Source: an uncultured Lachnospiraceae bacterium (GTDB lineage Bacteria; Bacillota; Clostridia; Lachnospirales; Lachnospiraceae). From it: DNA of 64,000 nt. A model generated the notes under the pieces. That model had not been told where the DNA came from. It ran no database searches and worked only from the letters and a program-made list of their open reading frames with translations. Location: positions 1 through 64,000 of the forward strand of contig CAMWXE010000020.1 of assembly GCA_947178145.1 (NCBI GenBank), read 5' to 3'. Position numbers and translations under genes: made by a program. The first letter of the stretch is position 1; every line of letters starts with the position of its first letter. Shown here piece after piece: positions 1 through 64,000 of this stretch.

Positions 1-422
1 CAGGTGGAGAAGGCACGAGTAGAAATGGAGAGTACCCGATTAAGGGAATTGACACATCCCCTTTTCAGGATATAACCAGTCCATTAGAATGCGTAGAAAT
101 GGAGAGTACCCGATTAAGGGAATTGACACACAAAGCCATTGCTATCAACAACGATTGTCATGGTTTGTAGAAATGGAGAGTACCCGATTAAGGGAATTGA
201 CACAGAAGAATATTTAAGCGATCGAACAATCACCCATATTTGTAGAAATGGAGAGTACCCGATTAAGGGAATTGACACAGTTTCTTTTTGCTTCATAGTA
301 TCTCTCCTTTTTACGTAGAAATGGAGAGTACCCGATTAAGGGAATTGGCACGCATTACTCCTCCATCTGAACCAACATCTACAACATAGAGACGGAGAGT
401 ACTCAATCAGCTTTGGCGCTCA
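1..422 (+). CRISPR. CRISPR array, leader-distal end
   Basis: Five copies of a 37-bp direct repeat begin at 19, 93, 167, 242 and 315, separated by spacers of 37, 37, 38 and 36 bp; bases 1-18 are the end of another spacer. Four copies are identical and the one at 315 has a single A-to-G change in its TTGACAC tail. A sixth copy at about 386-422 is badly decayed, recognisable only in its first ~22 bases. Decay at the right edge marks the leader-distal end, so the leader and any cas genes should lie left of the window. Read on the plus strand each repeat ends in ATTGACAC, close to the ATTGAAAC 5' handle of many type I and III crRNAs, and contains a small CCC/GGG stem. The subtype cannot be fixed without cas genes. 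Confidence 0.95.
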
Positions 423-534
423 AAAATTTAATAAAAAACTCCATTTTATGGGAAATTGCGAGATAATAAAAGTAACATCACAAATATTTTTTGCAACCCT
501 ATAAAAGAGAGGAGGTTTTACTATAAAAGAAAGG

Positions 535-794
535 ATGAGAGTAACAAGGAAAGAAGCCAGCAAACAACTGGAACAGCTGAATCTTGCATGTGAACCTGCC
601 AGGCTGATCAGACAATTTTTCCGGATCTGATTCCGCTGTTAAGAGAGATTCCAGATCCGAGAAACCAGAGTTATATAACATATTCCGGCATCGTGTTTCT
701 TACGACGCGTATCCTTTCTTCTATACATAACATCAGCAGCATGAGGAAAACAAGTGAGAAATTCAATTCTGACACAATGATCGAAAACATTTCC
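535..794 (+). pseudogene. Frameshifted N-terminal fragment of an IS transposase
   Basis: An AGGAGG site at 510-515 precedes an ATG at 535 that opens 31 codons and stops at 628-630. Shifting frame near 618-621 (a run of five T) restores reading into PDLIPLLREIPDPRNQSY, continuing through MRKTSEKFNSDTMIEN. From memory this matches the N-terminus of a transposase family common in Lachnospiraceae. The similarity breaks off near 794, so only about the first 85 residues of a much longer protein remain. It is a dead remnant. No terminal inverted repeats or target duplications were seen. Confidence 0.6.
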
Positions 795-1067
795 AGCCGC
801 CCGGTGAATTACAACAAAAAGTTATTCCGATACAGGACGGCAGGGGCTAGGGAGTATTGGATCGTTGACTCTGTGAAACAACTGATAATCGTTTACAATA
901 TTGAACAGGATACTTATGAAGAATATTCTTTTTCAGATAAATTAAAAGCTGGAGCATTTTTCAAACATACTCTGGAATTTATGAAGACTTTGAACTGGAC
1001 TATAAATCAATGTAATTTTAAACAGGAGCTGATATTATATGGAAGAACAAAAGCAGGAACAGCTTAA
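795..1067 (+). pseudogene. C-terminal remnant of a Uma2-family (DUF820) endonuclease-like protein
   Basis: Downstream of the transposase scrap, the same open frame continues with KLFRYRTAGAREYWIVDS and a C-terminal tail typical of Uma2/DUF820 proteins, which have a PD-(D/E)XK-like nuclease fold. The N-terminal two thirds, including the acidic catalytic part, are absent. The full-length relative at 11040-11825 has the matching stretch EKYENAGVREYWILDP, which supports the call. The open frame through 693-1067 is therefore a chance chimera of two gene fragments. Its end overlaps the start of the next gene. Confidence 0.6.
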
Positions 1068-2160
1068 TAGAAAAATAAAAGACGCAGCGGAAGCATTATG
1101 TGAAGATTGGGCCGGACGGGATCGGTTCAGCGGCGTATGTATGATAAAATGCAAGGGACATACCGTATTTGCGGGGGCGTATGGTTTTGCAAACCGGGCA
1201 TTTAAAATCCCCAATAAAATCGACACGAAATTTGATACGGCGTCTATTACGAAAGTGTTTACGGCAGCGGCCGTTCTGCAGCTGGTGCAGGAGAAAAAAC
1301 TGAAACTGTCAGATTACATAACGCAAATTGTCGACTTGGAAGGAACGGAAATTTCTCCTGATGTTACGATTGAGCAGCTGTTGAACCATACGTCTGGTAT
1401 TCATGATGATGCGGAAGAGGAGGCGGGGGAACAATATTCCGAACTTTTTGTGACATCGCCTAATTATGCAATAAAGGAATGCAGGGATTTTTTGAAAAAT
1501 TTTGCATATAAGAAGCCTAATTTTGAACCGGGTTCGGATGTCCGGTATTGTAACTGTTCCTTTGTTTTGCTGGGGCTTGCAATAGAAAAAATCACAGGGA
1601 AAACCTATCGGGAATACGTGACGGAAAATGTGTTTCGGAGAGCGGGAATGAGAAATACCGCTTTTTTATCAATGGATTCTGTCAATGAGAATACGGCTGA
1701 AGGCTATCTGAATTTGTATAATGAAGACGGCAGGGTAATCGGATATAAGAAAAATATTTACTGTTTTCCACCTATGGGAACGCCGGACGGAGGGGCGTAT
1801 ACAACGGTGGAAGATATGAATCTTTTCCTGACCGCGATACAAAAGAAGATCCTGCTGGATGATACGCATGCAAAACTGTTTCTTACGGCCCACTGCCCAT
1901 ATACACGGGAAAAAGAATGGTGGGGGATTCCCGGATTATATGAAAGAAATGGTTATGCATTTGAGCTTCTTTTCCTGCCGGATAGCAAAGAGCCTTTCTG
2001 CATCTATAAAGATGGGCAGAATGACGGCGTTGCCGCCAGATTTAACTATTATCCGAAAGAAGACATTTCGGTGACGATCCTGTCAAATCAGGATTGCGAC
2101 GTGTGGGATATGACAAGACAGATACAGACAGAAATATATAACATGTGCTATTTACGCTGA
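1039..2160 (+). CDS. Serine hydrolase, beta-lactamase class C/DD-peptidase fold
   Basis: A 373-aa protein of the penicillin-binding-protein-like serine hydrolase family (beta-lactamase/transpeptidase fold). The nucleophile motif SxxK is visible as SITK in DTASITKVFTAAAVLQL (about residues 69-72), and a YxN motif as YCN near residue 173. LLNHTSGIHD is a typical family segment just before it. No signal peptide or membrane segment is evident, so it may be cytoplasmic, as many of these esterase/peptidase-like proteins are. The ATG at 1039 has AGGAG at 1024-1028. The substrate cannot be predicted; true beta-lactamase activity is unlikely to be its main role. It stands alone between pseudogene debris and a palindromic non-coding region. 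Confidence 0.85.
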   Translation: MEEQKQEQLNRKIKDAAEALCEDWAGRDRFSGVCMIKCKGHTVFAGAYGFANRAFKIPNKIDTKFDTASITKVFTAAAVLQLVQEKKLKLSDYITQIVDLEGTEISPDVTIEQLLNHTSGIHDDAEEEAGEQYSELFVTSPNYAIKECRDFLKNFAYKKPNFEPGSDVRYCNCSFVLLGLAIEKITGKTYREYVTENVFRRAGMRNTAFLSMDSVNENTAEGYLNLYNEDGRVIGYKKNIYCFPPMGTPDGGAYTTVEDMNLFLTAIQKKILLDDTHAKLFLTAHCPYTREKEWWGIPGLYERNGYAFELLFLPDSKEPFCIYKDGQNDGVAARFNYYPKEDISVTILSNQDCDVWDMTRQIQTEIYNMCYLR

Positions 2161-2212
2161 ACGGGAGAGAAATATCTGCATGCACTATGTATTGGTATGG
2201 CTTCCTTTCACC

Positions 2213-2384
2213 CCCACGTCAAAGCAGTGGGTATAGTGGTTTTGGTTACAGTTCAGCCCAGGACTTCGCACTGCGCTGCAAAGTCCGTGAGAAAGCGTGG
2301 AGGCTGAGATGCATCAAGCCAACCGCGAAGCGGTTTTTGCATGGCTTGATGCTTGTAACAGGAAGCCGAAGGCTGAACTGTTAC
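2213..2384. repeat. Multi-hairpin palindromic non-coding element
   Basis: No plausible gene lies here. The stretch is built of nested inverted repeats: an outer stem pairs 2245-2258 with 2371-2384 (13 of 14 positions). Inside it sit a hairpin at 2260-2285 (GGACTT...AAGTCC with an inner GCA/TGC stem) and one at 2311-2352 (GCATCAAGCC...GGCTTGATGC enclosing AACCGC-GAA-GCGGTT). A small CCCAC/GTGGG hairpin precedes them at about 2214-2230. The arrangement resembles a multi-branched RNA or a REP/MITE-like palindromic element. It separates the serine hydrolase from the aspS T-box leader. Confidence 0.55.
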
Positions 2385-2425
2385 GGTTTTGGTAACAAAT
2401 AATGAAAAAACGCTTGCAATGAATT

Positions 2426-2454
2426 TTGACATGTGTTATCCTAAGAAAGAATCT
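2426..2454 (+). promoter_or_regulatory. Probable promoter of the aspS-gatCAB T-box transcript
   Basis: A perfect -35 box TTGACA at 2426-2431 is followed after 17 bp by a weak -10 box GAATCT at 2449-2454. Transcription would start near 2460, just ahead of the T-box stem I. The -10 is poor, so the exact position is uncertain. Confidence 0.45.
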
Positions 2455-2490
2455 TGGAATAAAAATGACATATATTTTATGAAATGCCAT

Positions 2491-2781
2491 GAAGGAGACT
2501 CTTGCCAAGGAAAACGACAGGAAGACGGCGTCACCGACTGAGAGCGCTGTCCGCGGAAGCTGACGAAGGGAACACTCCGGAGCAGATTATCTGAAAAGAT
2601 ATCGTCTTATAGGTATGTTAGTAGGATAGTACGTGAGCGTGCGTTAAACGCAAGAGAGGATAAGATCTTTTGACATGCTGCATGTACACATGTGTAATAA
2701 AAGGTTTTGTCAATGCGGGTGGTACCGCGGGTATATTTCAGATTATCCGTCCCGGAATACATTTTGTATTCCGGGATTTTT
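2491..2781 (+). promoter_or_regulatory. T-box riboswitch controlling aspS-gatCAB
   Basis: The hallmark T-box antiterminator sequence GGGTGGTACCGCGG sits at 2717-2730, followed by an intrinsic terminator at 2751-2781 and then aspS. Upstream, 2494-2497 (GGAG) can pair with 2575-2578 (CTCC), framing a specifier loop; GAGAGCGCTG at 2540-2549 resembles the conserved AG-bulge region. In the 3' side of the specifier loop the sequence GAAC at 2570-2573 contains the overlapping codons GAA (Glu) and AAC (Asn). T-boxes stop transcription unless the matching tRNA is uncharged. Control by tRNA-Asn, possibly also tRNA-Glu, would fit an operon that makes Asn-tRNA and Gln-tRNA by transamidation. T-box identity is secure; specifier assignment is inference. 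Confidence 0.9.
2751..2781 (+). terminator. T-box intrinsic terminator
   Basis: A 10-bp perfect stem (CCCGGAATAC at 2751-2760 with GTATTCCGGG at 2766-2775) is followed by a run of T. It is the terminator arm that competes with the T-box antiterminator at 2717-2730. Confidence 0.9.
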
Positions 2782-2888
2782 GTCGTTATGAAAACAGCAC
2801 CAGCCCAGACATTTTGCAGTCGGAATTGTTCCTGACGCAGTGGGACCCAGAAGGGCTGATGCGCAGCATGAAATGAGGAGGATTTGAG

Positions 2889-4625
2889 ATGTACAGAGAC
2901 ATTACAATGAAAGAAATCAGTGAACAGCATATCGGGCAGACGCTGCAGGTAGCGGGGTGGGTTGAGAATATCCGCGACCATGGCGGCGTGTCCTTTGTCG
3001 ATCTGCGCGATATGTACGGCGTGCTGCAGGTGGTTATGCGGGACACGACACTGCTCGACGGTATCACAAAGGAGATGTGTCTTTCGATTGAAGGACTGGT
3101 GGAAAAAAGGGATGAGGATACCTACAATCCAAGGATTCCGACAGGAACGATTGAGCTGGAGGCAAGGAAAGTGACAGTACTCGGGAAAGTGTACCATCAG
3201 CTTCCGTTTGAGATTATGACGTCGAAGGAGACAAGGGAAGATGTCCGTCTAAAATACCGTTATCTCGACCTTAGAAACGCAAAGGTGAAGGACAATATCA
3301 TTTTCCGCTCGCAGGTGATCAGTTTTCTGCGGCAGAAGATGACAGACATGGGTTTTCTGGAGATTCAGACACCGATTCTGTGCGCATCGTCACCGGAGGG
3401 CGCGCGCGATTACATCGTTCCGTCCAGAAAATACAAAGGAAAATTTTATGCGCTTCCGCAGGCTCCGCAGCAGTATAAACAGCTTCTGATGGCTTCGGGG
3501 TTTGACAAGTACTTCCAGATCGCACCGTGCTTCCGCGATGAGGACGCGCGTGCAGACCGCTCGCCGGGAGAGTTTTACCAGCTCGACTTTGAGATGAGCT
3601 TTGCGACGCAGGAGGATGTGTTCCGGGTAGGGGAGGAAGTGCTGTCCGCCACATTTGAGCAGTTTGCACCGGAGGGCTATGCGGTGACAAAAGCGCCCTA
3701 TCCGATCATCAGCTACAGGCAGGCAATGCTGGAATTTGGCACGGATAAGCCGGATCTTAGAAATCCGCTCCGCATTATCGATGTGACAGAATTTTTCCAG
3801 AGATGTACGTTTAAGCCGTTTATCGGCAGGACAGTGCGGGCTATTAAAGTGCATGCTGAGATGTCAAAGGGCTTCCACGAAAAGCTTCTGAGTTTTGCGA
3901 CCGGTATGGGAATGGGAGGACTGGGATATCTTGAAATTGCGGATGATATGACCTACAAGGGACCGATTGACAAGTTCATTCCCGATGAGATGAAAGCAGA
4001 GCTTGCCGCGCTCGCAGGGCTTGAGGCAGGCGATACGATTTTCTTTATCGCGGACAGGGAAGAGCGGGCAAACTACTATGCAGGACAGCTGCGCGTGGAG
4101 CTGGGCGATAAGCTTGAACTGTGTGAGAAGAATGCATATCGTTTTTGCTATATCAATGATTTTCCGATGTACGAGATTGATCCCGAGACGAAGCAGATTG
4201 GATTTACGCACAATCCGTTTTCCATGCCGCAGGGCGGGCTGGGGGCGCTGAACAGTGAGAATCCTCTGGATATTCTGGCATATCAGTATGATATAGTGTG
4301 CAATGGTGTGGAGCTGTCAAGCGGTGCAGTCAGGAACCACGACATGGAGATTATGGTGAAGGCCTTTGAGATTGCGGGCTATGACGAGGAGACATTGAAG
4401 TCAAAGTTTGGCGCGCTCTATCAGGCATTTCAGTTCGGCGCACCGCCGCACGCAGGCATGGCGCCGGGTGTTGACAGGATGCTGATGCTGCTGAAAAACG
4501 AGGAGAATATCAGGGAGGTTATCGCTTTCCCGATGAGCGGTTCCGCGCAGGATCTGATGTGCGGCGCGCCGAATGATGTCACAGAACAGCAGCTTAGGGA
4601 AGTGCATATCAAGATCAGGGATTAA
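2889..4625 (+). CDS. aspS: Aspartyl-tRNA synthetase, probably non-discriminating (Asp/Asn)
   Basis: A 578-aa bacterial-type class II AspRS. The N-terminal OB-fold anticodon-binding domain covers about 1-110, the catalytic domain follows, with the bacterial GAD insertion at about 280-420. Visible motifs are PEGARDYIVPSR, the motif-2 region FRDEDARADR, and the motif-3 segment APGVDRMLMLL near the C-terminus. The OB-fold loop reads RDHGG; the His is where, as I recall, non-discriminating enzymes such as the Pseudomonas one carry His and the discriminating E. coli enzyme carries Leu. Followed by gatC, gatA and gatB, it probably charges both tRNA-Asp and tRNA-Asn with Asp, the latter then being amidated. 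The ATG at 2889 follows GAGGAGGA at 2875-2882 and lies behind the T-box. Confidence 0.95.
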   Translation: MYRDITMKEISEQHIGQTLQVAGWVENIRDHGGVSFVDLRDMYGVLQVVMRDTTLLDGITKEMCLSIEGLVEKRDEDTYNPRIPTGTIELEARKVTVLGKVYHQLPFEIMTSKETREDVRLKYRYLDLRNAKVKDNIIFRSQVISFLRQKMTDMGFLEIQTPILCASSPEGARDYIVPSRKYKGKFYALPQAPQQYKQLLMASGFDKYFQIAPCFRDEDARADRSPGEFYQLDFEMSFATQEDVFRVGEEVLSATFEQFAPEGYAVTKAPYPIISYRQAMLEFGTDKPDLRNPLRIIDVTEFFQRCTFKPFIGRTVRAIKVHAEMSKGFHEKLLSFATGMGMGGLGYLEIADDMTYKGPIDKFIPDEMKAELAALAGLEAGDTIFFIADREERANYYAGQLRVELGDKLELCEKNAYRFCYINDFPMYEIDPETKQIGFTHNPFSMPQGGLGALNSENPLDILAYQYDIVCNGVELSSGAVRNHDMEIMVKAFEIAGYDEETLKSKFGALYQAFQFGAPPHAGMAPGVDRMLMLLKNEENIREVIAFPMSGSAQDLMCGAPNDVTEQQLREVHIKIRD

Positions 4626-4626
4626 A

Positions 4627-4710
4627 AAACGAAAAGAAAATCTAAGGTGATAAAAGACATCACCTAAGATTTTCTAAGTTTCGTTTATAAGAATCGCGTT
4701 TGCGATTCTT
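4627..4710. repeat. Palindromic repeat element, copy 1 (aspS-gatC gap)
   Basis: A large hairpin pairs AAACGAAA and GAAAATCTAAGGTGAT (4627-4651) with ATCACCTAAGATTTTC and TTTCGTTT (4659-4686). A second perfect hairpin AAGAATCGC-GTTT-GCGATTCTT follows at 4689-4710, abutting the gatC ribosome site at 4711-4719. Nearly the same sequence recurs after gatA at 7458-7541, so this is a dispersed palindromic repeat and not a private terminator. It has no T-run after the stem, so read-through into gatC is expected. Confidence 0.75.
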
Positions 4711-4725
4711 AGGAGGAGGTTGAAT

Positions 4726-5019
4726 ATGGCGAATATAATTTCAGATGAGACGATTGAATATGTGGGGATTCTTGCCAAGCTGGAGCTTTCGAGTGAGGAG
4801 AAAGAGCAGGCGAAGAAGGATATGGGGCGTATGCTTGACTACATTGATAAACTGGCAGAGCTTGACACGACGGGCATTGAGCCGATGTCGCACGTGTTTC
4901 CGGTGCAGAACGTGTTCCGCGAGGACGTAGTGACAAACGGGGATGAGAGTGAGAAAACATTGATGAATGCGCCAGGCGAGAAGGACAATATGTTCATGGT
5001 TCCGAAGACGTTTGACTAA
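4726..5019 (+). CDS. gatC: Asp-tRNA(Asn)/Glu-tRNA(Gln) amidotransferase subunit C
   Basis: A 97-aa protein matching GatC in length and pattern, with the N-terminal segment [20 protein letters not shown] and the C-terminal VFREDVV motif. GatC is the small belt subunit that stabilises the GatA-GatB interface in the heterotrimer which amidates misacylated Asp-tRNA-Asn and Glu-tRNA-Gln. A TTG six bases upstream would abut the AGGAGGAGG at 4711-4719, so the ATG at 4726 is the better start. It lies 100 bp after aspS, separated by a palindromic repeat. Unusually, about 1 kb with two unrelated genes separates it from gatA. Confidence 0.93.
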
Positions 5020-5067
5020 AATGTTTTATCGTCGGGGATATAAATTGGGATTTATGGAGGTGGCTTT

Positions 5068-5502
5068 GTGATTAGAGAAGCAACGCAGGCAGAAGCTTTC
5101 GCTTTGGCAGAATTGGCGATAAAAATGTGGTCCGGTAACACAATATCAGGATTGCAATCAGAGTTTCTTGACCTTATTTGCAGGGATAACGCTGTTTGTT
5201 TCATAAAATATGTCGGTGATAAAAAAGTAGGTTTTGCACAGTGTCAGCTTAGAAATGATTATGTTGAAGGGACAGATACATCTCCTGTTGGATATTTAGA
5301 AGGGATTTTTGTTGAGAAAGAATATAGGCATAATGGATATGCGAAAGAGCTTCTTTCGAAGTGCGAAAAATGGGCAAAAGAAAAACACTGTACTGAATTT
5401 GCAAGTGATTGTGAAATTGACAATGATGCAAGTTTAAAATTTCATTTATCAATGGGATTTGAAGAAGCAAATCGCATTATTTGCTTTAGGAAAGATATAT
5501 GA
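5068..5502 (+). CDS. AAC(6')-type aminoglycoside N-acetyltransferase, putative
   Basis: A 144-aa GNAT-fold acetyltransferase. It closely resembles chromosomal aminoglycoside 6'-N-acetyltransferases in length and in hallmark segments: DYVEGTDTSPVGYLEGIFV (about residues 67-85), the acetyl-CoA loop EYRHNGYAKELL, EFASDCEIDND, and SLKFHLSMGFEEANRIICF at the end. Such enzymes move acetyl from acetyl-CoA to the 6'-amino group of kanamycin- or tobramycin-class drugs. Activity against drugs is not proven by sequence. The GTG start at 5068 is chosen for the GGAGGTGG site at 5055-5062. It lies between gatC and gatA in the same direction, so it would be co-transcribed under T-box control; the insertion looks foreign to the ancestral gatCAB order. 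Confidence 0.75.
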   Translation: MIREATQAEAFALAELAIKMWSGNTISGLQSEFLDLICRDNAVCFIKYVGDKKVGFAQCQLRNDYVEGTDTSPVGYLEGIFVEKEYRHNGYAKELLSKCEKWAKEKHCTEFASDCEIDNDASLKFHLSMGFEEANRIICFRKDI

Positions 5503-5578
5503 AGCAAATACCAATTGAGGCAGACTATGCATTTTGACGACTCTGTATTAGAAGAGGAGGCTGTCAGGGAGGAAATCC

Positions 5579-5974
5579 ATGAAAAAATATAAAATTGCAT
5601 CAGTACTGATGTTTATACACGGAGCATGTATGGAAGTTGGAGGGTGTTTGTGCCTGATTCCGATATTGATTATGGGGAATGACAAATTTGATATCAATCA
5701 GTATTTTACATTTATCGTTCCATATTTTAGGGAGCATATGAATTTCATGCTTGTAATGGGAGCAATTTATGGAATTATGAGAATGATAGGAGCAGTTGGA
5801 TTATGGAACAATAGAATGTGGGGATTGGTACTATCAGTGATAAATTGTGTTATTACAATGGCTTTAATGATGTTTATGCTGCCGGCAGGCATCATGGATG
5901 GAATCCTTGCGACAACCGCGTTGCTTTTGATTTTAACACAATATTATGGAAAGAAAAAAATAATAGAACAGTGA
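5579..5974 (+). CDS. Small multi-pass membrane protein, function unknown
   Basis: A 131-aa protein with about four hydrophobic segments: near 9-32 (VLMFIHGACMEVGGCLCLIP), 50-75, 85-105, and 105-122 (MDGILATTALLLILTQYY). No motif was recognised. The ATG follows a GGGAGGAAAT ribosome site. It lies between the AAC(6')-like gene and gatA, same strand, and probably entered the operon with the acetyltransferase gene. It could be a small permease-like or immunity-like protein, but the sequence does not decide. Confidence 0.6.
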   Translation: MKKYKIASVLMFIHGACMEVGGCLCLIPILIMGNDKFDINQYFTFIVPYFREHMNFMLVMGAIYGIMRMIGAVGLWNNRMWGLVLSVINCVITMALMMFMLPAGIMDGILATTALLLILTQYYGKKKIIEQ

Positions 5975-6034
5975 GAAGTTTTAAATTGTGTATGGAAGAA
6001 TCGCGGCGGCGGTTTTTCAGAATGGAGACTGTGA

Positions 6035-7477
6035 ATGGATATTTTAGATTACAGTGCCGTGGAGCTCTCCGCGGCGATCAAAGAGGGCAGGGTCACTGCG
6101 CCGGAAGCGATGGAGGCAGTCCTTGCAAGGATTGATGAAAAGGAAAAAGATATCAATGCCTACGTGACGATAGACAGGGAGCGCGCGTTAAAGGCGGCGG
6201 CATCTGTACAGGAAAAAATCGAAAAAGGGGAGCTTTCAGGACCGCTCGCGGGTGTTCCGGTGGCGGTCAAGGACAACATGTGCACGGAAGACATGCTGAC
6301 GACCTGCTCCTCAAAAATCCTGGAGAATTTTGTTCCGGCTTTTTCGGCGGAGGCAGTGCTCAATCTCGAGAAAGCGGGCGCAGTGATCATCGGAAAGACC
6401 AATATGGATGAGTTTGCGATGGGTTCCACGACGGAGACTTCCGCGTACGGTGTGACCAGAAATCCATGGAATACAGCACATGTGCCGGGCGGCTCGTCAG
6501 GCGGTTCCGCGGCGGCCGTGGCGTCAGGGGAGTGTTTCTTTGCACTCGGCTCAGACACAGGCGGCTCGATCAGACAGCCGGCCTCCTTCTGCGGGGTGGT
6601 GGGATTAAAGCCTACTTACGGCACGGTTTCCCGGTATGGATTGATTGCATATGGTTCCTCGCTCGACCAGATTGGACCGCTGACAAAGAATGTGGCAGAC
6701 TGTGCCGCCGTTCTGGAGCTGATCGCATCGCACGACACAAAGGATTCGACATCCGTCAAAAGGGAGGATACAGATTTTACATCGGCACTGGTTGACGATG
6801 TCAAAGGTATGAAAATTGGCATTCCAAAGGATTACTTTGGCGACGGGCTCGACGCGGAAGTAAAGGATGCCGTGCTTGCGGCGGCAAAGGTGCTGGAGGA
6901 GAAAGGCGCTGTCGTCGAGGAGTTTGACCTTAGCCTTGTCGAGTATGCGATTCCCACGTATTACACGATTGCGGCGGCGGAGGCAAGCTCGAACTTAGAG
7001 CGCTTTGATGGAGCAAAATACGGATATCGTACAAAAGAGTACGAAGGGCTTCACAATATGTACAAAAAGACGCGCTCCGAGGGCTTTGGCGCGGAGGTAA
7101 AGCGCAGGATTATGCTTGGTTCCTTCGTGCTCAGTTCCGGTTATTATGATGCCTATTATCTGAAGGCTTTGAAAGTAAAGGCGATGATCAAGAAAGCGTT
7201 TGACGAAGCTTTTACAAAGTATGACCTGATTCTTGGACCGGTGGCGCCCACGACTGCGCCCAGGCTGGGAGAGAGCTTATCAGATCCGTTGAAAATGTAT
7301 CTTGGGGATATTTACACGATATCAGTGAATCTTGCGGGACTGCCGGGTATTTCGCTTCCATGCGGGAAGGACTCAAAGGGACTGCCGATCGGTCTGCAGC
7401 TCATTGCGGACAGCTATCAGGAAAAGAAGCTGATACAGGCGGCATACACCTATGAAAAAAATGAAAAGAAAATCTAA
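6035..7477 (+). CDS. gatA: Asp-tRNA(Asn)/Glu-tRNA(Gln) amidotransferase subunit A
   Basis: A 480-aa amidase-signature protein, the glutaminase subunit that supplies ammonia for tRNA transamidation. The Ser-cisSer-Lys catalytic set is visible: Lys in PVAVKDNMC (about residue 78), the cis-Ser in PGGSSGGSAAAVASG (about 150-160), and the nucleophile in DTGGSIRQPASFCG (about 175-188). The ATG at 6035 has GGAG at 6024-6027. The protein ends in AAYTYEKNEKKI, where the last residues and the stop codon are supplied by a palindromic repeat (7458 onward), so the native C-terminus seems to have been clipped by several residues. The catalytic core is intact and it should be functional. Confidence 0.95.
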   Translation: MDILDYSAVELSAAIKEGRVTAPEAMEAVLARIDEKEKDINAYVTIDRERALKAAASVQEKIEKGELSGPLAGVPVAVKDNMCTEDMLTTCSSKILENFVPAFSAEAVLNLEKAGAVIIGKTNMDEFAMGSTTETSAYGVTRNPWNTAHVPGGSSGGSAAAVASGECFFALGSDTGGSIRQPASFCGVVGLKPTYGTVSRYGLIAYGSSLDQIGPLTKNVADCAAVLELIASHDTKDSTSVKREDTDFTSALVDDVKGMKIGIPKDYFGDGLDAEVKDAVLAAAKVLEEKGAVVEEFDLSLVEYAIPTYYTIAAAEASSNLERFDGAKYGYRTKEYEGLHNMYKKTRSEGFGAEVKRRIMLGSFVLSSGYYDAYYLKALKVKAMIKKAFDEAFTKYDLILGPVAPTTAPRLGESLSDPLKMYLGDIYTISVNLAGLPGISLPCGKDSKGLPIGLQLIADSYQEKKLIQAAYTYEKNEKKI

Positions 7478-7592
7478 GGTGATAAAGGATATCACCTAAG
7501 ATTTTCTTAGTTTCGTTTAGAAGAATGACGCGGCCATTCTTCATTATGGGAAAATGAAAAGAAAGTTTAAGTTGATAAACTAAGTCTTGTTT
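7458..7592. repeat. Palindromic repeat element, copies 2 and 3 (gatA-gatB gap)
   Basis: The first part (7458-7541) repeats the element found before gatC almost base for base: GAAAATCTAAGGTGAT pairs with ATCACCTAAGATTTTC, then TTTCGTTT, then a second hairpin AAGAATG...CATTCTT. A third, shrunken copy follows at about 7551-7592, starting AAATGAAAAGAAA and closing with a GTTTA/TAAAC stem. The first copy overlaps the end of gatA and supplies its stop codon. Three copies within one operon suggest local spread or slippage of a REP-like sequence. Confidence 0.75.
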
Positions 7593-7623
7593 GGAAAAAT
7601 GATTGGAATGAAGGAGTGAGAAA

Positions 7624-9054
7624 ATGGCAAAGCAATATGAGACAGTGATCGGCCTGGAAGTGCATGTGGAGCTTGCGACAAAGACAAAAATATTCTGCGG
7701 CTGTTCCACCGCGTTTGGCGGGGCGCCGAATACGCACACCTGTCCTGTGTGTACAGGCATGCCGGGCTCTTTGCCGGTATTAAACAAACAGGTCGTGAAT
7801 TACGCGGTGGCAGTCGGACTTGCCACGAACTGCACGATCACACAGTACTGTAAATTTGACAGAAAGAATTATTTTTATCCGGACAATCCGCAGAACTACC
7901 AGATCAGCCAGCTCTACCTGCCGATCTGCAGAAACGGTCATGTGGATATTGAGACTGCGTCGGGGAAAAAGTCCGTAGGCATCCATGAGATTCATATGGA
8001 GGAGGACGCGGGAAAGCTGATTCACGATGAGTGGGAGGACTGTTCACTGGTGGATTACAACCGTTCCGGCGTACCCTTGATTGAGATTGTCTCGGAGCCC
8101 GATATGCGAAGCGCGGAGGAGGTTATCGCGTATCTTGAAAAGCTGCGCATGATCATACAGTATCTTGGCGCGTCGGACTGCAAATTAAATGAAGGCTCCA
8201 TGCGCGCGGACGTGAATCTCTCTGTCAGGGAGGCAGGTGCAACGGAGTTTGGCACGCGCACGGAGATGAAAAATCTCAACTCATTCCGGGCGATCACACA
8301 CGCGATCGAGGGAGAGCGTGCGCGTCAGATTGATTTGCTGGAATCCGGTCAGCAGGTAGTGCAGGAGACGAGGCGCTGGGACGACGCGAAGGAGTATTCC
8401 TACGCGATGCGCTCCAAGGAAGATGCGCAGGATTACCGGTATTTCCCGGATCCCGATCTTGTCCCCGTTTACATCAGCGATGAATGGTTAGGGCAGATCA
8501 GGGACAGCCAGCCGGAATTTCGCGAGGAGAAGATGGAGCGCTACAAAGCGGAGTTTGACATACCGGAGTATGATATTGGAATCATTACCGACGCAAAGCA
8601 TATGGCCGATCTGTTCGAGGAGACAGTGGCGATATGCGGTCAGCCGAAAAAGGTGTCAAACTGGCTGATGGGCGAGACGCTCAGACTTTTGAAGGAGAAG
8701 GGCATGGACCCGGAGGATATCATTTTTTCTCCTGAGAATCTTGCGAAGCTGATTCAGCTGGTGGACAGCAAGGCAGTCAACTCAACGGTCGCCAAGGAAG
8801 TATTTGAGGTGATGTTTGCCGAGAATATTGATCCCGTGAAATTTGTAGAGGAAAAAGGCTTAAAGACGGTAAATGACGAGGGTGCTCTCAGAAAGACCAT
8901 CGAGGAAGTGATCGCCGCAAACCCGCAGTCTGTGGAGGATTACCGGAATGGCAAGGAAAAGGCAATCGGATTTCTGGTGGGACAGACCATGAAAGCGATG
9001 AAGGGAAAGGCGGACCCGGCGTCAGTCAACCGGATTTTGAAGGAATTATTATAA
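7624..9054 (+). CDS. gatB: Asp-tRNA(Asn)/Glu-tRNA(Gln) amidotransferase subunit B
   Basis: A 476-aa GatB of standard length. It begins with the family signature YETVIGLEVHVELATKTK, followed by CGCSTAFGGAPNTHTCPVC with the cysteine cluster, then KFDRKNYFYPDNPQ and the activation-site region EDAGK. The C-terminal YqeY-like tail domain ends in GKADPASVNRILKELL. GatB phosphorylates the misacylated Asp or Glu and passes it ammonia from GatA. The ATG at 7624 has AAGGAG at 7611-7616. It is the last gene of the T-box operon. Confidence 0.96.
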   Translation: MAKQYETVIGLEVHVELATKTKIFCGCSTAFGGAPNTHTCPVCTGMPGSLPVLNKQVVNYAVAVGLATNCTITQYCKFDRKNYFYPDNPQNYQISQLYLPICRNGHVDIETASGKKSVGIHEIHMEEDAGKLIHDEWEDCSLVDYNRSGVPLIEIVSEPDMRSAEEVIAYLEKLRMIIQYLGASDCKLNEGSMRADVNLSVREAGATEFGTRTEMKNLNSFRAITHAIEGERARQIDLLESGQQVVQETRRWDDAKEYSYAMRSKEDAQDYRYFPDPDLVPVYISDEWLGQIRDSQPEFREEKMERYKAEFDIPEYDIGIITDAKHMADLFEETVAICGQPKKVSNWLMGETLRLLKEKGMDPEDIIFSPENLAKLIQLVDSKAVNSTVAKEVFEVMFAENIDPVKFVEEKGLKTVNDEGALRKTIEEVIAANPQSVEDYRNGKEKAIGFLVGQTMKAMKGKADPASVNRILKELL

Positions 9055-9064
9055 ATTTTACACA

Positions 9065-9093
9065 TTTCGTCATATTCCGACATAAACTATAAT
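9065..9093 (+). promoter_or_regulatory. Possible promoter for the DUF4474/phosphoesterase pair
   Basis: A TATAAT box at 9088-9093 is preceded at 17 bp by a weak TTTCGT. It is placed correctly ahead of the gene at 9119 but the -35 is poor. Confidence 0.35.
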
Positions 9094-9118
9094 AAAATGA
9101 TAGGTTGGGATATGACTT

Positions 9119-10054
9119 ATGTATATTTTCCTTCTAATTTTATTACTCATTGCACTTTTTTGCAGTATTTTCTTCTGGTGGCGCAGAAAGAAGATTATCT
9201 GCAGGATCCAGAGTATGGACAAATGTCAGAAGTGCTGCAAAGTAGACGAACTTGTCAAACCGTTCGGTTATTGCTTCCATGACAGATACGGGTTCTTTTC
9301 CAGCACTTTGGACGCCTGGCAGAGGGAGGCGGGGTATACCTGGTTCTACGACTATATGGCTCCCCGTTTTCAGATGGTTTTCGATTCGCTGCCAGTCTAT
9401 TTCGACTATGACGGCAGGACATGGCTGATAGAGTTTTGGAAAGGACAGTACGGTATCAATGCAGGTGCCGAGATTGGCCTGTACCATGCAGATGGGATTG
9501 TCTCGCCCAGAGAGTATCAGACGACCTTGTTTACAGCGGCATCGGACGAGGAACTGCTGAAATGTTCCTTCCTGCTCTGCGGCAGGAATGGCAGCTGCGT
9601 CCAGGTCTCGCAGACACACTGGTGGCTCACGGCCTTTTTCACAGGGTATTTTGTGTGGCCGTCTGATCTGGACATGAAAGCAACGATAAGATTTTCGGAC
9701 AGGAGAATGCAGTGTGCTTTTGTCAACGGACTGCGCAATGCAGGATGCACGGAACAGGATTATACAGTAAACGGTTTCTGCGTGACAGTTCACTTTGCCT
9801 GTACAGAAACGAGGCATTATAAGCTCTGCACACGTTTTTGGCGCCGCTTCTCCCAGTGGAAAAACAAAATTTGCTGCAAACTGTATCTGTGGATTACAAG
9901 ACCTTTTCAGCGCACGGAGGACAGGGTTTTGTGTCTGTATTATTTCCTGCCGGCGGCTTTCCGGAAACTTCTCAGAATGCGCCGGTTCCACAAGCGCTGT
10001 CATAAAAACAGCCGCTGCTGCCATAAGAGATGCTGTAAGAAGGGGCGGCTATGA
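9119..10054 (+). CDS. DUF4474 domain protein, membrane-anchored
   Basis: A 311-aa protein with an N-terminal membrane anchor (MYIFLLILLLIALFCSIFFWW, then Arg/Lys) and a central region recognised as DUF4474. Key segments are DAWQREAGYTWFYDYMAPRF, YFDYDGRTWLIEFWKGQYG and NAGAEIGLYH. The C-terminal 40 residues are very rich in Cys, His, Arg and Lys (CHKNSRCCHKRCCKKG), suggesting metal or nucleic-acid contact, or simply a basic tail. The molecular role of DUF4474 is unknown. The stop overlaps the ATG of the phosphoesterase gene (ATGA at 10051-10054), so the two are translationally coupled and probably work together. Confidence 0.75.
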   Translation: MYIFLLILLLIALFCSIFFWWRRKKIICRIQSMDKCQKCCKVDELVKPFGYCFHDRYGFFSSTLDAWQREAGYTWFYDYMAPRFQMVFDSLPVYFDYDGRTWLIEFWKGQYGINAGAEIGLYHADGIVSPREYQTTLFTAASDEELLKCSFLLCGRNGSCVQVSQTHWWLTAFFTGYFVWPSDLDMKATIRFSDRRMQCAFVNGLRNAGCTEQDYTVNGFCVTVHFACTETRHYKLCTRFWRRFSQWKNKICCKLYLWITRPFQRTEDRVLCLYYFLPAAFRKLLRMRRFHKRCHKNSRCCHKRCCKKGRL

Positions 10055-10878
10055 GTGTTTCATCCAGGCTGGAGCATGCTTTTAAAGATGCTCCGGTTCT
10101 GCCGCTCACATATCGTTCCCGGTATGTCCTGATAAGCGATTGTCACAGAGGGGTTGGAACGTCCTCGGACAATTTTCTGAAAAACCAGCATCTGTATCTG
10201 GCAGCGTTAAAGCATTATTACCAGAGAGGATTTACCTATGTGGAACTGGGTGACGGAGATGAACTATGGGAAAACCGCAGCATGAAAACCATTATAGAAG
10301 TTCACGACGATGTCTTTGAGATGTTTATGCGGTTTCACAGGGAAAACAGGATTTATCTGATCTATGGAAACCACGACATGATAAAAAAGAAAAAGTCATT
10401 GTCGCTTCCGTTTCCGTTTTATGAGGGAATTGTATTGTGCCCGGCCAATATGCCGCAGCGCGCCCTGTATCTTACGCATGGACATCAGGCGAGTCTGCTC
10501 AACTCGACCTTCTGGCGGGTGGCGTGTTTCCTTGTCAGGTATCTGTGGAGCCCTCTGGAAAATGTGGGCGTGCTGGACCCGACCAGCGCGGCGAAGAACT
10601 ATCGTGTAAAAAACAAATGCGAAACAAGATTAAACAACTGGGCTTCCGAAAACAGGCGGATTCTGATTACAGGTCACACGCACCGCCCTGTGATGCCGGA
10701 AGAACCTTCCTATTATTATAATACAGGCAGCTGTGTCCATCCCCATTGTATTACGTGTATTGAGATAGAGTGGGGCGTTATGACACTGGTAAAGTGGAGT
10801 ATGAGCGCCAGGGCGGACAGTACGCTCTATGTGGCAAGGGAGCGGATTGCAGGGACAGCACTGCTAAATGCATTTTAA
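10051..10878 (+). CDS. Calcineurin-like metallophosphoesterase
   Basis: A 275-aa metallophosphoesterase with the full metal-ligand set: SDCHRG (about 30-35), LGDGDELWE (65-73), YGNHDM (108-113), THGHQ (about 146) and ITGHTHRP (about 208-215). The family hydrolyses phosphoester or pyrophosphate bonds using two metal ions. It resembles LpxH-type UDP-diacylglucosamine hydrolases in layout, but a Gram-positive host should lack lipid A, so another substrate is likely. It overlaps the DUF4474 gene by four bases. A terminator hairpin follows directly. Confidence 0.85.
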   Translation: MSVSSRLEHAFKDAPVLPLTYRSRYVLISDCHRGVGTSSDNFLKNQHLYLAALKHYYQRGFTYVELGDGDELWENRSMKTIIEVHDDVFEMFMRFHRENRIYLIYGNHDMIKKKKSLSLPFPFYEGIVLCPANMPQRALYLTHGHQASLLNSTFWRVACFLVRYLWSPLENVGVLDPTSAAKNYRVKNKCETRLNNWASENRRILITGHTHRPVMPEEPSYYYNTGSCVHPHCITCIEIEWGVMTLVKWSMSARADSTLYVARERIAGTALLNAF

Positions 10879-10909
10879 GACTTCCAAGGGGCTCCTGGGA
10901 GTCTTTTTT
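10877..10909 (+). terminator. Intrinsic terminator after the phosphoesterase gene
   Basis: AAGACTTCC at 10877-10885 pairs with GGGAGTCTT (one G-T pair) and is followed by a run of six T around 10904-10909. It overlaps the stop codon of the upstream gene. Confidence 0.75.
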
Positions 10910-10980
10910 CAGTACGTGCAGACGAAACAAAGAAAACGGTGAAAAAATGGAAATATAATGGAAAAATGGGAATAAAACGG

Positions 10981-11009
10981 TTGACAAAAGACACGAACAG
11001 ATGTATCAT
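10981..11009 (+). promoter_or_regulatory. Strong sigma-A promoter for the HTH-Uma2 gene
   Basis: TTGACA at 10981-10986 and TATCAT at 11004-11009 with 17-bp spacing. The predicted start site near 11016 supports translation from the ATG at 11040 and rules out the upstream ATG at 11001. Confidence 0.8.
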
Positions 11010-11039
11010 CTTGGTAAAGGGTTTCCAGGAGGTACAGCT

Positions 11040-11825
11040 ATGACGATAGAAGAGATGAAACGGAAGAAGCAGCAGAAGGGCTACAGTTATGCGCAGCTTT
11101 CAGCGCTGTCGGGAGTACCGCTGGGAACGCTCCAGAAGATTTTTTCGGGAGATACCGAACATCCGCGGTACGCGACGCTTCAGGCATTGGAGCAGGTGCT
11201 GAGGAACCAGGATGACAGGATGGTGCTGAATGACAGCGCCGCGTTTTCTTATGGTATTTTGCAGGAAAAGAAACAGGGCGAATACACGGTTGCGGACTAC
11301 TTTGCCATACCGGGTGAGATCAGGGTGGAGCTGATCGACGGAGTGATCTATGATATGGGGGCACCGATATTTGACCATCAGAAAATTGCGGGGGAAATAT
11401 ACAGGCAGATTGCAAACTATATCATGGATAACAATAGCAGGTGTGAGGCAGGGATATCGCCGATCGATGTACAGCTCGACTGTGATGACAAAACGATGGT
11501 GCAGCCGGATGTCTTCATTCTCTGCAAAAGTGAGATGATTGTGAAAGGAAGGGTGTTTGGCGCGCCGGATTTTGTGCTGGAAGTCATCTCCCCGTCGACA
11601 AAGCGGACAGATTATTTCAAAAAACTCGAGAAATATGAAAATGCCGGCGTGCGCGAATACTGGATTCTTGACCCGTATAAAAAGCAACTGCTTGTCTTTT
11701 TCTTCGAAGGAGATATCTATGCACAGACGCATGATCTGACAAAGCCGGTGCCGGTAAATATTTATGAAGGGAAGCTGCATCTCAGGTTTGACCATATTTT
11801 AAGATGGTGCGGCCATATCAGATAA
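11040..11825 (+). CDS. HTH-Uma2 (DUF820) fusion protein
   Basis: A 261-aa protein with an N-terminal XRE-type helix-turn-helix (about 1-60; YSYAQLSALSGVPLGTLQKIFSG) and a C-terminal Uma2/DUF820 domain with a PD-(D/E)XK-like nuclease fold. The Uma2 part shows RVELIDGVIYDMG (early acidic residues), VQPDVFILC (catalytic Asp position), APDFVLEVISPSTKRTDYFKK (the E-x-(S/K) segment) and AGVREYWILDP. The biological role of Uma2 proteins is unresolved; many are abundant in mobile or variable regions. The ATG at 11040 follows AGGAGG at 11028-11033 and a strong promoter. A decayed relative lies at 795-1067. It may head the following cluster. Confidence 0.82.
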   Translation: MTIEEMKRKKQQKGYSYAQLSALSGVPLGTLQKIFSGDTEHPRYATLQALEQVLRNQDDRMVLNDSAAFSYGILQEKKQGEYTVADYFAIPGEIRVELIDGVIYDMGAPIFDHQKIAGEIYRQIANYIMDNNSRCEAGISPIDVQLDCDDKTMVQPDVFILCKSEMIVKGRVFGAPDFVLEVISPSTKRTDYFKKLEKYENAGVREYWILDPYKKQLLVFFFEGDIYAQTHDLTKPVPVNIYEGKLHLRFDHILRWCGHIR

Positions 11826-11876
11826 CGAACGGTTTGGAATTACTTTTTGCCTGTAACGGATTGGATGTGATAACCG

Positions 11877-12608
11877 ATGGTACATCAATATGGAATAAGG
11901 CGGACAGAGCTGGGAACGCATGACTATCCGAAGCAGCTGTTATCCATGGCAAAACCGCCCGTTGGATTTTATTATAGGGGAGATGTCAGTATCATCAACC
12001 AGAACCGGAATATTGCAGTGATCGGCAGCCGGCATGTGTCCGGGCGGGGCATGGAGGCTGCATACCGGACAGGCTATGAGCTGGGCAGGAGAGGGTTCAA
12101 TGTAGTCAACGGACTGGCTATGGGCTGTGATACACATGCGCTGAGAGGAGCGCTGGATGCGGATGGAAGGTGTGTCGTGGTCATGCCCTGCGGGCTGGAG
12201 CAGATTGTGCCGCGCTCCAACACCATGCTTGCGGAGAAGCTGTTGTCCGGCGGGGGATGTCTGCTCAGTGAGTATCCAGTGCGGACACCGGTGCGCAGAT
12301 ATCAGTATGTGGAGAGAGACCGCCTGCAGAGCGGAATCAGTGACGGTGTGATCGTGATCGAGGCAGAGTGCGGCAGCGGTACGATGCACACTGTCAGGTA
12401 CGCCGTCAGACAGGGAAGGCGGCTGGCCTGTATCGACAGTCAGCTTATGCAGTATTCCTCCGGAAACCGATGGCTTGGGAGTCAGAACGGAGTGCGGGTG
12501 ATTCGGGATACAGTTGATTTAAATGACTTTATAACCGATATACAGAATGACACTGTTTATAAGCAGGTAACATTTGATGAGATCGGGATGAAATTGAGAG
12601 GAGATTGA
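11877..12608 (+). CDS. DprA/Smf-like DNA-processing protein (short form)
   Basis: A 243-aa protein consisting mostly of the DprA Rossmann-like domain. Visible signatures are NIAVIGSRHVSGRG, NGLAMGCDTHALRGAL, VVVMPCGLEQIVPRSN, GGCLLSEYP and VIVIEAECGSGTMHTVRYAVRQGR. DprA normally loads RecA on incoming single-stranded DNA. This copy lacks the N-terminal SAM-like domain and the C-terminal winged helix of the housekeeping protein, so it is probably an accessory paralogue. The ATG at 11877 has only a weak ribosome site. The next gene starts 6 bp downstream and recQ follows, suggesting a DNA-recombination or DNA-sensing operon. Confidence 0.8.
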   Translation: MVHQYGIRRTELGTHDYPKQLLSMAKPPVGFYYRGDVSIINQNRNIAVIGSRHVSGRGMEAAYRTGYELGRRGFNVVNGLAMGCDTHALRGALDADGRCVVVMPCGLEQIVPRSNTMLAEKLLSGGGCLLSEYPVRTPVRRYQYVERDRLQSGISDGVIVIEAECGSGTMHTVRYAVRQGRRLACIDSQLMQYSSGNRWLGSQNGVRVIRDTVDLNDFITDIQNDTVYKQVTFDEIGMKLRGD

Positions 12609-12614
12609 GAGGAA

Positions 12615-13658
12615 ATGAATTATGTCACATTTCAATCATATATGGAAGCGTTTCGCATGGAGGAAGTAAGCATAATAGGAAAGGACATTTTCCTGGATGG
12701 AGCGTGCATTCACGTTGTCGGTATGGGGCGGAAAGAGGAAGGAACCTTTCTTTACCTGTTGGAGGAGCAGCCATTATCGGAGGAAAATCCTGTATGGAAG
12801 CCGGATCAGACAAGGCGCGAATCCATGTCGGACTCAGCGGACCGATATGATGGAAAGGCACTGCATATCAACAAGGTGACAACAGGTGGAGAAACGTTTG
12901 CGCTTCAAGGCGGAACTGGCGGTAATCTGGCGCAGATGGAGTATGCGGAAGCGTATTTCTTCTTCCAGCAGATGATGGAAAAGGGATGGAGATTATCGGA
13001 AGAGTCCCCCTTTTATCACCTGGAATGGAAATGCATGGGGATTGTGACACTGCACCTGAGAGATTCTTATGAAAAGCTTCCTGTGCTGACAGGAGAAATT
13101 GAGCGGGTGACCGTGGGACCGACACACAAATCCTATATCATACAAAAGCCTGTGCGGTTAGAGCGCGGGAAGACGGGTCAACTGTCCTTTTTCCTGGAGG
13201 AGGGCGGAGAAGAGATCGTCTGCTATATCAATCAGGTGGATATGATGGAGCCTTTGGCGGAAGAACGGAAGCGTTTTGCGGATCCGCAGTATCAGGAAAG
13301 AGCACTGCAGCATGTTACAGCAGAAGAATTTGAGCAGATGAAGAAGATGGCTTTGGAGTCAATCGGGGCGGACTGTCCGGAGGGAATGGGATATGTTACA
13401 GTGGAGTATGAATGTACCAGAGAAAATCTCAGCGCACAGTTTTATGCCACAAGGTATCTGGACAGTATTCCAGAGCCAAAAAACGGTGCAACTGCAATGC
13501 TTATGATGGGAGGCAGGCCGGAGCAGGAAACAGGACCGCACGGGTTCCGCAATCGGTGTGCCGTGATTCAGTACGCGGTTCCCGTTGCGACAGAGGCGTT
13601 GGATGCAGAGCTGTTTATGATGACAGAGACGATTCCGGAGAAAGAGGTGGCGGTATGA
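12615..13658 (+). CDS. Unknown protein between dprA-like gene and recQ
   Basis: A 347-aa protein I do not recognise. It is acidic, has no signal peptide or membrane segment, and looks like a mixed alpha/beta soluble protein. The middle part (about 160-215) is rich in beta-strand-like segments such as TVGPTHKSYIIQKP. A Glu-rich helix (EERKRFADPQYQERALQHVTAEEFEQMKK) follows at about 213-245. The ATG has GAGAGGA upstream at 12606-12612 and begins 6 bp after the DprA-like gene. Its position between two DNA-metabolism genes suggests a partner role, but nothing in the sequence proves it. Confidence 0.65.
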   Translation: MNYVTFQSYMEAFRMEEVSIIGKDIFLDGACIHVVGMGRKEEGTFLYLLEEQPLSEENPVWKPDQTRRESMSDSADRYDGKALHINKVTTGGETFALQGGTGGNLAQMEYAEAYFFFQQMMEKGWRLSEESPFYHLEWKCMGIVTLHLRDSYEKLPVLTGEIERVTVGPTHKSYIIQKPVRLERGKTGQLSFFLEEGGEEIVCYINQVDMMEPLAEERKRFADPQYQERALQHVTAEEFEQMKKMALESIGADCPEGMGYVTVEYECTRENLSAQFYATRYLDSIPEPKNGATAMLMMGGRPEQETGPHGFRNRCAVIQYAVPVATEALDAELFMMTETIPEKEVAV

Positions 13659-13703
13659 ACCGGTTATCCACGTTAAAGATGCAAGTCGTAGGAAGGAGAA
13701 GCG

Positions 13704-15632
13704 ATGAGCGCTGCGGAAATACTAAAAACATACTTTGGTTATGATTCATTTAGAAATGGACAGGAGGAGATCGTTCAATCCATTCTGTCAGGGAAGGATG
13801 CGTTGGCCATAATGCCGACAGGCGCGGGCAAGTCGATCTGTTATCAGGTGCCGGCACTGATGCTGCCCGGTATCACAATTGTGGTGTCACCGTTGATCTC
13901 TCTCATGCAGGATCAGGTAAAAGCGTTGAATGAAGCAGGTGTCCATGCTGCATTCATCAATTCGTCACTGACAGAGACGCAGATTGCAAAAGCGATGCGT
14001 TTTGCTGCGGAAGGCCGGTATAAGATTATCTATGTGGCGCCTGAGCGGTTGGAAACGGCGGGATTTATGCAGTTTGCACAGAATGGAAACATCTCAATGG
14101 TCACAGTCGACGAAGCCCACTGTATTTCACAGTGGGGACAGGATTTCAGACCGAGTTATCTGAAAATCGTTGCGTTTATAGACAGTCTGGCAGACCGGCC
14201 GATTGTGAGCGCCTTCACGGCAACTGCCACCAGGGAGGTCAAAACAGATATTGAATGTATCCTGAAACTGCAAAATCCCCGGGTTGTTGTCACAGGCTTT
14301 GACAGGGAAAATTTGTATTACAGCGTGGAGCATATTGCGGGGAAGCACAAAGATGATTTTGTTCTTGATTACATACAAAAACATGCGGACGAGAGCGGGA
14401 TTGTATATTGCGCAACGCGGAAAAATGTGGATAACCTGTATGAGAAACTGCTGCAAAGCGGTGTTTCCGTGACACGCTATCACGCGGGAATAGACAATGA
14501 GACAAGGAAGAAAAACCAGGATGATTTTATCTATGACAGGGTACAGATTGTCATTGCGACCAACGCGTTTGGCATGGGGATTGACAAGTCCAATGTAAGG
14601 TATGTACTTCACTACAATATGCCGCAAAGCATGGAGAACTATTATCAGGAGGCCGGGCGCGCAGGGCGCGACGGCGAAAATGCGCAGTGCATTCTTCTGT
14701 TTTCTGCGCAGGATGTGATGATCAACAAATTTCTGCTGGAAAAGAAAGAGTTTGAAGGAATGGCCCCGGATGATATCGAACTGGTCAAACAGAGGGATGT
14801 TCACCGGCTGCAGGTCATGGAAGGGTACTGCAAAGCCACCACATGCCTTAGAAATTATATATTGGAATACTTTGGGGAGAAGGCGGCAGCCCCCTGCGAC
14901 AACTGCGGAAACTGTCACCGGGAATATTACGAGCAGGATATGACATCGGATGCAAAATGGGTAATTAACTGTATCGCTGAAACAAGAGGCCGGTATGGGC
15001 TGAATATTGTGACAGGAACCTTGCTCGGCGCAAACCGTGCCAGATTAAAGGAGATAGGCGCCAACACCTACAAATCATACGGGGCTCTGGAGCAGAGGAG
15101 TGAGACGGATATCCGGCTGTTGATTGATCAGATGGTGGCGGAAGGTTACATTGTACAGACAAGCGGAGAATACAGTGTGCTTCAGATGGGCGATATCCGT
15201 CGGTTAAAAGAGGAAGGCGCACATGTGATTGTCAGAAAAGCGCAGGAGCGGGAGGAGACAGGAAACAGGACGAAGAAGAAAAAGACAGATTCTCTCACAG
15301 GTGCAGGATTTGACCTGTTTGAGAGACTTCGCCAGCTGCGTCAGGTCATCGCAAAGGAGGAGGCCATGCCGCCATATATTATTTTCAGTGACAAGACGCT
15401 GATTGACATGTGTGCCAGGGTGCCTGAGAATCAGGAGGAAATGCTTGCGGTATCGGGTGTCGGTGAAAATAAGTATCAGAAATATGGAGAGCGCTTTCTC
15501 CAGGCGATCGCAGCGTTTTTGTCCGAAAATCCCAATGCAGTTTTCAGCACACAGATTGATGAGGAAGTTGTGCCCACGCCCACTGCGAAAAAGGGGCACA
15601 GCTCAATCTCATCTGCAGTGCCGCGAATGTGA
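13704..15632 (+). CDS. recQ: ATP-dependent DNA helicase RecQ
   Basis: A 642-aa superfamily 2 3'-to-5' DNA helicase. Motifs are in order: the RecQ N-terminal Gln region (FRNGQEEIVQSIL, about 14-26), Walker A TGAGKS (about 40-45), DEAHC (about 139), SAFTATAT, the helicase-C block IVIATNAFGMGIDKSNVRYV, and QEAGRAGRDG. The zinc-binding cysteines CLRNYILEYFGE...CDNCGNC sit at about 385-410, with a winged-helix RQC region at about 420-510. A C-terminal HRDC domain covers about 535-610. The ATG has AAGGAG at 13692-13697. It ends by overlapping a small downstream frame. It may be the housekeeping RecQ or part of the DprA-like cluster. Confidence 0.93.
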   Translation: MSAAEILKTYFGYDSFRNGQEEIVQSILSGKDALAIMPTGAGKSICYQVPALMLPGITIVVSPLISLMQDQVKALNEAGVHAAFINSSLTETQIAKAMRFAAEGRYKIIYVAPERLETAGFMQFAQNGNISMVTVDEAHCISQWGQDFRPSYLKIVAFIDSLADRPIVSAFTATATREVKTDIECILKLQNPRVVVTGFDRENLYYSVEHIAGKHKDDFVLDYIQKHADESGIVYCATRKNVDNLYEKLLQSGVSVTRYHAGIDNETRKKNQDDFIYDRVQIVIATNAFGMGIDKSNVRYVLHYNMPQSMENYYQEAGRAGRDGENAQCILLFSAQDVMINKFLLEKKEFEGMAPDDIELVKQRDVHRLQVMEGYCKATTCLRNYILEYFGEKAAAPCDNCGNCHREYYEQDMTSDAKWVINCIAETRGRYGLNIVTGTLLGANRARLKEIGANTYKSYGALEQRSETDIRLLIDQMVAEGYIVQTSGEYSVLQMGDIRRLKEEGAHVIVRKAQEREETGNRTKKKKTDSLTGAGFDLFERLRQLRQVIAKEEAMPPYIIFSDKTLIDMCARVPENQEEMLAVSGVGENKYQKYGERFLQAIAAFLSENPNAVFSTQIDEEVVPTPTAKKGHSSISSAVPRM

Positions 15633-15856
15633 AAAAGGTAACAATTACTGCAATCTGGGACTACCTTGTGACAGCGGGACTGACCGCTGAGGAACAGAGG
15701 CAGGAAGGCTATACGAAAGTCCAGACAGAACAGGGGCTGAAGCTGGGGATAAAAACCATCGATAAAGTCAGTCAGGGCGGCTATGCATATCAGTTGCTGA
15801 TGTATCCGGAAACCGTTCAGAGAATGATCGTAGCGTATTTTGCAGAACTAGTATAA
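15629..15856 (+). CDS. Small unknown protein coupled to recQ
   Basis: A 75-aa frame that starts with GTG inside the recQ stop (GTGA at 15629-15632), the classic arrangement for translational coupling. It has a compact, well-ordered composition (KVTITAIWDYLVTAGL at the start, then a GYTKVQTEQGLKLGIK segment and a YPETVQRMIVAYF helix) and reads like a small winged-helix-type domain. It was not recognised. It could be a C-terminal RecQ accessory domain split off by a frameshift, or a separate small partner. Its last codons and stop fall inside the hairpin element that begins at 15848. Confidence 0.6.
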   Translation: MKKVTITAIWDYLVTAGLTAEEQRQEGYTKVQTEQGLKLGIKTIDKVSQGGYAYQLLMYPETVQRMIVAYFAELV

Positions 15857-16014
15857 TCCACGCTAAATACCCTAATGTTTGGCGCAGAATATTTTTCTGA
15901 GAGTGCTGCTTCCCAAACGCAGGCGTAGCGGTGGCTACGTCGAGGCTTGGGGAGTAGTGCTATCAGGAAAATAGGCAAGCGAAACATAGGGTTATTTAGT
16001 GTGGGTTATACTAG
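15848..16014. repeat. 167-bp long-hairpin (MITE-like) element
   Basis: The whole interval is one imperfect palindrome. The ends are perfect inverted repeats (CTAGTATAA at 15848-15856 and TTATACTAG at 16006-16014), the arms of about 80 bases match at roughly four fifths of positions, and the centre is a perfect CGTAGC-GGTG-GCTACG hairpin at about 15924-15939. It codes for nothing and separates two convergent genes. Size, terminal repeats and fold suggest a miniature inverted-repeat element or a large structured RNA. No clear target duplication was identified. Confidence 0.7.
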
Positions 16015-16036
16015 GGACTTGAGGTATGGCAAACGA

Positions 16037-16894
16037 CTATTCCCGTCCCACAGAGCCGTGTTCATACCGCCACTGCCTGGGCGAAATATGGTACACATTC
16101 TTAAACGCGCGTGAGAAGTGCAGCTGGTTTGGATAGCCCACTGCATTGCTGATATCACAGATGGACAAGCTGGTGAGTTTTAGGAGCTCGGCAGCTTTTG
16201 TCATGCGGTAGGAGATGAGAAATTCCTGTGGGGATTTCCCCATATTTTCGTGAAATATCTTTCCGAAATAACTCCGGTTCAGTCCGCAGGAAGCTGCGAT
16301 GTCTTCCACGGAAATAGCGTTCTGAAAATTCTGTTCAATAAACGCAATCGCCTCGCGGATATAGAAATCGCGCAGATTGTTTCCGCGGCTGAGCTGCGTC
16401 AGGCTGCAGGAGCGGACAAGACTGTCGATAAAGAGATAGAGGTGTCCGATCAGGTGAAAAGGAGATTCCTCCTTGTGATTGACGATATATAACATTTCTG
16501 ACTTCATTGTCTCGGCAAGGTCTTTGTAGCGCGCCTTGTAGACTGGCTGGTCGGGACTCAGTCCGGTCAGTTCGATCGTCTCCTTTGCGCGCAGCCCGTC
16601 AAATTCAATCCAGACGTACTCCCATGGGATTTCGCGGTCAGCGATATACATATTAATCTGGTTCGGAAAGATCATAAATCCCTGCCCGCTCTTGACGGAG
16701 TAGTTCACAGATTCTCCTTTGGTATTGTTGGCAATCAGAGTGCCAGTTCCGGAGATACAGTAGTGGAACAGGTAATGATTCCGCGCGGCAGGTCCAAACG
16801 AATGAGACGGATCGCACTTCTCCCAGCCAAACTGATATAAACCCATGTCAATAAAATTCTCACTTGGAAAGATGGAAAAAATGACTTCGCTCAT
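16037..16894 (-). CDS. AraC-family regulator, MsmR-like
   Basis: A 285-aa regulator with an N-terminal cupin-like sugar-sensing domain (about 1-160; HYLFHYCISGTGTLI, GQGFMIFP) and two C-terminal helix-turn-helix motifs (about 185-280; VEDIAASCGLNRSYFGKIFHENMGKSPQEFLISYRM and ISNAVGYPNQLHFSRAFKNVYHISPRQWR). Two in-frame ATGs lie at 16900 and 16894; the second sits 9 bases from AAGGAG and is preferred. It is divergent from the alpha-galactoside operon at 17149 and, by analogy with MsmR/RafR, probably activates it when the sugar is present. Confidence 0.88.
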   Translation of the reverse strand: MSEVIFSIFPSENFIDMGLYQFGWEKCDPSHSFGPAARNHYLFHYCISGTGTLIANNTKGESVNYSVKSGQGFMIFPNQINMYIADREIPWEYVWIEFDGLRAKETIELTGLSPDQPVYKARYKDLAETMKSEMLYIVNHKEESPFHLIGHLYLFIDSLVRSCSLTQLSRGNNLRDFYIREAIAFIEQNFQNAISVEDIAASCGLNRSYFGKIFHENMGKSPQEFLISYRMTKAAELLKLTSLSICDISNAVGYPNQLHFSRAFKNVYHISPRQWRYEHGSVGRE

Positions 16895-17148
16895 GATCAT
16901 CTGCTCCTTTTCAAATTCGTATGGATGTTACCATTAGTTACGTTTTTATCAATTGCCGCTTGTGATGTGCATTGTCCTTTTGGCTTAACAGGACAGATTG
17001 TTATCAGTATATACCATAATGCTAGATGACTTCAAGTAAATATTGCTAAAATAGCATTTTGGTATATAACATGCAAAATGGTGACATTTACGGATAGCAT
17101 AATGATATGTTATGATAGTGCTATCAAAAAAAGAAAGGAGAAAAAAAC

Positions 17149-18429
17149 ATGAAAGGAAACGCAATAGGGCACATTGGCATATCATTATGCTGTATGGCAG
17201 CGGCAGCAGGCATTCAGGGATGCGCAGCTTCCGGTGACAGCAACAAGACAGTGATTGAAATCGTCCAGTACAAACCGGAAGCAGCAGGCTACTTTGAGAT
17301 GCTGGAAGAACAGTTTAATGCATCACACGACGATATTCAATTAAAAATCAGTTCTCCAAACGACGCAATGACAATTTTAAGGACGAGGTTTATCCGTGAG
17401 GATTATCCCGACATTATCGGAATCGGAGGGGATATCAACTACTCCTATTTTGTGGATGCTGAGATTCTTGCAGATGTCTCGGATTATGCGGGGCTTGCGG
17501 ACATCAAGCAGGCATATCGGGATATCGACGAGGCGCTGGAGCTGGTTCCGACGGAGGGGACATACGCAGTCCCGTATGTGGCAAACGCTGCGGGAGTTCT
17601 GTACAACAGGGATTTATTTGAGGAGCATGGATGGCAGATTCCGCAGAACTGGACGGAATTCACAGCGCTGTGCGACGAGATTCAGTCAGAGGGGATTCTG
17701 CCGTTTTATTTCGGATTCAAAGATACCTGGACTTGTCTGGCACCGTGGAATGCCATGGCGGTCAGTCTCGCACCGGCCGATGTGACCAAACAGGTAAACA
17801 GAGGGGAGACGACATTTGCAGAGGAATACAGGGAAGTATCCGAAAAATACCTGGATCTGCTGCAGTACGCTGTGGGTGATCCGTTCGCTTACGGCTACAA
17901 TGACGCCTGCACAGCGTTTGCCAGGGGAGAGGCGGCAATGTACCCCATCGGAAGTTATGCGATTCCCCAGATTCTGTCTGTGAATCCGGATTTGAATATC
18001 GATTCTTTTGTCATGCCGGCAAACGATGACGCAGCCCAAAATACACTCAACTCCGGGATTGACCTTCAGTTTTGTGTGATGGCAGACTGCAAGAACAAGG
18101 AAGCGGCATATGAAGTGCTCGATTTCCTCTACGAGGAGGAAAATATCCAGCAGTACATCGACGCGCAGATTGCGATTCCGTGTAAGGAGGGCGATTTTAC
18201 ACTGTCGCCAATGCTCGACGGCATGAATCAGCATATTGCGGAGGGCAGGATGACTGATTACCAGGATCACTACTATCCGTCGGAGATGGCAGTCGACGCA
18301 CAGATTCAGACGTTCCTGTTACAGAAAGATGTAGATGCGTTCCTGCAGAAATTTGATACAGACTGGCTGCGCTACAACAGAGATATTATCCGTCTCGTAC
18401 AGGAGTACGAAAAAAATCATGGAAATTAG
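17149..18429 (+). CDS. Sugar ABC transporter substrate-binding lipoprotein (raffinose-type)
   Basis: A 426-aa family-1 extracellular solute-binding protein. The N-terminus is a lipoprotein signal: a hydrophobic stretch ending in GIQGC, with Cys25 as the lipid anchor. The mature part begins with VIEIVQYKPEAAGYFEMLEEQFNASH, typical of sugar binders. It should capture alpha-galactosides (melibiose, raffinose or stachyose) outside the membrane, inferred from the alpha-galactosidase in the same operon. The ATG has AAAGGAG at 17134-17140. Upstream, a TATGAT -10 at 17111-17116 has only a weak -35, as expected for an AraC-activated promoter. The two permease genes follow at once. Confidence 0.9.
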   Translation: MKGNAIGHIGISLCCMAAAAGIQGCAASGDSNKTVIEIVQYKPEAAGYFEMLEEQFNASHDDIQLKISSPNDAMTILRTRFIREDYPDIIGIGGDINYSYFVDAEILADVSDYAGLADIKQAYRDIDEALELVPTEGTYAVPYVANAAGVLYNRDLFEEHGWQIPQNWTEFTALCDEIQSEGILPFYFGFKDTWTCLAPWNAMAVSLAPADVTKQVNRGETTFAEEYREVSEKYLDLLQYAVGDPFAYGYNDACTAFARGEAAMYPIGSYAIPQILSVNPDLNIDSFVMPANDDAAQNTLNSGIDLQFCVMADCKNKEAAYEVLDFLYEEENIQQYIDAQIAIPCKEGDFTLSPMLDGMNQHIAEGRMTDYQDHYYPSEMAVDAQIQTFLLQKDVDAFLQKFDTDWLRYNRDIIRLVQEYEKNHGN

Positions 18430-18447
18430 GAGAAGGGGTGTGCGAAT

Positions 18448-19314
18448 ATGAAAAATGAGAGAAAAAGGACATTTTTGCTGATTACGATTCCGATACTGGC
18501 ACTGTTTGTCTGCTTTAACACAATTCCGCTGATTCGCGGCGTGATATACAGCTTTACCAATTTCAAGGGCTTTGGTACATATGACTGGGTAGGCTTCCGC
18601 AATTACATAGACCTGTTTTCTGACGCGCGCGTCGGAAAGTCCTATCTGTTCACGTTCAAGCTTGCGATCGTGACAACCATCGTGGTGAATGTGCTCAGTC
18701 TCGCCCTGGCGCTTGCACTGAACAGCAAGATACGGGCAAAGAGCTTTTTCAGGGGCGCGTATTTTCTGCCAAATATCCTGGGAGCGCTTGTTGTAGGCTA
18801 CATTTTCAACTACTTTTTTACTTATATTCTTCCGGCGTTTGGCTCCATGATCGGTTCTGACTCCCTCAGTTCAAGCATTCTGTCCAACCCGGATTCGGCA
18901 TGGATTGGCATCATGGTAGTCTGTGCATGGCAGGCCGTTGCGATGAACACAATCATCTACATTTCCGGTCTGCAGACAGTGCCGGAGGATGTGTACGAGG
19001 CGGGAGGCCTGGACGGCGCTACCGGATGGAAACAGTTCCGTTATCTGACTTTCCCATTGATTATTCCGTTCTTTTCGATTAATATGGTATTGTGTGTGAA
19101 AAATTTCCTGATGGTGTTTGACCAGATCATGGCGTTGACAAAAGGCGGCCCGGCGCAGAGTACGGAGTCCATCTCATACCTGATCTACAACAATGGTATG
19201 TCAGGGGGACAGTTTGGTTTTCAGAGTGCGAATGCAGTAATATTCTTTTTGGTGATTGTGACGGTTTCCGTTGCACAAATGAAATTTACCGGTAAGAAGG
19301 AGGAGCAGCTATGA
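18448..19314 (+). CDS. Sugar ABC transporter permease, MsmF/UgpA-like
   Basis: A 288-aa inner-membrane permease with six predicted membrane helices, the first at about 9-30 (TFLLITIPILALFVCFNTIPL). The EAA loop that contacts the ATPase reads YEAGGLDGATGWKQFRYLTFPLI (about 183-205). It pairs with the next gene to form the membrane channel of the alpha-galactoside importer. AGAAGGGG precedes the ATG by the usual distance. Its stop overlaps the start of the second permease by four bases. Confidence 0.92.
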   Translation: MKNERKRTFLLITIPILALFVCFNTIPLIRGVIYSFTNFKGFGTYDWVGFRNYIDLFSDARVGKSYLFTFKLAIVTTIVVNVLSLALALALNSKIRAKSFFRGAYFLPNILGALVVGYIFNYFFTYILPAFGSMIGSDSLSSSILSNPDSAWIGIMVVCAWQAVAMNTIIYISGLQTVPEDVYEAGGLDGATGWKQFRYLTFPLIIPFFSINMVLCVKNFLMVFDQIMALTKGGPAQSTESISYLIYNNGMSGGQFGFQSANAVIFFLVIVTVSVAQMKFTGKKEEQL

Positions 19315-20156
19315 TGAAGGAAGGTATGACGAAGAAAACAAACTGGACTGCAATGGTCGTGCTGATTTTAGGTCTTTCTGCGATCGCTTTTCCGCTGTAT
19401 ATGACGCTGATTATTGCGTTTAAGCAGCCCTCGGAAATGACAACCAGTGTCAGCGGAATTTTATCACTGCCCAGGACATGGAGCCTCGACAACTTTAGAG
19501 AGGCAATGCGGGTGACAGACTTTTGGAACTCCCTCAAAAACAGTCTGCTGATCACGATACTGACAGTTGCGCTGTCCATCATCATTCATTCCCTGATGGG
19601 ATATGCACTGGGAAGAAATAAGAGCCACAGCAAATTCTACAGCTTTGTCTATCTGTTTATTGTCAGCGGTATGTTTGTTCCGTTTGCGATCCTGATGATG
19701 CCTCTGGCAAAGCAGACTGCAGAGATGGGGCTGGCAAACTGGTTTGGCGTGATCCTTTTGTATGTCGTATTTTATATGCCGATGAATATCCTCCTGTATT
19801 CGGGATATCTTGTCAATATTCCGATGGCGCTGGAGGAGGCTGCGAAGGTGGATGGGGCATCGACATGGAGAACGTACTGGAAGATCATCTTCCCGATCAT
19901 GCGGCCGATGCATGCGACTGTGGCAGTTCTGACAGCCCTGTCCGTCTGGAATGATGTCATGACACCGCTTGTGATCATGGCAGGTTCCGAGCAGAATACG
20001 CTGCCCCTGGCACAGTTAAACTTCCAGACTCAGTTTGGAACGAATTACAATTTGGCATTTGCATCGTATCTGTTGTCATTGATTCCGATTTTGATTTTCT
20101 ATGTAATCTGTCAGAAACAGATTTTGAACGGCGTAGTAAACGGTGCGGTAAAATAA
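19311..20156 (+). CDS. Sugar ABC transporter permease, MsmG/UgpE-like
   Basis: A 281-aa second permease with six predicted helices. Its EAA loop reads EEAAKVDGASTWRTYWKIIFPIMRP (about 178-202). It overlaps the first permease gene by four bases (ATGA), so the two are co-translated. No ATPase gene follows. Systems of this family in Gram-positives usually share one MsmK-type ATPase encoded elsewhere, which probably applies here. Confidence 0.92.
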   Translation: MMKEGMTKKTNWTAMVVLILGLSAIAFPLYMTLIIAFKQPSEMTTSVSGILSLPRTWSLDNFREAMRVTDFWNSLKNSLLITILTVALSIIIHSLMGYALGRNKSHSKFYSFVYLFIVSGMFVPFAILMMPLAKQTAEMGLANWFGVILLYVVFYMPMNILLYSGYLVNIPMALEEAAKVDGASTWRTYWKIIFPIMRPMHATVAVLTALSVWNDVMTPLVIMAGSEQNTLPLAQLNFQTQFGTNYNLAFASYLLSLIPILIFYVICQKQILNGVVNGAVK

Positions 20157-20185
20157 AAATTTGGTGTATTTAGGAGAAAAGAAGT

Positions 20186-22396
20186 ATGGCAATTCAGTAC
20201 CAACAGGAAAAACAATTATTTACATTGAACACAGAACATACAACTTATCAGATGAAGGTGGATTCGCTGGGTTTCCTGTTACATCTGTATTATGGGGCGA
20301 GAGTGTCCGGGAATATGGACTATCTCTTGACCTACTATGACAGGGGGTTTTCGGGGAACCCGGCGGATGCCGGGAATGACAGGACGTATTCCATGGATGC
20401 CCTGCCGCAGGAGTATCCGCAGGCGGGGACGGGAGACTACCGCAACACGGCCCTTGTGATACGCAATGCAGATGGTTCTGAGTACTGTGACCTGCGCTAT
20501 GTCAGCCATGAGATCAAGAGGGGAAAATATGCGTTAAAGGGGCTTCCTGCTGTGTATGCGGCTGACGGTGAGGCGGAGACGCTGGAGATCCTGCTGGAGG
20601 ATTCAGTCAGCGGGGTGCAGGTAAAGCTTTGGTATGGTGTGCTGGAGAAGGAGGACATCATCACGAGAAGCGCTGCGGTCGTCAATCGTGGTGCAGAACG
20701 GATCTGTGTGGAGAAGGGGGCATCGGCGTGCCTGGATTTCATAAGCGGAGATTATGACTTGATCAGTTTTTACGGCCGGCATGCGATGGAGCGTAATTTC
20801 CAGAGGACGGGGATTGCGCACGGATGCCAGATGATTGGAAGCCGCAGGGGGACTTCCAGTCATCAGTACAATCCGGCGGTGATCATTGCGGATAAAAATG
20901 CGACGGAGGACACAGGGAGCTGTTATGGTATGGTCTTTGTCTACAGCGGCAATTTCATGTGCGAGGCGGAGAAGGACCAGTATGGGCAGACGAGAGTCCT
21001 GATGGGACTGCACAGCGACCTGTTCCACTATCCGCTTGGGAAAGGGGAGACGCTGGTGATACCAGAGACCATTCTCACCTATTCGGCACAGGGATTTGGA
21101 AACCTGTCCCGAAAGTACCATCACTGTATCAAAAAACATCTCTGCAGGGGAAAGTACAGTCAACAGTCGAGACCTGTACTGATCAACAGCTGGGAAGCGG
21201 CGTATTTTGATTTTGACGGCGAGACGATCTACAGTCTGGCAAAGGAAGCGGCTACGCTCGGCATCGATATGGTGGTGATGGATGACGGATGGTTTGGAAA
21301 GCGGGACGACGACGACAGCGGTCTCGGCGATTGGCAGGTCAACGAGGAGAAACTGGGCTGTTCTCTGGGAGAATTGATTGAGCGCATCAATGCGGTCGGG
21401 ATAGCATTCGGCATCTGGATAGAGCCGGAGATGGTATCGGAGGACAGTGCGCTTTACCGGCAGCACCCGGACTGGGTGATACAAGTGCCGGGGAGAAAAC
21501 CAGTTCGAGGAAGAAATCAGCTGGTGCTCGATTTTTCCAGGGAGGACGTGAGAAACTGTATTTTTGACCAAATCTGTGGTGTGCTGGATCAGGGGAAGAT
21601 TGAATATGTGAAGTGGGATATGAACCGGAATCTCACGGATATCTATTCTTTGCAGAGCGATCAGGGAAAGGTCACTTATGACTATGTGCTTGGTGTATAC
21701 GATTTTCTTGAGAAGCTGATACAGAGGTACCCGGATCTGCTGATAGAAGGCTGCAGCGGCGGCGGCGGCAGGTTTGATGCAGGCATGCTGTATTACACGC
21801 CGCAGATCTGGTGCAGTGACAACACCGATGCGATTGACCGGCTGAAGATTCAGTTCGGAACCTCCTTCTTTTATCCGGTTTCTGTCGTCGGTTCCCATGT
21901 GTCTGCGGTGCCAAACCATCAGACGGGAAGAAACACCAGCCTGCGCACAAGGGGAGTGGTGGCGATGGCAGGTACTTTTGGATATGAACTGAATCCTGCG
22001 GCGCTCTCCGATGAGGAAAAGGAAGAAATCAAGGATCAGATTGCAAGTTACAAAAGATATGAGACATTAATCTGCCAGGGGGATTACTACCGTCTGTCCA
22101 ATCCGTTTGAGGACGAGTATGTAGCGTGGGCGTTTGTGTCGGAGAACCAGAAACAGGTGCTGCTGAATGTGGTGATGCAGGAGAACCATGGAAATATGAC
22201 CGTGAGCTATGTGCGGTTGAAAGGTTTGAAACCGGATGCGGTCTATCAGGATACGGAAACCAGTGCTGCGTATTACGGTTCCGCACTGATGGAGGCAGGG
22301 ATTCCGATGCCAGTCCAGCTGGGCGAGTATCAGGCGTATCAGAAATACTTTGTATGTGCAGGAGATGTGGCAGAATCGACGGAACAGAGGGTCTGA
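20186..22396 (+). CDS. Alpha-galactosidase, GH36
   Basis: A 736-aa cytoplasmic glycoside hydrolase family 36 enzyme that releases galactose from melibiose, raffinose and related sugars. The N-terminal beta-sandwich covers about 1-320. The TIM barrel has VVMDDGWFGKRDDD, FGIWIEPEMVSEDS, the nucleophile Asp in KWDMNRNLTDIYS (about 475), and the acid/base Asp in WCSDNTDAIDRLKIQFGTSFFYP (about 538) after EGCSGGGGRFDAGML. There is no signal peptide, so it acts on imported sugar. AGGAGAAAAG precedes the ATG at 20186. It is the last gene of the uptake operon, closed by a strong terminator. Confidence 0.95.
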   Translation: MAIQYQQEKQLFTLNTEHTTYQMKVDSLGFLLHLYYGARVSGNMDYLLTYYDRGFSGNPADAGNDRTYSMDALPQEYPQAGTGDYRNTALVIRNADGSEYCDLRYVSHEIKRGKYALKGLPAVYAADGEAETLEILLEDSVSGVQVKLWYGVLEKEDIITRSAAVVNRGAERICVEKGASACLDFISGDYDLISFYGRHAMERNFQRTGIAHGCQMIGSRRGTSSHQYNPAVIIADKNATEDTGSCYGMVFVYSGNFMCEAEKDQYGQTRVLMGLHSDLFHYPLGKGETLVIPETILTYSAQGFGNLSRKYHHCIKKHLCRGKYSQQSRPVLINSWEAAYFDFDGETIYSLAKEAATLGIDMVVMDDGWFGKRDDDDSGLGDWQVNEEKLGCSLGELIERINAVGIAFGIWIEPEMVSEDSALYRQHPDWVIQVPGRKPVRGRNQLVLDFSREDVRNCIFDQICGVLDQGKIEYVKWDMNRNLTDIYSLQSDQGKVTYDYVLGVYDFLEKLIQRYPDLLIEGCSGGGGRFDAGMLYYTPQIWCSDNTDAIDRLKIQFGTSFFYPVSVVGSHVSAVPNHQTGRNTSLRTRGVVAMAGTFGYELNPAALSDEEKEEIKDQIASYKRYETLICQGDYYRLSNPFEDEYVAWAFVSENQKQVLLNVVMQENHGNMTVSYVRLKGLKPDAVYQDTETSAAYYGSALMEAGIPMPVQLGEYQAYQKYFVCAGDVAESTEQRV

Positions 22397-22426
22397 AACG
22401 GATTGAATAAAATCGACGAAATAGAG

Positions 22427-22464
22427 AATCGAGCAGGGGAGAGAACAACTCCACTGCTCGATTT
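22427..22464. terminator. Terminator between the alpha-galactosidase and chemoreceptor genes
   Basis: AATCGAGCAGGGGA at about 22427-22440 pairs with TCCACTGCTCGATT at 22450-22463 (one mismatch), followed by TTTTG. It lies between two convergent genes and probably serves both. Confidence 0.8.
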
Positions 22465-22485
22465 TGTCTGTAGGTATCCTGTGAT

Positions 22486-24555
22486 TTATTGCGCTTGTCC
22501 GCTCAATCGCTGCCGGATCTGTTCTGATTCTATCGAGAGGTCATACACTTGCTTTGCGACACGCTGGATTTCGGAGACCTGTTCCTGCATGGAATCCGCG
22601 ATGTCCTGTGTGACATTTGCCGTATTCTGCGAGACATCCTGTATGTGGTCGGCTGCGTCCACCATGGCGTGGTCAAGCTCCTGCATTTCTGCCACGAGGG
22701 TTTCCATCTCACCGACGGAATCTTTTGTGATCTGTGCAAGCGACTGGAAGTTCCCAAAGGATTTCTCCACAAAATCGACCATCTCTGTCTGCTTTTGGAT
22801 GTCTCCCCTGATCTCCTGGATATTTTCCACCGTTCTGACGATGTCCCTGCAAAGCTCCTTGATGATATTTTCGATATCCTGTGTGGCGGCCTGGGAATCA
22901 GCGGCAAGTTTTCCGATTGATTCCGCGACAACCATAAAACCTCTTCCGGCTTCCCCGGCGCGCGCGGCTTCTATGGAGGCATTCAGAGACAAAAGTTCCG
23001 TCTCCTCCGAGATTTCATTGATTGTGGTGATGATTCCCGCTATGCGCCGGGAGTGCTCGTCCAGTTTCATAATGTTGGAATACGATTCCTCCATTTTTTG
23101 TTCTGTGACCGTGTTGCTGTTTTTCAGGCCTGCGACACTTTGAGCGCCCTGCTCGCCTGATTTCATGGTGTCTCTGGCATTATGCAGAAGGGATTCGCTT
23201 TTACTTTGCAGTTCCCTGAATTTCTCTTCGAGGTCCGCTGCGCGTTCCACCACGTTTCTGGCATCTTCTGTCTGGTCATGGGTGCCCTGCGCAATCCGCT
23301 CGACAGACTGGTGTGTGCCGTCGATATCCCCTGCAATGTCCTTCAGTCTGTCAGAGCCTTCCACAACTCTGGTGGTAAACTCTGTTACCGTGACAAGGAT
23401 TCCGGCCATTTTCCCGGTGAGATTGTTAAAGCTGCGCGACAAAATGCCAAGTTCATTCGGGATGGTTTCATTGGCTCTGTTCTGGAAGTCTCCGTTTGCG
23501 GCATCGCTGATCAGCTTTGTGACGGACACTACCGGATTGACCAGCCTGCGCGCGACGATGACAATAATGAAAACCGCGAGGATGATCGCAGCAAACACAA
23601 TCGCAACAGAGATGAGCGCAGTGCGGTACACAGAGGACATTGCCGCCGTTTTCTCCCTGAGCGTGATGACGGACCAGGAATCGGAGTCGCCTTTTAATGG
23701 AATGGGGGCATAACTTGCGTAGTACGTGTCGCCGTCGCATATGATTTTCGTGCTTCCGGTGCCGCCGGACATCGCGTCCGCAATCACCTGCTGATACGCT
23801 TCCGAGATGAGAAATGTCTCTTCTTTTGTAACAACGTTACCGTCCGCATCTGTCACGGCATTGCCGTTTGCATCGGTCTCAGATACCGTCCGTTTCAGCG
23901 TCTTGTAATTATACTGCTGCTCAATCTGCTGATTGTCAGGGTGCGCAACGACCACGCCCTCACCGTCTATGACAAAAGAGATCTCACCGTTTTCCGGATC
24001 TGAAAAATTTTCGATAATATCCTGCAGATAGTCAAGCTTTAAATCCACAGCAAAGATACCGATAATGCTGCCGGCATCGTACATAGGAAAGAAGATGGAC
24101 GCGCAGGGCATGCCCGTGTTGACAGAATAATAGGATTGTGAGATAAAGGATTTCTTTTCGTTCATGGTCTGTGTAAACCACCAGCGTGTCGAGCGGTCTG
24201 CCAGCTCACCCGACGAACGCCCTGTCTGCATACCGTCGGCTCCCTGTATATACAGAAGCTCTAGGTAGGTATTCCTCGCGACACAATCTGCGAGAATCGG
24301 TGTCTGTATGTCTGTATCCATCGTCAGGATGCTCGGATTCACGGCAAGCTCTTCCGTCACAGCATAAGCGCCGTCAAGAAATGTGCCGATTTCGCCTGCC
24401 ATCAGTTTTGACTGTCCCTGTTCCCGCTCATAGATATCTTTTTCATACGAGTTAAAAAACATGGCTGTCATCACTGACACAAGTGCTGCGGCAAGGATAC
24501 ATACGATCAGCAGTACGGGTACAAGAAGCTGTCGGAATATACTTCCCTGTTTCAT
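22486..24555 (-). CDS. Methyl-accepting chemotaxis protein with dCache sensor
   Basis: A 689-aa transmembrane chemoreceptor. TM1 is at about 9-31 ([22 protein letters not shown]), an extracellular Cache-type sensor spans about 35-300, and TM2 is at about 308-332. A HAMP linker follows ([22 protein letters not shown]), then the cytoplasmic signalling coiled coil with the hairpin tip [25 protein letters not shown]. The sensor domain contains a short acidic repeat, [13 protein letters not shown], that looks like an inserted loop. It should report an external ligand to CheA/CheW; the ligand is unknown. The gene is single, with a predicted promoter at 24651-24680. Confidence 0.93.
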
Positions 24556-24650
24556 AGTGCGCCTCCAATCTTAGGAATGGTTGATAAATAACTTGTGCAT
24601 CGCTTCTTAAATTATGGTTGTGGATTTGGGTTTCAGTTGTGCTTATATTT

Positions 24651-24680
24651 ATTGTATCATAGAGTATTGGTATTTGTTAA
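24651..24680 (-). promoter_or_regulatory. Probable promoter of the chemoreceptor gene
   Basis: On the minus strand TTAACA (24675-24680) is followed after 18 bp by TACAAT (24651-24656). The leader would be about 95 bases. No sigma-D type motility promoter was seen. Confidence 0.45.
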
Positions 24681-24748
24681 GATTTCACACTTCAATTATA
24701 CAAAAAAAAGCTTGTCTTTACAATAAAATTCACATTAAAGAATAGCGA

Positions 24749-24777
24749 TTGCGTCTTGCAGGATATCGCGGTATAAT
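24749..24777 (+). promoter_or_regulatory. Promoter for the HAD phosphatase gene
   Basis: TTGCGT at 24749-24754 and a perfect TATAAT at 24772-24777 with 17-bp spacing. Confidence 0.65.
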
Positions 24778-24815
24778 AAAAAGCAATACAGGCAGAATGT
24801 ATCAGGAGCAGAACA

Positions 24816-24962
24816 ATGTCAAATCAGTGGCAGAATGGAGGGACTCTGATGGAGGAGACGGGGAGTGAAAGGGCAAGTACGGAAGAAAAGACGATAGAAA
24901 GGCTGTATGACGATGGAAAAAATATTGTATGTAACAGATTTGGACGGCACGCTGCTGAATAA
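24816..24962 (+). CDS. Possible 48-aa upstream ORF overlapping the HAD gene
   Basis: An ATG at 24816 stands 8 bases after AGGAG (24804-24808), a better ribosome site than that of the HAD gene itself. It opens 48 codons that end 56 bases inside the HAD gene in another frame. The peptide is hydrophilic and Glu-rich (SERASTEEKTIERLYDD). It matches no family I know. It may be a translated leader that couples or tunes HAD translation, or chance. Confidence 0.3.
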   Translation: MSNQWQNGGTLMEETGSERASTEEKTIERLYDDGKNIVCNRFGRHAAE

Positions 24963-25749
24963 AAACAACCGTATTAATCCCAAAAGCATAGAGATCATCA
25001 ATGACCTTGTGGAAAAAGGAATGCTGTTTACTTATGCAACTGCGCGGTCGCTGGTGTCCGCTTCCGTGGTGACAGCGGGATTGTCGACAAAGATACCGGT
25101 TATCGCTTATAATGGGGCGTTTATCCTTCAGCCTGCAACGGGTGAAATCTTGTCACAGGAACGATTTCGCAAGGAAGAAATGAACTGTGTGGCAGATGTA
25201 TTAAATGAGTATAATATCAGTCCGTTAGTATATTCTTATATTCAGGGCATCGAAAAGGTTTCATGGATTCCTGAGCGGGAAAACGAGGGCATCAGGCGGT
25301 ATCTCGACATGCGGAAAGGCGATAGGCGGCTTCATCCTGCTGCGAATCAGGAAGAATTGTACCAGGGCGAAATATTTTACTTTACATGTGTCGGGGAGAA
25401 GAGTGAGCTGCAGCCGGTCTATGACATTTTCTCGAAAAATGTGCGGTATCGCTGTACGATCCAGCAGGAATTGTACCGCCCGGAGTATTTTTGCGAGATT
25501 ATGCCAGTCGGAGCGACAAAAGCGCATGCAATTGAGAAGCTAAAGAAAATTTGGAGCTGCGACAAGGTAATCTCCTTTGGTGACGCAATCAACGATATTC
25601 CGATGTTTGAGATATCGGATGAGAGTTATGCGGTGGAGAATGCGGTGGAAGAATTGAAAGCAGTCGCCAGCGGGATCATTGAGAGCAATGAAAATGACGG
25701 AGTGGCAAACTGGCTGAAGGAACATTACAAAGATGACATACATAAATAA
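24907..25749 (+). CDS. Cof-type HAD-IIB phosphatase
   Basis: A 280-aa haloacid-dehalogenase superfamily hydrolase of the Cof/IIB group. Motif I is DLDGTLLN (about 10-17), motif II is in FTYATARS, and motif IV is ISFGDAINDIPMF (about 226-238). These enzymes dephosphorylate sugar phosphates or cofactors in the cytoplasm; the exact substrate cannot be read from sequence. Two start codons are possible, at 24907 and 24913; the second lies at a slightly better distance from GAAAGG at 24897-24902. It is a short single-gene unit ahead of the epimerase gene. Confidence 0.88.
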   Translation: MTMEKILYVTDLDGTLLNKNNRINPKSIEIINDLVEKGMLFTYATARSLVSASVVTAGLSTKIPVIAYNGAFILQPATGEILSQERFRKEEMNCVADVLNEYNISPLVYSYIQGIEKVSWIPERENEGIRRYLDMRKGDRRLHPAANQEELYQGEIFYFTCVGEKSELQPVYDIFSKNVRYRCTIQQELYRPEYFCEIMPVGATKAHAIEKLKKIWSCDKVISFGDAINDIPMFEISDESYAVENAVEELKAVASGIIESNENDGVANWLKEHYKDDIHK

Positions 25750-25821
25750 ATGCCTAAAACGGAGTGATTCAGAAAATTGTCAAAACTACTGTCATAAAAT
25801 GTAGAATATGTGAGGTTTATC

Positions 25822-26739
25822 ATGAGAAAAATATTAGTTACAGGCGGAACGATATTTGTCAGCAGATATGCCGCGGAATATTTTGCAGGCAAGGGGGATG
25901 CGGTCTATGTGCTGAACCGGAATCATCGCCCGCAGCCCAGCGGAACCATTTTGATTGAAGCGGACAGACATCAGCTTGGGGATGTGTTAAGGCAGTATGC
26001 ATTTGATACGGTGTTGGATGTCACTGCATACACCGGGGAAGACGTGTCTAATTTGCTTGACGCACTCGAAAACGCAGGACAGGACATTAAGGATTATGTG
26101 TTGGTCAGTTCCAGCGCCGTGTACCCTGAGACATTGCCGCAGCCGTTCGCGGAAAGCCAGCAGACCGGCCCAAACAAATACTGGGGAGCCTATGGCACCA
26201 ACAAGATTTGTGCGGAGGAGGAATTGGTAAAAAGGGTTCCCAATGCATACATACTCCGCCCTCCATATCTCTATGGGCCGATGAATATTGTATACCGTGA
26301 GGCGTTTGTGTTTGAGTGTGCAGACCTAAACCGCAAATTTTATCTTCCGAAAAAGGGTGATACGGAACTGCAGTTCTTCCATGTCCGTGACCTTTGCAGA
26401 TGCATGGAAGCCATATTGGACAAGCACCCGTCAAACCATATTTTTAATGTCGGGAATGCGGAAGGCATCACGGTGCGGGAGTGGGTAGAACAGTGCTATC
26501 GCGCAGCAGGGCGCACGGCTGCGTATGTGGAAGTGTATCAGGATATCAACCAGAGAGCTTATTTTAGTTTTTATGACTATGAGTACCAGCTTGATGTGTC
26601 CAGACAGGGGGAGCTCATAGACACCACGATTCCATTGGAAGAGGGGCTGAAAGAATCCTATCTCTGGTATCAGGGACACAGGGATGAGGTGGCGCGGAAA
26701 GGATATATCGAGTATATAGACAGGATGTTTGCTTACTAA
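25822..26739 (+). CDS. NAD-dependent epimerase/dehydratase family protein
   Basis: A 305-aa short-chain dehydrogenase/reductase of the extended type. The nucleotide-binding start is KILVTGGTIFVSRYAAEYF, where the usual GxxGxxG is degenerate. The catalytic region has VLVSSSAVYP and the Tyr-x-x-x-Lys pair in YGTNK. An upstream in-frame GTG at 25810 lies within the GTGAGG ribosome-site-like sequence, so the ATG at 25822 is preferred. It could act on a nucleotide sugar or be an mRNA-binding relative of plant CSP41-type proteins; the sequence does not decide. Confidence 0.82.
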   Translation: MRKILVTGGTIFVSRYAAEYFAGKGDAVYVLNRNHRPQPSGTILIEADRHQLGDVLRQYAFDTVLDVTAYTGEDVSNLLDALENAGQDIKDYVLVSSSAVYPETLPQPFAESQQTGPNKYWGAYGTNKICAEEELVKRVPNAYILRPPYLYGPMNIVYREAFVFECADLNRKFYLPKKGDTELQFFHVRDLCRCMEAILDKHPSNHIFNVGNAEGITVREWVEQCYRAAGRTAAYVEVYQDINQRAYFSFYDYEYQLDVSRQGELIDTTIPLEEGLKESYLWYQGHRDEVARKGYIEYIDRMFAY

Positions 26740-26786
26740 TTAAAACAAAGGTTCTGCAGTTGGATTCCTCCTAAACTACCAGTTGT

Positions 26787-26815
26787 TTTACAACACAGGA
26801 TTGAAAGGATATGAT
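26787..26815 (+). promoter_or_regulatory. Promoter of the XRE regulator gene
   Basis: TTTACA at 26787-26792 and TATGAT at 26810-26815, spacing 17 bp, 33 bp upstream of the start codon. Confidence 0.65.
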
Positions 26816-26847
26816 AAATGTATCAAATGGTAAAGGAGGAATTCTAA

Positions 26848-27642
26848 ATGTTACAACAAATTGGTGAAAATATCAGCACGTTCCGGCAGAACCAGAACAT
26901 GACGCAGGAGGAGTTTGCATCGAGGCTCGGTGTGACGCCGCAGGCCGTCTCGAAGTGGGAGAGGGGGACAAGTCTCCCTGACATCACGCTAATCTCCGGC
27001 ATCTGCAAGCTGTTAAAGGTGCATGCAGACGTCCTGCTGGGGATTACAGTCATGCCGATCAGCGAGGATGGAGACTCTCTGGAGGAGAAGCGAATCAGAC
27101 AAAACCTGATCGCGGAGCCGCTGCGCATCGAAGTGGGGCTGGGTCTGGTTCCCTGCGTTGCAGAGGGCTTGAAAACGGACTATGTGAATCAGTGCCGCAG
27201 GAAACTTGCCGCCGAGACGGGAATGCTTCTGCCGATTGTCAGGATTTTGGACGCGGAGGGGCTGATGGAGAATGAAGTCCACATTTTATCCTATGATCAG
27301 GTATTACTGCAGAAGAGATATGAAAAGAAACAGTCAGAAACAGAGCTGCAGATGTATTGTTTCATTATTGATGAGGCAGTGCGATTGTGCAGGGAAAATT
27401 ATGACAGGATACTGAACAAGCAGCTTGTAAAATGTCTGTTGGACAATCTGCAGGAGCAATACCCGGGAGTGCTGGACGGTCTGGTGCCGGACAGGGTAAG
27501 CTATTATGAGGTCATGCAGCACCTGCGAAGCACAATCAAAGAAAAAGGCAATATCCGTGACTTGATACACATTATGGAAGCGCTGGAGCGTAAGTGTTTG
27601 ACTTCCGATACTGCAGCGGCGTCATGCCTGTCTGCTGTTTAA
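26848..27642 (+). CDS. XRE-family transcriptional regulator with unknown C-terminal domain
   Basis: A 264-aa protein with an N-terminal XRE helix-turn-helix (about 5-60; QNMTQEEFASRLGVTPQAVSKWERGTSLPDITLISGICKLLKVHADVLLG). A 200-residue, mostly helical C-terminal region was not recognised. AAGGAGGA at 26833-26840 gives a strong ribosome site for the ATG at 26848. The gene is tail-to-tail with an AraC gene and the two coding regions overlap by 71 bp, which is unusual. Target genes are unknown. Confidence 0.85.
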   Translation: MLQQIGENISTFRQNQNMTQEEFASRLGVTPQAVSKWERGTSLPDITLISGICKLLKVHADVLLGITVMPISEDGDSLEEKRIRQNLIAEPLRIEVGLGLVPCVAEGLKTDYVNQCRRKLAAETGMLLPIVRILDAEGLMENEVHILSYDQVLLQKRYEKKQSETELQMYCFIIDEAVRLCRENYDRILNKQLVKCLLDNLQEQYPGVLDGLVPDRVSYYEVMQHLRSTIKEKGNIRDLIHIMEALERKCLTSDTAAASCLSAV

Positions 27643-28450
27643 ACTGTTCACTCAGATTTCCGGTATGGAGATAACCGATTTCTAAGGCTATTTCCGTAAC
27701 GGATTTTTTTGTGTTGAGCAGTAAATCCTGCACATGGCGGATACGGATTCTTGTCAGGTATTCCGAATAGGATTTTCCAAGCTGTGCGTGAAACAGTCTG
27801 GAAAAGTGGGAAGCAGAGTAACCGGACAGAAGCGCCACCGTCTCAAGAGAGGGATTTTCCTGATAGTGCTGTTCCATATAGTAAATTGCATCAATAATTG
27901 GCGGCGTGAGGGGTGTCTTGTGGATAATCGGATCTGCATTCTGGTGTTCGTCCTCTGCGGCATTGTTGGAAATTCGGTTGTTCAGCACGGCAAGCAGAAG
28001 ATCGCAGAGTATCCATTGAAGCCGAATCTCTTTATAAGGGGAGTCAGACTCAAATATTTCGTGCATTTCCTGAAAATATAATAAAATTCGGTTGTTTATT
28101 GGCGGGGAAAAGCGGTTGAATAGCTGGGAATAGATTTCTTCCAATACATTTTGCCCCAAAGCATCCGTAAGCGGTTTGACAAAATCCGGTTTGAATTTGA
28201 CGAGATAGGAGATGTAGGGCACATTGGAGAGTGGAAACGTTCTGTGATAGATATAGGGCGGCATTGTACCGACCATGTTCGCACGCAGGGCAAAAGAACA
28301 GTCAGGCGTGATAGTCAGTCTGTCTCCAGAGATCTGATATCCAATTTCGTAGTAATCGCTGGCTGCCTCCAATGTAGGCATCGCATAATCGGAAGCCAGA
28401 GACCTCTTTGCGATAGAAAAACGAATGTCAGCAGGCATAGGAAATGGCAT
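27572..28450 (-). CDS. AraC-family transcriptional regulator
   Basis: A 292-aa regulator. The N-terminal cupin-like sensor covers about 1-170, and the C-terminal double helix-turn-helix covers about 195-292 (LSGYSASHFSRLFHAQLGKSYSEYLTRIRIRHVQDLLL and YLHTGNLSEQFKQQTGMTPLQYRK). The ATG at 28450 follows GGAGG on the minus strand and is preferred to the upstream in-frame codon at 28477. It is divergent from the ABC exporter pair starting at 28601 and is the obvious candidate for its regulator. Confidence 0.88.
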   Translation of the reverse strand: MPFPMPADIRFSIAKRSLASDYAMPTLEAASDYYEIGYQISGDRLTITPDCSFALRANMVGTMPPYIYHRTFPLSNVPYISYLVKFKPDFVKPLTDALGQNVLEEIYSQLFNRFSPPINNRILLYFQEMHEIFESDSPYKEIRLQWILCDLLLAVLNNRISNNAAEDEHQNADPIIHKTPLTPPIIDAIYYMEQHYQENPSLETVALLSGYSASHFSRLFHAQLGKSYSEYLTRIRIRHVQDLLLNTKKSVTEIALEIGYLHTGNLSEQFKQQTGMTPLQYRKSNTYAPALP

Positions 28451-28554
28451 GATAAAACCTCCTTCACAAAATTTCAAGTTTGCTCTTTTTACAGGTCAGT
28501 ATAGCATAAAAATGTAAAAATAAAAAGTATTTACGCAATTATTCGAAAGAAATT

Positions 28555-28592
28555 TATAATTTCTTGATATATAATAGGAAACAGGAGGAGGT
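28555..28592 (+). promoter_or_regulatory. Promoter and ribosome site of the ABC exporter operon
   Basis: TTACGC at 28531-28536 and TATAAT at 28555-28560 (18-bp spacing) lie upstream of AGGAGGAGGT at 28583-28592. The first start codon is a TTG at 28601, justified by this strong ribosome site. Confidence 0.55.
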
Positions 28593-28600
28593 GTTACCTA

Positions 28601-30274
28601 TTGAGAAGAAATGTTTTTCTGAAAAATATGTTTCATTACTGGTACATGCCGCTCATCGGAGTCACGCTGGCCAGCCTGTTGAATCTGGCTGTAGTGAGGG
28701 GCAATGAGGTAATCAGTGCGGTGATTGATCAGATGCTTGCGGGAGATCATGTTGTCTTTGGCAGCTTTCTGGCAGAGTTTGCAGTGCTGACGATTCTGGG
28801 TTTTGCAGCGGCATTTGCTGCGACAGCTGTCAGTGGAAAGTACGGTGTACTGGTGTCTGTGCGCTATCGCCAGCAGGTAGCGGAGAAGTTGTATCATATG
28901 GAATACCAGTATTTTGATGAGCACAATTCCGCTTCGGTCATCAACAAGGTCAATGCAGACTTAAATGAGGCGGAGCGATTCTTAAACGAGACGTTTGTGA
29001 TGCTTATAGCGGATGTGGTGGCAGTTGTCATCTATGCGGATTATGTGAGGAGACTCAATGTGAAACTCTTCATATTAGTGCTGGTCTGTTATCCGCTTGT
29101 CCTCTGGATCGCCAATAAGCTGGTAAAGAAAATTTACAGCCTGACGATGACATACCGTGAAAAGTCTGACGCTATTACCGGAATCGCGCAGGACGCACTC
29201 AAGGGGATTTTGATAGTGCGCAGCTTCGGGTTGGAGCAATACTTTCAGAATAAAATGCATGCTGCGACACTGGACCTGGTGGACAATGAGGAGAAACGCG
29301 CTAAGATTTCCAACACAGCGATGTTAATCAGGAAGTTAATACAATGGATTCCGAATATTTTATGCGCAGTGTATTCTGTGGTTCTCGTCATGCAGGGAAA
29401 TCTGAGTATCGGTGAGCTTCTGGCATTTATCCTTGTGCTGGGCAAATTGGTAGAATCCTTTATGGGACTTCCGTTTAACATGGTGGATGCTGCGGAGAGT
29501 ATCGTGAGCATACAGCGCGTGGAAGAGATTCTGAGAACCAGCGAGGAACCCTATGGGAGCGGTAAAGCGCCTTTGGATGAAGAGATTGTGCTTGCTTTTG
29601 ATAACCTGACATTTGGATATAACAATACGCAGACCGTTCTTGAAAATGTGAATTTTGAGGTGCGAAAAGGAGAAAATGTAGCATTTGTAGGTGCGTCGGG
29701 CGGCGGAAAAAGTACAATTTTTCATTTGCTGTGTGGATTTTACAGGGCGCAGGCCGGAGAGTATCGACTGTATGGAAGAAACTTTGCTGACTGGGATAAG
29801 GAGAAAGCAAGGGAACAATTTGCACTGGTGTCACAGAATGTCTTTCTGTTCCCCACAACGATCGAGGAGAATGTCCGATACGGGCGGTGGGATGCATCGG
29901 AGGCGGAGATTGTGGCGGCCTGCAAGGAGGCGGAAATTCATGCGTTTATAGAAAGCCTTCCGATGAAATACCAGACTGTAGTGGGTGAGCGGGGAGCGAT
30001 GCTCTCTGGTGGACAGCGGCAGCGCATTGCTATTGCGAGGGCTATTTTAAAGGACGCACCGATTCTGCTTCTGGATGAACCGACATCTGCCATCGATGAG
30101 GGGACAGAGAAGGAGATTCAACAGGCGATTGCCAGGGTGAGGGAAGGCAGAACGTGTCTCACGATTGCCCACCGCCTGTCGACGATACAGGATGCAGACT
30201 GGATATTTGAGGTGAAAAATAAAAACATTGAGGAGGTGGGAACGTATGATCAGTACCTGGAAACGATTCTGTAG
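28601..30274 (+). CDS. ABC exporter half-transporter A (membrane + ATPase)
   Basis: A 557-aa type IV ABC exporter with an N-terminal six-helix membrane domain (about 1-310) and a C-terminal nucleotide-binding domain. The latter has Walker A GASGGGKST, signature LSGGQRQR, Walker B ILLLDEPTSAID and the H-loop IAHRLST. All catalytic residues are present. Translation starts at TTG 28601 behind a strong AGGAGG. It overlaps the next exporter gene, so the two halves very likely form a heterodimer that exports a peptide, lipid or drug. The AraC gene upstream is the likely regulator. The substrate is unknown. Confidence 0.9.
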   Translation: MRRNVFLKNMFHYWYMPLIGVTLASLLNLAVVRGNEVISAVIDQMLAGDHVVFGSFLAEFAVLTILGFAAAFAATAVSGKYGVLVSVRYRQQVAEKLYHMEYQYFDEHNSASVINKVNADLNEAERFLNETFVMLIADVVAVVIYADYVRRLNVKLFILVLVCYPLVLWIANKLVKKIYSLTMTYREKSDAITGIAQDALKGILIVRSFGLEQYFQNKMHAATLDLVDNEEKRAKISNTAMLIRKLIQWIPNILCAVYSVVLVMQGNLSIGELLAFILVLGKLVESFMGLPFNMVDAAESIVSIQRVEEILRTSEEPYGSGKAPLDEEIVLAFDNLTFGYNNTQTVLENVNFEVRKGENVAFVGASGGGKSTIFHLLCGFYRAQAGEYRLYGRNFADWDKEKAREQFALVSQNVFLFPTTIEENVRYGRWDASEAEIVAACKEAEIHAFIESLPMKYQTVVGERGAMLSGGQRQRIAIARAILKDAPILLLDEPTSAIDEGTEKEIQQAIARVREGRTCLTIAHRLSTIQDADWIFEVKNKNIEEVGTYDQYLETIL

Positions 30275-31904
30275 GACAATGCGCGTGATGGGGAAACGGC
30301 GCTTTTTGTACTATGGCGCTATTCTGGGGATGAGTGTTGGCATGGCGATGTTTTCCGTGCTCTGCTCCCTGCTGATGAAGGGGGTGGTAGACATTTCCCA
30401 GTCGGGAGATTACCACAGCCTTGGCATCACAATTGCTGGGATTGTGGCGGCAGGTATCGTGTCGCTGCTCGTATACCGCAAGTCCGCTGTCATCTACAAT
30501 GTGGAAGCGAAGCGCGTGTACGGTGTCCTATATGAAAAAATACTAAATCTGGAGATGGATTTGCCGTATGCATATTATGAGAAACACCATAGCGGGGAAA
30601 TCATGTCAAAGGTGTCCTATGATCTGGGAAGAATGGGAGACGTATATGGTTCCCGTTTTCGGCGGATGATCATGCCGTTTCTGGAAGTTGTCGTATTTTT
30701 GATTCCCATGTTGATACTTAGTCCGCAGCTCACGCTGTGCCTTGTGGGAGTCAATGTAGTGATGCTGCTCTTCAATATGGTCTTGGCAGAGCCGCTTCGG
30801 AAGGTCAGTCAGGAGTTGTCGGGAATTAACAACAGTATGACACAGAAACTTTCTGACCTTCTGCAGGGAATGGAGCAGGTGCGGATGTTTGCGCGTGGCA
30901 GAGAGACTGTTCAGGAATACATACAGTGCAGTCGGCGTTATGCCAGAAAATCAAATGGGAGGATTCTGATATTGTCAGGATTGGAGAGTGCAAACAGAGG
31001 ATTTGATCTGCTTTGTTCCCTGATATTTCTGGCGCTCGGCGTGTTGTTTGTGCAGAAGGGATACACCACACTTGGCGCGCTGGCAGCAATTTATACGTTG
31101 TATGGAAGCTTTTCTGCCCAGTTTCTGCAGATGAACAAGTATATGCCAGAACTGGTGGCGTATTTGACATACGCGCAGAATATCTTTGATCTGCTGGAAG
31201 AAAAGCGGGAAGAGAAGAACTGGTATACGAAGGAGGAGAGCAGCGGCGTGGACAAGAGCGCTGATGATACATGGATGATTTCGATGGACAAGGTTGGATT
31301 TTCCTATGGAGAAAATCCTGTTCTGGAGGATTACTCCCTTGTGGTGCAGCGCGGTGAATGCGTGGCACTCACCGGGGCATCTGGCTGTGGCAAGTCCACA
31401 GTGTCAAAGCTTTTGTTGGGGCTGTATCCGATTGAAAAAGGATCCATCAGTGTTATGGGAAATTCTGTCAAACACATGACAAACAGGGATTTGAGGGATT
31501 TCTTTGCCTATGTTCCACAAGAGCCGTATCTGTTTGAAGGAACAATTCTCGAAAATATACAGATGGGAAATCTGAGCGCGGAGAAAGAGGACATTATAGA
31601 GGCTGCCAAAGTGGCAAACGCCCATGCATTTATATTGAATCTGGAAAACGGATATGACACACAGGTAGGAGAGCGTGGGAATCGGCTTTCTGGCGGACAG
31701 CGTCAGCGTATTGCCATTGCGCGTGCGATAATCAAAGGAGCACCGATTCTGCTGTTGGATGAGGCGACCTCGGCGTTGGACAATGAGTCGGAGCGGCTTG
31801 TCAATGAGGCCATACGCAGACTGCATGGGCGCAGGACAATTCTGATGATTGCCCACAGAACTTCCACAATTCAGATGGCAGACAGAGTCTGCAGTATTGA
31901 TTAG
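30246..31904 (+). CDS. ABC exporter half-transporter B (membrane + ATPase)
   Basis: A 552-aa partner half-transporter. The ATG at 30246 is chosen because AGGAGGTGG lies at 30231-30239; an in-frame TTG at 30228 would lie before that site. The membrane domain covers about 1-310. The ATPase domain has GASGCGKST, LSGGQRQR, ILLLDEATSALD and the H-loop IAHRTST. The protein stops only about 12 residues after the H-loop, some 15-20 residues short of the usual end, so the last strand is clipped. It overlaps its partner by 29 bases and the convergent XRE gene by four. Confidence 0.9.
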   Translation: MISTWKRFCRTMRVMGKRRFLYYGAILGMSVGMAMFSVLCSLLMKGVVDISQSGDYHSLGITIAGIVAAGIVSLLVYRKSAVIYNVEAKRVYGVLYEKILNLEMDLPYAYYEKHHSGEIMSKVSYDLGRMGDVYGSRFRRMIMPFLEVVVFLIPMLILSPQLTLCLVGVNVVMLLFNMVLAEPLRKVSQELSGINNSMTQKLSDLLQGMEQVRMFARGRETVQEYIQCSRRYARKSNGRILILSGLESANRGFDLLCSLIFLALGVLFVQKGYTTLGALAAIYTLYGSFSAQFLQMNKYMPELVAYLTYAQNIFDLLEEKREEKNWYTKEESSGVDKSADDTWMISMDKVGFSYGENPVLEDYSLVVQRGECVALTGASGCGKSTVSKLLLGLYPIEKGSISVMGNSVKHMTNRDLRDFFAYVPQEPYLFEGTILENIQMGNLSAEKEDIIEAAKVANAHAFILNLENGYDTQVGERGNRLSGGQRQRIAIARAIIKGAPILLLDEATSALDNESERLVNEAIRRLHGRRTILMIAHRTSTIQMADRVCSID

Positions 31905-32155
31905 TCAGATTTTTCTCCTTCAATTAAATAGTCGCAGGTGACGCCAAATATGTGGGCGAGAGCCCGGATCTCAATATCGGTCACATACCGCTTGTTCGTC
32001 TCTATGCGGGTAATGACATTTTTGTCCATGTCATATCCTGCAAGTTGAAGCTCGCGTGATAAATCCCGCTGGGATAGATAGTGTTTCTTTCGCAGGGCAA
32101 TGAGACGCTTGCTGATTAGATTCTTTTCACCGGAACTGGTTTTGGGCTTGGGCAT
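31901..32155 (-). CDS. Small XRE-family DNA-binding protein
   Basis: An 84-aa single-domain helix-turn-helix protein (RLIALRKKHYLSQRDLSRELQLAGYDMDKNVITRIETNKRYVTDIEIRALAHIFGVTCDYLIEG). It consists of little more than the DNA-binding domain. A 60-bp near-perfect inverted repeat lies upstream at 32202-32261 and is a good candidate operator for autoregulation. Its 3' end overlaps the ABC exporter gene by four bases. Confidence 0.85.
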   Translation of the reverse strand: MPKPKTSSGEKNLISKRLIALRKKHYLSQRDLSRELQLAGYDMDKNVITRIETNKRYVTDIEIRALAHIFGVTCDYLIEGEKSD

Positions 32156-32201
32156 AGTTCAACCTTCTTTCTGTCATTTTCTGCGCTTTCACTGCGCATC
32201 A

Positions 32202-32261
32202 TTTTTACAACCTATTATGATAGATTTTAATGGAAAAATTCATCATGATAGGTTGTAAAAA
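32202..32261. promoter_or_regulatory. Long inverted repeat, probable operator of the XRE gene
   Basis: Two 20-base arms (32202-32221 and 32242-32261) match as inverted repeats at 19 of 20 positions (TTTTTACAACCTAT... against ...ATAGGTTGTAAAAA), separated by exactly 20 bases. The spacing places both arms on the same face of DNA, two helical turns apart. No T-run follows in a direction where a terminator is needed, so a protein-binding role is favoured. Confidence 0.6.
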
Positions 32262-32280
32262 CGGGACAAACAGAATTATC

Positions 32281-32313
32281 TTGCAAAAAAGACTACGCAG
32301 TGCGTAGTCTTTT
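32281..32313 (-). terminator. Terminator of the soluble chemoreceptor gene
   Basis: A perfect palindrome AAAAGACTACGCA/TGCGTAGTCTTTT at 32287-32313 is followed, reading the minus strand, by a T-run. It lies 36 bases past the stop of the chemoreceptor gene. Confidence 0.85.
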
Positions 32314-32349
32314 GAACAAACGGTTATGTGGTATTGATAGAAAGTGTTT

Positions 32350-33699
32350 TTAAGCCTTTGTCAATTCGATAATTTTCTTCATATCAGAGATGAGTTCATT
32401 GGAATAAGCTGCGGCCTCATTGTATATCTGTCTGGCTTTTCCGTATTCCCGGCGGTTGATTGCATCAATGACATGGCGGCCATATGTATGAAACTTTTTG
32501 TGTTTGCCACCCAGATCGTTCCAGATTGGGAGGACACCCGGAATATCGGGAGTGATGGCATAGTAAAAATGTCCAAACCCGCATTTGGAAGAATCCAACT
32601 GAAGCGGTATGACAGTCTGACTGTCAACAATTTTTTTGAGGTTGCCAAGCCATGTCTGATGAGAGGAAATAGCGGTGTTCATATATTGGATGAACTCTTG
32701 ATTTTCCATATGATAAAAGGCATCCTTTGACATCGCTCCCATTTTCTTTACAGAGTCATCAAGCGTTTCTTCGATATTGACAACAGGTTCTGTCGCTTGT
32801 TTGAGGTCACGGCCAACGGTACGCATAAAATCTGTACTGTCATTCAATTGGTTCTCCATCTCCGCCATGGAGCTGCTGATTTCTTCGCTGACAGATGCCA
32901 TGGAGCTTATGGAATCATTAATTTCCGCAATATTTTTCTTGCTTTTGTCGTTCAATTCCCATACAGTTGTAATTTTATCTGCCATAGAGTTTAGAGACTG
33001 AATCGTGCTGTCAGAGCTCTGTACACTTTTCCTGGAGGCGTGTTTCATGTTTTCTACAAAAGTGCTCATATCCTTTGTCAGCTTCTGGGTTTCCTCTGCG
33101 AGCTCTCTGATTTCGCCGGCAACGACTGCAAACCCTTTTCCGGCTTCACCAGCTCTGGCAGCCTCCACAGAGGCATTTAGCGCCAGCAGGTTTGTCTGCA
33201 GAGATATGGTATCAATTCCAGAAAGAATGGAACTGATATGCGTGATGATATTCATCAGCTCATCCATATCAGACTGCATTTCACCGGCAGCGGTAATCGT
33301 CTGTGTAGAGAGTTCCTTGATGGACGTCAACTCTTCCTGCCCTTCCTCGATCTTCTTAAACACGTCGTCCGTTTTCTCGGAAATCTGAATAATGGTATTG
33401 GTCAACTCCTCCTGTGGGTTGTTAGCGCTTCCAGAGGTTGCCCCGAAAATTGTTTCTGTAGCTTTCGCAATTTTATTGGATATGTCAATAATTTTTTGCG
33501 TTTGATGCTGCATTGTCAGGTCGAGAGAGCTGATTTGCATTACTGCGTTGATATTTTTGTCAAATACTTCTGCAAACTGCTTTCTGCCATTTGACAATCT
33601 GTTATAAATGTTATTCAATTCAGGCTCTCTGGAGTAGTCAGCCCGTTTCAGTTCTGAGACTGCTTTCATAAGTACTGTTTTTCTTTTTCCGGTTATCAT
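32350..33699 (-). CDS. Soluble chemoreceptor with C-terminal CZB zinc-binding domain
   Basis: A 449-aa cytoplasmic methyl-accepting protein with no membrane segment. An N-terminal helical region (about 1-80) precedes the signalling coiled coil with tip [26 protein letters not shown]. The C-terminal 115 residues match the chemoreceptor zinc-binding (CZB) domain: His in [10 protein letters not shown], the Cys of [10 protein letters not shown], and two His in [11 protein letters not shown] domains bind zinc through three His and one Cys and sense zinc or oxidants such as hypochlorite. It may report redox or metal state to the motility machinery. It is a single gene with its own terminator. Confidence 0.9.
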
Positions 33700-33844
33700 T
33701 AATACATCTCCGTTTCTTCTTATATTAATAAATCTGAAATGAAATATTCCTACTTATATCTTACGTGATTTTTGAGTTTTTTCAAGTACTTTCTTAAATA
33801 TTTAACAAGATAGAAATAATTGCCATTACTGTTTGCACGAAATA

Positions 33845-34363
33845 TCACACCTTTCCCGGACTGCGATCTGCGCGTTTCAGAGTTAAAATAATTGGTAAAA
33901 TCAGGATTCCGCAGAAGAAATTGCTTACACCATGGATACAGTCAAAAGGAAGCCCTGCAATAATCCATGCAATCATTTTCTGAAAACTCAATCCGTACAG
34001 AAGCGCCTGTGCGGGAGCATACAGTGTGCCATACAGAAAACCATGTGCGGCACAGACAAACATATATATGATTGGCTGTAATTTTTTTGGCATGTTCACT
34101 GGAAGGAGCATGACAGCACCCCACAGGATAGCCCACAGGTATAGATAGGGTATCCACCATGTCGCAAATCCGTTGAACACACCGGTTAGCAGGACATAGA
34201 CATAGATGGGGTACAGTGCCTTTTTTCTGTAAACCACTGTGAAAGCAATGGTAAACACACCAATCAAGTGGATGTTTGGCGCAAACTCCATGATGAGCTT
34301 AGAGGCATACATGACAGAGCCAAGCATGGCAAATACAACGATTTCTCTGGTCGTAGGTTTCAT
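33845..34363 (-). CDS. ECF transporter S-component-like membrane protein
   Basis: A 172-aa protein with about six predicted membrane helices, of the size and pattern of ECF-transporter substrate-specificity components (REIVVFAMLGSVMYASKLIMEFAPNIHLIGVFTIAFTVVY; later FDCIHGVSNFFCGILI). It lies 2 bp downstream of a DUF4430 lipoprotein gene on the same strand. DUF4430 domains resemble cobalamin-binding intrinsic-factor folds, so the pair may take up a corrinoid or other vitamin. The energising EcfA/EcfT subunits are not in the window and are usually shared. Confidence 0.75.
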   Translation of the reverse strand: MKPTTREIVVFAMLGSVMYASKLIMEFAPNIHLIGVFTIAFTVVYRKKALYPIYVYVLLTGVFNGFATWWIPYLYLWAILWGAVMLLPVNMPKKLQPIIYMFVCAAHGFLYGTLYAPAQALLYGLSFQKMIAWIIAGLPFDCIHGVSNFFCGILILPIILTLKRADRSPGKV

Positions 34364-34365
34364 AG

Positions 34366-34821
34366 TTATTCGACCTTGAAAGCGTAGCTGGCCCCATCTG
34401 TGATTGGTGTGGAATCAACGCCTGTTGTGGCATACTCTCCATCGATATAGAATGCCCAGTATTTTCCATCTTTGTCATAATCGACGGTAATGTCATTCAC
34501 TGTTTTGACATACAGACCAAATTCACTGTCGTCTCCAGCGATTAAGCCAAGTTCTAACAAAGCCGCTCCGACGGTTTCTTTGTCTGTGTGGATCTCGTAC
34601 TCTGTCAGATTTCCATCCAGATCTGTCACAGCAAAGATAAAATGTGTACTTCCCTCTCCCAGCACAGAAGCGTCTGATGCTGCATTTTCATTTGATGTGG
34701 ATGCAGGAGGCGTCTCATTTTCGGGACTGCTGTTGCAGCCGGCTATTGAGACTGCCATAGCGACAGCAAGCACGGTGCAGAGGATGTGAGATACTACTTT
34801 TTTCTTAAAATTTGTTTTCAT
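34366..34821 (-). CDS. DUF4430 lipoprotein
   Basis: A 151-aa lipoprotein. The signal segment (SHILCTVLAVAMAVSIAGC) ends in an IAGC lipobox with Cys29 as the lipid anchor, followed by a Ser/Asn/Glu-rich linker. The C-terminal domain is DUF4430 (ETVGAALLELGLIAGDDSEFGLYVKTVNDI and KYWAFYIDGEYATTGVDSTPI), a transcobalamin-like fold known from surface and B12-related proteins. With the adjacent S-component gene it looks like an external binding subunit for vitamin uptake; this is inference. It overlaps the upstream YfhO gene by four bases. Confidence 0.85.
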   Translation of the reverse strand: MKTNFKKKVVSHILCTVLAVAMAVSIAGCNSSPENETPPASTSNENAASDASVLGEGSTHFIFAVTDLDGNLTEYEIHTDKETVGAALLELGLIAGDDSEFGLYVKTVNDITVDYDKDGKYWAFYIDGEYATTGVDSTPITDGASYAFKVE

Positions 34822-37424
34822 GGTTCAATCTCCTTTTTCTTATGATTTTTATACCAAAATGATATGGAATACAATGCAGCAAACAACAAAATGCTTACAA
34901 TCGAAACAATAACGCCTGGCACAAAGCCCTTTGGAAAATAGTTCAGGGCGATTGTGTGGGAGCCCTCATCGAGATAAGTGCCGATAAAGGTGTCCTCAAA
35001 TAAATCCATGTCCGTCTCGACACCATCGACGTACAGCGTCCACCCGGGGTCATATGGAACAGAGAGAACGAGTTGACCGGAGGCGGTGACATCAATGTGC
35101 CCGGTTAAGGATGTCTCGTCGTAGCAGTCAACAGTCATTGTCTGCTGACTTAACAGAGAGACAAACTGCGCAAGAGCGGGTTCGTTTACCTTGTATGCGG
35201 TCAGATTAAGGCTTTCACCGTTCTCGGAATTGAGGGATAGCGTCTCTCCTGCGCCATGATAGCCAAGATCCAGAATGTATTTCTTCTTAATCTGACTAAA
35301 ACTCCTGGATTCCTCCTCGTAATTCATTTTGATTGTATCAATTCTGGTGTTTGTTGTGTAAGCGTAATAGTGCGCGTCCTCCTCGATGTAGATCTCGGCA
35401 TGATCGCCATTGGAATAAATGTCAATGCCAAGAAAAACATCGTCGCTGACACCGAGATGGTGAACCAGCTTATTTTGACGCTGGAGTGGATTGAGGTGTT
35501 TGTCATCCGTGTCCTCCTCGTGAATATTCTCCGCAACCTCCTCCGCATCATTGAAAGGCGCGTTCACGGAGGTAACCATATATCCAAGCGGAAGTGAATA
35601 GTTGTTTTTGTACAGGTACAAATTCCCTTCTTTGTCCACAAGTTCAAACAGATTGTCGAAGCCTCTGTCCAGAGTGTATAACATGTACCGGGTGGACAGG
35701 AGAGCAGCGGTTACAGGGGTAGCGCCCTCGTAGCAGTAATTGACGCGGCTGGCCCGCATACCATACTTTTCATAGAAGTCTGACACAAGCGAGTTCAGCG
35801 TGGAAGAAAAGTAGGAAGCGCCCTGAAAACCGATGAGCATTGCGTCATTCTGCGTCCTGCGCGCAAATTTTTCAAATCGAAAAAAATCGTACTGTTCTTT
35901 TTGGACGGTTCTGTCAGTAAGGGTCTGATAGGAGTCATAGTTGGAGAGGTAGGTGGTTCTTGACACCGTGGGGACACTTGTAAGGTAAGTGTTTACACCA
36001 GACTCTGCAACGGTCACCAAAATTGCGCAGAAACACATCAATCGCGGAATACTTCTGTGGTTTCTGCTGCATTTCTTATAATAATAAATCAAACCAGCAT
36101 AAATTAGTAAAAAGATTCCTGTCACAAGAAAGCAGGCATCCGTAAAAGCGTCATCCGTCGCTATTTTTTCACAGAATAGCAGGAAAAAGAACACGCCCGC
36201 AAATACGGCTCCTATGATATTTTTGGAGTATTTCTGTATGTGCAGAAAGGCTTCATAGCACACAGTGAGCAGCAGCAGAATATACAAAAAGGACTGTCTC
36301 GCAGGCAGAGAGTCGGGATAATTCAGTCCATGCCATATAAAATTCAGCATATTCGTCGAGAAGCTGATCAGCATAAAAGCGAGCAACAGCAGCTTTGGAA
36401 GCTTTTGCCGCAAAGGAATTTTTTTCTGTAACAGATACAGTGGCAGCAGGACAAAGACAAAGACGCCACAGTAAATATTTGGCCAGTGGTCAAGTCCTGT
36501 CTCAACAGTCACATTGAAACAATGTCTGGCAAGCATATCAATCACAGGAAAATATGTTTTCAGCTTGCTTGGAAAGTTAATGTCGCTAAACTCGGTAAAA
36601 CGAAGTGCGGCGAGCTCCGGCAGAAGCAGGATGGCCGCCATGCCGCCGGCAAGCAGGGAGTAGACGCCAAAACGAAGGACAGCTTTTCCATAAAAGTTTT
36701 TTAACCCGCTAAGCTTTGGGAAAGCAAGGGGGGCAGAAGTGTGTTCTCCAGAAGGTTTTTCCGCAATCAAAAGGACGACAAAGTAAAGCACAAGGAACAC
36801 ACACAACATAATGGAAAGGTAGTAGTTTGACAAAATCGATAGTCCTAATGATATACAGTACAAATAACACCTTCCCTCATAAACAAGCCGCTCGACACCG
36901 AGAACAATAATCGGCGCAAGAACGATCACATCAAGCCACATTACATTCCAGTTATAGGCTGCCATAAAGCCTGACAGCGCATAGAACAGTGAAAAACACA
37001 GGATGCTCCAGGAATCGCGGTGGAAGTGTTTTCTTATATAACAGGTAAACGTAAGTCCACAGAAACCGATTTTGATGACAACCATGTAGGACAAAAATTC
37101 CATCAAAAAAGTTTCAGGTATCAGGACACAAAGCCAGTTTAAGGGACTGGCCAGATAGTACACATAAAGTGCAAGAAAATTGGAGCCAATACCAGTGTTC
37201 CAGGAATAAAAAAGACTCTCACCGTTTTTCAGCTTGTGGAAAAATTCCACAAGAAATGGAAAATATTGGTGATACATATCGATGTGGAGAAAAGAGCGCT
37301 CTCCAAACGGGTATATTTCCTGTATCACAAAGATGACAAGCATGATCAGTGACGGGACCAGGAAGGAGGACAGGTACAGCAGGTCGAATCTCGCCATCAA
37401 TTTATTTGCTTGTTTGAATTGCAT
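34818..37424 (-). CDS. YfhO-family multi-pass membrane protein
   Basis: An 868-aa membrane protein with a dozen or more helices in the first 480 residues, an extracytoplasmic domain at about 480-830, and a final helix (GVIVSIVSILLFAALYSISFW). The N-terminal HIDMYHQYFPFLVEFFHKLKNG and WNTGIGSNFLALYVYYLASP are typical of YfhO, a GT-C-like family that adds sugars to lipoteichoic or wall teichoic acid in Bacillus and Listeria. The ATG at 37424 has GGAGGTG upstream on the minus strand. It lies in a minus-strand run just after the LTA-synthase-like gene, which supports a polymer-decoration role. Confidence 0.88.
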   Translation of the reverse strand: MQFKQANKLMARFDLLYLSSFLVPSLIMLVIFVIQEIYPFGERSFLHIDMYHQYFPFLVEFFHKLKNGESLFYSWNTGIGSNFLALYVYYLASPLNWLCVLIPETFLMEFLSYMVVIKIGFCGLTFTCYIRKHFHRDSWSILCFSLFYALSGFMAAYNWNVMWLDVIVLAPIIVLGVERLVYEGRCYLYCISLGLSILSNYYLSIMLCVFLVLYFVVLLIAEKPSGEHTSAPLAFPKLSGLKNFYGKAVLRFGVYSLLAGGMAAILLLPELAALRFTEFSDINFPSKLKTYFPVIDMLARHCFNVTVETGLDHWPNIYCGVFVFVLLPLYLLQKKIPLRQKLPKLLLLAFMLISFSTNMLNFIWHGLNYPDSLPARQSFLYILLLLTVCYEAFLHIQKYSKNIIGAVFAGVFFFLLFCEKIATDDAFTDACFLVTGIFLLIYAGLIYYYKKCSRNHRSIPRLMCFCAILVTVAESGVNTYLTSVPTVSRTTYLSNYDSYQTLTDRTVQKEQYDFFRFEKFARRTQNDAMLIGFQGASYFSSTLNSLVSDFYEKYGMRASRVNYCYEGATPVTAALLSTRYMLYTLDRGFDNLFELVDKEGNLYLYKNNYSLPLGYMVTSVNAPFNDAEEVAENIHEEDTDDKHLNPLQRQNKLVHHLGVSDDVFLGIDIYSNGDHAEIYIEEDAHYYAYTTNTRIDTIKMNYEEESRSFSQIKKKYILDLGYHGAGETLSLNSENGESLNLTAYKVNEPALAQFVSLLSQQTMTVDCYDETSLTGHIDVTASGQLVLSVPYDPGWTLYVDGVETDMDLFEDTFIGTYLDEGSHTIALNYFPKGFVPGVIVSIVSILLFAALYSISFWYKNHKKKEIEP

Positions 37425-37440
37425 GGATTTTCACCTCCAG

Positions 37441-39249
37441 TTAATTTTTTCCAAAGATGCAGTTGTACTGCAGAATCGCATAATTGTTTAATGCATCCAT
37501 CATATTCGCGGTGTCTGTACTCCTGCCCTCGGAATCTTCTGTGCGGATGGATGTGATGACAGGATAAGTTTCCGACAGCCTGTCAAGATACTTTTCGTAC
37601 GCTGTCATGGGAATGCCAGCCGCTTCAAGAATGTCTGTCGCAAGGAAATTAGCGCTGGTATCAGCGTTTGTCCTGGTATCAATCTCGAAATTGCACCAGA
37701 TCAGGTAAGGGACTTTGTAACGGTTGGCTTCGTCCTCATCAGACAGTTCATTGCCATTTTTGCCATTCAGTTTCCAGATGTTTGACACGACAGAGTTGGT
37801 CGGCTGGTGATCCCCGAAAAAGACAATGATTGTTTTTTCATCAATACCTGAAAAATAGTCGATCAGATATTTTATGGCCTCATCAGATATTTTAATCAGC
37901 GACAGATAATTGTTCAGCGCCCTGGAGTTACTTCCGGAAACTTCGATATCCGGTGTAAAATTGTCAAATTCCTCTGTGTATGATGAGTGGTTCTGCATGG
38001 TGACATTAAATACAAAAAATGGGGTATTGTCAGACCTGGATTCGTACATATCGATAATTTTGTCATAGCATGCCCGGTCACTTACATATTTTCGGATTCT
38101 TTCCGGATTTTTATAATCCCTTATGAAATACATTTTGTCAAAACCAAGAAGCGGGTATACTTTGTTTCTGTCCCAGCCAGTGCTGTTGTATGGGTGCATG
38201 GCAATCGTCTCATAGCCCAGATCTTTCAGGTGGGAGGCAAGGGAAGGGGTCTTTCTTTTGAGATACTGCTGGTATGCGACACTTCCCTGTGGGAGAAATG
38301 CCATGGTATTTCCAGTGAGAAATTCAAATTCCGTATTTGCTGTATTGCCGCCGAGCACAGACACATTCAGGTAACCGGATATGGTATTATCAGTATTCCC
38401 ATTCATGATGGAATGTATATATGGCATGTAATCTTTGTTCGTATCAAACTCCCCAAGCACAGCCGGATCGGAAAAGGCCTCGTTCATAATGACAATTATG
38501 TTAGGGAGCGAAGCGGGAGAATTTTGCGTTTCGTGCGCATCCGCGTAGGGAGCGAGAATTTCATTGACCGCAGAATCGCTGTAATTTGCTGGCTTGTCCA
38601 CGGAGACATATCTCAACTCCATCAAAAATGCGACAGCAGTTCCGTCACGCTTGCTCATGACTGTTGGTGTGAACAATTTGTCGTACATGCCATATTTGCT
38701 GATGGTGCTGTCCAGGTGGAGCATATGTGTAAAGCTGCATATAAGCGCAATAAAGACAACAGTGCCCGCAATGCGCATCGCCCAAAAACGGCTTCTCCAT
38801 TTTGCGGATCCTCTCAGTTCCAGATTGACAACAGATTCCGCTATGATGAACAACACAAATCCAATCAGGACCAGTACGGCCTGTTTTTCAATGGTGTATT
38901 TAAAATTGCCGGCGACACTCATCGCAGTGCCAAGTGAGTAGATGTCCCAGGGCATAATCGGGGCAGAGCGGAAGCTGATGACATAGTAGTTTGCCAGCCC
39001 CGCAATCATAAAAAAAATGCTCTGCAGGCGCAGGGACCATTTCAGGCGTCCGAAGACAAATAAAAACAGTGCCATAAGCAGCTCAAAAAAATAAATATTG
39101 AGAAACTGTATGGGAACCTTCATCGACTCCCATGGATTGTGTGTATACCATTCAAACAGATAAAAATTTGCAATGGGAAACAGGAACATAGGGATAAAAT
39201 TCCTGAGACACCATATTGTTTTAGGGTATTTTGATAACAATTTCTTCAT
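37441..39249 (-). CDS. LTA synthase-like sulfatase-domain membrane protein
   Basis: A 602-aa protein with about five N-terminal membrane helices (1-190) and an extracellular sulfatase/alkaline-phosphatase-superfamily domain (about 245-560). The metal and catalytic motifs fit LtaS-type enzymes: PNIIVIMNEAFSDP, the Thr in GGNTANTEFEFLTGN as candidate nucleophile, NVTMQNHSSY, and IVFFGDHQPTN. Such enzymes transfer glycerol-phosphate from phosphatidylglycerol to a growing polymer or to a glycolipid. It lies 16 bp upstream of the YfhO gene and is probably in the same operon. The name ltaS is withheld because paralogues with other acceptors are common. Confidence 0.87.
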   Translation of the reverse strand: MKKLLSKYPKTIWCLRNFIPMFLFPIANFYLFEWYTHNPWESMKVPIQFLNIYFFELLMALFLFVFGRLKWSLRLQSIFFMIAGLANYYVISFRSAPIMPWDIYSLGTAMSVAGNFKYTIEKQAVLVLIGFVLFIIAESVVNLELRGSAKWRSRFWAMRIAGTVVFIALICSFTHMLHLDSTISKYGMYDKLFTPTVMSKRDGTAVAFLMELRYVSVDKPANYSDSAVNEILAPYADAHETQNSPASLPNIIVIMNEAFSDPAVLGEFDTNKDYMPYIHSIMNGNTDNTISGYLNVSVLGGNTANTEFEFLTGNTMAFLPQGSVAYQQYLKRKTPSLASHLKDLGYETIAMHPYNSTGWDRNKVYPLLGFDKMYFIRDYKNPERIRKYVSDRACYDKIIDMYESRSDNTPFFVFNVTMQNHSSYTEEFDNFTPDIEVSGSNSRALNNYLSLIKISDEAIKYLIDYFSGIDEKTIIVFFGDHQPTNSVVSNIWKLNGKNGNELSDEDEANRYKVPYLIWCNFEIDTRTNADTSANFLATDILEAAGIPMTAYEKYLDRLSETYPVITSIRTEDSEGRSTDTANMMDALNNYAILQYNCIFGKN

Positions 39250-39353
39250 TTTAAATCGTTTACACCTCCATAATGCGATAGCTTAATTACAATAGCATTT
39301 TTTTAAGGCGTTTTCAAGGCTGTTTTGCTTTTTGGATTGATTTCTTATGTCAT

Positions 39354-39396
39354 CAAAAAAGAAAGTGCATCAGCTATCGGCAGCGCATGCACTTTC
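39354..39396 (-). terminator. Terminator of the secreted-protein gene
   Basis: GAAAGTGCAT at 39361-39370 pairs with ATGCACTTTC at 39387-39396. Reading the minus strand the stem is followed by TTTTTT. Confidence 0.85.
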
Positions 39397-39416
39397 CTTT
39401 GATTTGTTTCTTGGTT

Positions 39417-40157
39417 TTAATATTTGATAAAATCGGTATCAAACAGCAGACTTTCGAGGCTGGCAATGTCCTCCATATTCGGGAGATAAACACCGTTGTG
39501 TGGCTCTATGGAAACAGTAGTAACGGCAGGCTCAGCGTATGTAACATTTTCAAGACATGCCCTCAGGCTGCTGCAGAGTGCGGCCAGGATCTGTATCATC
39601 ATATCTTCTTCACTAGGAGCGGATACGTAATCTTCAAACCATGTAGTGTACAGATCGATGACAACTGCCATATACAGTTCCATCAGAGGTTTAAAAATAA
39701 TCATCTGCTCATAGATAATCGTTATCTCATAAGTGCCGTCCGCCTGCAGTTCACAGCCTGTCACAGCATAACGCACGCTGCCCAGCATCTGCGCCATGAG
39801 AGCCCGCAAATCATTTTCAAGTACTTCAGGACATTCTATGCCGAGGATGGCTTCGATCTCCATACTCAGAAGCTCAGAATCAAGCATTTCATTATAAAGC
39901 AATGCAGCGTCTTCAGCAGTGCCAAGACCTAGTGCGACAAAAGCCTGTGAATCATTTCGGTAATAGACATCCAGCAGAGCGCTCAAATACTGATCATATG
40001 GTATCTGTTCGCCATCCAGGGCTGGCAAATCCCACTCAGAATCACTGTACACCTGCGCTGCAGGATCGCTCCCGGCAGCATTGGCCATCAGGCCTGTCGA
40101 CAGCACACTGATGGCGATAACAGCGGCTGTACATCGTTTCAAAAATTGAATTATCAT
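39417..40157 (-). CDS. Secreted protein of unknown function
   Basis: A 246-aa protein with a classical signal peptide (FLKRCTAAVIAISVLSTGLMANA, cleavage expected near ANA-AG). The mature part is acidic, mostly helical, and has only a few Cys. The ATG at 40157 has AAGGAGG on the minus strand; longer in-frame starts lack one. No family was recognised. The gene has its own terminator and lies alone upstream of the LTA-synthase-like gene, so a surface role is plausible but unproven. Confidence 0.75.
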   Translation of the reverse strand: MIIQFLKRCTAAVIAISVLSTGLMANAAGSDPAAQVYSDSEWDLPALDGEQIPYDQYLSALLDVYYRNDSQAFVALGLGTAEDAALLYNEMLDSELLSMEIEAILGIECPEVLENDLRALMAQMLGSVRYAVTGCELQADGTYEITIIYEQMIIFKPLMELYMAVVIDLYTTWFEDYVSAPSEEDMMIQILAALCSSLRACLENVTYAEPAVTTVSIEPHNGVYLPNMEDIASLESLLFDTDFIKY

Positions 40158-40270
40158 ACGAAACCTCCTTGTAAAATTGTGATTGTTTTTGATTACTATA
40201 AAATCTATTATAACTTGCAGGTAAAATATTTTCAATAAAAGAATATGGCATTCTTTCGACAGAAAATAGG

Positions 40271-40299
40271 TTGACGTTCGAAGAGGATTATTCTATAAT
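40271..40299 (+). promoter_or_regulatory. Promoter of the yicC-remA-rpoZ-rimO-pgsA operon
   Basis: TTGACG at 40271-40276 and perfect TATAAT at 40294-40299 with 17-bp spacing. It lies 39 bp upstream of the yicC start. Confidence 0.8.
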
Positions 40300-40337
40300 A
40301 CATTAGAATATATTCAAAAGCAGTCAGGAGGAGTGGC

Positions 40338-41216
40338 ATGATTAAAAGTATGACAGGCTTTGGGAGAAGTGAGATCACAGAAGGCGATCACAAGTACACC
40401 GTCGAGATGAAATCTGTGAACCACAGATATCTTGATGCCAATATCAAGATGCCCAAGAAGCTTAGTTTTTTTGAGAGTTCGATTCGAAATGAACTGAAAA
40501 ATTATGTGCAGCGGGGAAAGATTGACATTTTTATTACGTATGAAGATTTTTCCGGGAATAATGTTTGCATCAAGTATAATAAAGATATTGCAGCAGAATA
40601 TCTTGGCTATCTGAAAACCATGTCAGCGGACTTCGGACTGGATAATGATATTCGGGTCTCTACCCTGTCGCGCTACCCGGAGGTTTTCTCTATGGAGGAA
40701 CAGACCATAGACGAAGAGGAGATCTGGAAAGGATTGGCAAAAGCCATACAGGACGCGGCCAGGGGATTGGAAGAGACGCGCATCAGGGAAGGACAGAATC
40801 TTGCGGAAGACCTGATCGTGAAGCTTGACGGAATGCTGGAGCATGTCGCCTTTATCGAGGAGCGTTCCCCACAGATTATCGAGGAGTACAGGAAGAAGCT
40901 GGATGAGAGGATTCATGAGCTTCTGGGTGATGTGGCTGTGGATGAGACAAGACTTCTGACAGAGGTTACTATTTTTGCCGACAAGGTGTGTGTCGACGAG
41001 GAGCTGGTCCGTCTCAGAAGTCATATCGAGACGATGAAGCAATCCCTGAAAGATGGCGGAAGTATCGGCAGAAAGCTTGATTTTATCGCGCAGGAGATGA
41101 ACAGAGAAGCAAATACGATTCTGTCAAAAGCAAATGATCTGGTGATATCCAACCGCGGAATTGAGTTAAAGACCGAGATTGAAAAAGTAAGAGAACAAAT
41201 ACAGAATATTGAGTGA
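40338..41216 (+). CDS. yicC: YicC/YloC-family endoribonuclease
   Basis: A 292-aa protein starting with the family signature MIKSMTGFGRSE and ending in the conserved ISNRGIELKTEIEKVREQIQNIE. The internal VNHRYLDANIKMPKKL is also typical. YicC proteins are metal-dependent endoribonucleases that help degrade small or messenger RNAs. AGGAGGAG at 40326-40333 sets the ATG at 40338. It heads the conserved clostridial cluster leading to recA. Confidence 0.93.
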   Translation: MIKSMTGFGRSEITEGDHKYTVEMKSVNHRYLDANIKMPKKLSFFESSIRNELKNYVQRGKIDIFITYEDFSGNNVCIKYNKDIAAEYLGYLKTMSADFGLDNDIRVSTLSRYPEVFSMEEQTIDEEEIWKGLAKAIQDAARGLEETRIREGQNLAEDLIVKLDGMLEHVAFIEERSPQIIEEYRKKLDERIHELLGDVAVDETRLLTEVTIFADKVCVDEELVRLRSHIETMKQSLKDGGSIGRKLDFIAQEMNREANTILSKANDLVISNRGIELKTEIEKVREQIQNIE

Positions 41217-41242
41217 TAAAATTTACAACAGTGAGGTGACAA

Positions 41243-41512
41243 GTGAACAGACTGATTCATATAGGCTTTGGGAATATTGTCAACACATCAAAAATTATAG
41301 CGATTGTGAGCCCTGACTCAGCCCCTGTAAAGAGACTTGTTCAAAAGGCAAAGGAGAGCGGCACTGTCATAGATGCCACGCAGGGGCGCAAGACAAAGTC
41401 CGTGCTGGTCATGGAAAGCAGCCAGATCGTGCTCTCGGCACTTCTGCCAGAGACGATAGCAGGGCGGGCGCAGGGAGCACTGGCGGATGAAGACGCAGAC
41501 GAAACGGTATAA
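41243..41512 (+). CDS. remA: RemA/DUF370-family regulator
   Basis: An 89-aa protein with the DUF370/RemA pattern (LIHIGFGNIVNTSKIIAIVSPDSAPVKRLVQKAKESGTVIDATQGRKTKSVLVM). In Bacillus RemA is a ring-forming DNA-binding regulator of matrix and osmoprotection genes; here its targets are unknown. The GTG start at 41243 has GTGAGGTG upstream. In related genomes gmk, guanylate kinase, usually follows, but here rpoZ comes only 33 bp later. Confidence 0.92.
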   Translation: MNRLIHIGFGNIVNTSKIIAIVSPDSAPVKRLVQKAKESGTVIDATQGRKTKSVLVMESSQIVLSALLPETIAGRAQGALADEDADETV

Positions 41513-41545
41513 ACAATTAAAAAATGTAAAAAGTGAGGAAAAAAT

Positions 41546-41776
41546 ATGTTACATCCATCTTACACAGATTTAATGAAAGTAGTCAATAATGAAGTAGAGC
41601 CAGGGGAAGCACCGGTCGTAAACAGCCGCTATTCGATTGTTATGGCGACATCACGACGCGCCAGACAGATTATCGCGGGCGAGGAGCCCTTGGTGAACAC
41701 CAGACAGACGAAGCCCTTATCCATAGCAATCGATGAACTGAATCAGGGTAAAATTAAGATTTCTCACGAAGATTAA
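41546..41776 (+). CDS. rpoZ: RNA polymerase omega subunit
   Basis: A 76-aa omega subunit that helps assemble beta-prime into RNA polymerase. It shows the family features SRYSIVMATSRRARQI and KPLSIAIDELNQGKI. The ATG at 41546 has GTGAGGAA at 41533-41540. It lies between remA and rimO in the conserved cluster. Confidence 0.93.
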   Translation: MLHPSYTDLMKVVNNEVEPGEAPVVNSRYSIVMATSRRARQIIAGEEPLVNTRQTKPLSIAIDELNQGKIKISHED

Positions 41777-41805
41777 ACAGGAAGATGAGATTTGAGGAAC
41801 AGGCT

Positions 41806-43143
41806 TTGAAGATTTTATTTGTATCCCTCGGCTGTGACAAGAATCTGGTAGATACGGAAATGATGCTTGGCATGCTGGTGAAGAGGGGATTTTCAATTAC
41901 GGATGATGAGAAAGAGGCAGATGCGGTTGTCGTCAACACATGCTGCTTTATTAATGATGCCAAGCAGGAGAGTATCAATACGCTTCTGGAGATGGCAGAG
42001 CTGCGCAAAGACGGCGATATCAAGGCTCTGATTGCAGCAGGATGCCTTGCACAGCGCTATCAGGAGGAGATTCAGAAAGAGATTCCGGAGGTGGATGCCA
42101 TCGTAGGGACGACGGCAATTGACGCGATTGTGGAGGCGCTCGACGAGGTGCTTTGCGGGAATTGCTGCAATCATCTGAAGGACATCAACCGCAAACCTGT
42201 TCATGACAGGGAGAGAATCGTCACGACAGGCGGTCATTACGCCTATCTGAAGATTGCGGAAGGCTGTGATAAGCACTGCAGTTACTGTATTATTCCCAAA
42301 GTGAGGGGAAGCTACAGGAGCATCCCGATGGACAGTCTGCTTCAGGAGGCGGAGCGCCTTGTCGCGTTTGGCGTGAAGGAGATTATTCTGGTGGCGCAGG
42401 AAACGACGCTGTATGGGGTGGATCTGTACGGAGAAAAGCGCCTCTGCGAGCTTTTGCGCAAGTTATGTATGATTTCTGGTCTATACTGGGTGAGGATCCT
42501 TTATTGTTACCCGGAAGAAATTACGGACGAGTTGATAGAGACCATAAGAGATGAGCAGAAGATATGCAATTATCTGGATATCCCGATACAGCACGCCTCT
42601 GATAAGATCTTAAAACGGATGGGGCGGCGTACAGACCGACAGGAACTGACAGACATGATTACGAAATTGCGGGACAGAATCCCAGACATCTGTCTGCGGA
42701 CAACGCTTATTACCGGTTTCCCGGGAGAGACGCAGGAAGATCATGCGTCTTTGCTGGCGTTTGTTGACGAGATGGAGTTTGACCGGCTTGGTGTGTTTCC
42801 ATACTCGCAGGAGGAGGATACGCCGGCCGCATTGTTTGATGACCAGATTGAGGAGGATGTAAAGCTTGACCGGCAGGCCGACCTTATGGAGCTTCAGCAG
42901 GAGATTGCATTCGAAAAAGCGCAGAACGCTGTGGGAAGCACGCTGCTTGTCATGGTGGAGGGCAGGGTGCCAGAGGAGCATGTCTATGTGGCAAGAAGCT
43001 ATAAGGATGCCCCGAATGTGGATGGTTTTGTGTTTGTCCAGACGGGCAGGGAGCTGATGACGGGTGATTTTGTGCGCGTGCGAATCACTGGCGCGCACGA
43101 GTATGACCTGATAGGAGAGATAGAGGATGAATTTACCAAATAA
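41806..43143 (+). CDS. rimO: Ribosomal protein S12 methylthiotransferase RimO
   Basis: A radical-SAM methylthiotransferase that modifies Asp of ribosomal protein S12. It has the N-terminal UPF0004 domain with KILFVSLGCDKNLVDTE and the cysteines in NTCCFINDA and AAGCLAQR. The radical SAM core has CDKHCSYCIIPKVRG (CxxxCxxC), and a C-terminal TRAM domain closes it. The family usually begins right at KILFVSLGC, so I prefer the TTG at 41806, which has GAGGA at 41794-41798. The in-frame ATG at 41785 lies only two bases from its best ribosome-site match. Length from the TTG is 445 aa. The end overlaps pgsA by 17 bases. Confidence 0.9.
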   Translation: MKILFVSLGCDKNLVDTEMMLGMLVKRGFSITDDEKEADAVVVNTCCFINDAKQESINTLLEMAELRKDGDIKALIAAGCLAQRYQEEIQKEIPEVDAIVGTTAIDAIVEALDEVLCGNCCNHLKDINRKPVHDRERIVTTGGHYAYLKIAEGCDKHCSYCIIPKVRGSYRSIPMDSLLQEAERLVAFGVKEIILVAQETTLYGVDLYGEKRLCELLRKLCMISGLYWVRILYCYPEEITDELIETIRDEQKICNYLDIPIQHASDKILKRMGRRTDRQELTDMITKLRDRIPDICLRTTLITGFPGETQEDHASLLAFVDEMEFDRLGVFPYSQEEDTPAALFDDQIEEDVKLDRQADLMELQQEIAFEKAQNAVGSTLLVMVEGRVPEEHVYVARSYKDAPNVDGFVFVQTGRELMTGDFVRVRITGAHEYDLIGEIEDEFTK

Positions 43144-43702
43144 ACTTACTGTTTTCAGAGTGATATTGATTATTCCGTTTGTGCTGCTCCTGCTTGGCAG
43201 CCATGCACAGTGGGGGTGGTTCATGGCTGTGTTTGGAGGGATTGTGGACAATACAGATTACATCGCGCTCGGAATATTTATCATAGCAAGCCTCACGGAC
43301 ATGCTTGACGGAAAGATTGCCAGAAAATACAATCTTGTCACCAACTTTGGAAAGTTTATGGATCCTCTGGCAGACAAGCTGCTTGTGTGCTCTGCGATGA
43401 TTTGCCTGATTGAGCTGGACAGGATACCGGCCTGGATCGTTATCATTATTATCAGCAGGGAGTTTATCATCAGCGGATTCCGCTTAGTGGCTGCGGATAA
43501 CAGAGTCGTTATTGCCGCAAGTTATTGGGGGAAGTTCAAGACTACTTTTCAGATGATCATGGTCTGTCTGATGATTGCAAATATTGCGGCGCTCACGGTG
43601 CTCACTCAGATTGTCATGTGGATTGCCGTTGTGCTTACGATTGTTTCCCTTGTCGACTACCTGGTCAAAAATAAGGGAGTGCTGCTTGACGGAAAGCTAT
43701 GA
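43127..43702 (+). CDS. pgsA: CDP-diacylglycerol-glycerol-3-phosphate 3-phosphatidyltransferase
   Basis: A 191-aa membrane enzyme that makes phosphatidylglycerol phosphate, the precursor of phosphatidylglycerol. The CDP-alcohol phosphotransferase motif appears as DMLDGKIARKYNLVTNFGKFMDPLADK (D-G-A-R-G-D-D pattern, with K-I-A-R in place of the most common form). Start MNLPNKLTVFRV is typical. It overlaps the rimO end and closes the operon before a terminator. Confidence 0.93.
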   Translation: MNLPNKLTVFRVILIIPFVLLLLGSHAQWGWFMAVFGGIVDNTDYIALGIFIIASLTDMLDGKIARKYNLVTNFGKFMDPLADKLLVCSAMICLIELDRIPAWIVIIIISREFIISGFRLVAADNRVVIAASYWGKFKTTFQMIMVCLMIANIAALTVLTQIVMWIAVVLTIVSLVDYLVKNKGVLLDGKL

Positions 43703-43758
43703 GATTATGTTTGCGAATGAAAACAGCAGCAGATGACAAGATATAGCTGATATAGGAT

Positions 43759-43796
43759 CCCTCTGTCGTGTGAGAAAACCACAACAGAGGGTTTTT
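43759..43796 (+). terminator. Terminator after pgsA
   Basis: CCCTCTGT at 43759-43766 pairs with ACAGAGGG at 43784-43791, with an inner TGTG/CACA step, followed by five T. The rest of the pgsA-recA gap holds only the recA promoter. Confidence 0.88.
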
Positions 43797-43919
43797 GTTG
43801 CGATTCACGGGTTTTTGGCTGGTGAAATGTAAAAACTCGCACTTGTTTTGTCATTCTGTATATGATAAGGTTAATCAGACGAATGTTTGAAAAATTTTCC
43901 GGAAATTTTAAAATTCATC

Positions 43920-43948
43920 TTGACAATTGCGAACAGATGTTTTAAAGT
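43920..43948 (+). promoter_or_regulatory. recA promoter with LexA (SOS) box
   Basis: TTGACA at 43920-43925 and TAAAGT at 43943-43948 (17 bp). Between them CGAAC-AGAT-GTTTT at 43930-43943 matches the Gram-positive LexA box (CGAAC-N4-GTTC/T). LexA bound here would block RNA polymerase until DNA damage. Confidence 0.85.
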
Positions 43949-43990
43949 ATAGATAGATAAAAACATTAGTTCTGAAAAGGAGTATAGAAT

Positions 43991-45112
43991 ATGGAAAGAG
44001 AAGAAAAATTAAAGGCACTGGATGCCGCGCTATCACAGATAGAAAAGCAGTTTGGCAAGGGAGCCGTTATGAAACTGGGGGATCCTAGCGCACAGATGAA
44101 CGTGGAGACGATACCGACAGGTTCTCTCAGCCTTGATATTGCCCTGGGGCTTGGCGGAATCCCCAGGGGAAGAATTGTAGAGATTTACGGACCTGAGTCA
44201 TCAGGTAAGACAACCGTCACACTGCACATGATAGCGGAAGTGCAGAAGCGGGGAGGGATCGCAGGATTTATTGACGCGGAGCACGCACTTGATCCGGTGT
44301 ATGCGAAGAATATCGGAGTAGATGTGGATAATTTGTACATATCACAGCCGGATAACGGTGAGCAGGCCCTTGAAATTACGGAGACAATGGTAAGGTCTGG
44401 GGCGATTGATATTGTAGTAGTTGACTCTGTGGCAGCTCTTGTTCCGAAAGCGGAGATTGACGGAGATATGGGAGATGCGCATGTCGGTCTGCAGGCGCGA
44501 CTGATGTCACAGGCGCTTCGCAAATTGACAGCGGTGATCAGCAAGTCAAACTGTGTCGTAATTTTTATCAATCAGCTCCGTGAGAAGGTTGGTATCATGT
44601 TTGGAAATCCAGAGACTACCACAGGCGGCCGTGCACTAAAGTTCTATTCATCGGTTCGTCTTGATGTCCGGAGGATTGAGTCGCTCAAGCAGAGTGGGGA
44701 GGTGACTGGTAATCGAACCAGAGTTAAGGTTGTCAAGAACAAAATTGCACCTCCGTTTAAGGAAGCAGAGTTTGATATCATGTTCGGTGAAGGAATATCT
44801 GTGGTAGGAGATATCCTTGATCTTGCGGCATCTCAGAACATTGTTGTGAAGAGCGGGGCGTGGTATGCATATGAAGGAAATAAGATTGGACAGGGTCGCG
44901 AGAATGCCAAGCAGTATCTGAAAGACAATCCTGAGACTTGCAAAGAAATAGAGAATAAAGTCCGCCAGCACCTTGGTTTGCAGGGAGGAGAGTCCGCACC
45001 AGAGACGGTCGAGAAGCCGGAGAGCAAGAGTAAGACGAAGGCATCAGCTGCAAAATCTGCATCGGAAACTGCTGTAGAGACTGCCCCGGAAACAGCAGCA
45101 CAGACGAAATAA
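43991..45112 (+). CDS. recA: Recombinase RecA
   Basis: A 373-aa RecA. Walker A is GPESSGKTT (about 66-74), with [17 protein letters not shown] around it. Walker B is in [16 protein letters not shown] (about 140), and [30 protein letters not shown] covers loop 2. The C-terminal 30 residues form an Ala/Thr/Glu/Lys-rich low-complexity tail ([25 protein letters not shown]). RecA drives homologous recombination and LexA cleavage. Ribosome site AAAAGGAG precedes the ATG. recX follows 15 bp later. Confidence 0.98.
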
Positions 45113-45127
45113 AGCAGGGATTAAAAG

Positions 45128-45754
45128 ATGATAATTACAGAGATCATAGAAGTGTCAAAGACAAAAGTCAAAGTCTGCGTGGATAACGATGTGAGCTTTG
45201 CGCTATACAAAAACGAACTGAGAAAGTTTGGAATCGAGAAGGATAGCGGGCTTTCTCAGGAGATGTATGATGAGATTATGGATGAAGTGCTGTTAAAGAG
45301 GGCAAAGCTCAGATGTATGAATCTGTTAAAGAGCAGAGATTATACAGAGTATCAACTTGTGACGAAGCTGAAACAGGGACTTTACCCTGAGGAAATTATC
45401 AGTGCCGCAGTAGCGTATGTGCGTTCTTTTGGCTATGTTGATGATATCAGGTTTGCAAAGTCGTACATACAATACGCAGGGCAGAGTAAGAGTAAAAGGC
45501 AGATTGAAAATACTCTGCTCCGTAAAGGAATATCAAAGGAGAACATCAGACAGGCATATGCACAGTGTACTGAAGAGAACTGTATTACTGAGGAGGAAGA
45601 GTTGATTATAAAGCTTCTTGAAAAGAAGCATTTTGACAGGCAGAATGCCACTTATGAGGAATGTCAGAAGATGGTGGGATTTCTATACCGCAAAGGCTTT
45701 GTGCTGGACGAGATATATAGGGTTGTCGGGAGCTGCTGTTCACTCGTCCAATGA
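45128..45754 (+). CDS. recX: Regulatory protein RecX
   Basis: A 208-aa RecX-family protein that limits RecA filament growth. The typical helical repeats are visible: MNLLKSRDYTEYQLVTKLKQGLYPEEIISAAVAYVRSFGYVDDIRFAKSYIQYAG and the SKRQIENTLLRKGISKENIRQA segment. It lies directly after recA and should share its SOS-controlled transcript. Confidence 0.92.
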   Translation: MIITEIIEVSKTKVKVCVDNDVSFALYKNELRKFGIEKDSGLSQEMYDEIMDEVLLKRAKLRCMNLLKSRDYTEYQLVTKLKQGLYPEEIISAAVAYVRSFGYVDDIRFAKSYIQYAGQSKSKRQIENTLLRKGISKENIRQAYAQCTEENCITEEEELIIKLLEKKHFDRQNATYEECQKMVGFLYRKGFVLDEIYRVVGSCCSLVQ

Positions 45755-45843
45755 AGGAGGGGAATCGTGCGCTGAGATCAGATGTGGCGCAGACAGTAAC
45801 ACGCTCTGGAACGATTTGTGAATAATTATATATGGACATTTGA

Positions 45844-45872
45844 TTGACATTGGCAAAAACTTCAATTATACT
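45844..45872 (+). promoter_or_regulatory. Promoter of nrdR
   Basis: TTGACA at 45844-45849 and TATACT at 45867-45872 with 17-bp spacing, 81 bp before the nrdR start. Confidence 0.8.
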
Positions 45873-45953
45873 AAGTGTATGACAGTAACCTTGATACTTG
45901 CAAGTGGATGCGCTGCATAGATAGTGTGTTGGGGAGGATTCGGAGGAAACAGT

Positions 45954-46406
45954 ATGAAGTGTCCATATTGTAATTATGAAAATACAAGAGTGATTGATTC
46001 AAGACCTGCCGAGGATAACAGCTCCATACGCAGGCGTCGTGTGTGTGATGTGTGCAATAAGCGTTTTACGACATATGAGAAGGTTGAGGCAATTCCATTG
46101 ATTATTGTCAAAAAGGATGATAACAGGGAGGCGTATGACCGATCTAAAATCGAGACTGGCGTATTGCGGGCATGTCACAAACGGCCAGTTAGCACGGACC
46201 GTATCGATGAGTTAGTGGACGAGGTGGAGGCAGATGTTCTAAATCGCGGGGAGAAAGAGATCAGCAGCCGCATCATCGGAGAGCAGGTTATGAATAAACT
46301 CAAAGAGCTGGACGCAGTAGCGTATGTCCGGTTTGCATCAGTGTACAGGGAGTTTAAGGATATTAATACTTTTATGGACGAATTGAAAAAGGTCTTGGAT
46401 AAATAA
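45954..46406 (+). CDS. nrdR: Transcriptional repressor NrdR
   Basis: A 150-aa repressor of ribonucleotide reductase genes. The N-terminal zinc ribbon has CPYC at residues 3-6 and CDVC at about 31-34, with RVIDSRPAEDNSSIRRRR between; an ATP-cone domain covers about 49-139 (IPLIIVKKDDNREAYDRSKIETGVLRACHKRPV). It senses ATP/dATP. The ATG at 45954 has GGAGGAAAC just upstream. It is a single-gene unit with its own promoter and terminator. Confidence 0.95.
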   Translation: MKCPYCNYENTRVIDSRPAEDNSSIRRRRVCDVCNKRFTTYEKVEAIPLIIVKKDDNREAYDRSKIETGVLRACHKRPVSTDRIDELVDEVEADVLNRGEKEISSRIIGEQVMNKLKELDAVAYVRFASVYREFKDINTFMDELKKVLDK

Positions 46407-46415
46407 GAAAAATGT

Positions 46416-46457
46416 AAAAGAAGAAAGAGCGTCGCAATGGTGTTATTTCTTCTTTTT
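46416..46457 (+). terminator. Terminator after nrdR
   Basis: AAAAGAAGAAA at about 46417-46426 pairs with TTTCTTCTTTT at about 46446-46456, ending in a T-run. Confidence 0.75.
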
Positions 46458-46499
46458 TATTGTGTATATAATAAAGAACAAGATTATTAAGAAAATGAC

Positions 46500-46528
46500 T
46501 TGCTTTTTGGTCAATATTTTTATAGAAT
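46500..46528 (+). promoter_or_regulatory. Promoter of the peptide transporter operon
   Basis: TTGCTT at 46500-46505 and TAGAAT at 46523-46528, spacing 17 bp. The leader that follows contains an 11-bp stem (CAGTACACAAA at about 46531-46541 with TTTGTGTGCTG at about 46573-46583). Confidence 0.6.
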
Positions 46529-46625
46529 TTAACAGTACACAAAAGATGGTACACGTTGGAACGTGACTGTACTTTGTGTGCTGGTGGAAAAATTAAATAA
46601 AGAATAGGAAAAAGGAGTAAAAGAC

Positions 46626-48275
46626 ATGACGAAAAGAGGACAAAAGTTTGTGAAAGTTCTTTTTGCGAGTATGTTGCTTACACTGACTGTTGCACTGGGC
46701 GGATGCTCAGGTGACAAGGCGGCTGGAGACTCTACACAGATTGCAGACACGTCTGCCGCAAACAGCAGCGAGGCAAGTACCGCAGCGGATGCTGAGACTA
46801 ATGCTTCACCGGAGGAGACAGGTGAGGCGAATGACACGGAGGCTGGTGACTCACACATCACCATAGGTATTCCACAGGATTTGGACAGTCTGGTGCCAAG
46901 CCTTTCACAGGGCGCGGGTACACAGGAAATCCTCTTTAATATCTATGAGGGCTTATACAAGCCGGACAGCGAGGGCAATCTGGTTCCTGCAGTGGCGAGT
47001 GATTACACAATGTCAGAGGACGGACTTGTGTATACATTCACATTGAGAGAGGGGATTTTATTTCACAATGGAAACCCTGTCACTGTGGAGGACGTGAAAT
47101 ATTCGATTGAAACCTGCGCCGGTCTTAATGGGGGAGAGCCCGTTATATCGGCGTTTTCTAATATCGAGAGTGTTGAGACGCCTGATGACAAGACGATTGT
47201 GATTACGTTAAAAGAGTCGAGCAGTCCATTTATGGCGATTCTGTCCACTGTTGAGGCTGCGATTGTGCCGGCTGATGCGGACGACCTTCAGACAAATCCA
47301 GTCGGAACGGGACCATACAAGTTTGTGTCGCGCTCTCTGCAGGAAAATGTAGTGCTTGAGCGGTTTGATGAATACTGGGGAGAGAAAGCGCACATTAAAG
47401 ATATCACATTGAAAGTACTTGCCGATTCGGATTCGATTGTCATGAATCTGCAGGGTGGTGCAGTAGATCTGGTTGCGAGGGTTTCGACAGCACAGGCAGC
47501 GGAGCTTGGCGATGACTTTGAGGTGCTTGAGGGAACGATGAATCTCGTGCAGGCAATGTATCTCAACAATGCGGTGGAGCCGTTTGATAACGAGAAGGTT
47601 CGTCAGGCATTGTGCTATGCGGTCAACAAACAGGAGATTCTCGACTTCGTGTCAGAGGGAAAAGGAACTCCGGTGGGGAGCAGCATGTTCCCGGCATTTG
47701 GGAAGTACTATGTCGAGGAGCTGAACGACCTTTATTCGACGGATATCGAGAAGGCAAAGGAACTGCTGGCCGATGCAGGGTATCCTGACGGATTTAGCTT
47801 TACGATGAAAGTACCGTCTAATTATCAGCAGCATGTCGACACAGCACAGGTTGTCGCAGAGCAGTTGAAACAGATCGGTGTCACAGCAAACATTGAGCTG
47901 ATTGAGTGGGAGACATGGCTGAGCGATGTGTACCAGGGACGCGATTTTGAGGCGACGCTTGTCGGTGTGGATGCATCGACACTGACCGCAGGGGCAATGT
48001 TAAGCCGGTTCCGTTCGGATGCACACAACAATTTTGTGAACTTTAGCAATGAGGAGTACGATGCTGCCTATGCAGAAGCGCTTGCCGCAGAGGCAGTGAT
48101 GGATGACAATAAGGCTACGGAGGCTTACAAGAAGTGTGAGACGATCCTTGCCGAGACGGCAGCAAATGTCTATATTCAGGATATGTGCGAACTGGTAGCC
48201 GTCAGAAAGGGCTACACGGGTTATACATTCTATCCTCTGTATATTCAGGATTTTTCAAAGTTAGATGTGGAGTAA
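46626..48275 (+). CDS. Peptide/nickel ABC transporter substrate-binding lipoprotein
   Basis: A 549-aa family-5 solute-binding protein. The signal ends in VALGGC, with Cys27 as the lipid anchor, followed by an Ala/Ser/Thr/Glu-rich linker of about 50 residues. The mature domain starts HITIGIPQDLDSLVPSLSQGAGTQEI and contains LVYTFTLREGILFHNGNPVTVEDVKYSIE, the family signature. It should bind oligopeptides, or nickel/haem in some members. AAAAGGAG precedes the ATG. Two permease genes follow. Confidence 0.92.
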   Translation: MTKRGQKFVKVLFASMLLTLTVALGGCSGDKAAGDSTQIADTSAANSSEASTAADAETNASPEETGEANDTEAGDSHITIGIPQDLDSLVPSLSQGAGTQEILFNIYEGLYKPDSEGNLVPAVASDYTMSEDGLVYTFTLREGILFHNGNPVTVEDVKYSIETCAGLNGGEPVISAFSNIESVETPDDKTIVITLKESSSPFMAILSTVEAAIVPADADDLQTNPVGTGPYKFVSRSLQENVVLERFDEYWGEKAHIKDITLKVLADSDSIVMNLQGGAVDLVARVSTAQAAELGDDFEVLEGTMNLVQAMYLNNAVEPFDNEKVRQALCYAVNKQEILDFVSEGKGTPVGSSMFPAFGKYYVEELNDLYSTDIEKAKELLADAGYPDGFSFTMKVPSNYQQHVDTAQVVAEQLKQIGVTANIELIEWETWLSDVYQGRDFEATLVGVDASTLTAGAMLSRFRSDAHNNFVNFSNEEYDAAYAEALAAEAVMDDNKATEAYKKCETILAETAANVYIQDMCELVAVRKGYTGYTFYPLYIQDFSKLDVE

Positions 48276-48353
48276 ATGGAATCTTGTACAATGAGGCGGA
48301 GATTTCTAAGAGCTGTGTAAACATATAGAGTTATGTATAAAGGAGACGAGGAT

Positions 48354-49292
48354 ATGAGATACATTGGTAAAAAGCTGGCAGCAATGATTATCACGCTTTT
48401 GTGTATCTCGTTCCTCGTCTATCTTGCGTTTGACCTGATACCGGGAGATGCGGCGCTGGCAGCGCTCGGCACGGATGCCACGCCGGAAAGTCTGGCAGCA
48501 CTGCGGGAGCAGCTTGGCTTGAACAGACCGTTTCTGGAACGGTATCTCGAATGGCTGATTCATTTTGTCTGCGGTGATTTTGGCACTTCGTATAAGTATC
48601 ATATGCCTGTCGCGGATATGATTGTGTCTAAGCTTCCGATTACAGTTATAATGGCAGTGATATCTTTTTTTATCATGGTAGTGCTCTCGCTGCCAATCGG
48701 AATCTACACGGCAAAGCACAGCGGCAAGCGGATAGACCGCATTGTCATGGCGGTTAACCAGATTGTGATGTCAGTGCCGCACTTTTTTATGGGAATTTTG
48801 ATCACGTATTTCTTTGGGCTGATCTTAAAGCTCTTTACACCTGGGGGTTTTGTGTCCTACGAGACGGATTTTCGGGGGTTTCTTGCATATATTATTTTTC
48901 CATGTATCGCGATTGCGCTTCCTAAGATTGCAATGTCGGTAAAAATGCTGCGAAGTTCCTGCATTGAGGAAGCGAAAAAGGATTATGTCAGAACTGCATA
49001 CAGCAAAGGAAACAATACCAACAAGGTTTTATATAGACATGTACTGCGCAATGCCATGATACCGGTGATTACCCTGTGGGGCATGACGCTTGCGGACATG
49101 CTTGTGGGCAGCATTGTCATCGAGCAGGTGTTTAACATACCGGGGATAGGGCGCATTCTTCTGACTTCCATATCCTACAGGGATTATCCTGTGGTGGAGG
49201 CGATTATTGTACTGATTGCCTTTGTGGTGATCGTGACGAATTTTGTTGTCGATGTGATTTATCAGATGGTTGACCCGCGCATCAGCGTGTAA
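48354..49292 (+). CDS. Peptide ABC transporter permease, DppB-like
   Basis: A 312-aa permease with six predicted helices and the EAA loop SSCIEEAKKDYVRTAYSKGNNTNKVLYRHVLRNAMIPVIT (about 205-245). The ATG at 48354 has AAAGGAG at 48340-48346; an in-frame ATG at 48333 would lie before that site. It forms half of the peptide channel. Confidence 0.93.
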   Translation: MRYIGKKLAAMIITLLCISFLVYLAFDLIPGDAALAALGTDATPESLAALREQLGLNRPFLERYLEWLIHFVCGDFGTSYKYHMPVADMIVSKLPITVIMAVISFFIMVVLSLPIGIYTAKHSGKRIDRIVMAVNQIVMSVPHFFMGILITYFFGLILKLFTPGGFVSYETDFRGFLAYIIFPCIAIALPKIAMSVKMLRSSCIEEAKKDYVRTAYSKGNNTNKVLYRHVLRNAMIPVITLWGMTLADMLVGSIVIEQVFNIPGIGRILLTSISYRDYPVVEAIIVLIAFVVIVTNFVVDVIYQMVDPRISV

Positions 49293-49363
49293 GGAGGGCG
49301 AAAAGATTTTCAAAGCGTCAACGGACGCCGCCTAAGAAAATCTAAGTTGCAGATTTTGAAAGT

Positions 49364-50173
49364 ATGGGGTTTTGTATGAAAAAGAAAAAGTATTCTCCCA
49401 ATTTCATATTAGGTATGGTGATAACAGGTGTGATGCTGATGCTGGTTCTGGTCGGTTTTATACACACACCATATGACATTACGAAAATGGACAGCTCTGC
49501 CAAGCTGGCGGCACCATCCCTTGTGCATCTGATGGGGTGTGACAATTTTGGCCGGGATATCTTTTCGAGGGTGTTGAAAGGAATGGGCAACACGTTTGTG
49601 ATCGCGTCAGCTACGGTGGCAATCGGGACGGTGAGCGGTGTCATTATTGGTGCGTTTACCGGGTATTTTGGCGGCTGGCTGGACGAGGTGCTGATGCGCG
49701 TCAACGATGTGGTGTTTGCATTTCCAAGTATTCTGCTGGCGCTGGTATTTGTCAGCATTTTCGGCACGGGGAAATACAATGTCATTGCGGCGCTTGGCGT
49801 TGCCTTTATACCAAGCTTTGCGCGTATTGTCCGCGGGGAATTTATCAAGTACAGGGAGATGGATTATGTCAAAAGTGCAAGGCTTGCCGGGGTGCCTGAG
49901 ATCCGCATTATCTTTGTGCATATCCTGCCCAACACGATGCCGGTGCTGATGTCCTCGGTGATGATCGGTTTTAACAATGCAGTGCTTGCGGAGGCGGGCA
50001 TGAGTTACCTTGGCATCGGTGTGCAGCCGCCCAATGCAAGCCTTGGAAGTATGCTGTCGGAGTCGCAGACATATCTGTTCTCCGCGCCGTGGTATGCGGT
50101 ATTTCCGGGATTGATGATCATTTTGATGGTGCTGGGGCTGTCACTCCTAGCGGACAGGGGCAGGTCCGGCTGA
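49364..50173 (+). CDS. Peptide ABC transporter permease, DppC-like
   Basis: A 269-aa permease (265 from a second ATG at 49376) with about five to six helices and the EAA loop GEFIKYREMDYVKSARLAGVPEIRIIFVHILPNTMP (about 155-190). The LMGCDNFGRDIFSRV segment near residue 50 is typical of DppC. Neither start has a good ribosome site. A hairpin (AGATTTTC at 49304-49311 with GAAAATCT at 49336-49343) lies in the 71-bp gap before it. No ATPase genes follow, so the importer must use subunits coded elsewhere or is incomplete. Confidence 0.92.
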   Translation: MGFCMKKKKYSPNFILGMVITGVMLMLVLVGFIHTPYDITKMDSSAKLAAPSLVHLMGCDNFGRDIFSRVLKGMGNTFVIASATVAIGTVSGVIIGAFTGYFGGWLDEVLMRVNDVVFAFPSILLALVFVSIFGTGKYNVIAALGVAFIPSFARIVRGEFIKYREMDYVKSARLAGVPEIRIIFVHILPNTMPVLMSSVMIGFNNAVLAEAGMSYLGIGVQPPNASLGSMLSESQTYLFSAPWYAVFPGLMIILMVLGLSLLADRGRSG

Positions 50174-50292
50174 ATATTTCCCTTTTTAACGTCCAAATGA
50201 TGCAATTTTGATACAATTGTCTGATAGAATAGTCCATGAATTGGAACAATCCAAATCGGCAAAAGAGAACAAAGTAAAGGTAGATTATCAAC

Positions 50293-52737
50293 ATGAAAAA
50301 ATTGCAAAAGTTTATTGTAATAGCAGGAATACTCCTCATGAGCATTCTGCTATTTGCAGACTGCGGGAAGAGGGAACAACCGGAAACAGAAGTTTCCCAG
50401 AAGGGATTGCCAGCGTATCTGATGACAGCACTGCCGGACACCCCATATGCATGTGCGGAGATATCCGTTAAGACTATTACGCCTGAAATGGAAGGAGCAA
50501 CAAACATTTCATGGAAAACTTTTGAGACAGCACAGGAATTGCAGGAATATGTCATCGGCAGGGAGAAAGCAGGAGAACAGGCAGAATGGACATATTATCA
50601 ATGCGAATTACAAGATGATTTCCATGCCCTGGACATGTTTTATGATTTAAACTGCTATGACAAGGCAGAGAATCCAATCTGTGCAGTGACATGTGCCAAA
50701 GGACTATTTTATCGTTTTTCACAGCAGATGGAACGGGAACTGATTGTCAAGGGCAACTATATTTATGGGTTGGTGTACAGTGAGTCATCGCTGGGGGGTA
50801 CACCCTCCGATGTTGTGCAAAAGCTTCTGAATGCTTTTGTACAGCAGTCGCAGAAATGGGAGGAAGATTACCTTGCAGGTCAGATTCTTGACGAGGAGGA
50901 TTTATACTGGCTTGACCATGAGGACAGAAAAACGGCACTAGAGAATCCCGAACGTACTTTCACAGAAATGAGGGCGGTTGATGCGGACTGGGCAAATACG
51001 AGTGCCAAAACACGAAAATTCGGCATGCTGCAATGTGCCGAATATGAGATCGCTTTTCCGGGAAAGGATGCCGGACTGGGTATCAGCTTTCATTATGCAA
51101 AGGAAGTTCCAGCGACAGGATATGAAACGTATTTGGCGGACTATGTCTGTACGGATGAAACTTATGTGATGCGCGTGACGGATTTGCAGACAGGAAGACT
51201 GATACAGATAGCGGATGTAATATTGTGTATTGATTCCATAGATACCGTGTCTTTTGTGGATAAAAATGGTGACGGCTTTCCGGACCTGAAAATTGAACGG
51301 CCAGTTCATTTCAGGGATTCGGTACAGAATAGGGAAGCTTATGAAAATGCCGTTTATATTCTGTGGGATCCCGGCGAAGACAAATTTGATGTCGGTTCAG
51401 GCAGACAGGAGCAGCGTGAGACATGCATGTATGCGCCTGTCAGAGAGCTTCCGGTATACGCGGACCGGACGGATTACTGTGTCCTCACAGATGCGCAGGG
51501 AGAGCTGTATTTATTAAAGGATTTTGCGACCAGGCAGTATGTGCAGGACGGGAGAGGGACATATGTCGCGCAGCCGGGAGTGGTTGGTGCCCAGTTCTTT
51601 ACCGGTGACTTGGATTATCTTTTTGCTTCTTATTCATACATAGAGGCATACACAAATCCCACAGTCAACAAAATGGGTGAGAATGCGCTGACACAGGACT
51701 GGGAAAATTTTGTGAGCGAGGTCACGCGGTGCAGTGAACTGTGCAAGGGCAGAGTATACAACCTCAACTTTGAAAAATACCATTTGGAGGGTGGCAGTGA
51801 TTTATACGGCTATACATTTGACTTTGATGCGTATGACAAGATTTATGAGGTTGCGGTGTTCATCCGCCTTGAAAAAGTCAATATGCTGGAGGCAATAGGC
51901 ATTCGCGAGAAGGCGGACAATGATATATTAAAAGATGTGATGCGATATATTGGGGCAAGTTTCATCGATTTTGGCGGAAATGTGTTTGATGGATACTGCC
52001 GGATGTCAGATAATGCAGGGGCTGACGAGTGGGATTATCCAGAGCTGCACAACATGTTTTCCTTCTTGATGGATCTGTTTTACACATATGCCGAAAGACC
52101 AGACAAAAATTTTCCCAATGACCATGCCGTTTCTTTTGAGGAACCCCGGCTGGAACATATCATCCGCAGTGCCTTGGAGGAGCTCTGGCAGCTTGATGAT
52201 GGGGAGCGGGAGGCTTTTGAGGGCAGACCGTTGATGATGAGTGATCTGGCCGTGATTACGGAGTTGGAGTGCGAGAGGACAAAGAATGTGCCATCTGTGC
52301 TGAGAGTCCGCATTAACCAGTACGAACAGGAGATTGAGATAACAGAGCGTATTTCTTACAGGGATTTGGCGCATCTGTCAGGCTTGAAGAAACTGAAGCT
52401 GAATGTGTTTGACCTGACGGATTTTAGCTTTGTCGGGGAGCTGACATCACTGCGGGAGCTGACACTCTGTGCATGGTATGAAGTGGATAATGTAGATTTT
52501 ATGGGAAATTTAGAAGCGCTGCGCACTTTGGTACTACAATCCGGCAGTGTTACAGACCTCTCGGCACTGGGGAACTGCAGACAGCTCGCTTATCTGCATC
52601 TGAGTACGCCCGGTGTTACAGACTTTTCATTCCTGGAAAATACGCCGGATATTTATTCGATTGTCCTAAAAGGAGAAGAAGGTGCAGTCCCCGATCGGGA
52701 ACTGCTGCCGAATGCAATGTATATCAACTTTTATTGA
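50293..52737 (+). CDS. Large secreted or lipid-anchored protein with C-terminal LRRs
   Basis: An 814-aa exported protein. The N-terminus is a signal (KFIVIAGILLMSILLFADC), with a Cys at 24 in a lipobox-like FADC where the -1 Asp is non-standard. The central 600 residues, rich in Tyr, Asp and Glu, were not recognised. An EF-hand-like loop, DKNGDGFPDLKIE, sits at about 322-334, and paired acidic segments follow. The last 120 residues are leucine-rich repeats (LSGLKKLKLNVFDLTDFSFVGELTSLRELTL, then LEALRTLVLQSGSVTDLSALG). It may be a surface adhesion or sensing protein. It is monocistronic with a strong terminator. Confidence 0.7.
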   Translation: MKKLQKFIVIAGILLMSILLFADCGKREQPETEVSQKGLPAYLMTALPDTPYACAEISVKTITPEMEGATNISWKTFETAQELQEYVIGREKAGEQAEWTYYQCELQDDFHALDMFYDLNCYDKAENPICAVTCAKGLFYRFSQQMERELIVKGNYIYGLVYSESSLGGTPSDVVQKLLNAFVQQSQKWEEDYLAGQILDEEDLYWLDHEDRKTALENPERTFTEMRAVDADWANTSAKTRKFGMLQCAEYEIAFPGKDAGLGISFHYAKEVPATGYETYLADYVCTDETYVMRVTDLQTGRLIQIADVILCIDSIDTVSFVDKNGDGFPDLKIERPVHFRDSVQNREAYENAVYILWDPGEDKFDVGSGRQEQRETCMYAPVRELPVYADRTDYCVLTDAQGELYLLKDFATRQYVQDGRGTYVAQPGVVGAQFFTGDLDYLFASYSYIEAYTNPTVNKMGENALTQDWENFVSEVTRCSELCKGRVYNLNFEKYHLEGGSDLYGYTFDFDAYDKIYEVAVFIRLEKVNMLEAIGIREKADNDILKDVMRYIGASFIDFGGNVFDGYCRMSDNAGADEWDYPELHNMFSFLMDLFYTYAERPDKNFPNDHAVSFEEPRLEHIIRSALEELWQLDDGEREAFEGRPLMMSDLAVITELECERTKNVPSVLRVRINQYEQEIEITERISYRDLAHLSGLKKLKLNVFDLTDFSFVGELTSLRELTLCAWYEVDNVDFMGNLEALRTLVLQSGSVTDLSALGNCRQLAYLHLSTPGVTDFSFLENTPDIYSIVLKGEEGAVPDRELLPNAMYINFY

Positions 52738-52747
52738 GTGGGATTGT

Positions 52748-52795
52748 AAAAAGCAGGAAAGTAACTTATTTTTGGTTATTTTCCTGCTTTTTTTG
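52748..52795 (+). terminator. Terminator after the LRR protein gene
   Basis: AAAAGCAGGAAA with GTAA pairs with TTAT and TTTCCTGCTTTT across a T-rich loop and runs into a T-run. Confidence 0.85.
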
Positions 52796-52872
52796 TACTA
52801 TGGCATTCTTCAAACATGCTCATGAATGTGGAAGCCGGGTCACGAGCCAATAGTGCAAATGGCGTTTTGCTG

Positions 52873-52948
52873 TTGACAGGATATACTTTCTATGCTATGC
52901 TAATACTACGACAATCGTAGCAACGATAGGCGTTGTATTGTCTATCGT
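52873..52948 (+). promoter_or_regulatory. padR promoter with two palindromic operators
   Basis: TTGACA at 52873-52878 and TATGCT at 52896-52901 (17 bp). A perfect palindrome CTACGA-CAA-TCGTAG lies at 52906-52920, at the expected start site. A second inverted repeat pairs ACGATAG (52923-52929) with CTATCGT (52942-52948). These are good candidates for PadR autoregulation. Confidence 0.75.
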
Positions 52949-52967
52949 AGGAAGGAGTGATCATTTC

Positions 52968-53306
52968 ATGAGCAGTATCAGCAGCGATATCATACGCGGG
53001 TACAATGATACGATGATTCTGTATCTGTTGTGGGATTCGCCGTCGTATGGATATGAGATTTCGAAGCAGATTAAGAATCTGTCGGAAGAAAAGTATGTAA
53101 TCAAAGAGACAACACTTTATTCCGCTTTTACGCGGCTGGAAAAAAACGGCTTTGTCGAGTCTTTTTCCGAGAATGTTACCATCAGCGGAAAGCGGAGGAC
53201 ATATTACAGGATCACGGAGCAGGGCAGGCAGTATTACCGTGAGAAGTGTGCGGAGTGGACGCTGACGAAGGAAGTTGTGGAAAAGTTTATTAAGGAAGGT
53301 GAGTGA
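52968..53306 (+). CDS. PadR-family transcriptional regulator
   Basis: A 112-aa winged-helix repressor of the PadR type (YNDTMILYLLWDSPSYGYEISKQIKNLSEEKYVIKETTLYSAFTRLEKNGFVESFSE and the wing SGKRRTYYRITEQGRQYY). The ATG at 52968 has GAAGGAG at 52951-52957. It heads a three-gene operon (PadR, DUF1700-like, DUF4097), a common Gram-positive arrangement linked to envelope stress, and probably represses it through the palindromes upstream. Confidence 0.92.
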   Translation: MSSISSDIIRGYNDTMILYLLWDSPSYGYEISKQIKNLSEEKYVIKETTLYSAFTRLEKNGFVESFSENVTISGKRRTYYRITEQGRQYYREKCAEWTLTKEVVEKFIKEGE

Positions 53307-53310
53307 GAGG

Positions 53311-54276
53311 ATGGAGGCAATCAGAAATTATCTGGAGACAATGTTTGCCAGACTGCCTAACACATTGGAGGTGCAGAAGGCAAAAGATGAGCTGTGGCAG
53401 ATGATGGAGGACAAATATACAGAACTAATCGGTGATGGAAAGAGCGAGAATGAAGCGGTCGGTATCGTAATCTCCGAGTTTGGAAATCTCGATGAGCTCG
53501 CGGAGGAGCTCGGTATCAGAAATATTGTGGTACAGGAGAGTAAGGGCGCAGACAACCGTATCAGAACCGTTGTGCTTGCGGAGGTCAAGGAGTATCTCCA
53601 CGACAAAACGCGCACAGCTTATACCATTGCACTCGGTGTGTTTCTGTGCATTGTCAGCTGCTGCGGATATCTTGTGAATTTTGGCGGGAGCTGGCGCATC
53701 AGGGGGATGTTCGCCACCAGTTTTATGTTCTTATCAGTTGCGGTTGCAGTCGGCCTGTTTCTGTTTTCGGGTTTTGTCATGGGAAAATGGAAGTTTCTCA
53801 AGGAGCAGGCGTGCAATATCGATTTTGCGACAGCGGATTACGTGCATAATCAGAGAGAAAGCTTTCGTGTGACACACGCGATGATGATCACGATCGGTGT
53901 CATTCTGTGCATACTGAGCGTGCTGCCAGTCGTCATTATAGACGGTATGTTTGGCTGGAGCCGTGGTTCTGGTGTGGCGGGGATGTTTGTGAGTGTCGGA
54001 ATCGGAGTATTTCTGTTTGTGGTGGCGGGGAATGTGAACGCAGGCTATACGGTGATTCTCTCACTGAACAAGAGGGATACCATAGGGGGCAGTTTTGTGC
54101 CGTCACAGAAGCAGGTGGCTTACAAGAACGAGACGATAGCACAGATCATGTCAGTTTATTGGCCGACAGTGACCTGCATCTATCTGTGCTGGAGCTTTCT
54201 GAGCTTTGACTGGCACATCACATGGATCATATGGGTGATCGCGGCGCTGGTGCAGCAGATGATCAGAGCGTTATAG
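53311..54276 (+). CDS. DUF1700-like membrane protein with permease prefix domain
   Basis: A 321-aa protein. The N-terminal ~80 residues form a helical prefix domain (VQKAKDELWQMMEDKYTELIGDGKSENEAVGIVISEFGNLDELAEELGI), well known ahead of DUF1700/HAAS-type membrane proteins. Then come about six membrane helices in pairs (about 105-130, 140-165, 195-215, 225-248, 285-320). The ATG at 53311 comes 4 bp after the padR stop. It is probably a membrane partner that senses envelope state for the operon; the mechanism is unknown. Confidence 0.85.
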   Translation: MEAIRNYLETMFARLPNTLEVQKAKDELWQMMEDKYTELIGDGKSENEAVGIVISEFGNLDELAEELGIRNIVVQESKGADNRIRTVVLAEVKEYLHDKTRTAYTIALGVFLCIVSCCGYLVNFGGSWRIRGMFATSFMFLSVAVAVGLFLFSGFVMGKWKFLKEQACNIDFATADYVHNQRESFRVTHAMMITIGVILCILSVLPVVIIDGMFGWSRGSGVAGMFVSVGIGVFLFVVAGNVNAGYTVILSLNKRDTIGGSFVPSQKQVAYKNETIAQIMSVYWPTVTCIYLCWSFLSFDWHITWIIWVIAALVQQMIRAL

Positions 54277-54291
54277 GGAGGAGTCATTAGA

Positions 54292-55080
54292 ATGAAGAGA
54301 AGTGTATGGATTACGGTAATTACGATTATTACAGTATGTTGTGTGATCGGCGGCACATTTTACCACATTTTCAGATATGGAGCCGGCTTTTTTGGACATG
54401 GTGCGACGGAGAACACAAGTTTAGAGCTGGAGGCGTTTGATGCGATCAATGTGGATGCAAATTTGATGAATGTGACGATTACAGCGGGGAACCAATTTTA
54501 TCTGAGCTGCGTTTACTCAGATGAACTGGAGCCTGTGTATGAAGTGAAGAGTGGAACGCTCACCATAAAGCAGAGAGTATATAGCAGGGTGGGTGTAAAC
54601 AATGCGGAATGCAGTCTGTCACTGACAGTGCCGGCGCAGAAAGTGCTGGATTCAATCAATGTGCATACGGCTCTGGGAAATATTGAACTGGAAGGGATAT
54701 CTGCATCAGAATGTGAGCTTTTGAGCAATATGGGAAATTGTACCTTAAGGAAGTGCAGCTTTGACAAGTCCGATCTGAAGACCAATCTCGGCGAGATTTC
54801 CGTCCGCGATACGGGTCTTGGCAAGGCGGAGGTGGACAATGATATGGGCGAGATCAATCTGGATGCCTGTACTTTTGGCGATCTGAGCATTACGGCGTCG
54901 ATGGGCGGCGTGAAAGTGGACGCGGCGCAGGCTCTGGACGGATATGATATGGAGCTGGAGGCTGATTTGGGGTCCGTGCATGTCAACAACCGCGACGAGG
55001 GCACAAAGTATCATCAGTCGGGCAGCGATGGAGAGCTTGAAATCGATACCAATATGGGCAGTATCCGGCTGACGTACTGA
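54292..55080 (+). CDS. DUF4097-family beta-helix protein
   Basis: A 262-aa protein with an N-terminal membrane anchor (VWITVITIITVCCVIGGTFYHIF, about 4-26) and a repetitive beta-strand body. It shows the DUF4097 (putative adhesin) pattern: FDAINVDANLMNVTITAG, ALGNIELEGI, NMGNCTLRKCSF, NLGEISVRDTGL, DMGEINLDACTF and NMGSIRL. These repeats predict a right-handed beta-helix or solenoid outside the cell. It is the third gene of the padR operon. Confidence 0.88.
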   Translation: MKRSVWITVITIITVCCVIGGTFYHIFRYGAGFFGHGATENTSLELEAFDAINVDANLMNVTITAGNQFYLSCVYSDELEPVYEVKSGTLTIKQRVYSRVGVNNAECSLSLTVPAQKVLDSINVHTALGNIELEGISASECELLSNMGNCTLRKCSFDKSDLKTNLGEISVRDTGLGKAEVDNDMGEINLDACTFGDLSITASMGGVKVDAAQALDGYDMELEADLGSVHVNNRDEGTKYHQSGSDGELEIDTNMGSIRLTY

Positions 55081-55142
55081 TTGTACATTTATATCTTTGT
55101 GATGTCCGAGGATGCGCTTCCAAATTCTCTGATGTCATATTG

Positions 55143-55179
55143 AAACAGGCAGTTTTCTCATAGGGATTGCTGCCTGTTT
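55143..55179. terminator. Hairpin between convergent genes
   Basis: AAACAGGCAG at 55143-55152 pairs perfectly with CTGCCTGTTT at 55170-55179. It lies between convergent genes; the T-run is short in both directions, so terminator strength is uncertain. Confidence 0.55.
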
Positions 55180-55192
55180 GTATTGGAACTTG

Positions 55193-55702
55193 TTAATCAA
55201 GATGCAATGTGTAATAGGATGCTTCAAAGATCTCACTGTTATCATATTTTGAATACTGTCCATAATGTGCGAATTGAAATCCACATTTTTTAAGTACATT
55301 TCCGGACGCCTCATTTGTATTTGCGTGACGGGCAAAAAAATCTCGTGCGCCAATATTCTGATAAGCCCATTGAATCAATGCTTTCGAAACTTCGGTTGCA
55401 TAACCCATTCTCCAATACTGTCTATTCAGGTTATAGCCCAATTCATAGGCGCCATATTTTTCATCGTATGTTATGGAGCCGGAACCGATTACCTTTCCAG
55501 AATCTTTCAGGCAAAAGCAAAATTCATTTTTGTCGCCTAGGGAACGGATCCATTCTTCGGCCTGATGGACACTTTGGTGTAAAGGGTAAGGCATATATCT
55601 GTTTACAACTGGGTCTCCCGCCCATTCAAATACTGCGTTTGCGTCATCCAGGATTAATGGTCTTAATATCAAGCGTTTCGTTTCAATATAATTATTCTGC
55701 AT
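55193..55702 (-). CDS. GNAT acetyltransferase, RimJ/RimL type
   Basis: A 169-aa acetyltransferase (YIETKRLILRPLILDDANAVFEWAGDPVVNRYMPY at the start; ELGYNLNRQYWRMGYATEVSKALIQWAYQ with the acetyl-CoA loop; then RDFFARHANTNEASGNVLKKCGF). The family acetylates protein N-termini, antibiotics or small amines; the substrate here is unknown. It is a single gene on the minus strand. Confidence 0.9.
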   Translation of the reverse strand: MQNNYIETKRLILRPLILDDANAVFEWAGDPVVNRYMPYPLHQSVHQAEEWIRSLGDKNEFCFCLKDSGKVIGSGSITYDEKYGAYELGYNLNRQYWRMGYATEVSKALIQWAYQNIGARDFFARHANTNEASGNVLKKCGFQFAHYGQYSKYDNSEIFEASYYTLHLD

Positions 55703-55925
55703 GTCCTTTGCCCTCCATCAATTTCAGGTGTACAATCACATAACACATTATAACACAATATGAATAGACTGTGTGAACTGATTGATTATGAAAAAACTAC
55801 TCCCTGCCACAAAATTTATTCCGTTCCTTAGCAATGGAGGAACCATTGGAATATGACCAGCCTGTTTTGGGAGGTGAAGTGCAAGTATGGATTGAAGCAA
55901 TGAGGACAGCTATACTGTTATAGCC

Positions 55926-57320
55926 ATGGATTTTCAAATGATGAGCACTGCAAATTTTGCGGATGAGCCAGAATTTATTACCGCGTTTGTAGAATATATG
56001 GAGGACTTATATTCTATCGATGCGGAGTTAGAGAATGCGATTGACGCGGATGCGTTTGAGAATCTGACCGCCCTGAAAGACAAGGAAAATATAACGCTGG
56101 ATAAAATGTTTCGCTGTCTCAGCAAGGTGTGCAGGACGGCAAAGAAGCCAGTCGTACTGATGATTGACGAGGTGGACAGCGCATCAAATAATCAGGTATT
56201 TATCGATTTTCTTGCACAGCTTCGGGGGTATTACCTGGCAAGGGAGAGGCGTCCGATTTTTTATTCGGTGATCCTTGCAGGGGTCTATGATATCAAAAAT
56301 CTGAAATTGAAAATACGACCTGATTCAGAGCACCAGTACAACAGTCCATGGAACATTGCCGCAGACTTTGATATCGATATGAGTTTTTCTGTTGACCAGA
56401 TTGAGGCGATGCTGACAGAATATGAATCCGACCATCATACCGGAATGGACAGGAAGGCGGTTGCGAATGAGATCTATCAGTATACGTCGGGATATCCTTA
56501 TCTGGTATCTGCGATCTGCAAGCTCATGGACGAAAAGCTGCCTGCGCAGGAAGTGTTCGGGGACAGAAAGCGTATCTGGACATTGGAGGGAGTATCAGAG
56601 GCGGTAAAGTTGATGATGAAATCAACCGCACCGCTGTTTGACAGTCTGGTAAAGCAGCTTGACACGTATAACGATTTGCGGAAAACGTTTGAGGAGATTA
56701 TCTATCAGGGGAAGAGAGTGCCGTTTAGTCCTGCTGAAAAATCTATCAATTTAGGAATTATGTTCGGCTTTCTGAGGGAAAAAAATGGGCAGGTTGTCCT
56801 GGCAAACCGAATTTTTGAAATGTATCTGATGAACCTGTTTATCACAGAAGAATCCCTTGACAACACGGTATTTAATCAGGGGGAGCGCGACAGGAACCAG
56901 TTTCTGTCCGGCGGCAGGCTCAACATGGACTGTGTGCTTGAAAAGTTTGTGAAGTATTTTCATGATATTTACGGTGAGCGTGACATACAGTTTGTTGAGG
57001 CGTATGGACGCAAGTCTTTCCTGCTGTACCTGAAACCGATCATAAACGGCACGGGGAATTATTATCTGGAAGCGCAGACCAGGGATGCGGGACGGACCGA
57101 TGTCATCGTGGATTATGCGGGCGAGCAGTTTATCATAGAAATGAAGATCTGGAGAGGAAACGAATACATCGAGCGCGGCGAGAAGCAGTTAACAGGATAT
57201 CTGGAGTACTTTCATCAGAAGAAGGGATATATGCTGAGCTTCAATTTTAATCAGAAGAAAGAGATTGGCGTGAAGACGATCACGCTCGGGGACAAGACCA
57301 TCGTGGAGGCGGTTGTCTGA
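55926..57320 (+). pseudogene. N-terminally truncated AAA ATPase with PD-(D/E)XK nuclease domain
   Basis: A 464-aa open frame that reads as the C-terminal three quarters of a common Clostridia family. In that family an AAA-like ATPase domain is followed by a PD-(D/E)XK nuclease-like domain. Walker B is present (VVLMIDEVDSASNN, about 76-88), as is AGVYDIKNLKLK. The C-terminal nuclease motif is RTDVIVDYAGEQFIIEMKIW (about 400-419). The P-loop segment that should lie before residue 1 is missing: reading upstream in frame gives SYTVIA, then a TGA at 55893. The protein therefore cannot bind ATP normally and is probably a pseudogene. No ribosome site precedes the ATG. Confidence 0.72.
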
Positions 57321-57365
57321 AAGAAATAGTAAAGATGATGCGGATTGCGGGCAAAATTTTTGGCT

Positions 57366-57394
57366 TTGACAAAACCCAAAAAATAACTTATAAT
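57366..57394 (+). promoter_or_regulatory. Consensus sigma-A promoter ahead of the MATE gene
   Basis: TTGACA at 57366-57371 and TATAAT at 57389-57394 with exactly 17 bp between them, a perfect consensus. Transcription would start near 57401, giving a leader of about 136 bases before the TTG start. Confidence 0.85.
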
Positions 57395-57411
57395 AATAAA
57401 GTCGTGTAGCG

Positions 57412-57449
57412 AAAAGCGTAAATCCAGATGATGGGTATACGCTTTTTTT
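57412..57449 (+). terminator. Leader terminator (possible attenuator) of the MATE gene
   Basis: AAAAGCGTA at 57412-57420 pairs with TACGCTTTT at 57438-57446, with an inner CC/GG step, followed by a run of seven T ending at 57449. It begins about 11 bases after the predicted start of a consensus promoter and precedes the MATE gene. It would therefore stop most transcripts unless relieved. Confidence 0.65.
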
Positions 57450-57536
57450 ATGCATTTCAATAAGGTTGTGGCAGCTTTCCGAAAAAGTCTCCTGAGAGTG
57501 CATGTTACGAATACACTCAATAGAAACGGAGGAAAA

Positions 57537-58940
57537 TTGAATAAAGAAGGAACAACAAACAAGATGGGGACGGGGTCTGTCCCAAAAGTCATGCTGGGCA
57601 TGGGAATACCGATTATCCTGTCAATGGTACTGCAGGCGTGCTATAACATTGTGGACAGTATGTTTGTGGCAAGGATACCAGACACGGATGGCATCACAAA
57701 GGCCGGCGAGTGTGCGGTGAATGCCCTGACGCTGGCATTTCCTGTGCAGATGCTGATTGTGGCATTTGGAATCGGTACAGGTGTGGGCGTGAATGCCCTG
57801 CTTGCAAAGAGCCTGGGACAGCGCGATGAGGAAAAGGTGGCAAAAGCGGCAGGAAACGGGATATCGCTGGCGCTCATCATCTACGCGGTGTTTTTGCTGT
57901 TTGGCCTGTTTGGTGTGAAGGCCTATATCGGAAGCCAGACAAAGGATACCGTGATTCTTGCGATGGGCAACGCGTATCTCACTATTTGTTCCGTCATATC
58001 ATTTGGCATTATCCTGTTTTCCATTTATGAAAAACTGCTGCAGTCGACAGGGAAGACGGTTTATTCCACGATCGCGCAGGTGTCTGGCGCCGTTGTCAAT
58101 ATTGTTCTGGACCCGATTATGATTTTTGGTTATTTTGGTCTTCCTGCGACAGGGATTCGCGGTGCTGCGTATGCCACAGTGATCGGACAGATTGTCTCCA
58201 TGCTGATAGCCATGTATTTTCATTACCGGAAAAATACAGAGGTAAAGTCGGGTGTGAAATACCTGAAACCGGAGCGCGGTATCGTGAAGGAGATATATGC
58301 GATTGGTCTTCCGGCGATTATCATGCAGGCGCTGATGTCCTTTATGACCTACGGCGTGAACATTATTTTCGGCACAGTATCGCAGGCAGCGGTAACAGCA
58401 TATGGTATTTTTTACAAAATCCAGCAGTTTATATTTTTCGCAGGATTCGGGCTCAGGGATGCCATTACGCCGATCGTCTCATTTAATTATGGAATGGGAG
58501 ACCAGAAGCGCGTCAAACAGGGGATATTCTATGGACTTCTCTACACCGAAGTGATCATGCTGGCCGGACTGGTCGGACTGGAACTCTTTGCAAAACCACT
58601 GATTGGGCTTTTTGCCATGTCTGAGGAGACAGAAGGTCTGTGTGTCATGGCGGCAAAGATCATCGCGACAGGTTTTCTGTTTGCCGGTGGAAATATTGCG
58701 ATACAGGGGGTTTTCCAGGCGCTGGGCTGTGGTCTGGACTCCCTGATTGTATCACTGCTTCGGCTGTGCATCATTGTGCTGCCGCTGGCATGGCTGTTTG
58801 CAAGGTTGGAAAACGCTGTTTGGATGATATGGTGGGCATTTCCGATTGCGGAGCTCGTGGCAGTTATCGCAGCAGTCTTATTGATGCTGCGGGCAAATAA
58901 TAAAATCATTAAACCAATGAAAGGGAGGGAATCACAATGA
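57537..58940 (+). CDS. MATE-family efflux transporter
   Basis: A 467-aa multidrug and toxic compound extrusion protein with about twelve membrane helices in two similar halves (GMGIPIILSMVLQACYNIVDSMFVAR at the start; GLPAIIMQALMSFMTYGVNIIFG begins the second half). Such pumps export organic cations using a sodium or proton gradient. The start is a TTG at 57537, five bases after CGGAGGA at 57528-57534; a longer in-frame ATG at 57450 falls in the leader terminator. The last codons overlap the kinase-like gene by four bases, which couples their translation. Confidence 0.88.
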   Translation: MNKEGTTNKMGTGSVPKVMLGMGIPIILSMVLQACYNIVDSMFVARIPDTDGITKAGECAVNALTLAFPVQMLIVAFGIGTGVGVNALLAKSLGQRDEEKVAKAAGNGISLALIIYAVFLLFGLFGVKAYIGSQTKDTVILAMGNAYLTICSVISFGIILFSIYEKLLQSTGKTVYSTIAQVSGAVVNIVLDPIMIFGYFGLPATGIRGAAYATVIGQIVSMLIAMYFHYRKNTEVKSGVKYLKPERGIVKEIYAIGLPAIIMQALMSFMTYGVNIIFGTVSQAAVTAYGIFYKIQQFIFFAGFGLRDAITPIVSFNYGMGDQKRVKQGIFYGLLYTEVIMLAGLVGLELFAKPLIGLFAMSEETEGLCVMAAKIIATGFLFAGGNIAIQGVFQALGCGLDSLIVSLLRLCIIVLPLAWLFARLENAVWMIWWAFPIAELVAVIAAVLLMLRANNKIIKPMKGRESQ

Positions 58941-59527
58941 AGAAAGTAATCACAATCAGCCGTGAGTTCGGCAGCGGAGGAAGAACTATCGGCAAGGAAG
59001 TCGCCGGGAAGCTGGGATATGCTTTTTATGACAAGGAATTGATTGAAAAGATAGCGGAGGAATCCGGGCTTTCGAAAGAATACATCGAAGCGCACGGGGA
59101 GAGCGCACCGAGCAGGAATTTCTTTGCATATGCCTTTGTCGGCAGAGACGCAGCCGGCAATTCGGTGGGCGACTATCTGTGGAGGGCACAGCGGGATATT
59201 ATTGAGAAGCTCGCCGAGAAAGGAAACTGTGTGATTGTCGGGCGCTGTGCGGATTATATTCTCCGAAAAAGGACAGACTGCCTGCATGTGTTCATTCATG
59301 CGGACATGGAGAAGAAAAAGGAACGGATTGTGAATCTGTACGGGGAGATGGGCGCGGCGCCGGAGAAGCGCCTGATGGAAAAGAATAAGACAAGGGCGAT
59401 GAATTACAAATATTACACGGACAGGACATGGGGCATGGCAGAGAACTACCATGTGTCGCTGGACAGCGGCGCACTGGGGGAGGAGCGGTGTGTCTCGCTG
59501 ATTGCCGGACTGGCAAAGGAACTATAA
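58937..59527 (+). CDS. Cytidylate kinase-like P-loop protein, stand-alone
   Basis: A 196-aa protein of the Cytidylate_kin2 type (KKVITISREFGSGGRTIGKEVAGKLGYAFYDKELI; VIVGRCADYILR; HVFIHAD; YYTDRTWGMAENYHVSLDSG). The nucleotide-binding loop reads GSGGRTIG and lacks the usual GK(S/T), so kinase activity is uncertain. It is not the housekeeping cmk in context. The ATG lies within the stop of the MATE gene (ATGA at 58937-58940). The facing gene at 59581-61557 fuses the same two domains, so the pair very likely acts together. Confidence 0.85.
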   Translation: MKKVITISREFGSGGRTIGKEVAGKLGYAFYDKELIEKIAEESGLSKEYIEAHGESAPSRNFFAYAFVGRDAAGNSVGDYLWRAQRDIIEKLAEKGNCVIVGRCADYILRKRTDCLHVFIHADMEKKKERIVNLYGEMGAAPEKRLMEKNKTRAMNYKYYTDRTWGMAENYHVSLDSGALGEERCVSLIAGLAKEL

Positions 59528-59532
59528 CACAG

Positions 59533-59580
59533 GATTCCCCCGCCGGGAGCACGTGGCTGCTCCCGGCGGGGGAATCTTTA
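59533..59580 (+). terminator. Very strong terminator between the two MATE/kinase loci
   Basis: A perfect 19-bp GC-rich stem (59533-59551 with 59558-59576; GATTCCCCCGCC... and ...GGCGGGGGAATC) closes over a six-base loop and is followed by TTTATTATAT. It isolates the convergent loci. Confidence 0.9.
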
Positions 59581-61557
59581 TTATATATTAGATGCCTTTT
59601 GCAAGATATATTGACGGATTACTTCGGCGCATGCCTGTTCGCCGATCGAACTGTCAATACACAATTCGTAATTTTCGGAATGTCCCCAATGCGTACCGGT
59701 TATGGATTTGTAGTAAGCCGAGCGCGCAGCATCGGAATGCTCTATGTTCTGTTCCGCTTCCGCAACGGTGTCACCGTACATTTCCATCACTTTTTTGATG
59801 CGGTAGTTTTTTGGAGCGTGGATAAAAACGCGGATTACCTGGGTATAGTCACGAAGCACGTAATCGGCTGCGCGCCCAATGATAACACAGGTTCCATTGT
59901 CTGCAATCTTCCTGATAATTTTGTCCTGTGCGGCAACGGCCTGCTGGACAATCGTGGTGCTGAGATATAACTCCTTCAAGCGGTCGGGAGCATGTTTGTT
60001 GATGTCAGAGATAAACTCTGCAGCCAGTCCGCTTTCCTGTGCCGCTAACGCGGTCATTTCCTTATAATAGCAGGGTATCTGCATCAGCTCTGCGAGTATC
60101 TGGCCAACCTTCTTGCCGGCGGAGCCATGTTCGCGGGAGATTGTGACGATGACACCGGGAACGGAGGGCTTGATTGTTCCATACGCGTCGGGAGCAATAA
60201 CTGCATTTTCAACCTGAAGCTCTTTCCAGAGCCGGATCATGACGAATGAAGTAATCAGCATTGCAATCACATCAGCGATTGGCGCTGCCCAGAAAATTCC
60301 TGTCACACCGGCGAATACAGGCACAACAATAGAGAATACAATCAACAGCAGATCACGGATAATGGCAAGCGGCGCTGCTGCCTGCGCATGGCCAATCGAC
60401 TGTAAGAAAATGGCACATACTTTCTGTACGCAGGTAAACAGAATCAGCAATAGATAAATTCTGAGACAGCGCACGGCAAACTCCATGTACAGTTCTCCAT
60501 CCGAGCCGAAAAGTCTGATAAAGGCCGCTGGAAATACCTCAAATAAGAACATGCAGACGATACCTACAATAGCAGTCCATTTGATCACGGCTTTTAAGAG
60601 TTCGCGGACGCGGCTGTAATTGCCGGCACCGTAGTTGTAGCCCACGATTGGCTGTGCTCCGGCAGCGATACCAATTGCAATGTTCAGAACGATCTGAAAC
60701 AGTTTCATAATGACAACAAACGCTGCCAGTGGAATATCTGCGCCGTACGATGAGACAGCACCATATTTTACAAGCAGGATATTGTTGACAACGGTGATTA
60801 CCACGATTGACAACTGTGTCAGAAGACTTGAGGTGCCAAGTGCCATAATTTGTCTGAGCAGTTTGAATTCAATATGGAAACTTTGTACCTTCAGTCGGAA
60901 TGTTTTGCTTCTGGTCAGATAAAACGCGCAGATGAGAAAGCTGACAAACTGTCCGAGAATCGTCGCGTAAGCAGCGCCCTTGATTCCTAAGTCAAGAACA
61001 AAGATAGCGATAGGGTCGCCCACAATATTGAGCAGTGCACCGACAATCATTGCACCCATTGCGTACTGCGGGCTTCCGTCAGCGCGGATAATGGACGCCA
61101 GTGTATTTTGTGTCATGGCCAGCGGCATCATGATATAGATGATGTAACCGTAATCATGAGCAAGGGTGATGGTTGCATCTGTAGCACCAATCATGCGAAG
61201 CAGCCCGTCTCCCCATAAGTAGCTGACCAGGATGATCACGACGCCTGAAAGGAATGAGAACAAAATGCTGTTTCCGACACCGCGGTGAATGGTTTCGGTG
61301 TCATTTTTTCCAAGGGCAACACTCAGAAAAGCTGCCGCGCCGTCACCAAAAAAGAGTGACATTCCCCAGCCGATTACAGTGATGGGGAAGATAACGCCTG
61401 TCGCTGCATTTCCAAGATACCCGATACCATTGCCGACGAAGATCTGATCGACAATATTGTACAGGCAGGATATAATAAGACTTGCGATACAGGGAATGCA
61501 AAACTTCATAAGAAGCTTTCCAATCCGTTCTGTTCCTAAATAGTTACTTGATTCCAT
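59581..61557 (-). CDS. MATE transporter fused to a cytidylate kinase-like domain
   Basis: A 658-aa fusion. Residues 1-~450 form a MATE transporter (LGTERIGKLLMKFCIPCIASLIISCLYNIVDQIFVGN; GTSSLLTQLSIVVITVVNNILL opens the second half). After a short linker, residues ~470-658 form a cytidylate kinase-like domain (PGVIVTISREHGSAGKKVGQILAELMQIPCYYKEMTALAAQESGL; VIIGRAADYVLRDYTQVIRVFIHAP; YYKSITGTHWGHSENYELCIDSS). The P-loop is degenerate. The ATG at 61557 follows AAGGAGG on the minus strand; upstream in-frame codons lie in the structured leader. It is encoded tail-to-tail with the two-gene version. Confidence 0.9.
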   Translation of the reverse strand: MESSNYLGTERIGKLLMKFCIPCIASLIISCLYNIVDQIFVGNGIGYLGNAATGVIFPITVIGWGMSLFFGDGAAAFLSVALGKNDTETIHRGVGNSILFSFLSGVVIILVSYLWGDGLLRMIGATDATITLAHDYGYIIYIMMPLAMTQNTLASIIRADGSPQYAMGAMIVGALLNIVGDPIAIFVLDLGIKGAAYATILGQFVSFLICAFYLTRSKTFRLKVQSFHIEFKLLRQIMALGTSSLLTQLSIVVITVVNNILLVKYGAVSSYGADIPLAAFVVIMKLFQIVLNIAIGIAAGAQPIVGYNYGAGNYSRVRELLKAVIKWTAIVGIVCMFLFEVFPAAFIRLFGSDGELYMEFAVRCLRIYLLLILFTCVQKVCAIFLQSIGHAQAAAPLAIIRDLLLIVFSIVVPVFAGVTGIFWAAPIADVIAMLITSFVMIRLWKELQVENAVIAPDAYGTIKPSVPGVIVTISREHGSAGKKVGQILAELMQIPCYYKEMTALAAQESGLAAEFISDINKHAPDRLKELYLSTTIVQQAVAAQDKIIRKIADNGTCVIIGRAADYVLRDYTQVIRVFIHAPKNYRIKKVMEMYGDTVAEAEQNIEHSDAARSAYYKSITGTHWGHSENYELCIDSSIGEQACAEVIRQYILQKASNI

Positions 61558-61705
61558 AATTTCCTCCTTCTTTGCAAACAAAAATGACACATGTGTTCTG
61601 TGCATGTGCCAACAAAAAACACACGCATTACTTTGTTCCGTAATCAGATTTACGTGCAGAGCACTACATGTGTCGTTCAAGTTTTTATGAAATTTCTAAA
61701 GCTTG
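61558..61705 (-). promoter_or_regulatory. Structured leader of the MATE-kinase fusion gene
   Basis: The roughly 145-base leader contains alternative structures. One hairpin (CACG plus ATTAC at 61622-61631, with GTAAT at 61640-61644 and CGTG at 61653-61656) runs, on the minus strand, into TTTTTT at 61619-61614 like an intrinsic terminator. A longer stem pairs 61666-61674 with 61586-61594 (nine perfect bases) and encloses it. The two could be parts of an attenuator or riboswitch. No known riboswitch class was recognised. Confidence 0.55.
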
Positions 61706-61708
61706 ATT

Positions 61709-61738
61709 ATTATAACAACGCATTTCGAAAAAAGTCAA
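61709..61738 (-). promoter_or_regulatory. Promoter of the MATE-kinase fusion gene
   Basis: On the minus strand TTGACT (61733-61738) and perfect TATAAT (61709-61714) are 18 bp apart. Transcription would start near 61702. Confidence 0.7.
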
Positions 61739-61795
61739 GAAAAATTTTTCGCTTTTTTTCTTGATATTTTGTTGCGTTATGAAAAAGTGTTTTAG

Positions 61796-61843
61796 AAAAA
61801 GTGCAACAAACGGGTTGCACTTTTTTGTGCGCTATGATAATAT
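61796..61843 (+). promoter_or_regulatory. Promoter with overlapping palindromic operator, ACT-hom operon
   Basis: TTGCAC at 61815-61820 and TAATAT at 61838-61843 are 17 bp apart. The -35 lies inside the right arm of a perfect 12-bp inverted repeat (61796-61807 and 61814-61825; AAAAAGTGCAAC and GTTGCACTTTTT). Since both neighbouring genes point away from it, the palindrome is better read as an operator than as a terminator. Confidence 0.6.
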
Positions 61844-61899
61844 GTATTGCAGTGACGTACAAATGTCTTTGTTAGAAAAACAGAGGGAATGATGAGCAG

Positions 61900-62343
61900 A
61901 TGGAAGAGGCAACAGCTTATTACGTTGTGAAAAAGAGAGCTTTGCCGGAAGTACTGTTAAAAGTAGTCGAGGTAAACAGGCTTTTGGAGACGCAGAAGGT
62001 GTCATCGGTACAGGAGGCAGTTGAGCGTGTGGGACTCAGCAGAAGTTCTTATTATAAGTACAAAGAGGATATCTTTCCATTTCATGATTCTACACAGGGC
62101 AAGACGATCAACCTGGCCTGCAGTATGGATGACGAGCCAGGGCTTTTGTCGGATGTGTTGAAAGTGGTGGCGGATTTTCACGCTAATATTCTGACGATAC
62201 ATCAGACCATACCAATTAATGGCACAGCGTCGTTGTCGCTGAGTATTCAGATTCTGGATGCAGACAGCGATGTGTTTAGAATGGTGGAAGAGATTGAAAA
62301 GAGAAGCGGAGTGCACAAGGTAAAGGTACTTGGCAGGGAATAA
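61900..62343 (+). CDS. ACT domain protein, PheB/UPF0735-like
   Basis: A 147-aa protein with an N-terminal helix-turn-helix-like segment (VQEAVERVGLSRSSYYKYKEDIFPF, about 38-62) and a C-terminal ACT domain (about 70-147; TINLACSMDDEPGLLSDVLKVVADFHANILTIHQTIP). ACT domains bind amino acids, so it is probably an amino-acid-responsive regulator of the adjoining homoserine dehydrogenase gene. It resembles PheB-type proteins. The ATG lies 28 bp upstream of hom in the same operon. Confidence 0.88.
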   Translation: MEEATAYYVVKKRALPEVLLKVVEVNRLLETQKVSSVQEAVERVGLSRSSYYKYKEDIFPFHDSTQGKTINLACSMDDEPGLLSDVLKVVADFHANILTIHQTIPINGTASLSLSIQILDADSDVFRMVEEIEKRSGVHKVKVLGRE

Positions 62344-62371
62344 GATGAATCGCACAGGAGGGTAAAGAAAA

Positions 62372-63574
62372 ATGATAAAGGCAGCAATATTGGGATATGG
62401 TACAGTAGGAAGCGGTGTGTATGAGGTCATAAAAAAGAATAAAGATATCATCACCGGCAGGCTTGGCGATGCACTGCAGGTTAAGTATGTACTTGATTTA
62501 AGACCGTTTGAGGGAGATCCTGTACAGGAGGTGCTGGTTCATGATGTTGATATCATTATGAATGATCCGGAGGTGGCGATTGTATGTGAGACGATGGGGG
62601 GAGAACATCCGGCCTATGAGTTTACCAGACGCGCGCTGGAGTGTGGCAAGAGTGTATGCACCTCCAACAAGGAGCTTGTGGAGAAGCATGGTCCAGAGCT
62701 GATACAGATTGCGAAGGAGCACAAGTGCAGTTACTTGTTCGAGGCGAGTGTGGGCGGGGGAATACCGATTATCCGGCCGCTCCGCACATCGCTTGCACAG
62801 GAGGAAGTTCTTTCGATTACAGGTATTTTGAATGGCACGACCAACTATATACTGACCAAGATGGAGACCGAGGGGCTTGCCTTTGAGTCTGTGCTGGCGA
62901 GGGCGCAGGAAAAAGGTTATGCGGAGAAGAATCCGGACGCGGATATCCTGGGATTTGACGCCTGCAGGAAGATTGCCATTCTCACTTCACTGGCATACGG
63001 TAAGAAAGTTGATTTTGAAGATATTTCAACGGAGGGGATCACGGCGATCACGGATGTCGATTTTGCGTATGCAAAGAAAATGGGTGCAACGATTAAGCTT
63101 TTTGCAAAAAGTGTCAAGAAAGGTGACAAGTACTACGCGCTTGTAGCTCCGTTTATCGTGAAACCAGAAAATCCCCTTTATGCAGTCAAAGGCGTGTTTA
63201 ATGCGATTCTGGTGAATTGTAATATGGGCGGAGAGACGATGTATTACGGCAAGGGCGCTGGAAAGCTTGCAACGGCAAGTGCAGTTGTGGCAGACGTCCT
63301 TGACTGCGCAAGGCATATCGGCAAACACCTGGATATCAGATGGGAGGATGAGAAGCTTGCGATCTCTCCGATTGACGGTGCGGTTCGAAAGTTCTTTGTG
63401 CGCGTGTCCTCGACGGATGAGGCGCAGATTCAGGATGTCTTTGGCGCGGTTGAGATGTTTGCAGGCGTGGCTGACGGTGAGTGCGGATTCGTCACAGAGG
63501 AGATGACAGAGGCAGAATACAGGGATAAGGCTGCAAAGTTCGGCAGTGTGCTGTCCATGATAAGAGTAGATTAA
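62372..63574 (+). CDS. hom: Homoserine dehydrogenase
   Basis: A 400-aa enzyme that reduces aspartate semialdehyde to homoserine, on the route to threonine and methionine. The NAD(P) site is KAAILGYGTVGSGVYEVI (about 3-20). The catalytic region has GILNGTTNYILTKM, KNPDADILGFDACRKIAIL and LAYG. The usual C-terminal ACT domain is short or missing, since about 70 residues with ACT-like pattern (FVRVSSTDEAQIQDVFGAVEMFAGVADGECGFVTEEMTEAEYRD) form the end. AGGAGGGTAA at about 62357-62366 sets the ATG at 62372. Confidence 0.94.
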   Translation: MIKAAILGYGTVGSGVYEVIKKNKDIITGRLGDALQVKYVLDLRPFEGDPVQEVLVHDVDIIMNDPEVAIVCETMGGEHPAYEFTRRALECGKSVCTSNKELVEKHGPELIQIAKEHKCSYLFEASVGGGIPIIRPLRTSLAQEEVLSITGILNGTTNYILTKMETEGLAFESVLARAQEKGYAEKNPDADILGFDACRKIAILTSLAYGKKVDFEDISTEGITAITDVDFAYAKKMGATIKLFAKSVKKGDKYYALVAPFIVKPENPLYAVKGVFNAILVNCNMGGETMYYGKGAGKLATASAVVADVLDCARHIGKHLDIRWEDEKLAISPIDGAVRKFFVRVSSTDEAQIQDVFGAVEMFAGVADGECGFVTEEMTEAEYRDKAAKFGSVLSMIRVD

Positions 63575-63648
63575 CGACACGCGGTAATATGAATATATTA
63601 AGATATACAATGTGATATGCTTTGGTTACGGGAAAGGAATTGTGTAGG

Positions 63649-64000
63649 ATGAAAAAGGTAGTTAAATTTGGAGGAAGTTCACTGGCGAGTGCAGAGCAGT
63701 TTGTGAAGGTTGGAAACATTATTCATGCGGATGAGGGCAGAAAGTTTGTCGTTCCATCTGCGCCTGGTAAGCGGTATGACAAGGATACAAAGGTTACAGA
63801 TATGCTCTATGCGTGCTATGCGCTGGCAGAGCGGGATCACAACTTTAATGCGGAGATTGCCCAGATTGAGAAGCGGTATCAGGAGATTATCGACGGATTA
63901 AAGCTTGAACTTGACCTCACGCCGGAATTTGACAGGATGATTGACAATTTCAAGAGAAAAGTAGGGGCGAACTATGCAGCCAGCCGCGGTGAGTATTTGA
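63649..64000 (+). CDS. lysC: Aspartokinase, partial (runs off the window)
   Basis: The first 117 codons of an aspartate kinase, cut by the window edge. The start MKKVVKFGGSSLAS is the family signature (substrate-binding KFGGSS), followed by VVPSAPGKRYDKDTKVTDMLYACY. The ATG at 63649 has GAAAGGA at 63632-63638. The enzyme phosphorylates aspartate, the first step toward lysine, threonine and methionine, and follows hom by 75 bp. Confidence 0.92.
   Translation, partial: MKKVVKFGGSSLASAEQFVKVGNIIHADEGRKFVVPSAPGKRYDKDTKVTDMLYACYALAERDHNFNAEIAQIEKRYQEIIDGLKLELDLTPEFDRMIDNFKRKVGANYAASRGEYL

Follow-up and report, generated by a model that had tools for sequence, protein, structure and literature searches.

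MATE transporters, with 12 membrane helices and Na+/H+-coupled export, are commonly regarded as bare antiporters. The DNA analysed here, a 64,000-nucleotide stretch from an uncultured Lachnospiraceae bacterium (the window), encodes two MATE-family pumps, each associated with a domain resembling a cytidylate kinase. What would a nucleotide-kinase-like domain do on an exporter, and how are such units switched on? The questions arise in gut bacteria, where the natural substrates of exporters are mostly unknown.

Two MATE/CK2 modules face each other

A MATE-family transporter gene with a TTG start, preceded by GGAGG on reading of the sequence, occupies positions 57537..58940 of the forward strand (PF01554, 3.5e-40). 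Its stop overlaps by four bases, ATGA, the start of a gene at 58937..59527 on the same strand, the product of which belongs to the Cytidylate_kin2 family (PF13189, 5.1e-51; hereafter CK2) and has a degenerate P-loop. Convergent to this pair, a single reverse-strand frame of 658 aa at 59581..61557 (ATG at 61557) fuses the same two domains (PF01554, 1.1e-36; PF13189, 8.9e-43), with the CK2 portion at approximately 59623-60168 and, by Pfam, the domain order of the split pair. A perfect GC-rich hairpin read from the sequence between the convergent genes (59533..59576) is probably a shared terminator. The MatE profile scored 137.8 and 126.4 bits against a curated cut-off of 24.9, with two matching stretches per pump, and the Cytidylate_kin2 profile scored 173.8 and 146.9 bits against a cut-off of 28. 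Coordinates and Pfam matches thus agree with the overlapping gene pair and opposite-strand fusion described in the initial annotation, and the three motifs listed there as shared by the kinase-like domains, ISRE(F/H)GS, VI(V/I)GR(C/A)ADY and WG(M/H)(A/S)ENY, were all found in both translations.

Both pumps score above the TIGR00797 cut-off, as expected of MATE multidrug exporters of the MepA / VmrA-like kind (PF01554, TIGR00797), but differ from these in carrying, or pairing with, a cytosolic CK2. No description of a CK2-type subunit on a MATE pump was found in the open-licence PMC literature. The two modules share 26.5% identity in their MATE parts and 35.5% in their CK2 parts, which rules out recent duplication of one of them.

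Leader RNAs before both modules

Both modules begin with a 50-60-nt leader RNA, in which a terminator and a second, mutually exclusive helix are combined with the conserved core GCGUAAAUCC. These leaders had been overlooked in the initial annotation. Before the split pair, a promoter-like TTGACA - 17 - TATAAT (57366..57394, forward strand), recognised by consensus match only, ends 5 nt before leader element 1 (57400..57449, forward strand), a terminator hairpin with a U-tract (-17.4 kcal/mol, z -4.07) that scores 49.5 bits with model R1, to whose training set it belongs. The fusion is preceded by TTGACT - 18 - TATAAT (61709..61738, reverse strand), likewise a consensus match only, the TATAAT ending 35 nt before leader element 2 (61614..61673, reverse strand). 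This element has a terminator-type outer stem and a U-tract (-18.7 kcal/mol, z -3.22) and, also as a training member, scores 59.6 bits.

Covariation within the leader was 0.627 compared with 0.297 in shuffled alignments (0/500 shuffles). In untrained sequences the terminator helix gave 0.391 against 0.219 when shuffled, and the competing helix paired in 55/60 against a shuffled mean of 36.2 and a maximum of 43 in 2000. These 60 sequences were the pooled, deduplicated A8 + A10 rows with a CC(A/G) core, and the window fusion's own leader therefore falls outside the pairing test. On A11, doubly changed pairs in the competing helix were not in excess of shuffles (344/500), and the isolated 34-nt stretch folded no better than shuffles.

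Since a search of the host genome with the exact pattern GTGGC...GCGTAAATCCAG gave no match, a covariance model was used instead. The host genome holds three copies of the leader, two in the window and one before an ABC exporter pair. At 30 of 40 leader loci a MATE gene lies directly downstream, CK2 being present in 10 of these 30. A partial scan of the genes behind the 10 leaders that have no MATE directly downstream gave a hybrid histidine kinase, a glycosidase, a type I restriction subunit, an amidohydrolase and small proteins with no family above cut-off, in no pattern; weak R1 matches precede unrelated genes. Across 83 other CK2-family and related loci, E < 0.01 was reached by two training members only. 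The 83-locus and 40-locus scans together rule out a leader specific to CK2; it tracks exporters instead.

The presence of this RNA before both modules is new here, and it has no match in Rfam 15: over either window leader nothing exceeded the gathering cut-off, with only sub-cut-off matches at E up to 5, and the leaders of 23 further loci were also without a match. Might it be a diverged form of a known riboswitch? As described in three reports (PMC7736828, PMC9788692, PMC12186494), the guanidine-IV and Gd4v classes precede MATE genes and rely on a terminator whose loop contains a conserved GU. Were the leader a relative of these, the pumps would export guanidine-like compounds. Its position before MATE genes, its Rho-independent terminator and its U-tract hairpins are all shared with the two classes. 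These classes, however, form two hairpins linked through a pseudoknot, in constructs of approximately 95 nt, whereas the leader here consists of a single compact hairpin and a helix that competes with it, and also precedes ABC exporters. Judged by these class descriptions, the two-hairpin/pseudoknot arrangement is absent from the leader. Indeed, in 17 of 56 leader elements an exact TATAAT ends 5-8 nt upstream and so leaves no room for a first hairpin of the guanidine-IV type, although before the window fusion this interval measures 35 nt. Moreover, the conserved loop positions of the L. lactis RNA, as quoted there, are out of register with GCGUAAAUCC, and the lack of an Rfam 15 match also counts against the guanidine reading, provided that this release includes guanidine-IV. 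This reading is considered unlikely. The leader RNA gives a direct handle on the signal, since the trigger for read-through probably has to do with the compound that the pump expels.

Recurrence of the fusion and the partners of CK2

Intact fusion frames were found in five genomes (G253, G106, G056, G268 and G123) among 299 of the family. In 80 named CK2 loci, which were gathered with MATE-linked queries and are hence a MATE-biased sample, MATE and CK2 are fused in 37, Spirochaetia records among them, and adjacent in 11; two further adjacent loci (L208 and L187) were seen on later inspection. Left out were 37 of 102 PF13189 rows, which lay below 59 bits and were mostly Cmk-like or fragments, and L135, which has no CK2 by profile. 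A quick SH-aLRT tree of CK2 domains, from which L132, L133 and L142 are absent for want of a domain of 150 aa, places 43 of 44 fused domains in one clade (SH-aLRT 98), and L218 represents at least one more MATE-CK2 join, in another clade. In the corresponding MATE tree, for which fused parts were thinned to representatives and which carries long-branch warnings, the fused pumps belong to two unlike MATE subfamilies; the fused label changes 5 times, with 5 changes forced by starred branches.

The initial annotation had proposed a functional link between the two proteins and, among the outcomes that would refute it, had named a lack of enrichment beside MATE genes combined with a unique fusion. 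In a census of 64 CK2 genes, MATE lies directly upstream on the same strand in four cases (one decayed) against 0.24 expected (P 1.1e-4); the effect rests on the three intact cases, which by themselves give P 0.0019. This enrichment and the recurrent fusions rule out a unique fusion or chance neighbours, and together with the additional join in L218 they make a strong case for the link.

MATE pumps are not the sole partners. CK2 is fused to EamA in L236 and to DUF6198 in L107 and L247, CitMHS adjoins 6 of the 64 census genes (in both orders, with gaps of -4 to 15 nt), MFS_2 lies 9-38 nt away in three loci, and ABC transporters are also found among the neighbours. This range is easier to reconcile with a general regulatory module than with an enzyme dedicated to a single substrate. 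The recurrence of related pairs and fusions in many gut bacteria suggests that CK2 is probably a control part common to membrane transporters. Support was also sought for the earlier proposal that the pump substrate is nucleoside-like, and none was found; the partners are too diverse. RCK/TrkA_C, CBS and USP domains are soluble cytosolic regulatory modules common to unrelated transporters; CK2 is like them in its association with unrelated carriers but differs in fold. We know of no nucleotide-kinase-like domain that serves carriers in this way.

The CK2 site and its possible role

The structures 3hdt and 3fdi belong to the same PF13189 family and have the same length (family-profile matches of 1.6e-53 and 1.3e-47) but are named merely 'putative kinase' and 'uncharacterized protein', whereas CK2 here is tied to a pump. 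The likeness to CMP kinase (Cmk) is distant and at the level of fold; S. pneumoniae Cmk (1q3t) was matched at E 0.053, with the GR motif and C-terminal part aligned. The first P-loop Gly of CMP kinase is replaced in CK2, and the Walker A lysine of the GxxxxGK(S/T) motif is missing from both window domains. At the aligned lysine position, 161 of 163 CK2 domains have Gly, both window domains included, and two have Ala, which does not in itself prove loss of catalysis. The absence of GK(S/T) noted earlier thus extends across the family; the sole regex match to a canonical P-loop, in L137, falls downstream of the P-loop. Other site residues are near-invariant across partner types: Arg6 (161/163), a Trp (154/163), the GR motif (Gly 163/163, Arg 161/163) and the Arg of DKxR (160/163). 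By a weak alignment, the GR and DKxR arginines line up with the NMP side of CMP kinase. Across 33 fusions, column identity is 0.573 for CK2, 0.453 for MATE and 0.221 for the linker, so that CK2 is the more strongly conserved half and the pump the less conserved one; the linker spans 17-37 aa in fusions where the two domain matches do not overlap. The dN/dS values against L151 were 0.046 and 0.022.

The model that we favour, at a probability of roughly 0.45, is that each module would be a self-contained exporter unit. The leader RNA would control transcription of the gene, which the U-tract hairpin would halt and the competing helix around the core would let proceed upon some signal. The product would be a MATE exporter with CK2 on its cytosolic C-terminus, either fused or as a partner from the overlapping gene. 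CK2 itself is most likely a pseudo-nucleotide-kinase, in which a conserved ligand site is kept and the phosphate-binding lysine is gone, and would regulate the pump allosterically, as a sensor or a brake. In this model CK2 would bind a putative nucleotide-like ligand to control transport, and the RNA would answer to a ligand. Of the roles suggested initially for CK2, gating or modification is retained in part, as a control function, which agrees with the conservation of the site and the variety of transporter partners, with nucleotide binding putative; energising the pump is unsupported because the Walker lysine is lost.

A wider generalisation is more tentative. A nucleotide-kinase fold without the catalytic lysine could be a general plug-in control domain for carriers of several unrelated superfamilies, namely MATE, EamA, CitMHS, MFS and ABC. 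Part of the MATE branch would then be expressed under an undescribed class of minimal switch RNA, located close to the start site and controlling ABC exporters as well, and RNA and protein would jointly form an exporter unit with control at two levels. If true, secondary transporters would be gated by a cytosolic signal through a conserved domain also present on other carriers, and a large uncharacterised family (PF13189) would gain its first testable role.

Alternatively, CK2 could be an active kinase that acts before export, by phosphorylating the exported compound or a priming nucleotide. Its fold relatives are kinases, the residues aligning with the CMP-kinase NMP side are retained, and fusion could channel a product to the pump. 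Against this stand the replacement of the Walker lysine in all 163 domains, the occurrence of the same conserved site alongside exporters, carriers of the CitMHS, MFS and EamA kinds and, in one fusion, a biotin carboxylase, and the host's separately encoded canonical Cmk with GPAGAGKST, and the proposal appears improbable. We place at the same low level a role in the assembly or stability of membrane carriers, without sensing. This would explain why CK2 pairs with carriers that are unrelated to one another, whether by fusion or as a separate gene, and in either gene order, but the near-invariance of pocket-like residues across partner types is beyond the needs of a scaffold, and soluble CK2 is also found without carriers. 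An ordinary nucleotide enzyme that is close to MATE incidentally, as the many CK2 genes in housekeeping neighbourhoods and a separate CK2-PRTase gene pair might suggest, is contradicted by the recurrent fusions, the two fused MATE subfamilies, the L218 join and the overlapping pairs, and is highly improbable. Compared with these explanations, the sensor or brake on an exporter remains our preferred role for CK2 in the window. Elsewhere, many CK2 genes have no adjoining transporter, and RluD-type pseudouridine synthases make up 10 of the 64 upstream neighbours in the census; family matches, with true Cmk counted in, occur in 150 of 150 family genomes.

Convergent MATE–CK2 modules and their recurrence

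The split pair lies on the plus strand, where a MATE exporter gene (PF01554) with a TTG start (57537-58940) overlaps the gene of a PF13189 Cytidylate_kin2 (CK2) protein (58937-59527), and converges on a minus-strand gene (61557 to 59581) that fuses the two domains in the same order. The four-base overlap and the opposite-strand fusion described in the initial annotation are thus both present, the former as ATGA at 58937-58940. A perfect GC-rich hairpin, read from the sequence, separates the 3' ends of the modules (59533-59576). Identity between the modules is 26.5% for the MATE parts and 35.5% for the CK2 parts, and therefore they are not recent copies, a candidate explanation that these values rule out. 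Just 5' of the split pair, window positions 55926-57320 encode an ATPase of the AAA_35 type that also weakly matches a PD-(D/E)XK nuclease.

The initial annotation had also called for a search of other genomes and a count against chance. When the best three candidates from each of 299 family (Lachnospiraceae) genomes were scored, intact fusion frames were found in G253, G106, G056, G268 and G123, partial or broken frames in G140, G195 and G172; at least eight further genomes have MATE and CK2 close together as a pair. A scan of named genomes, in which MATE-linked CK2 domains served as queries and 80 of 580 confirmed loci were listed, showed that fusions recur: 37 of these 80 were fused, nine had MATE upstream, two had it downstream and 32 had none, with L208 and L187 later found to be MATE-adjacent on inspection. 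The titles of these 80 loci name Lachnospiraceae, Oscillospiraceae, Erysipelotrichaceae, Bacilli, Treponema and Spirochaetia, and one comes from a Saccharibacteria MAG that is possibly misbinned. Bacteroidota records contain split pairs too (L249, 44-nt gap; L251, 8-nt overlap), as do a Roseburia plasmid record and, in reversed order, another Bacillota family (L232). At L144, L145 and L165 the fusion directly follows a second, co-oriented MATE gene.

The host genome has ten PF13189 matches, including the canonical CMP kinase (Cmk), and four of the other nine sit with MATE: the two window modules, L137 (a MATE fragment 231 nt upstream of CK2, at a contig end) and L141 (CK2, then MATE). For a census, 24 family genomes were drawn systematically; of their 102 PF13189 rows, 65 were retrieved, and CK2 was present in 64 of these. 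A same-strand MATE gene lay directly upstream in L095, L104 and L116, and in decayed form in L134. Four occurrences, three of them intact, compare with 0.24 expected (P = 1.1e-4 for all four, 0.0019 for the intact three), an expectation calculated from 68.7 Mb containing about 355 MATE genes, with an assumed 0.95 genes per kb and 68% on the same strand; MATE was also found among the far genes, once in 129 (L104). That MATE and CK2 are linked, both physically and in their evolution, has good support.

Quick trees were built for 163 CK2 domains and for MATE. One CK2 clade of 44 (SH-aLRT 98) holds 43 of the 44 fused rows; the remaining one, L218, falls in a different clade, its MATE half joined in one frame. 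The MATE-adjacent label needs 17 changes on the CK2 tree, at least eight of them forced by starred branches, and the fused label needs five on the MATE tree, all five forced. The MATE parts of L167, L171 and L186 belong to the window split-pair subfamily and their CK2 domains to the main fused clade, so one type of CK2 has been joined to more than one kind of pump.

The CK2 domain and its partners beyond MATE

The P-loops of host Cmk (GPAGAGKST) and CK2 (REFGSGGRT) align without gaps. At the Walker lysine position CK2 has Gly in 161 of 163 domains and Ala in two, followed mostly by Arg, Lys or His, and Arg6, GR, DKxR and a Trp are near-invariant across the 163 regardless of partner. Column conservation in 33 fusions is highest in CK2 (0.573), then MATE (0.453), then the linker (0.221). 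Two CK2 structures are known (3hdt, 3fdi), neither with an assigned function.

The best reading is that CK2 would act as a pseudokinase-type sensor at the cytosolic side of the pump and may control it, with a leader RNA that would set expression of the module. Literature consulted for the analysis as a whole was PMC7736828, PMC9788692, PMC11611296, PMC12186494, PMC9848294 and PMC8756737.

CK2 is also fused to EamA (L236) and to DUF6198 (L107; L101, frame interrupted; L247, by a profile built in this analysis). CitMHS-type genes overlap CK2 or lie 1-15 nt from it, in both orders, at six of 64 census loci; MFS_2 genes lie 9-38 nt away in L233, L234 and L237, and its neighbours further include MFS_1 (L113, L188), ABC exporters (L140, L214), CstA (L096) and, in one clade of eight, Liv-type ABC ATPases. 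A table in PMC9848294 places among the induced genes of Fusobacterium nucleatum an RND permease (CS401_RS3610), a hypothetical gene and a CK2 gene (RS03620). RluD-type enzymes are the upstream neighbour of 10 of the 64 census CK2 genes, which counts against a pure transporter role. In other Bacillota families (L239, L241, L244) a C-terminally extended CK2 directly adjoins a phosphoribosyltransferase gene, possibly a second CK2 system. A biotin carboxylase-CK2 fusion was seen once (L125:1588-3591), and a CBS/DRTGG-type DHH pyrophosphatase gene lies 30 nt 5' of CK2 at L190:3291-4961.

A terminator-ending leader RNA

Each window module is preceded by a conserved element with a terminator at its end. 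A regular expression fitted to these same leaders matched upstream of 21 of 38 fused, nine of 34 CK2-adjacent and one of 26 CK2-less MATE genes, the last adjoining a fusion, and in 11 of 1960 shuffles. Covariation over 11 pairs in 20 aligned sequences was 0.627 (0.297 shuffled). R1, a covariance model whose training set of 20 sequences includes 17 from CK2-linked loci, detects the element three times in the host genome: at both window modules and, outside the training set, 5' of a pair of ABC exporter genes. Its 17 matches with E < 1e-5 in the 80 named loci are all training members except L186. No Rfam 15 match covered any leader scanned.

In 200 family genomes R1 gave 54 matches in 39 genomes at E up to 1e-4. 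Some of the weak R1 matches (E 1.4e-4 to 0.06) lie before genes of unrelated kinds. From the 54, 40 regions were fetched, those of G000, G194, G132 and G056 not being refetched, and MATE lay directly downstream in 30. CK2 was fused or adjacent in 10 of these 30, some regions ending too early to reveal CK2; roughly 1% of MATE genes in the census have CK2, and R1 itself is biased to CK2-linked leaders. ABC exporter genes at L151:1546-3348 (-) and L278 (G000:C115) carry a MATE-type leader 5', and that of G179 (L277) is weaker (E 0.0136). Tandem elements, each with its own terminator, are frequent (L313, L315, L318, L320, L321, L322, L323, L324, L325, L327, L330, L335, L343).

The terminator helix covaries in 30 sequences outside R1 training (0.391 vs 0.219; 0/500 shuffles). 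The same 5' bases match the three bases after the conserved core in 55 of 60 elements (shuffled mean 36.2, maximum 43, 2000 shuffles); in a smaller alignment, covariation of this competing helix exceeded shuffles (0/500) but doubly changed pairs did not (344/500). Two exclusive helices on one shared strand are a requirement of a transcription-terminating switch, and the leader is a candidate for one. Of 56 elements, 36 have a TATAAT-like box in the 20 nt before them (shuffled 43%), and exact TATAAT lies 5-8 nt upstream of 17 of the 56 by our own count of the list; the window fusion leader is an exception, with 35 nt from TATAAT to the element.

Other fusions carry a second form, in which GUCGAACAGC precedes a terminator formed around GCGUAGAAUC (18 sequences, 13 pairs, double changes in eight), and the window split-pair leader has features of both forms. 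A second conserved stretch resembling GTTTTCAGGTAGCTTTTCTCTGATAAAGACTC lies 3' of the terminator in L153, L155, L157, L158 and the window (about 57460-57500). The fusion-type leader (GUAAAUCUGAU...) also stands 5' of small proteins, for which no family match exceeded its cut-off, at L311, L319, L321:2073-2150, L337, L340 and L341.
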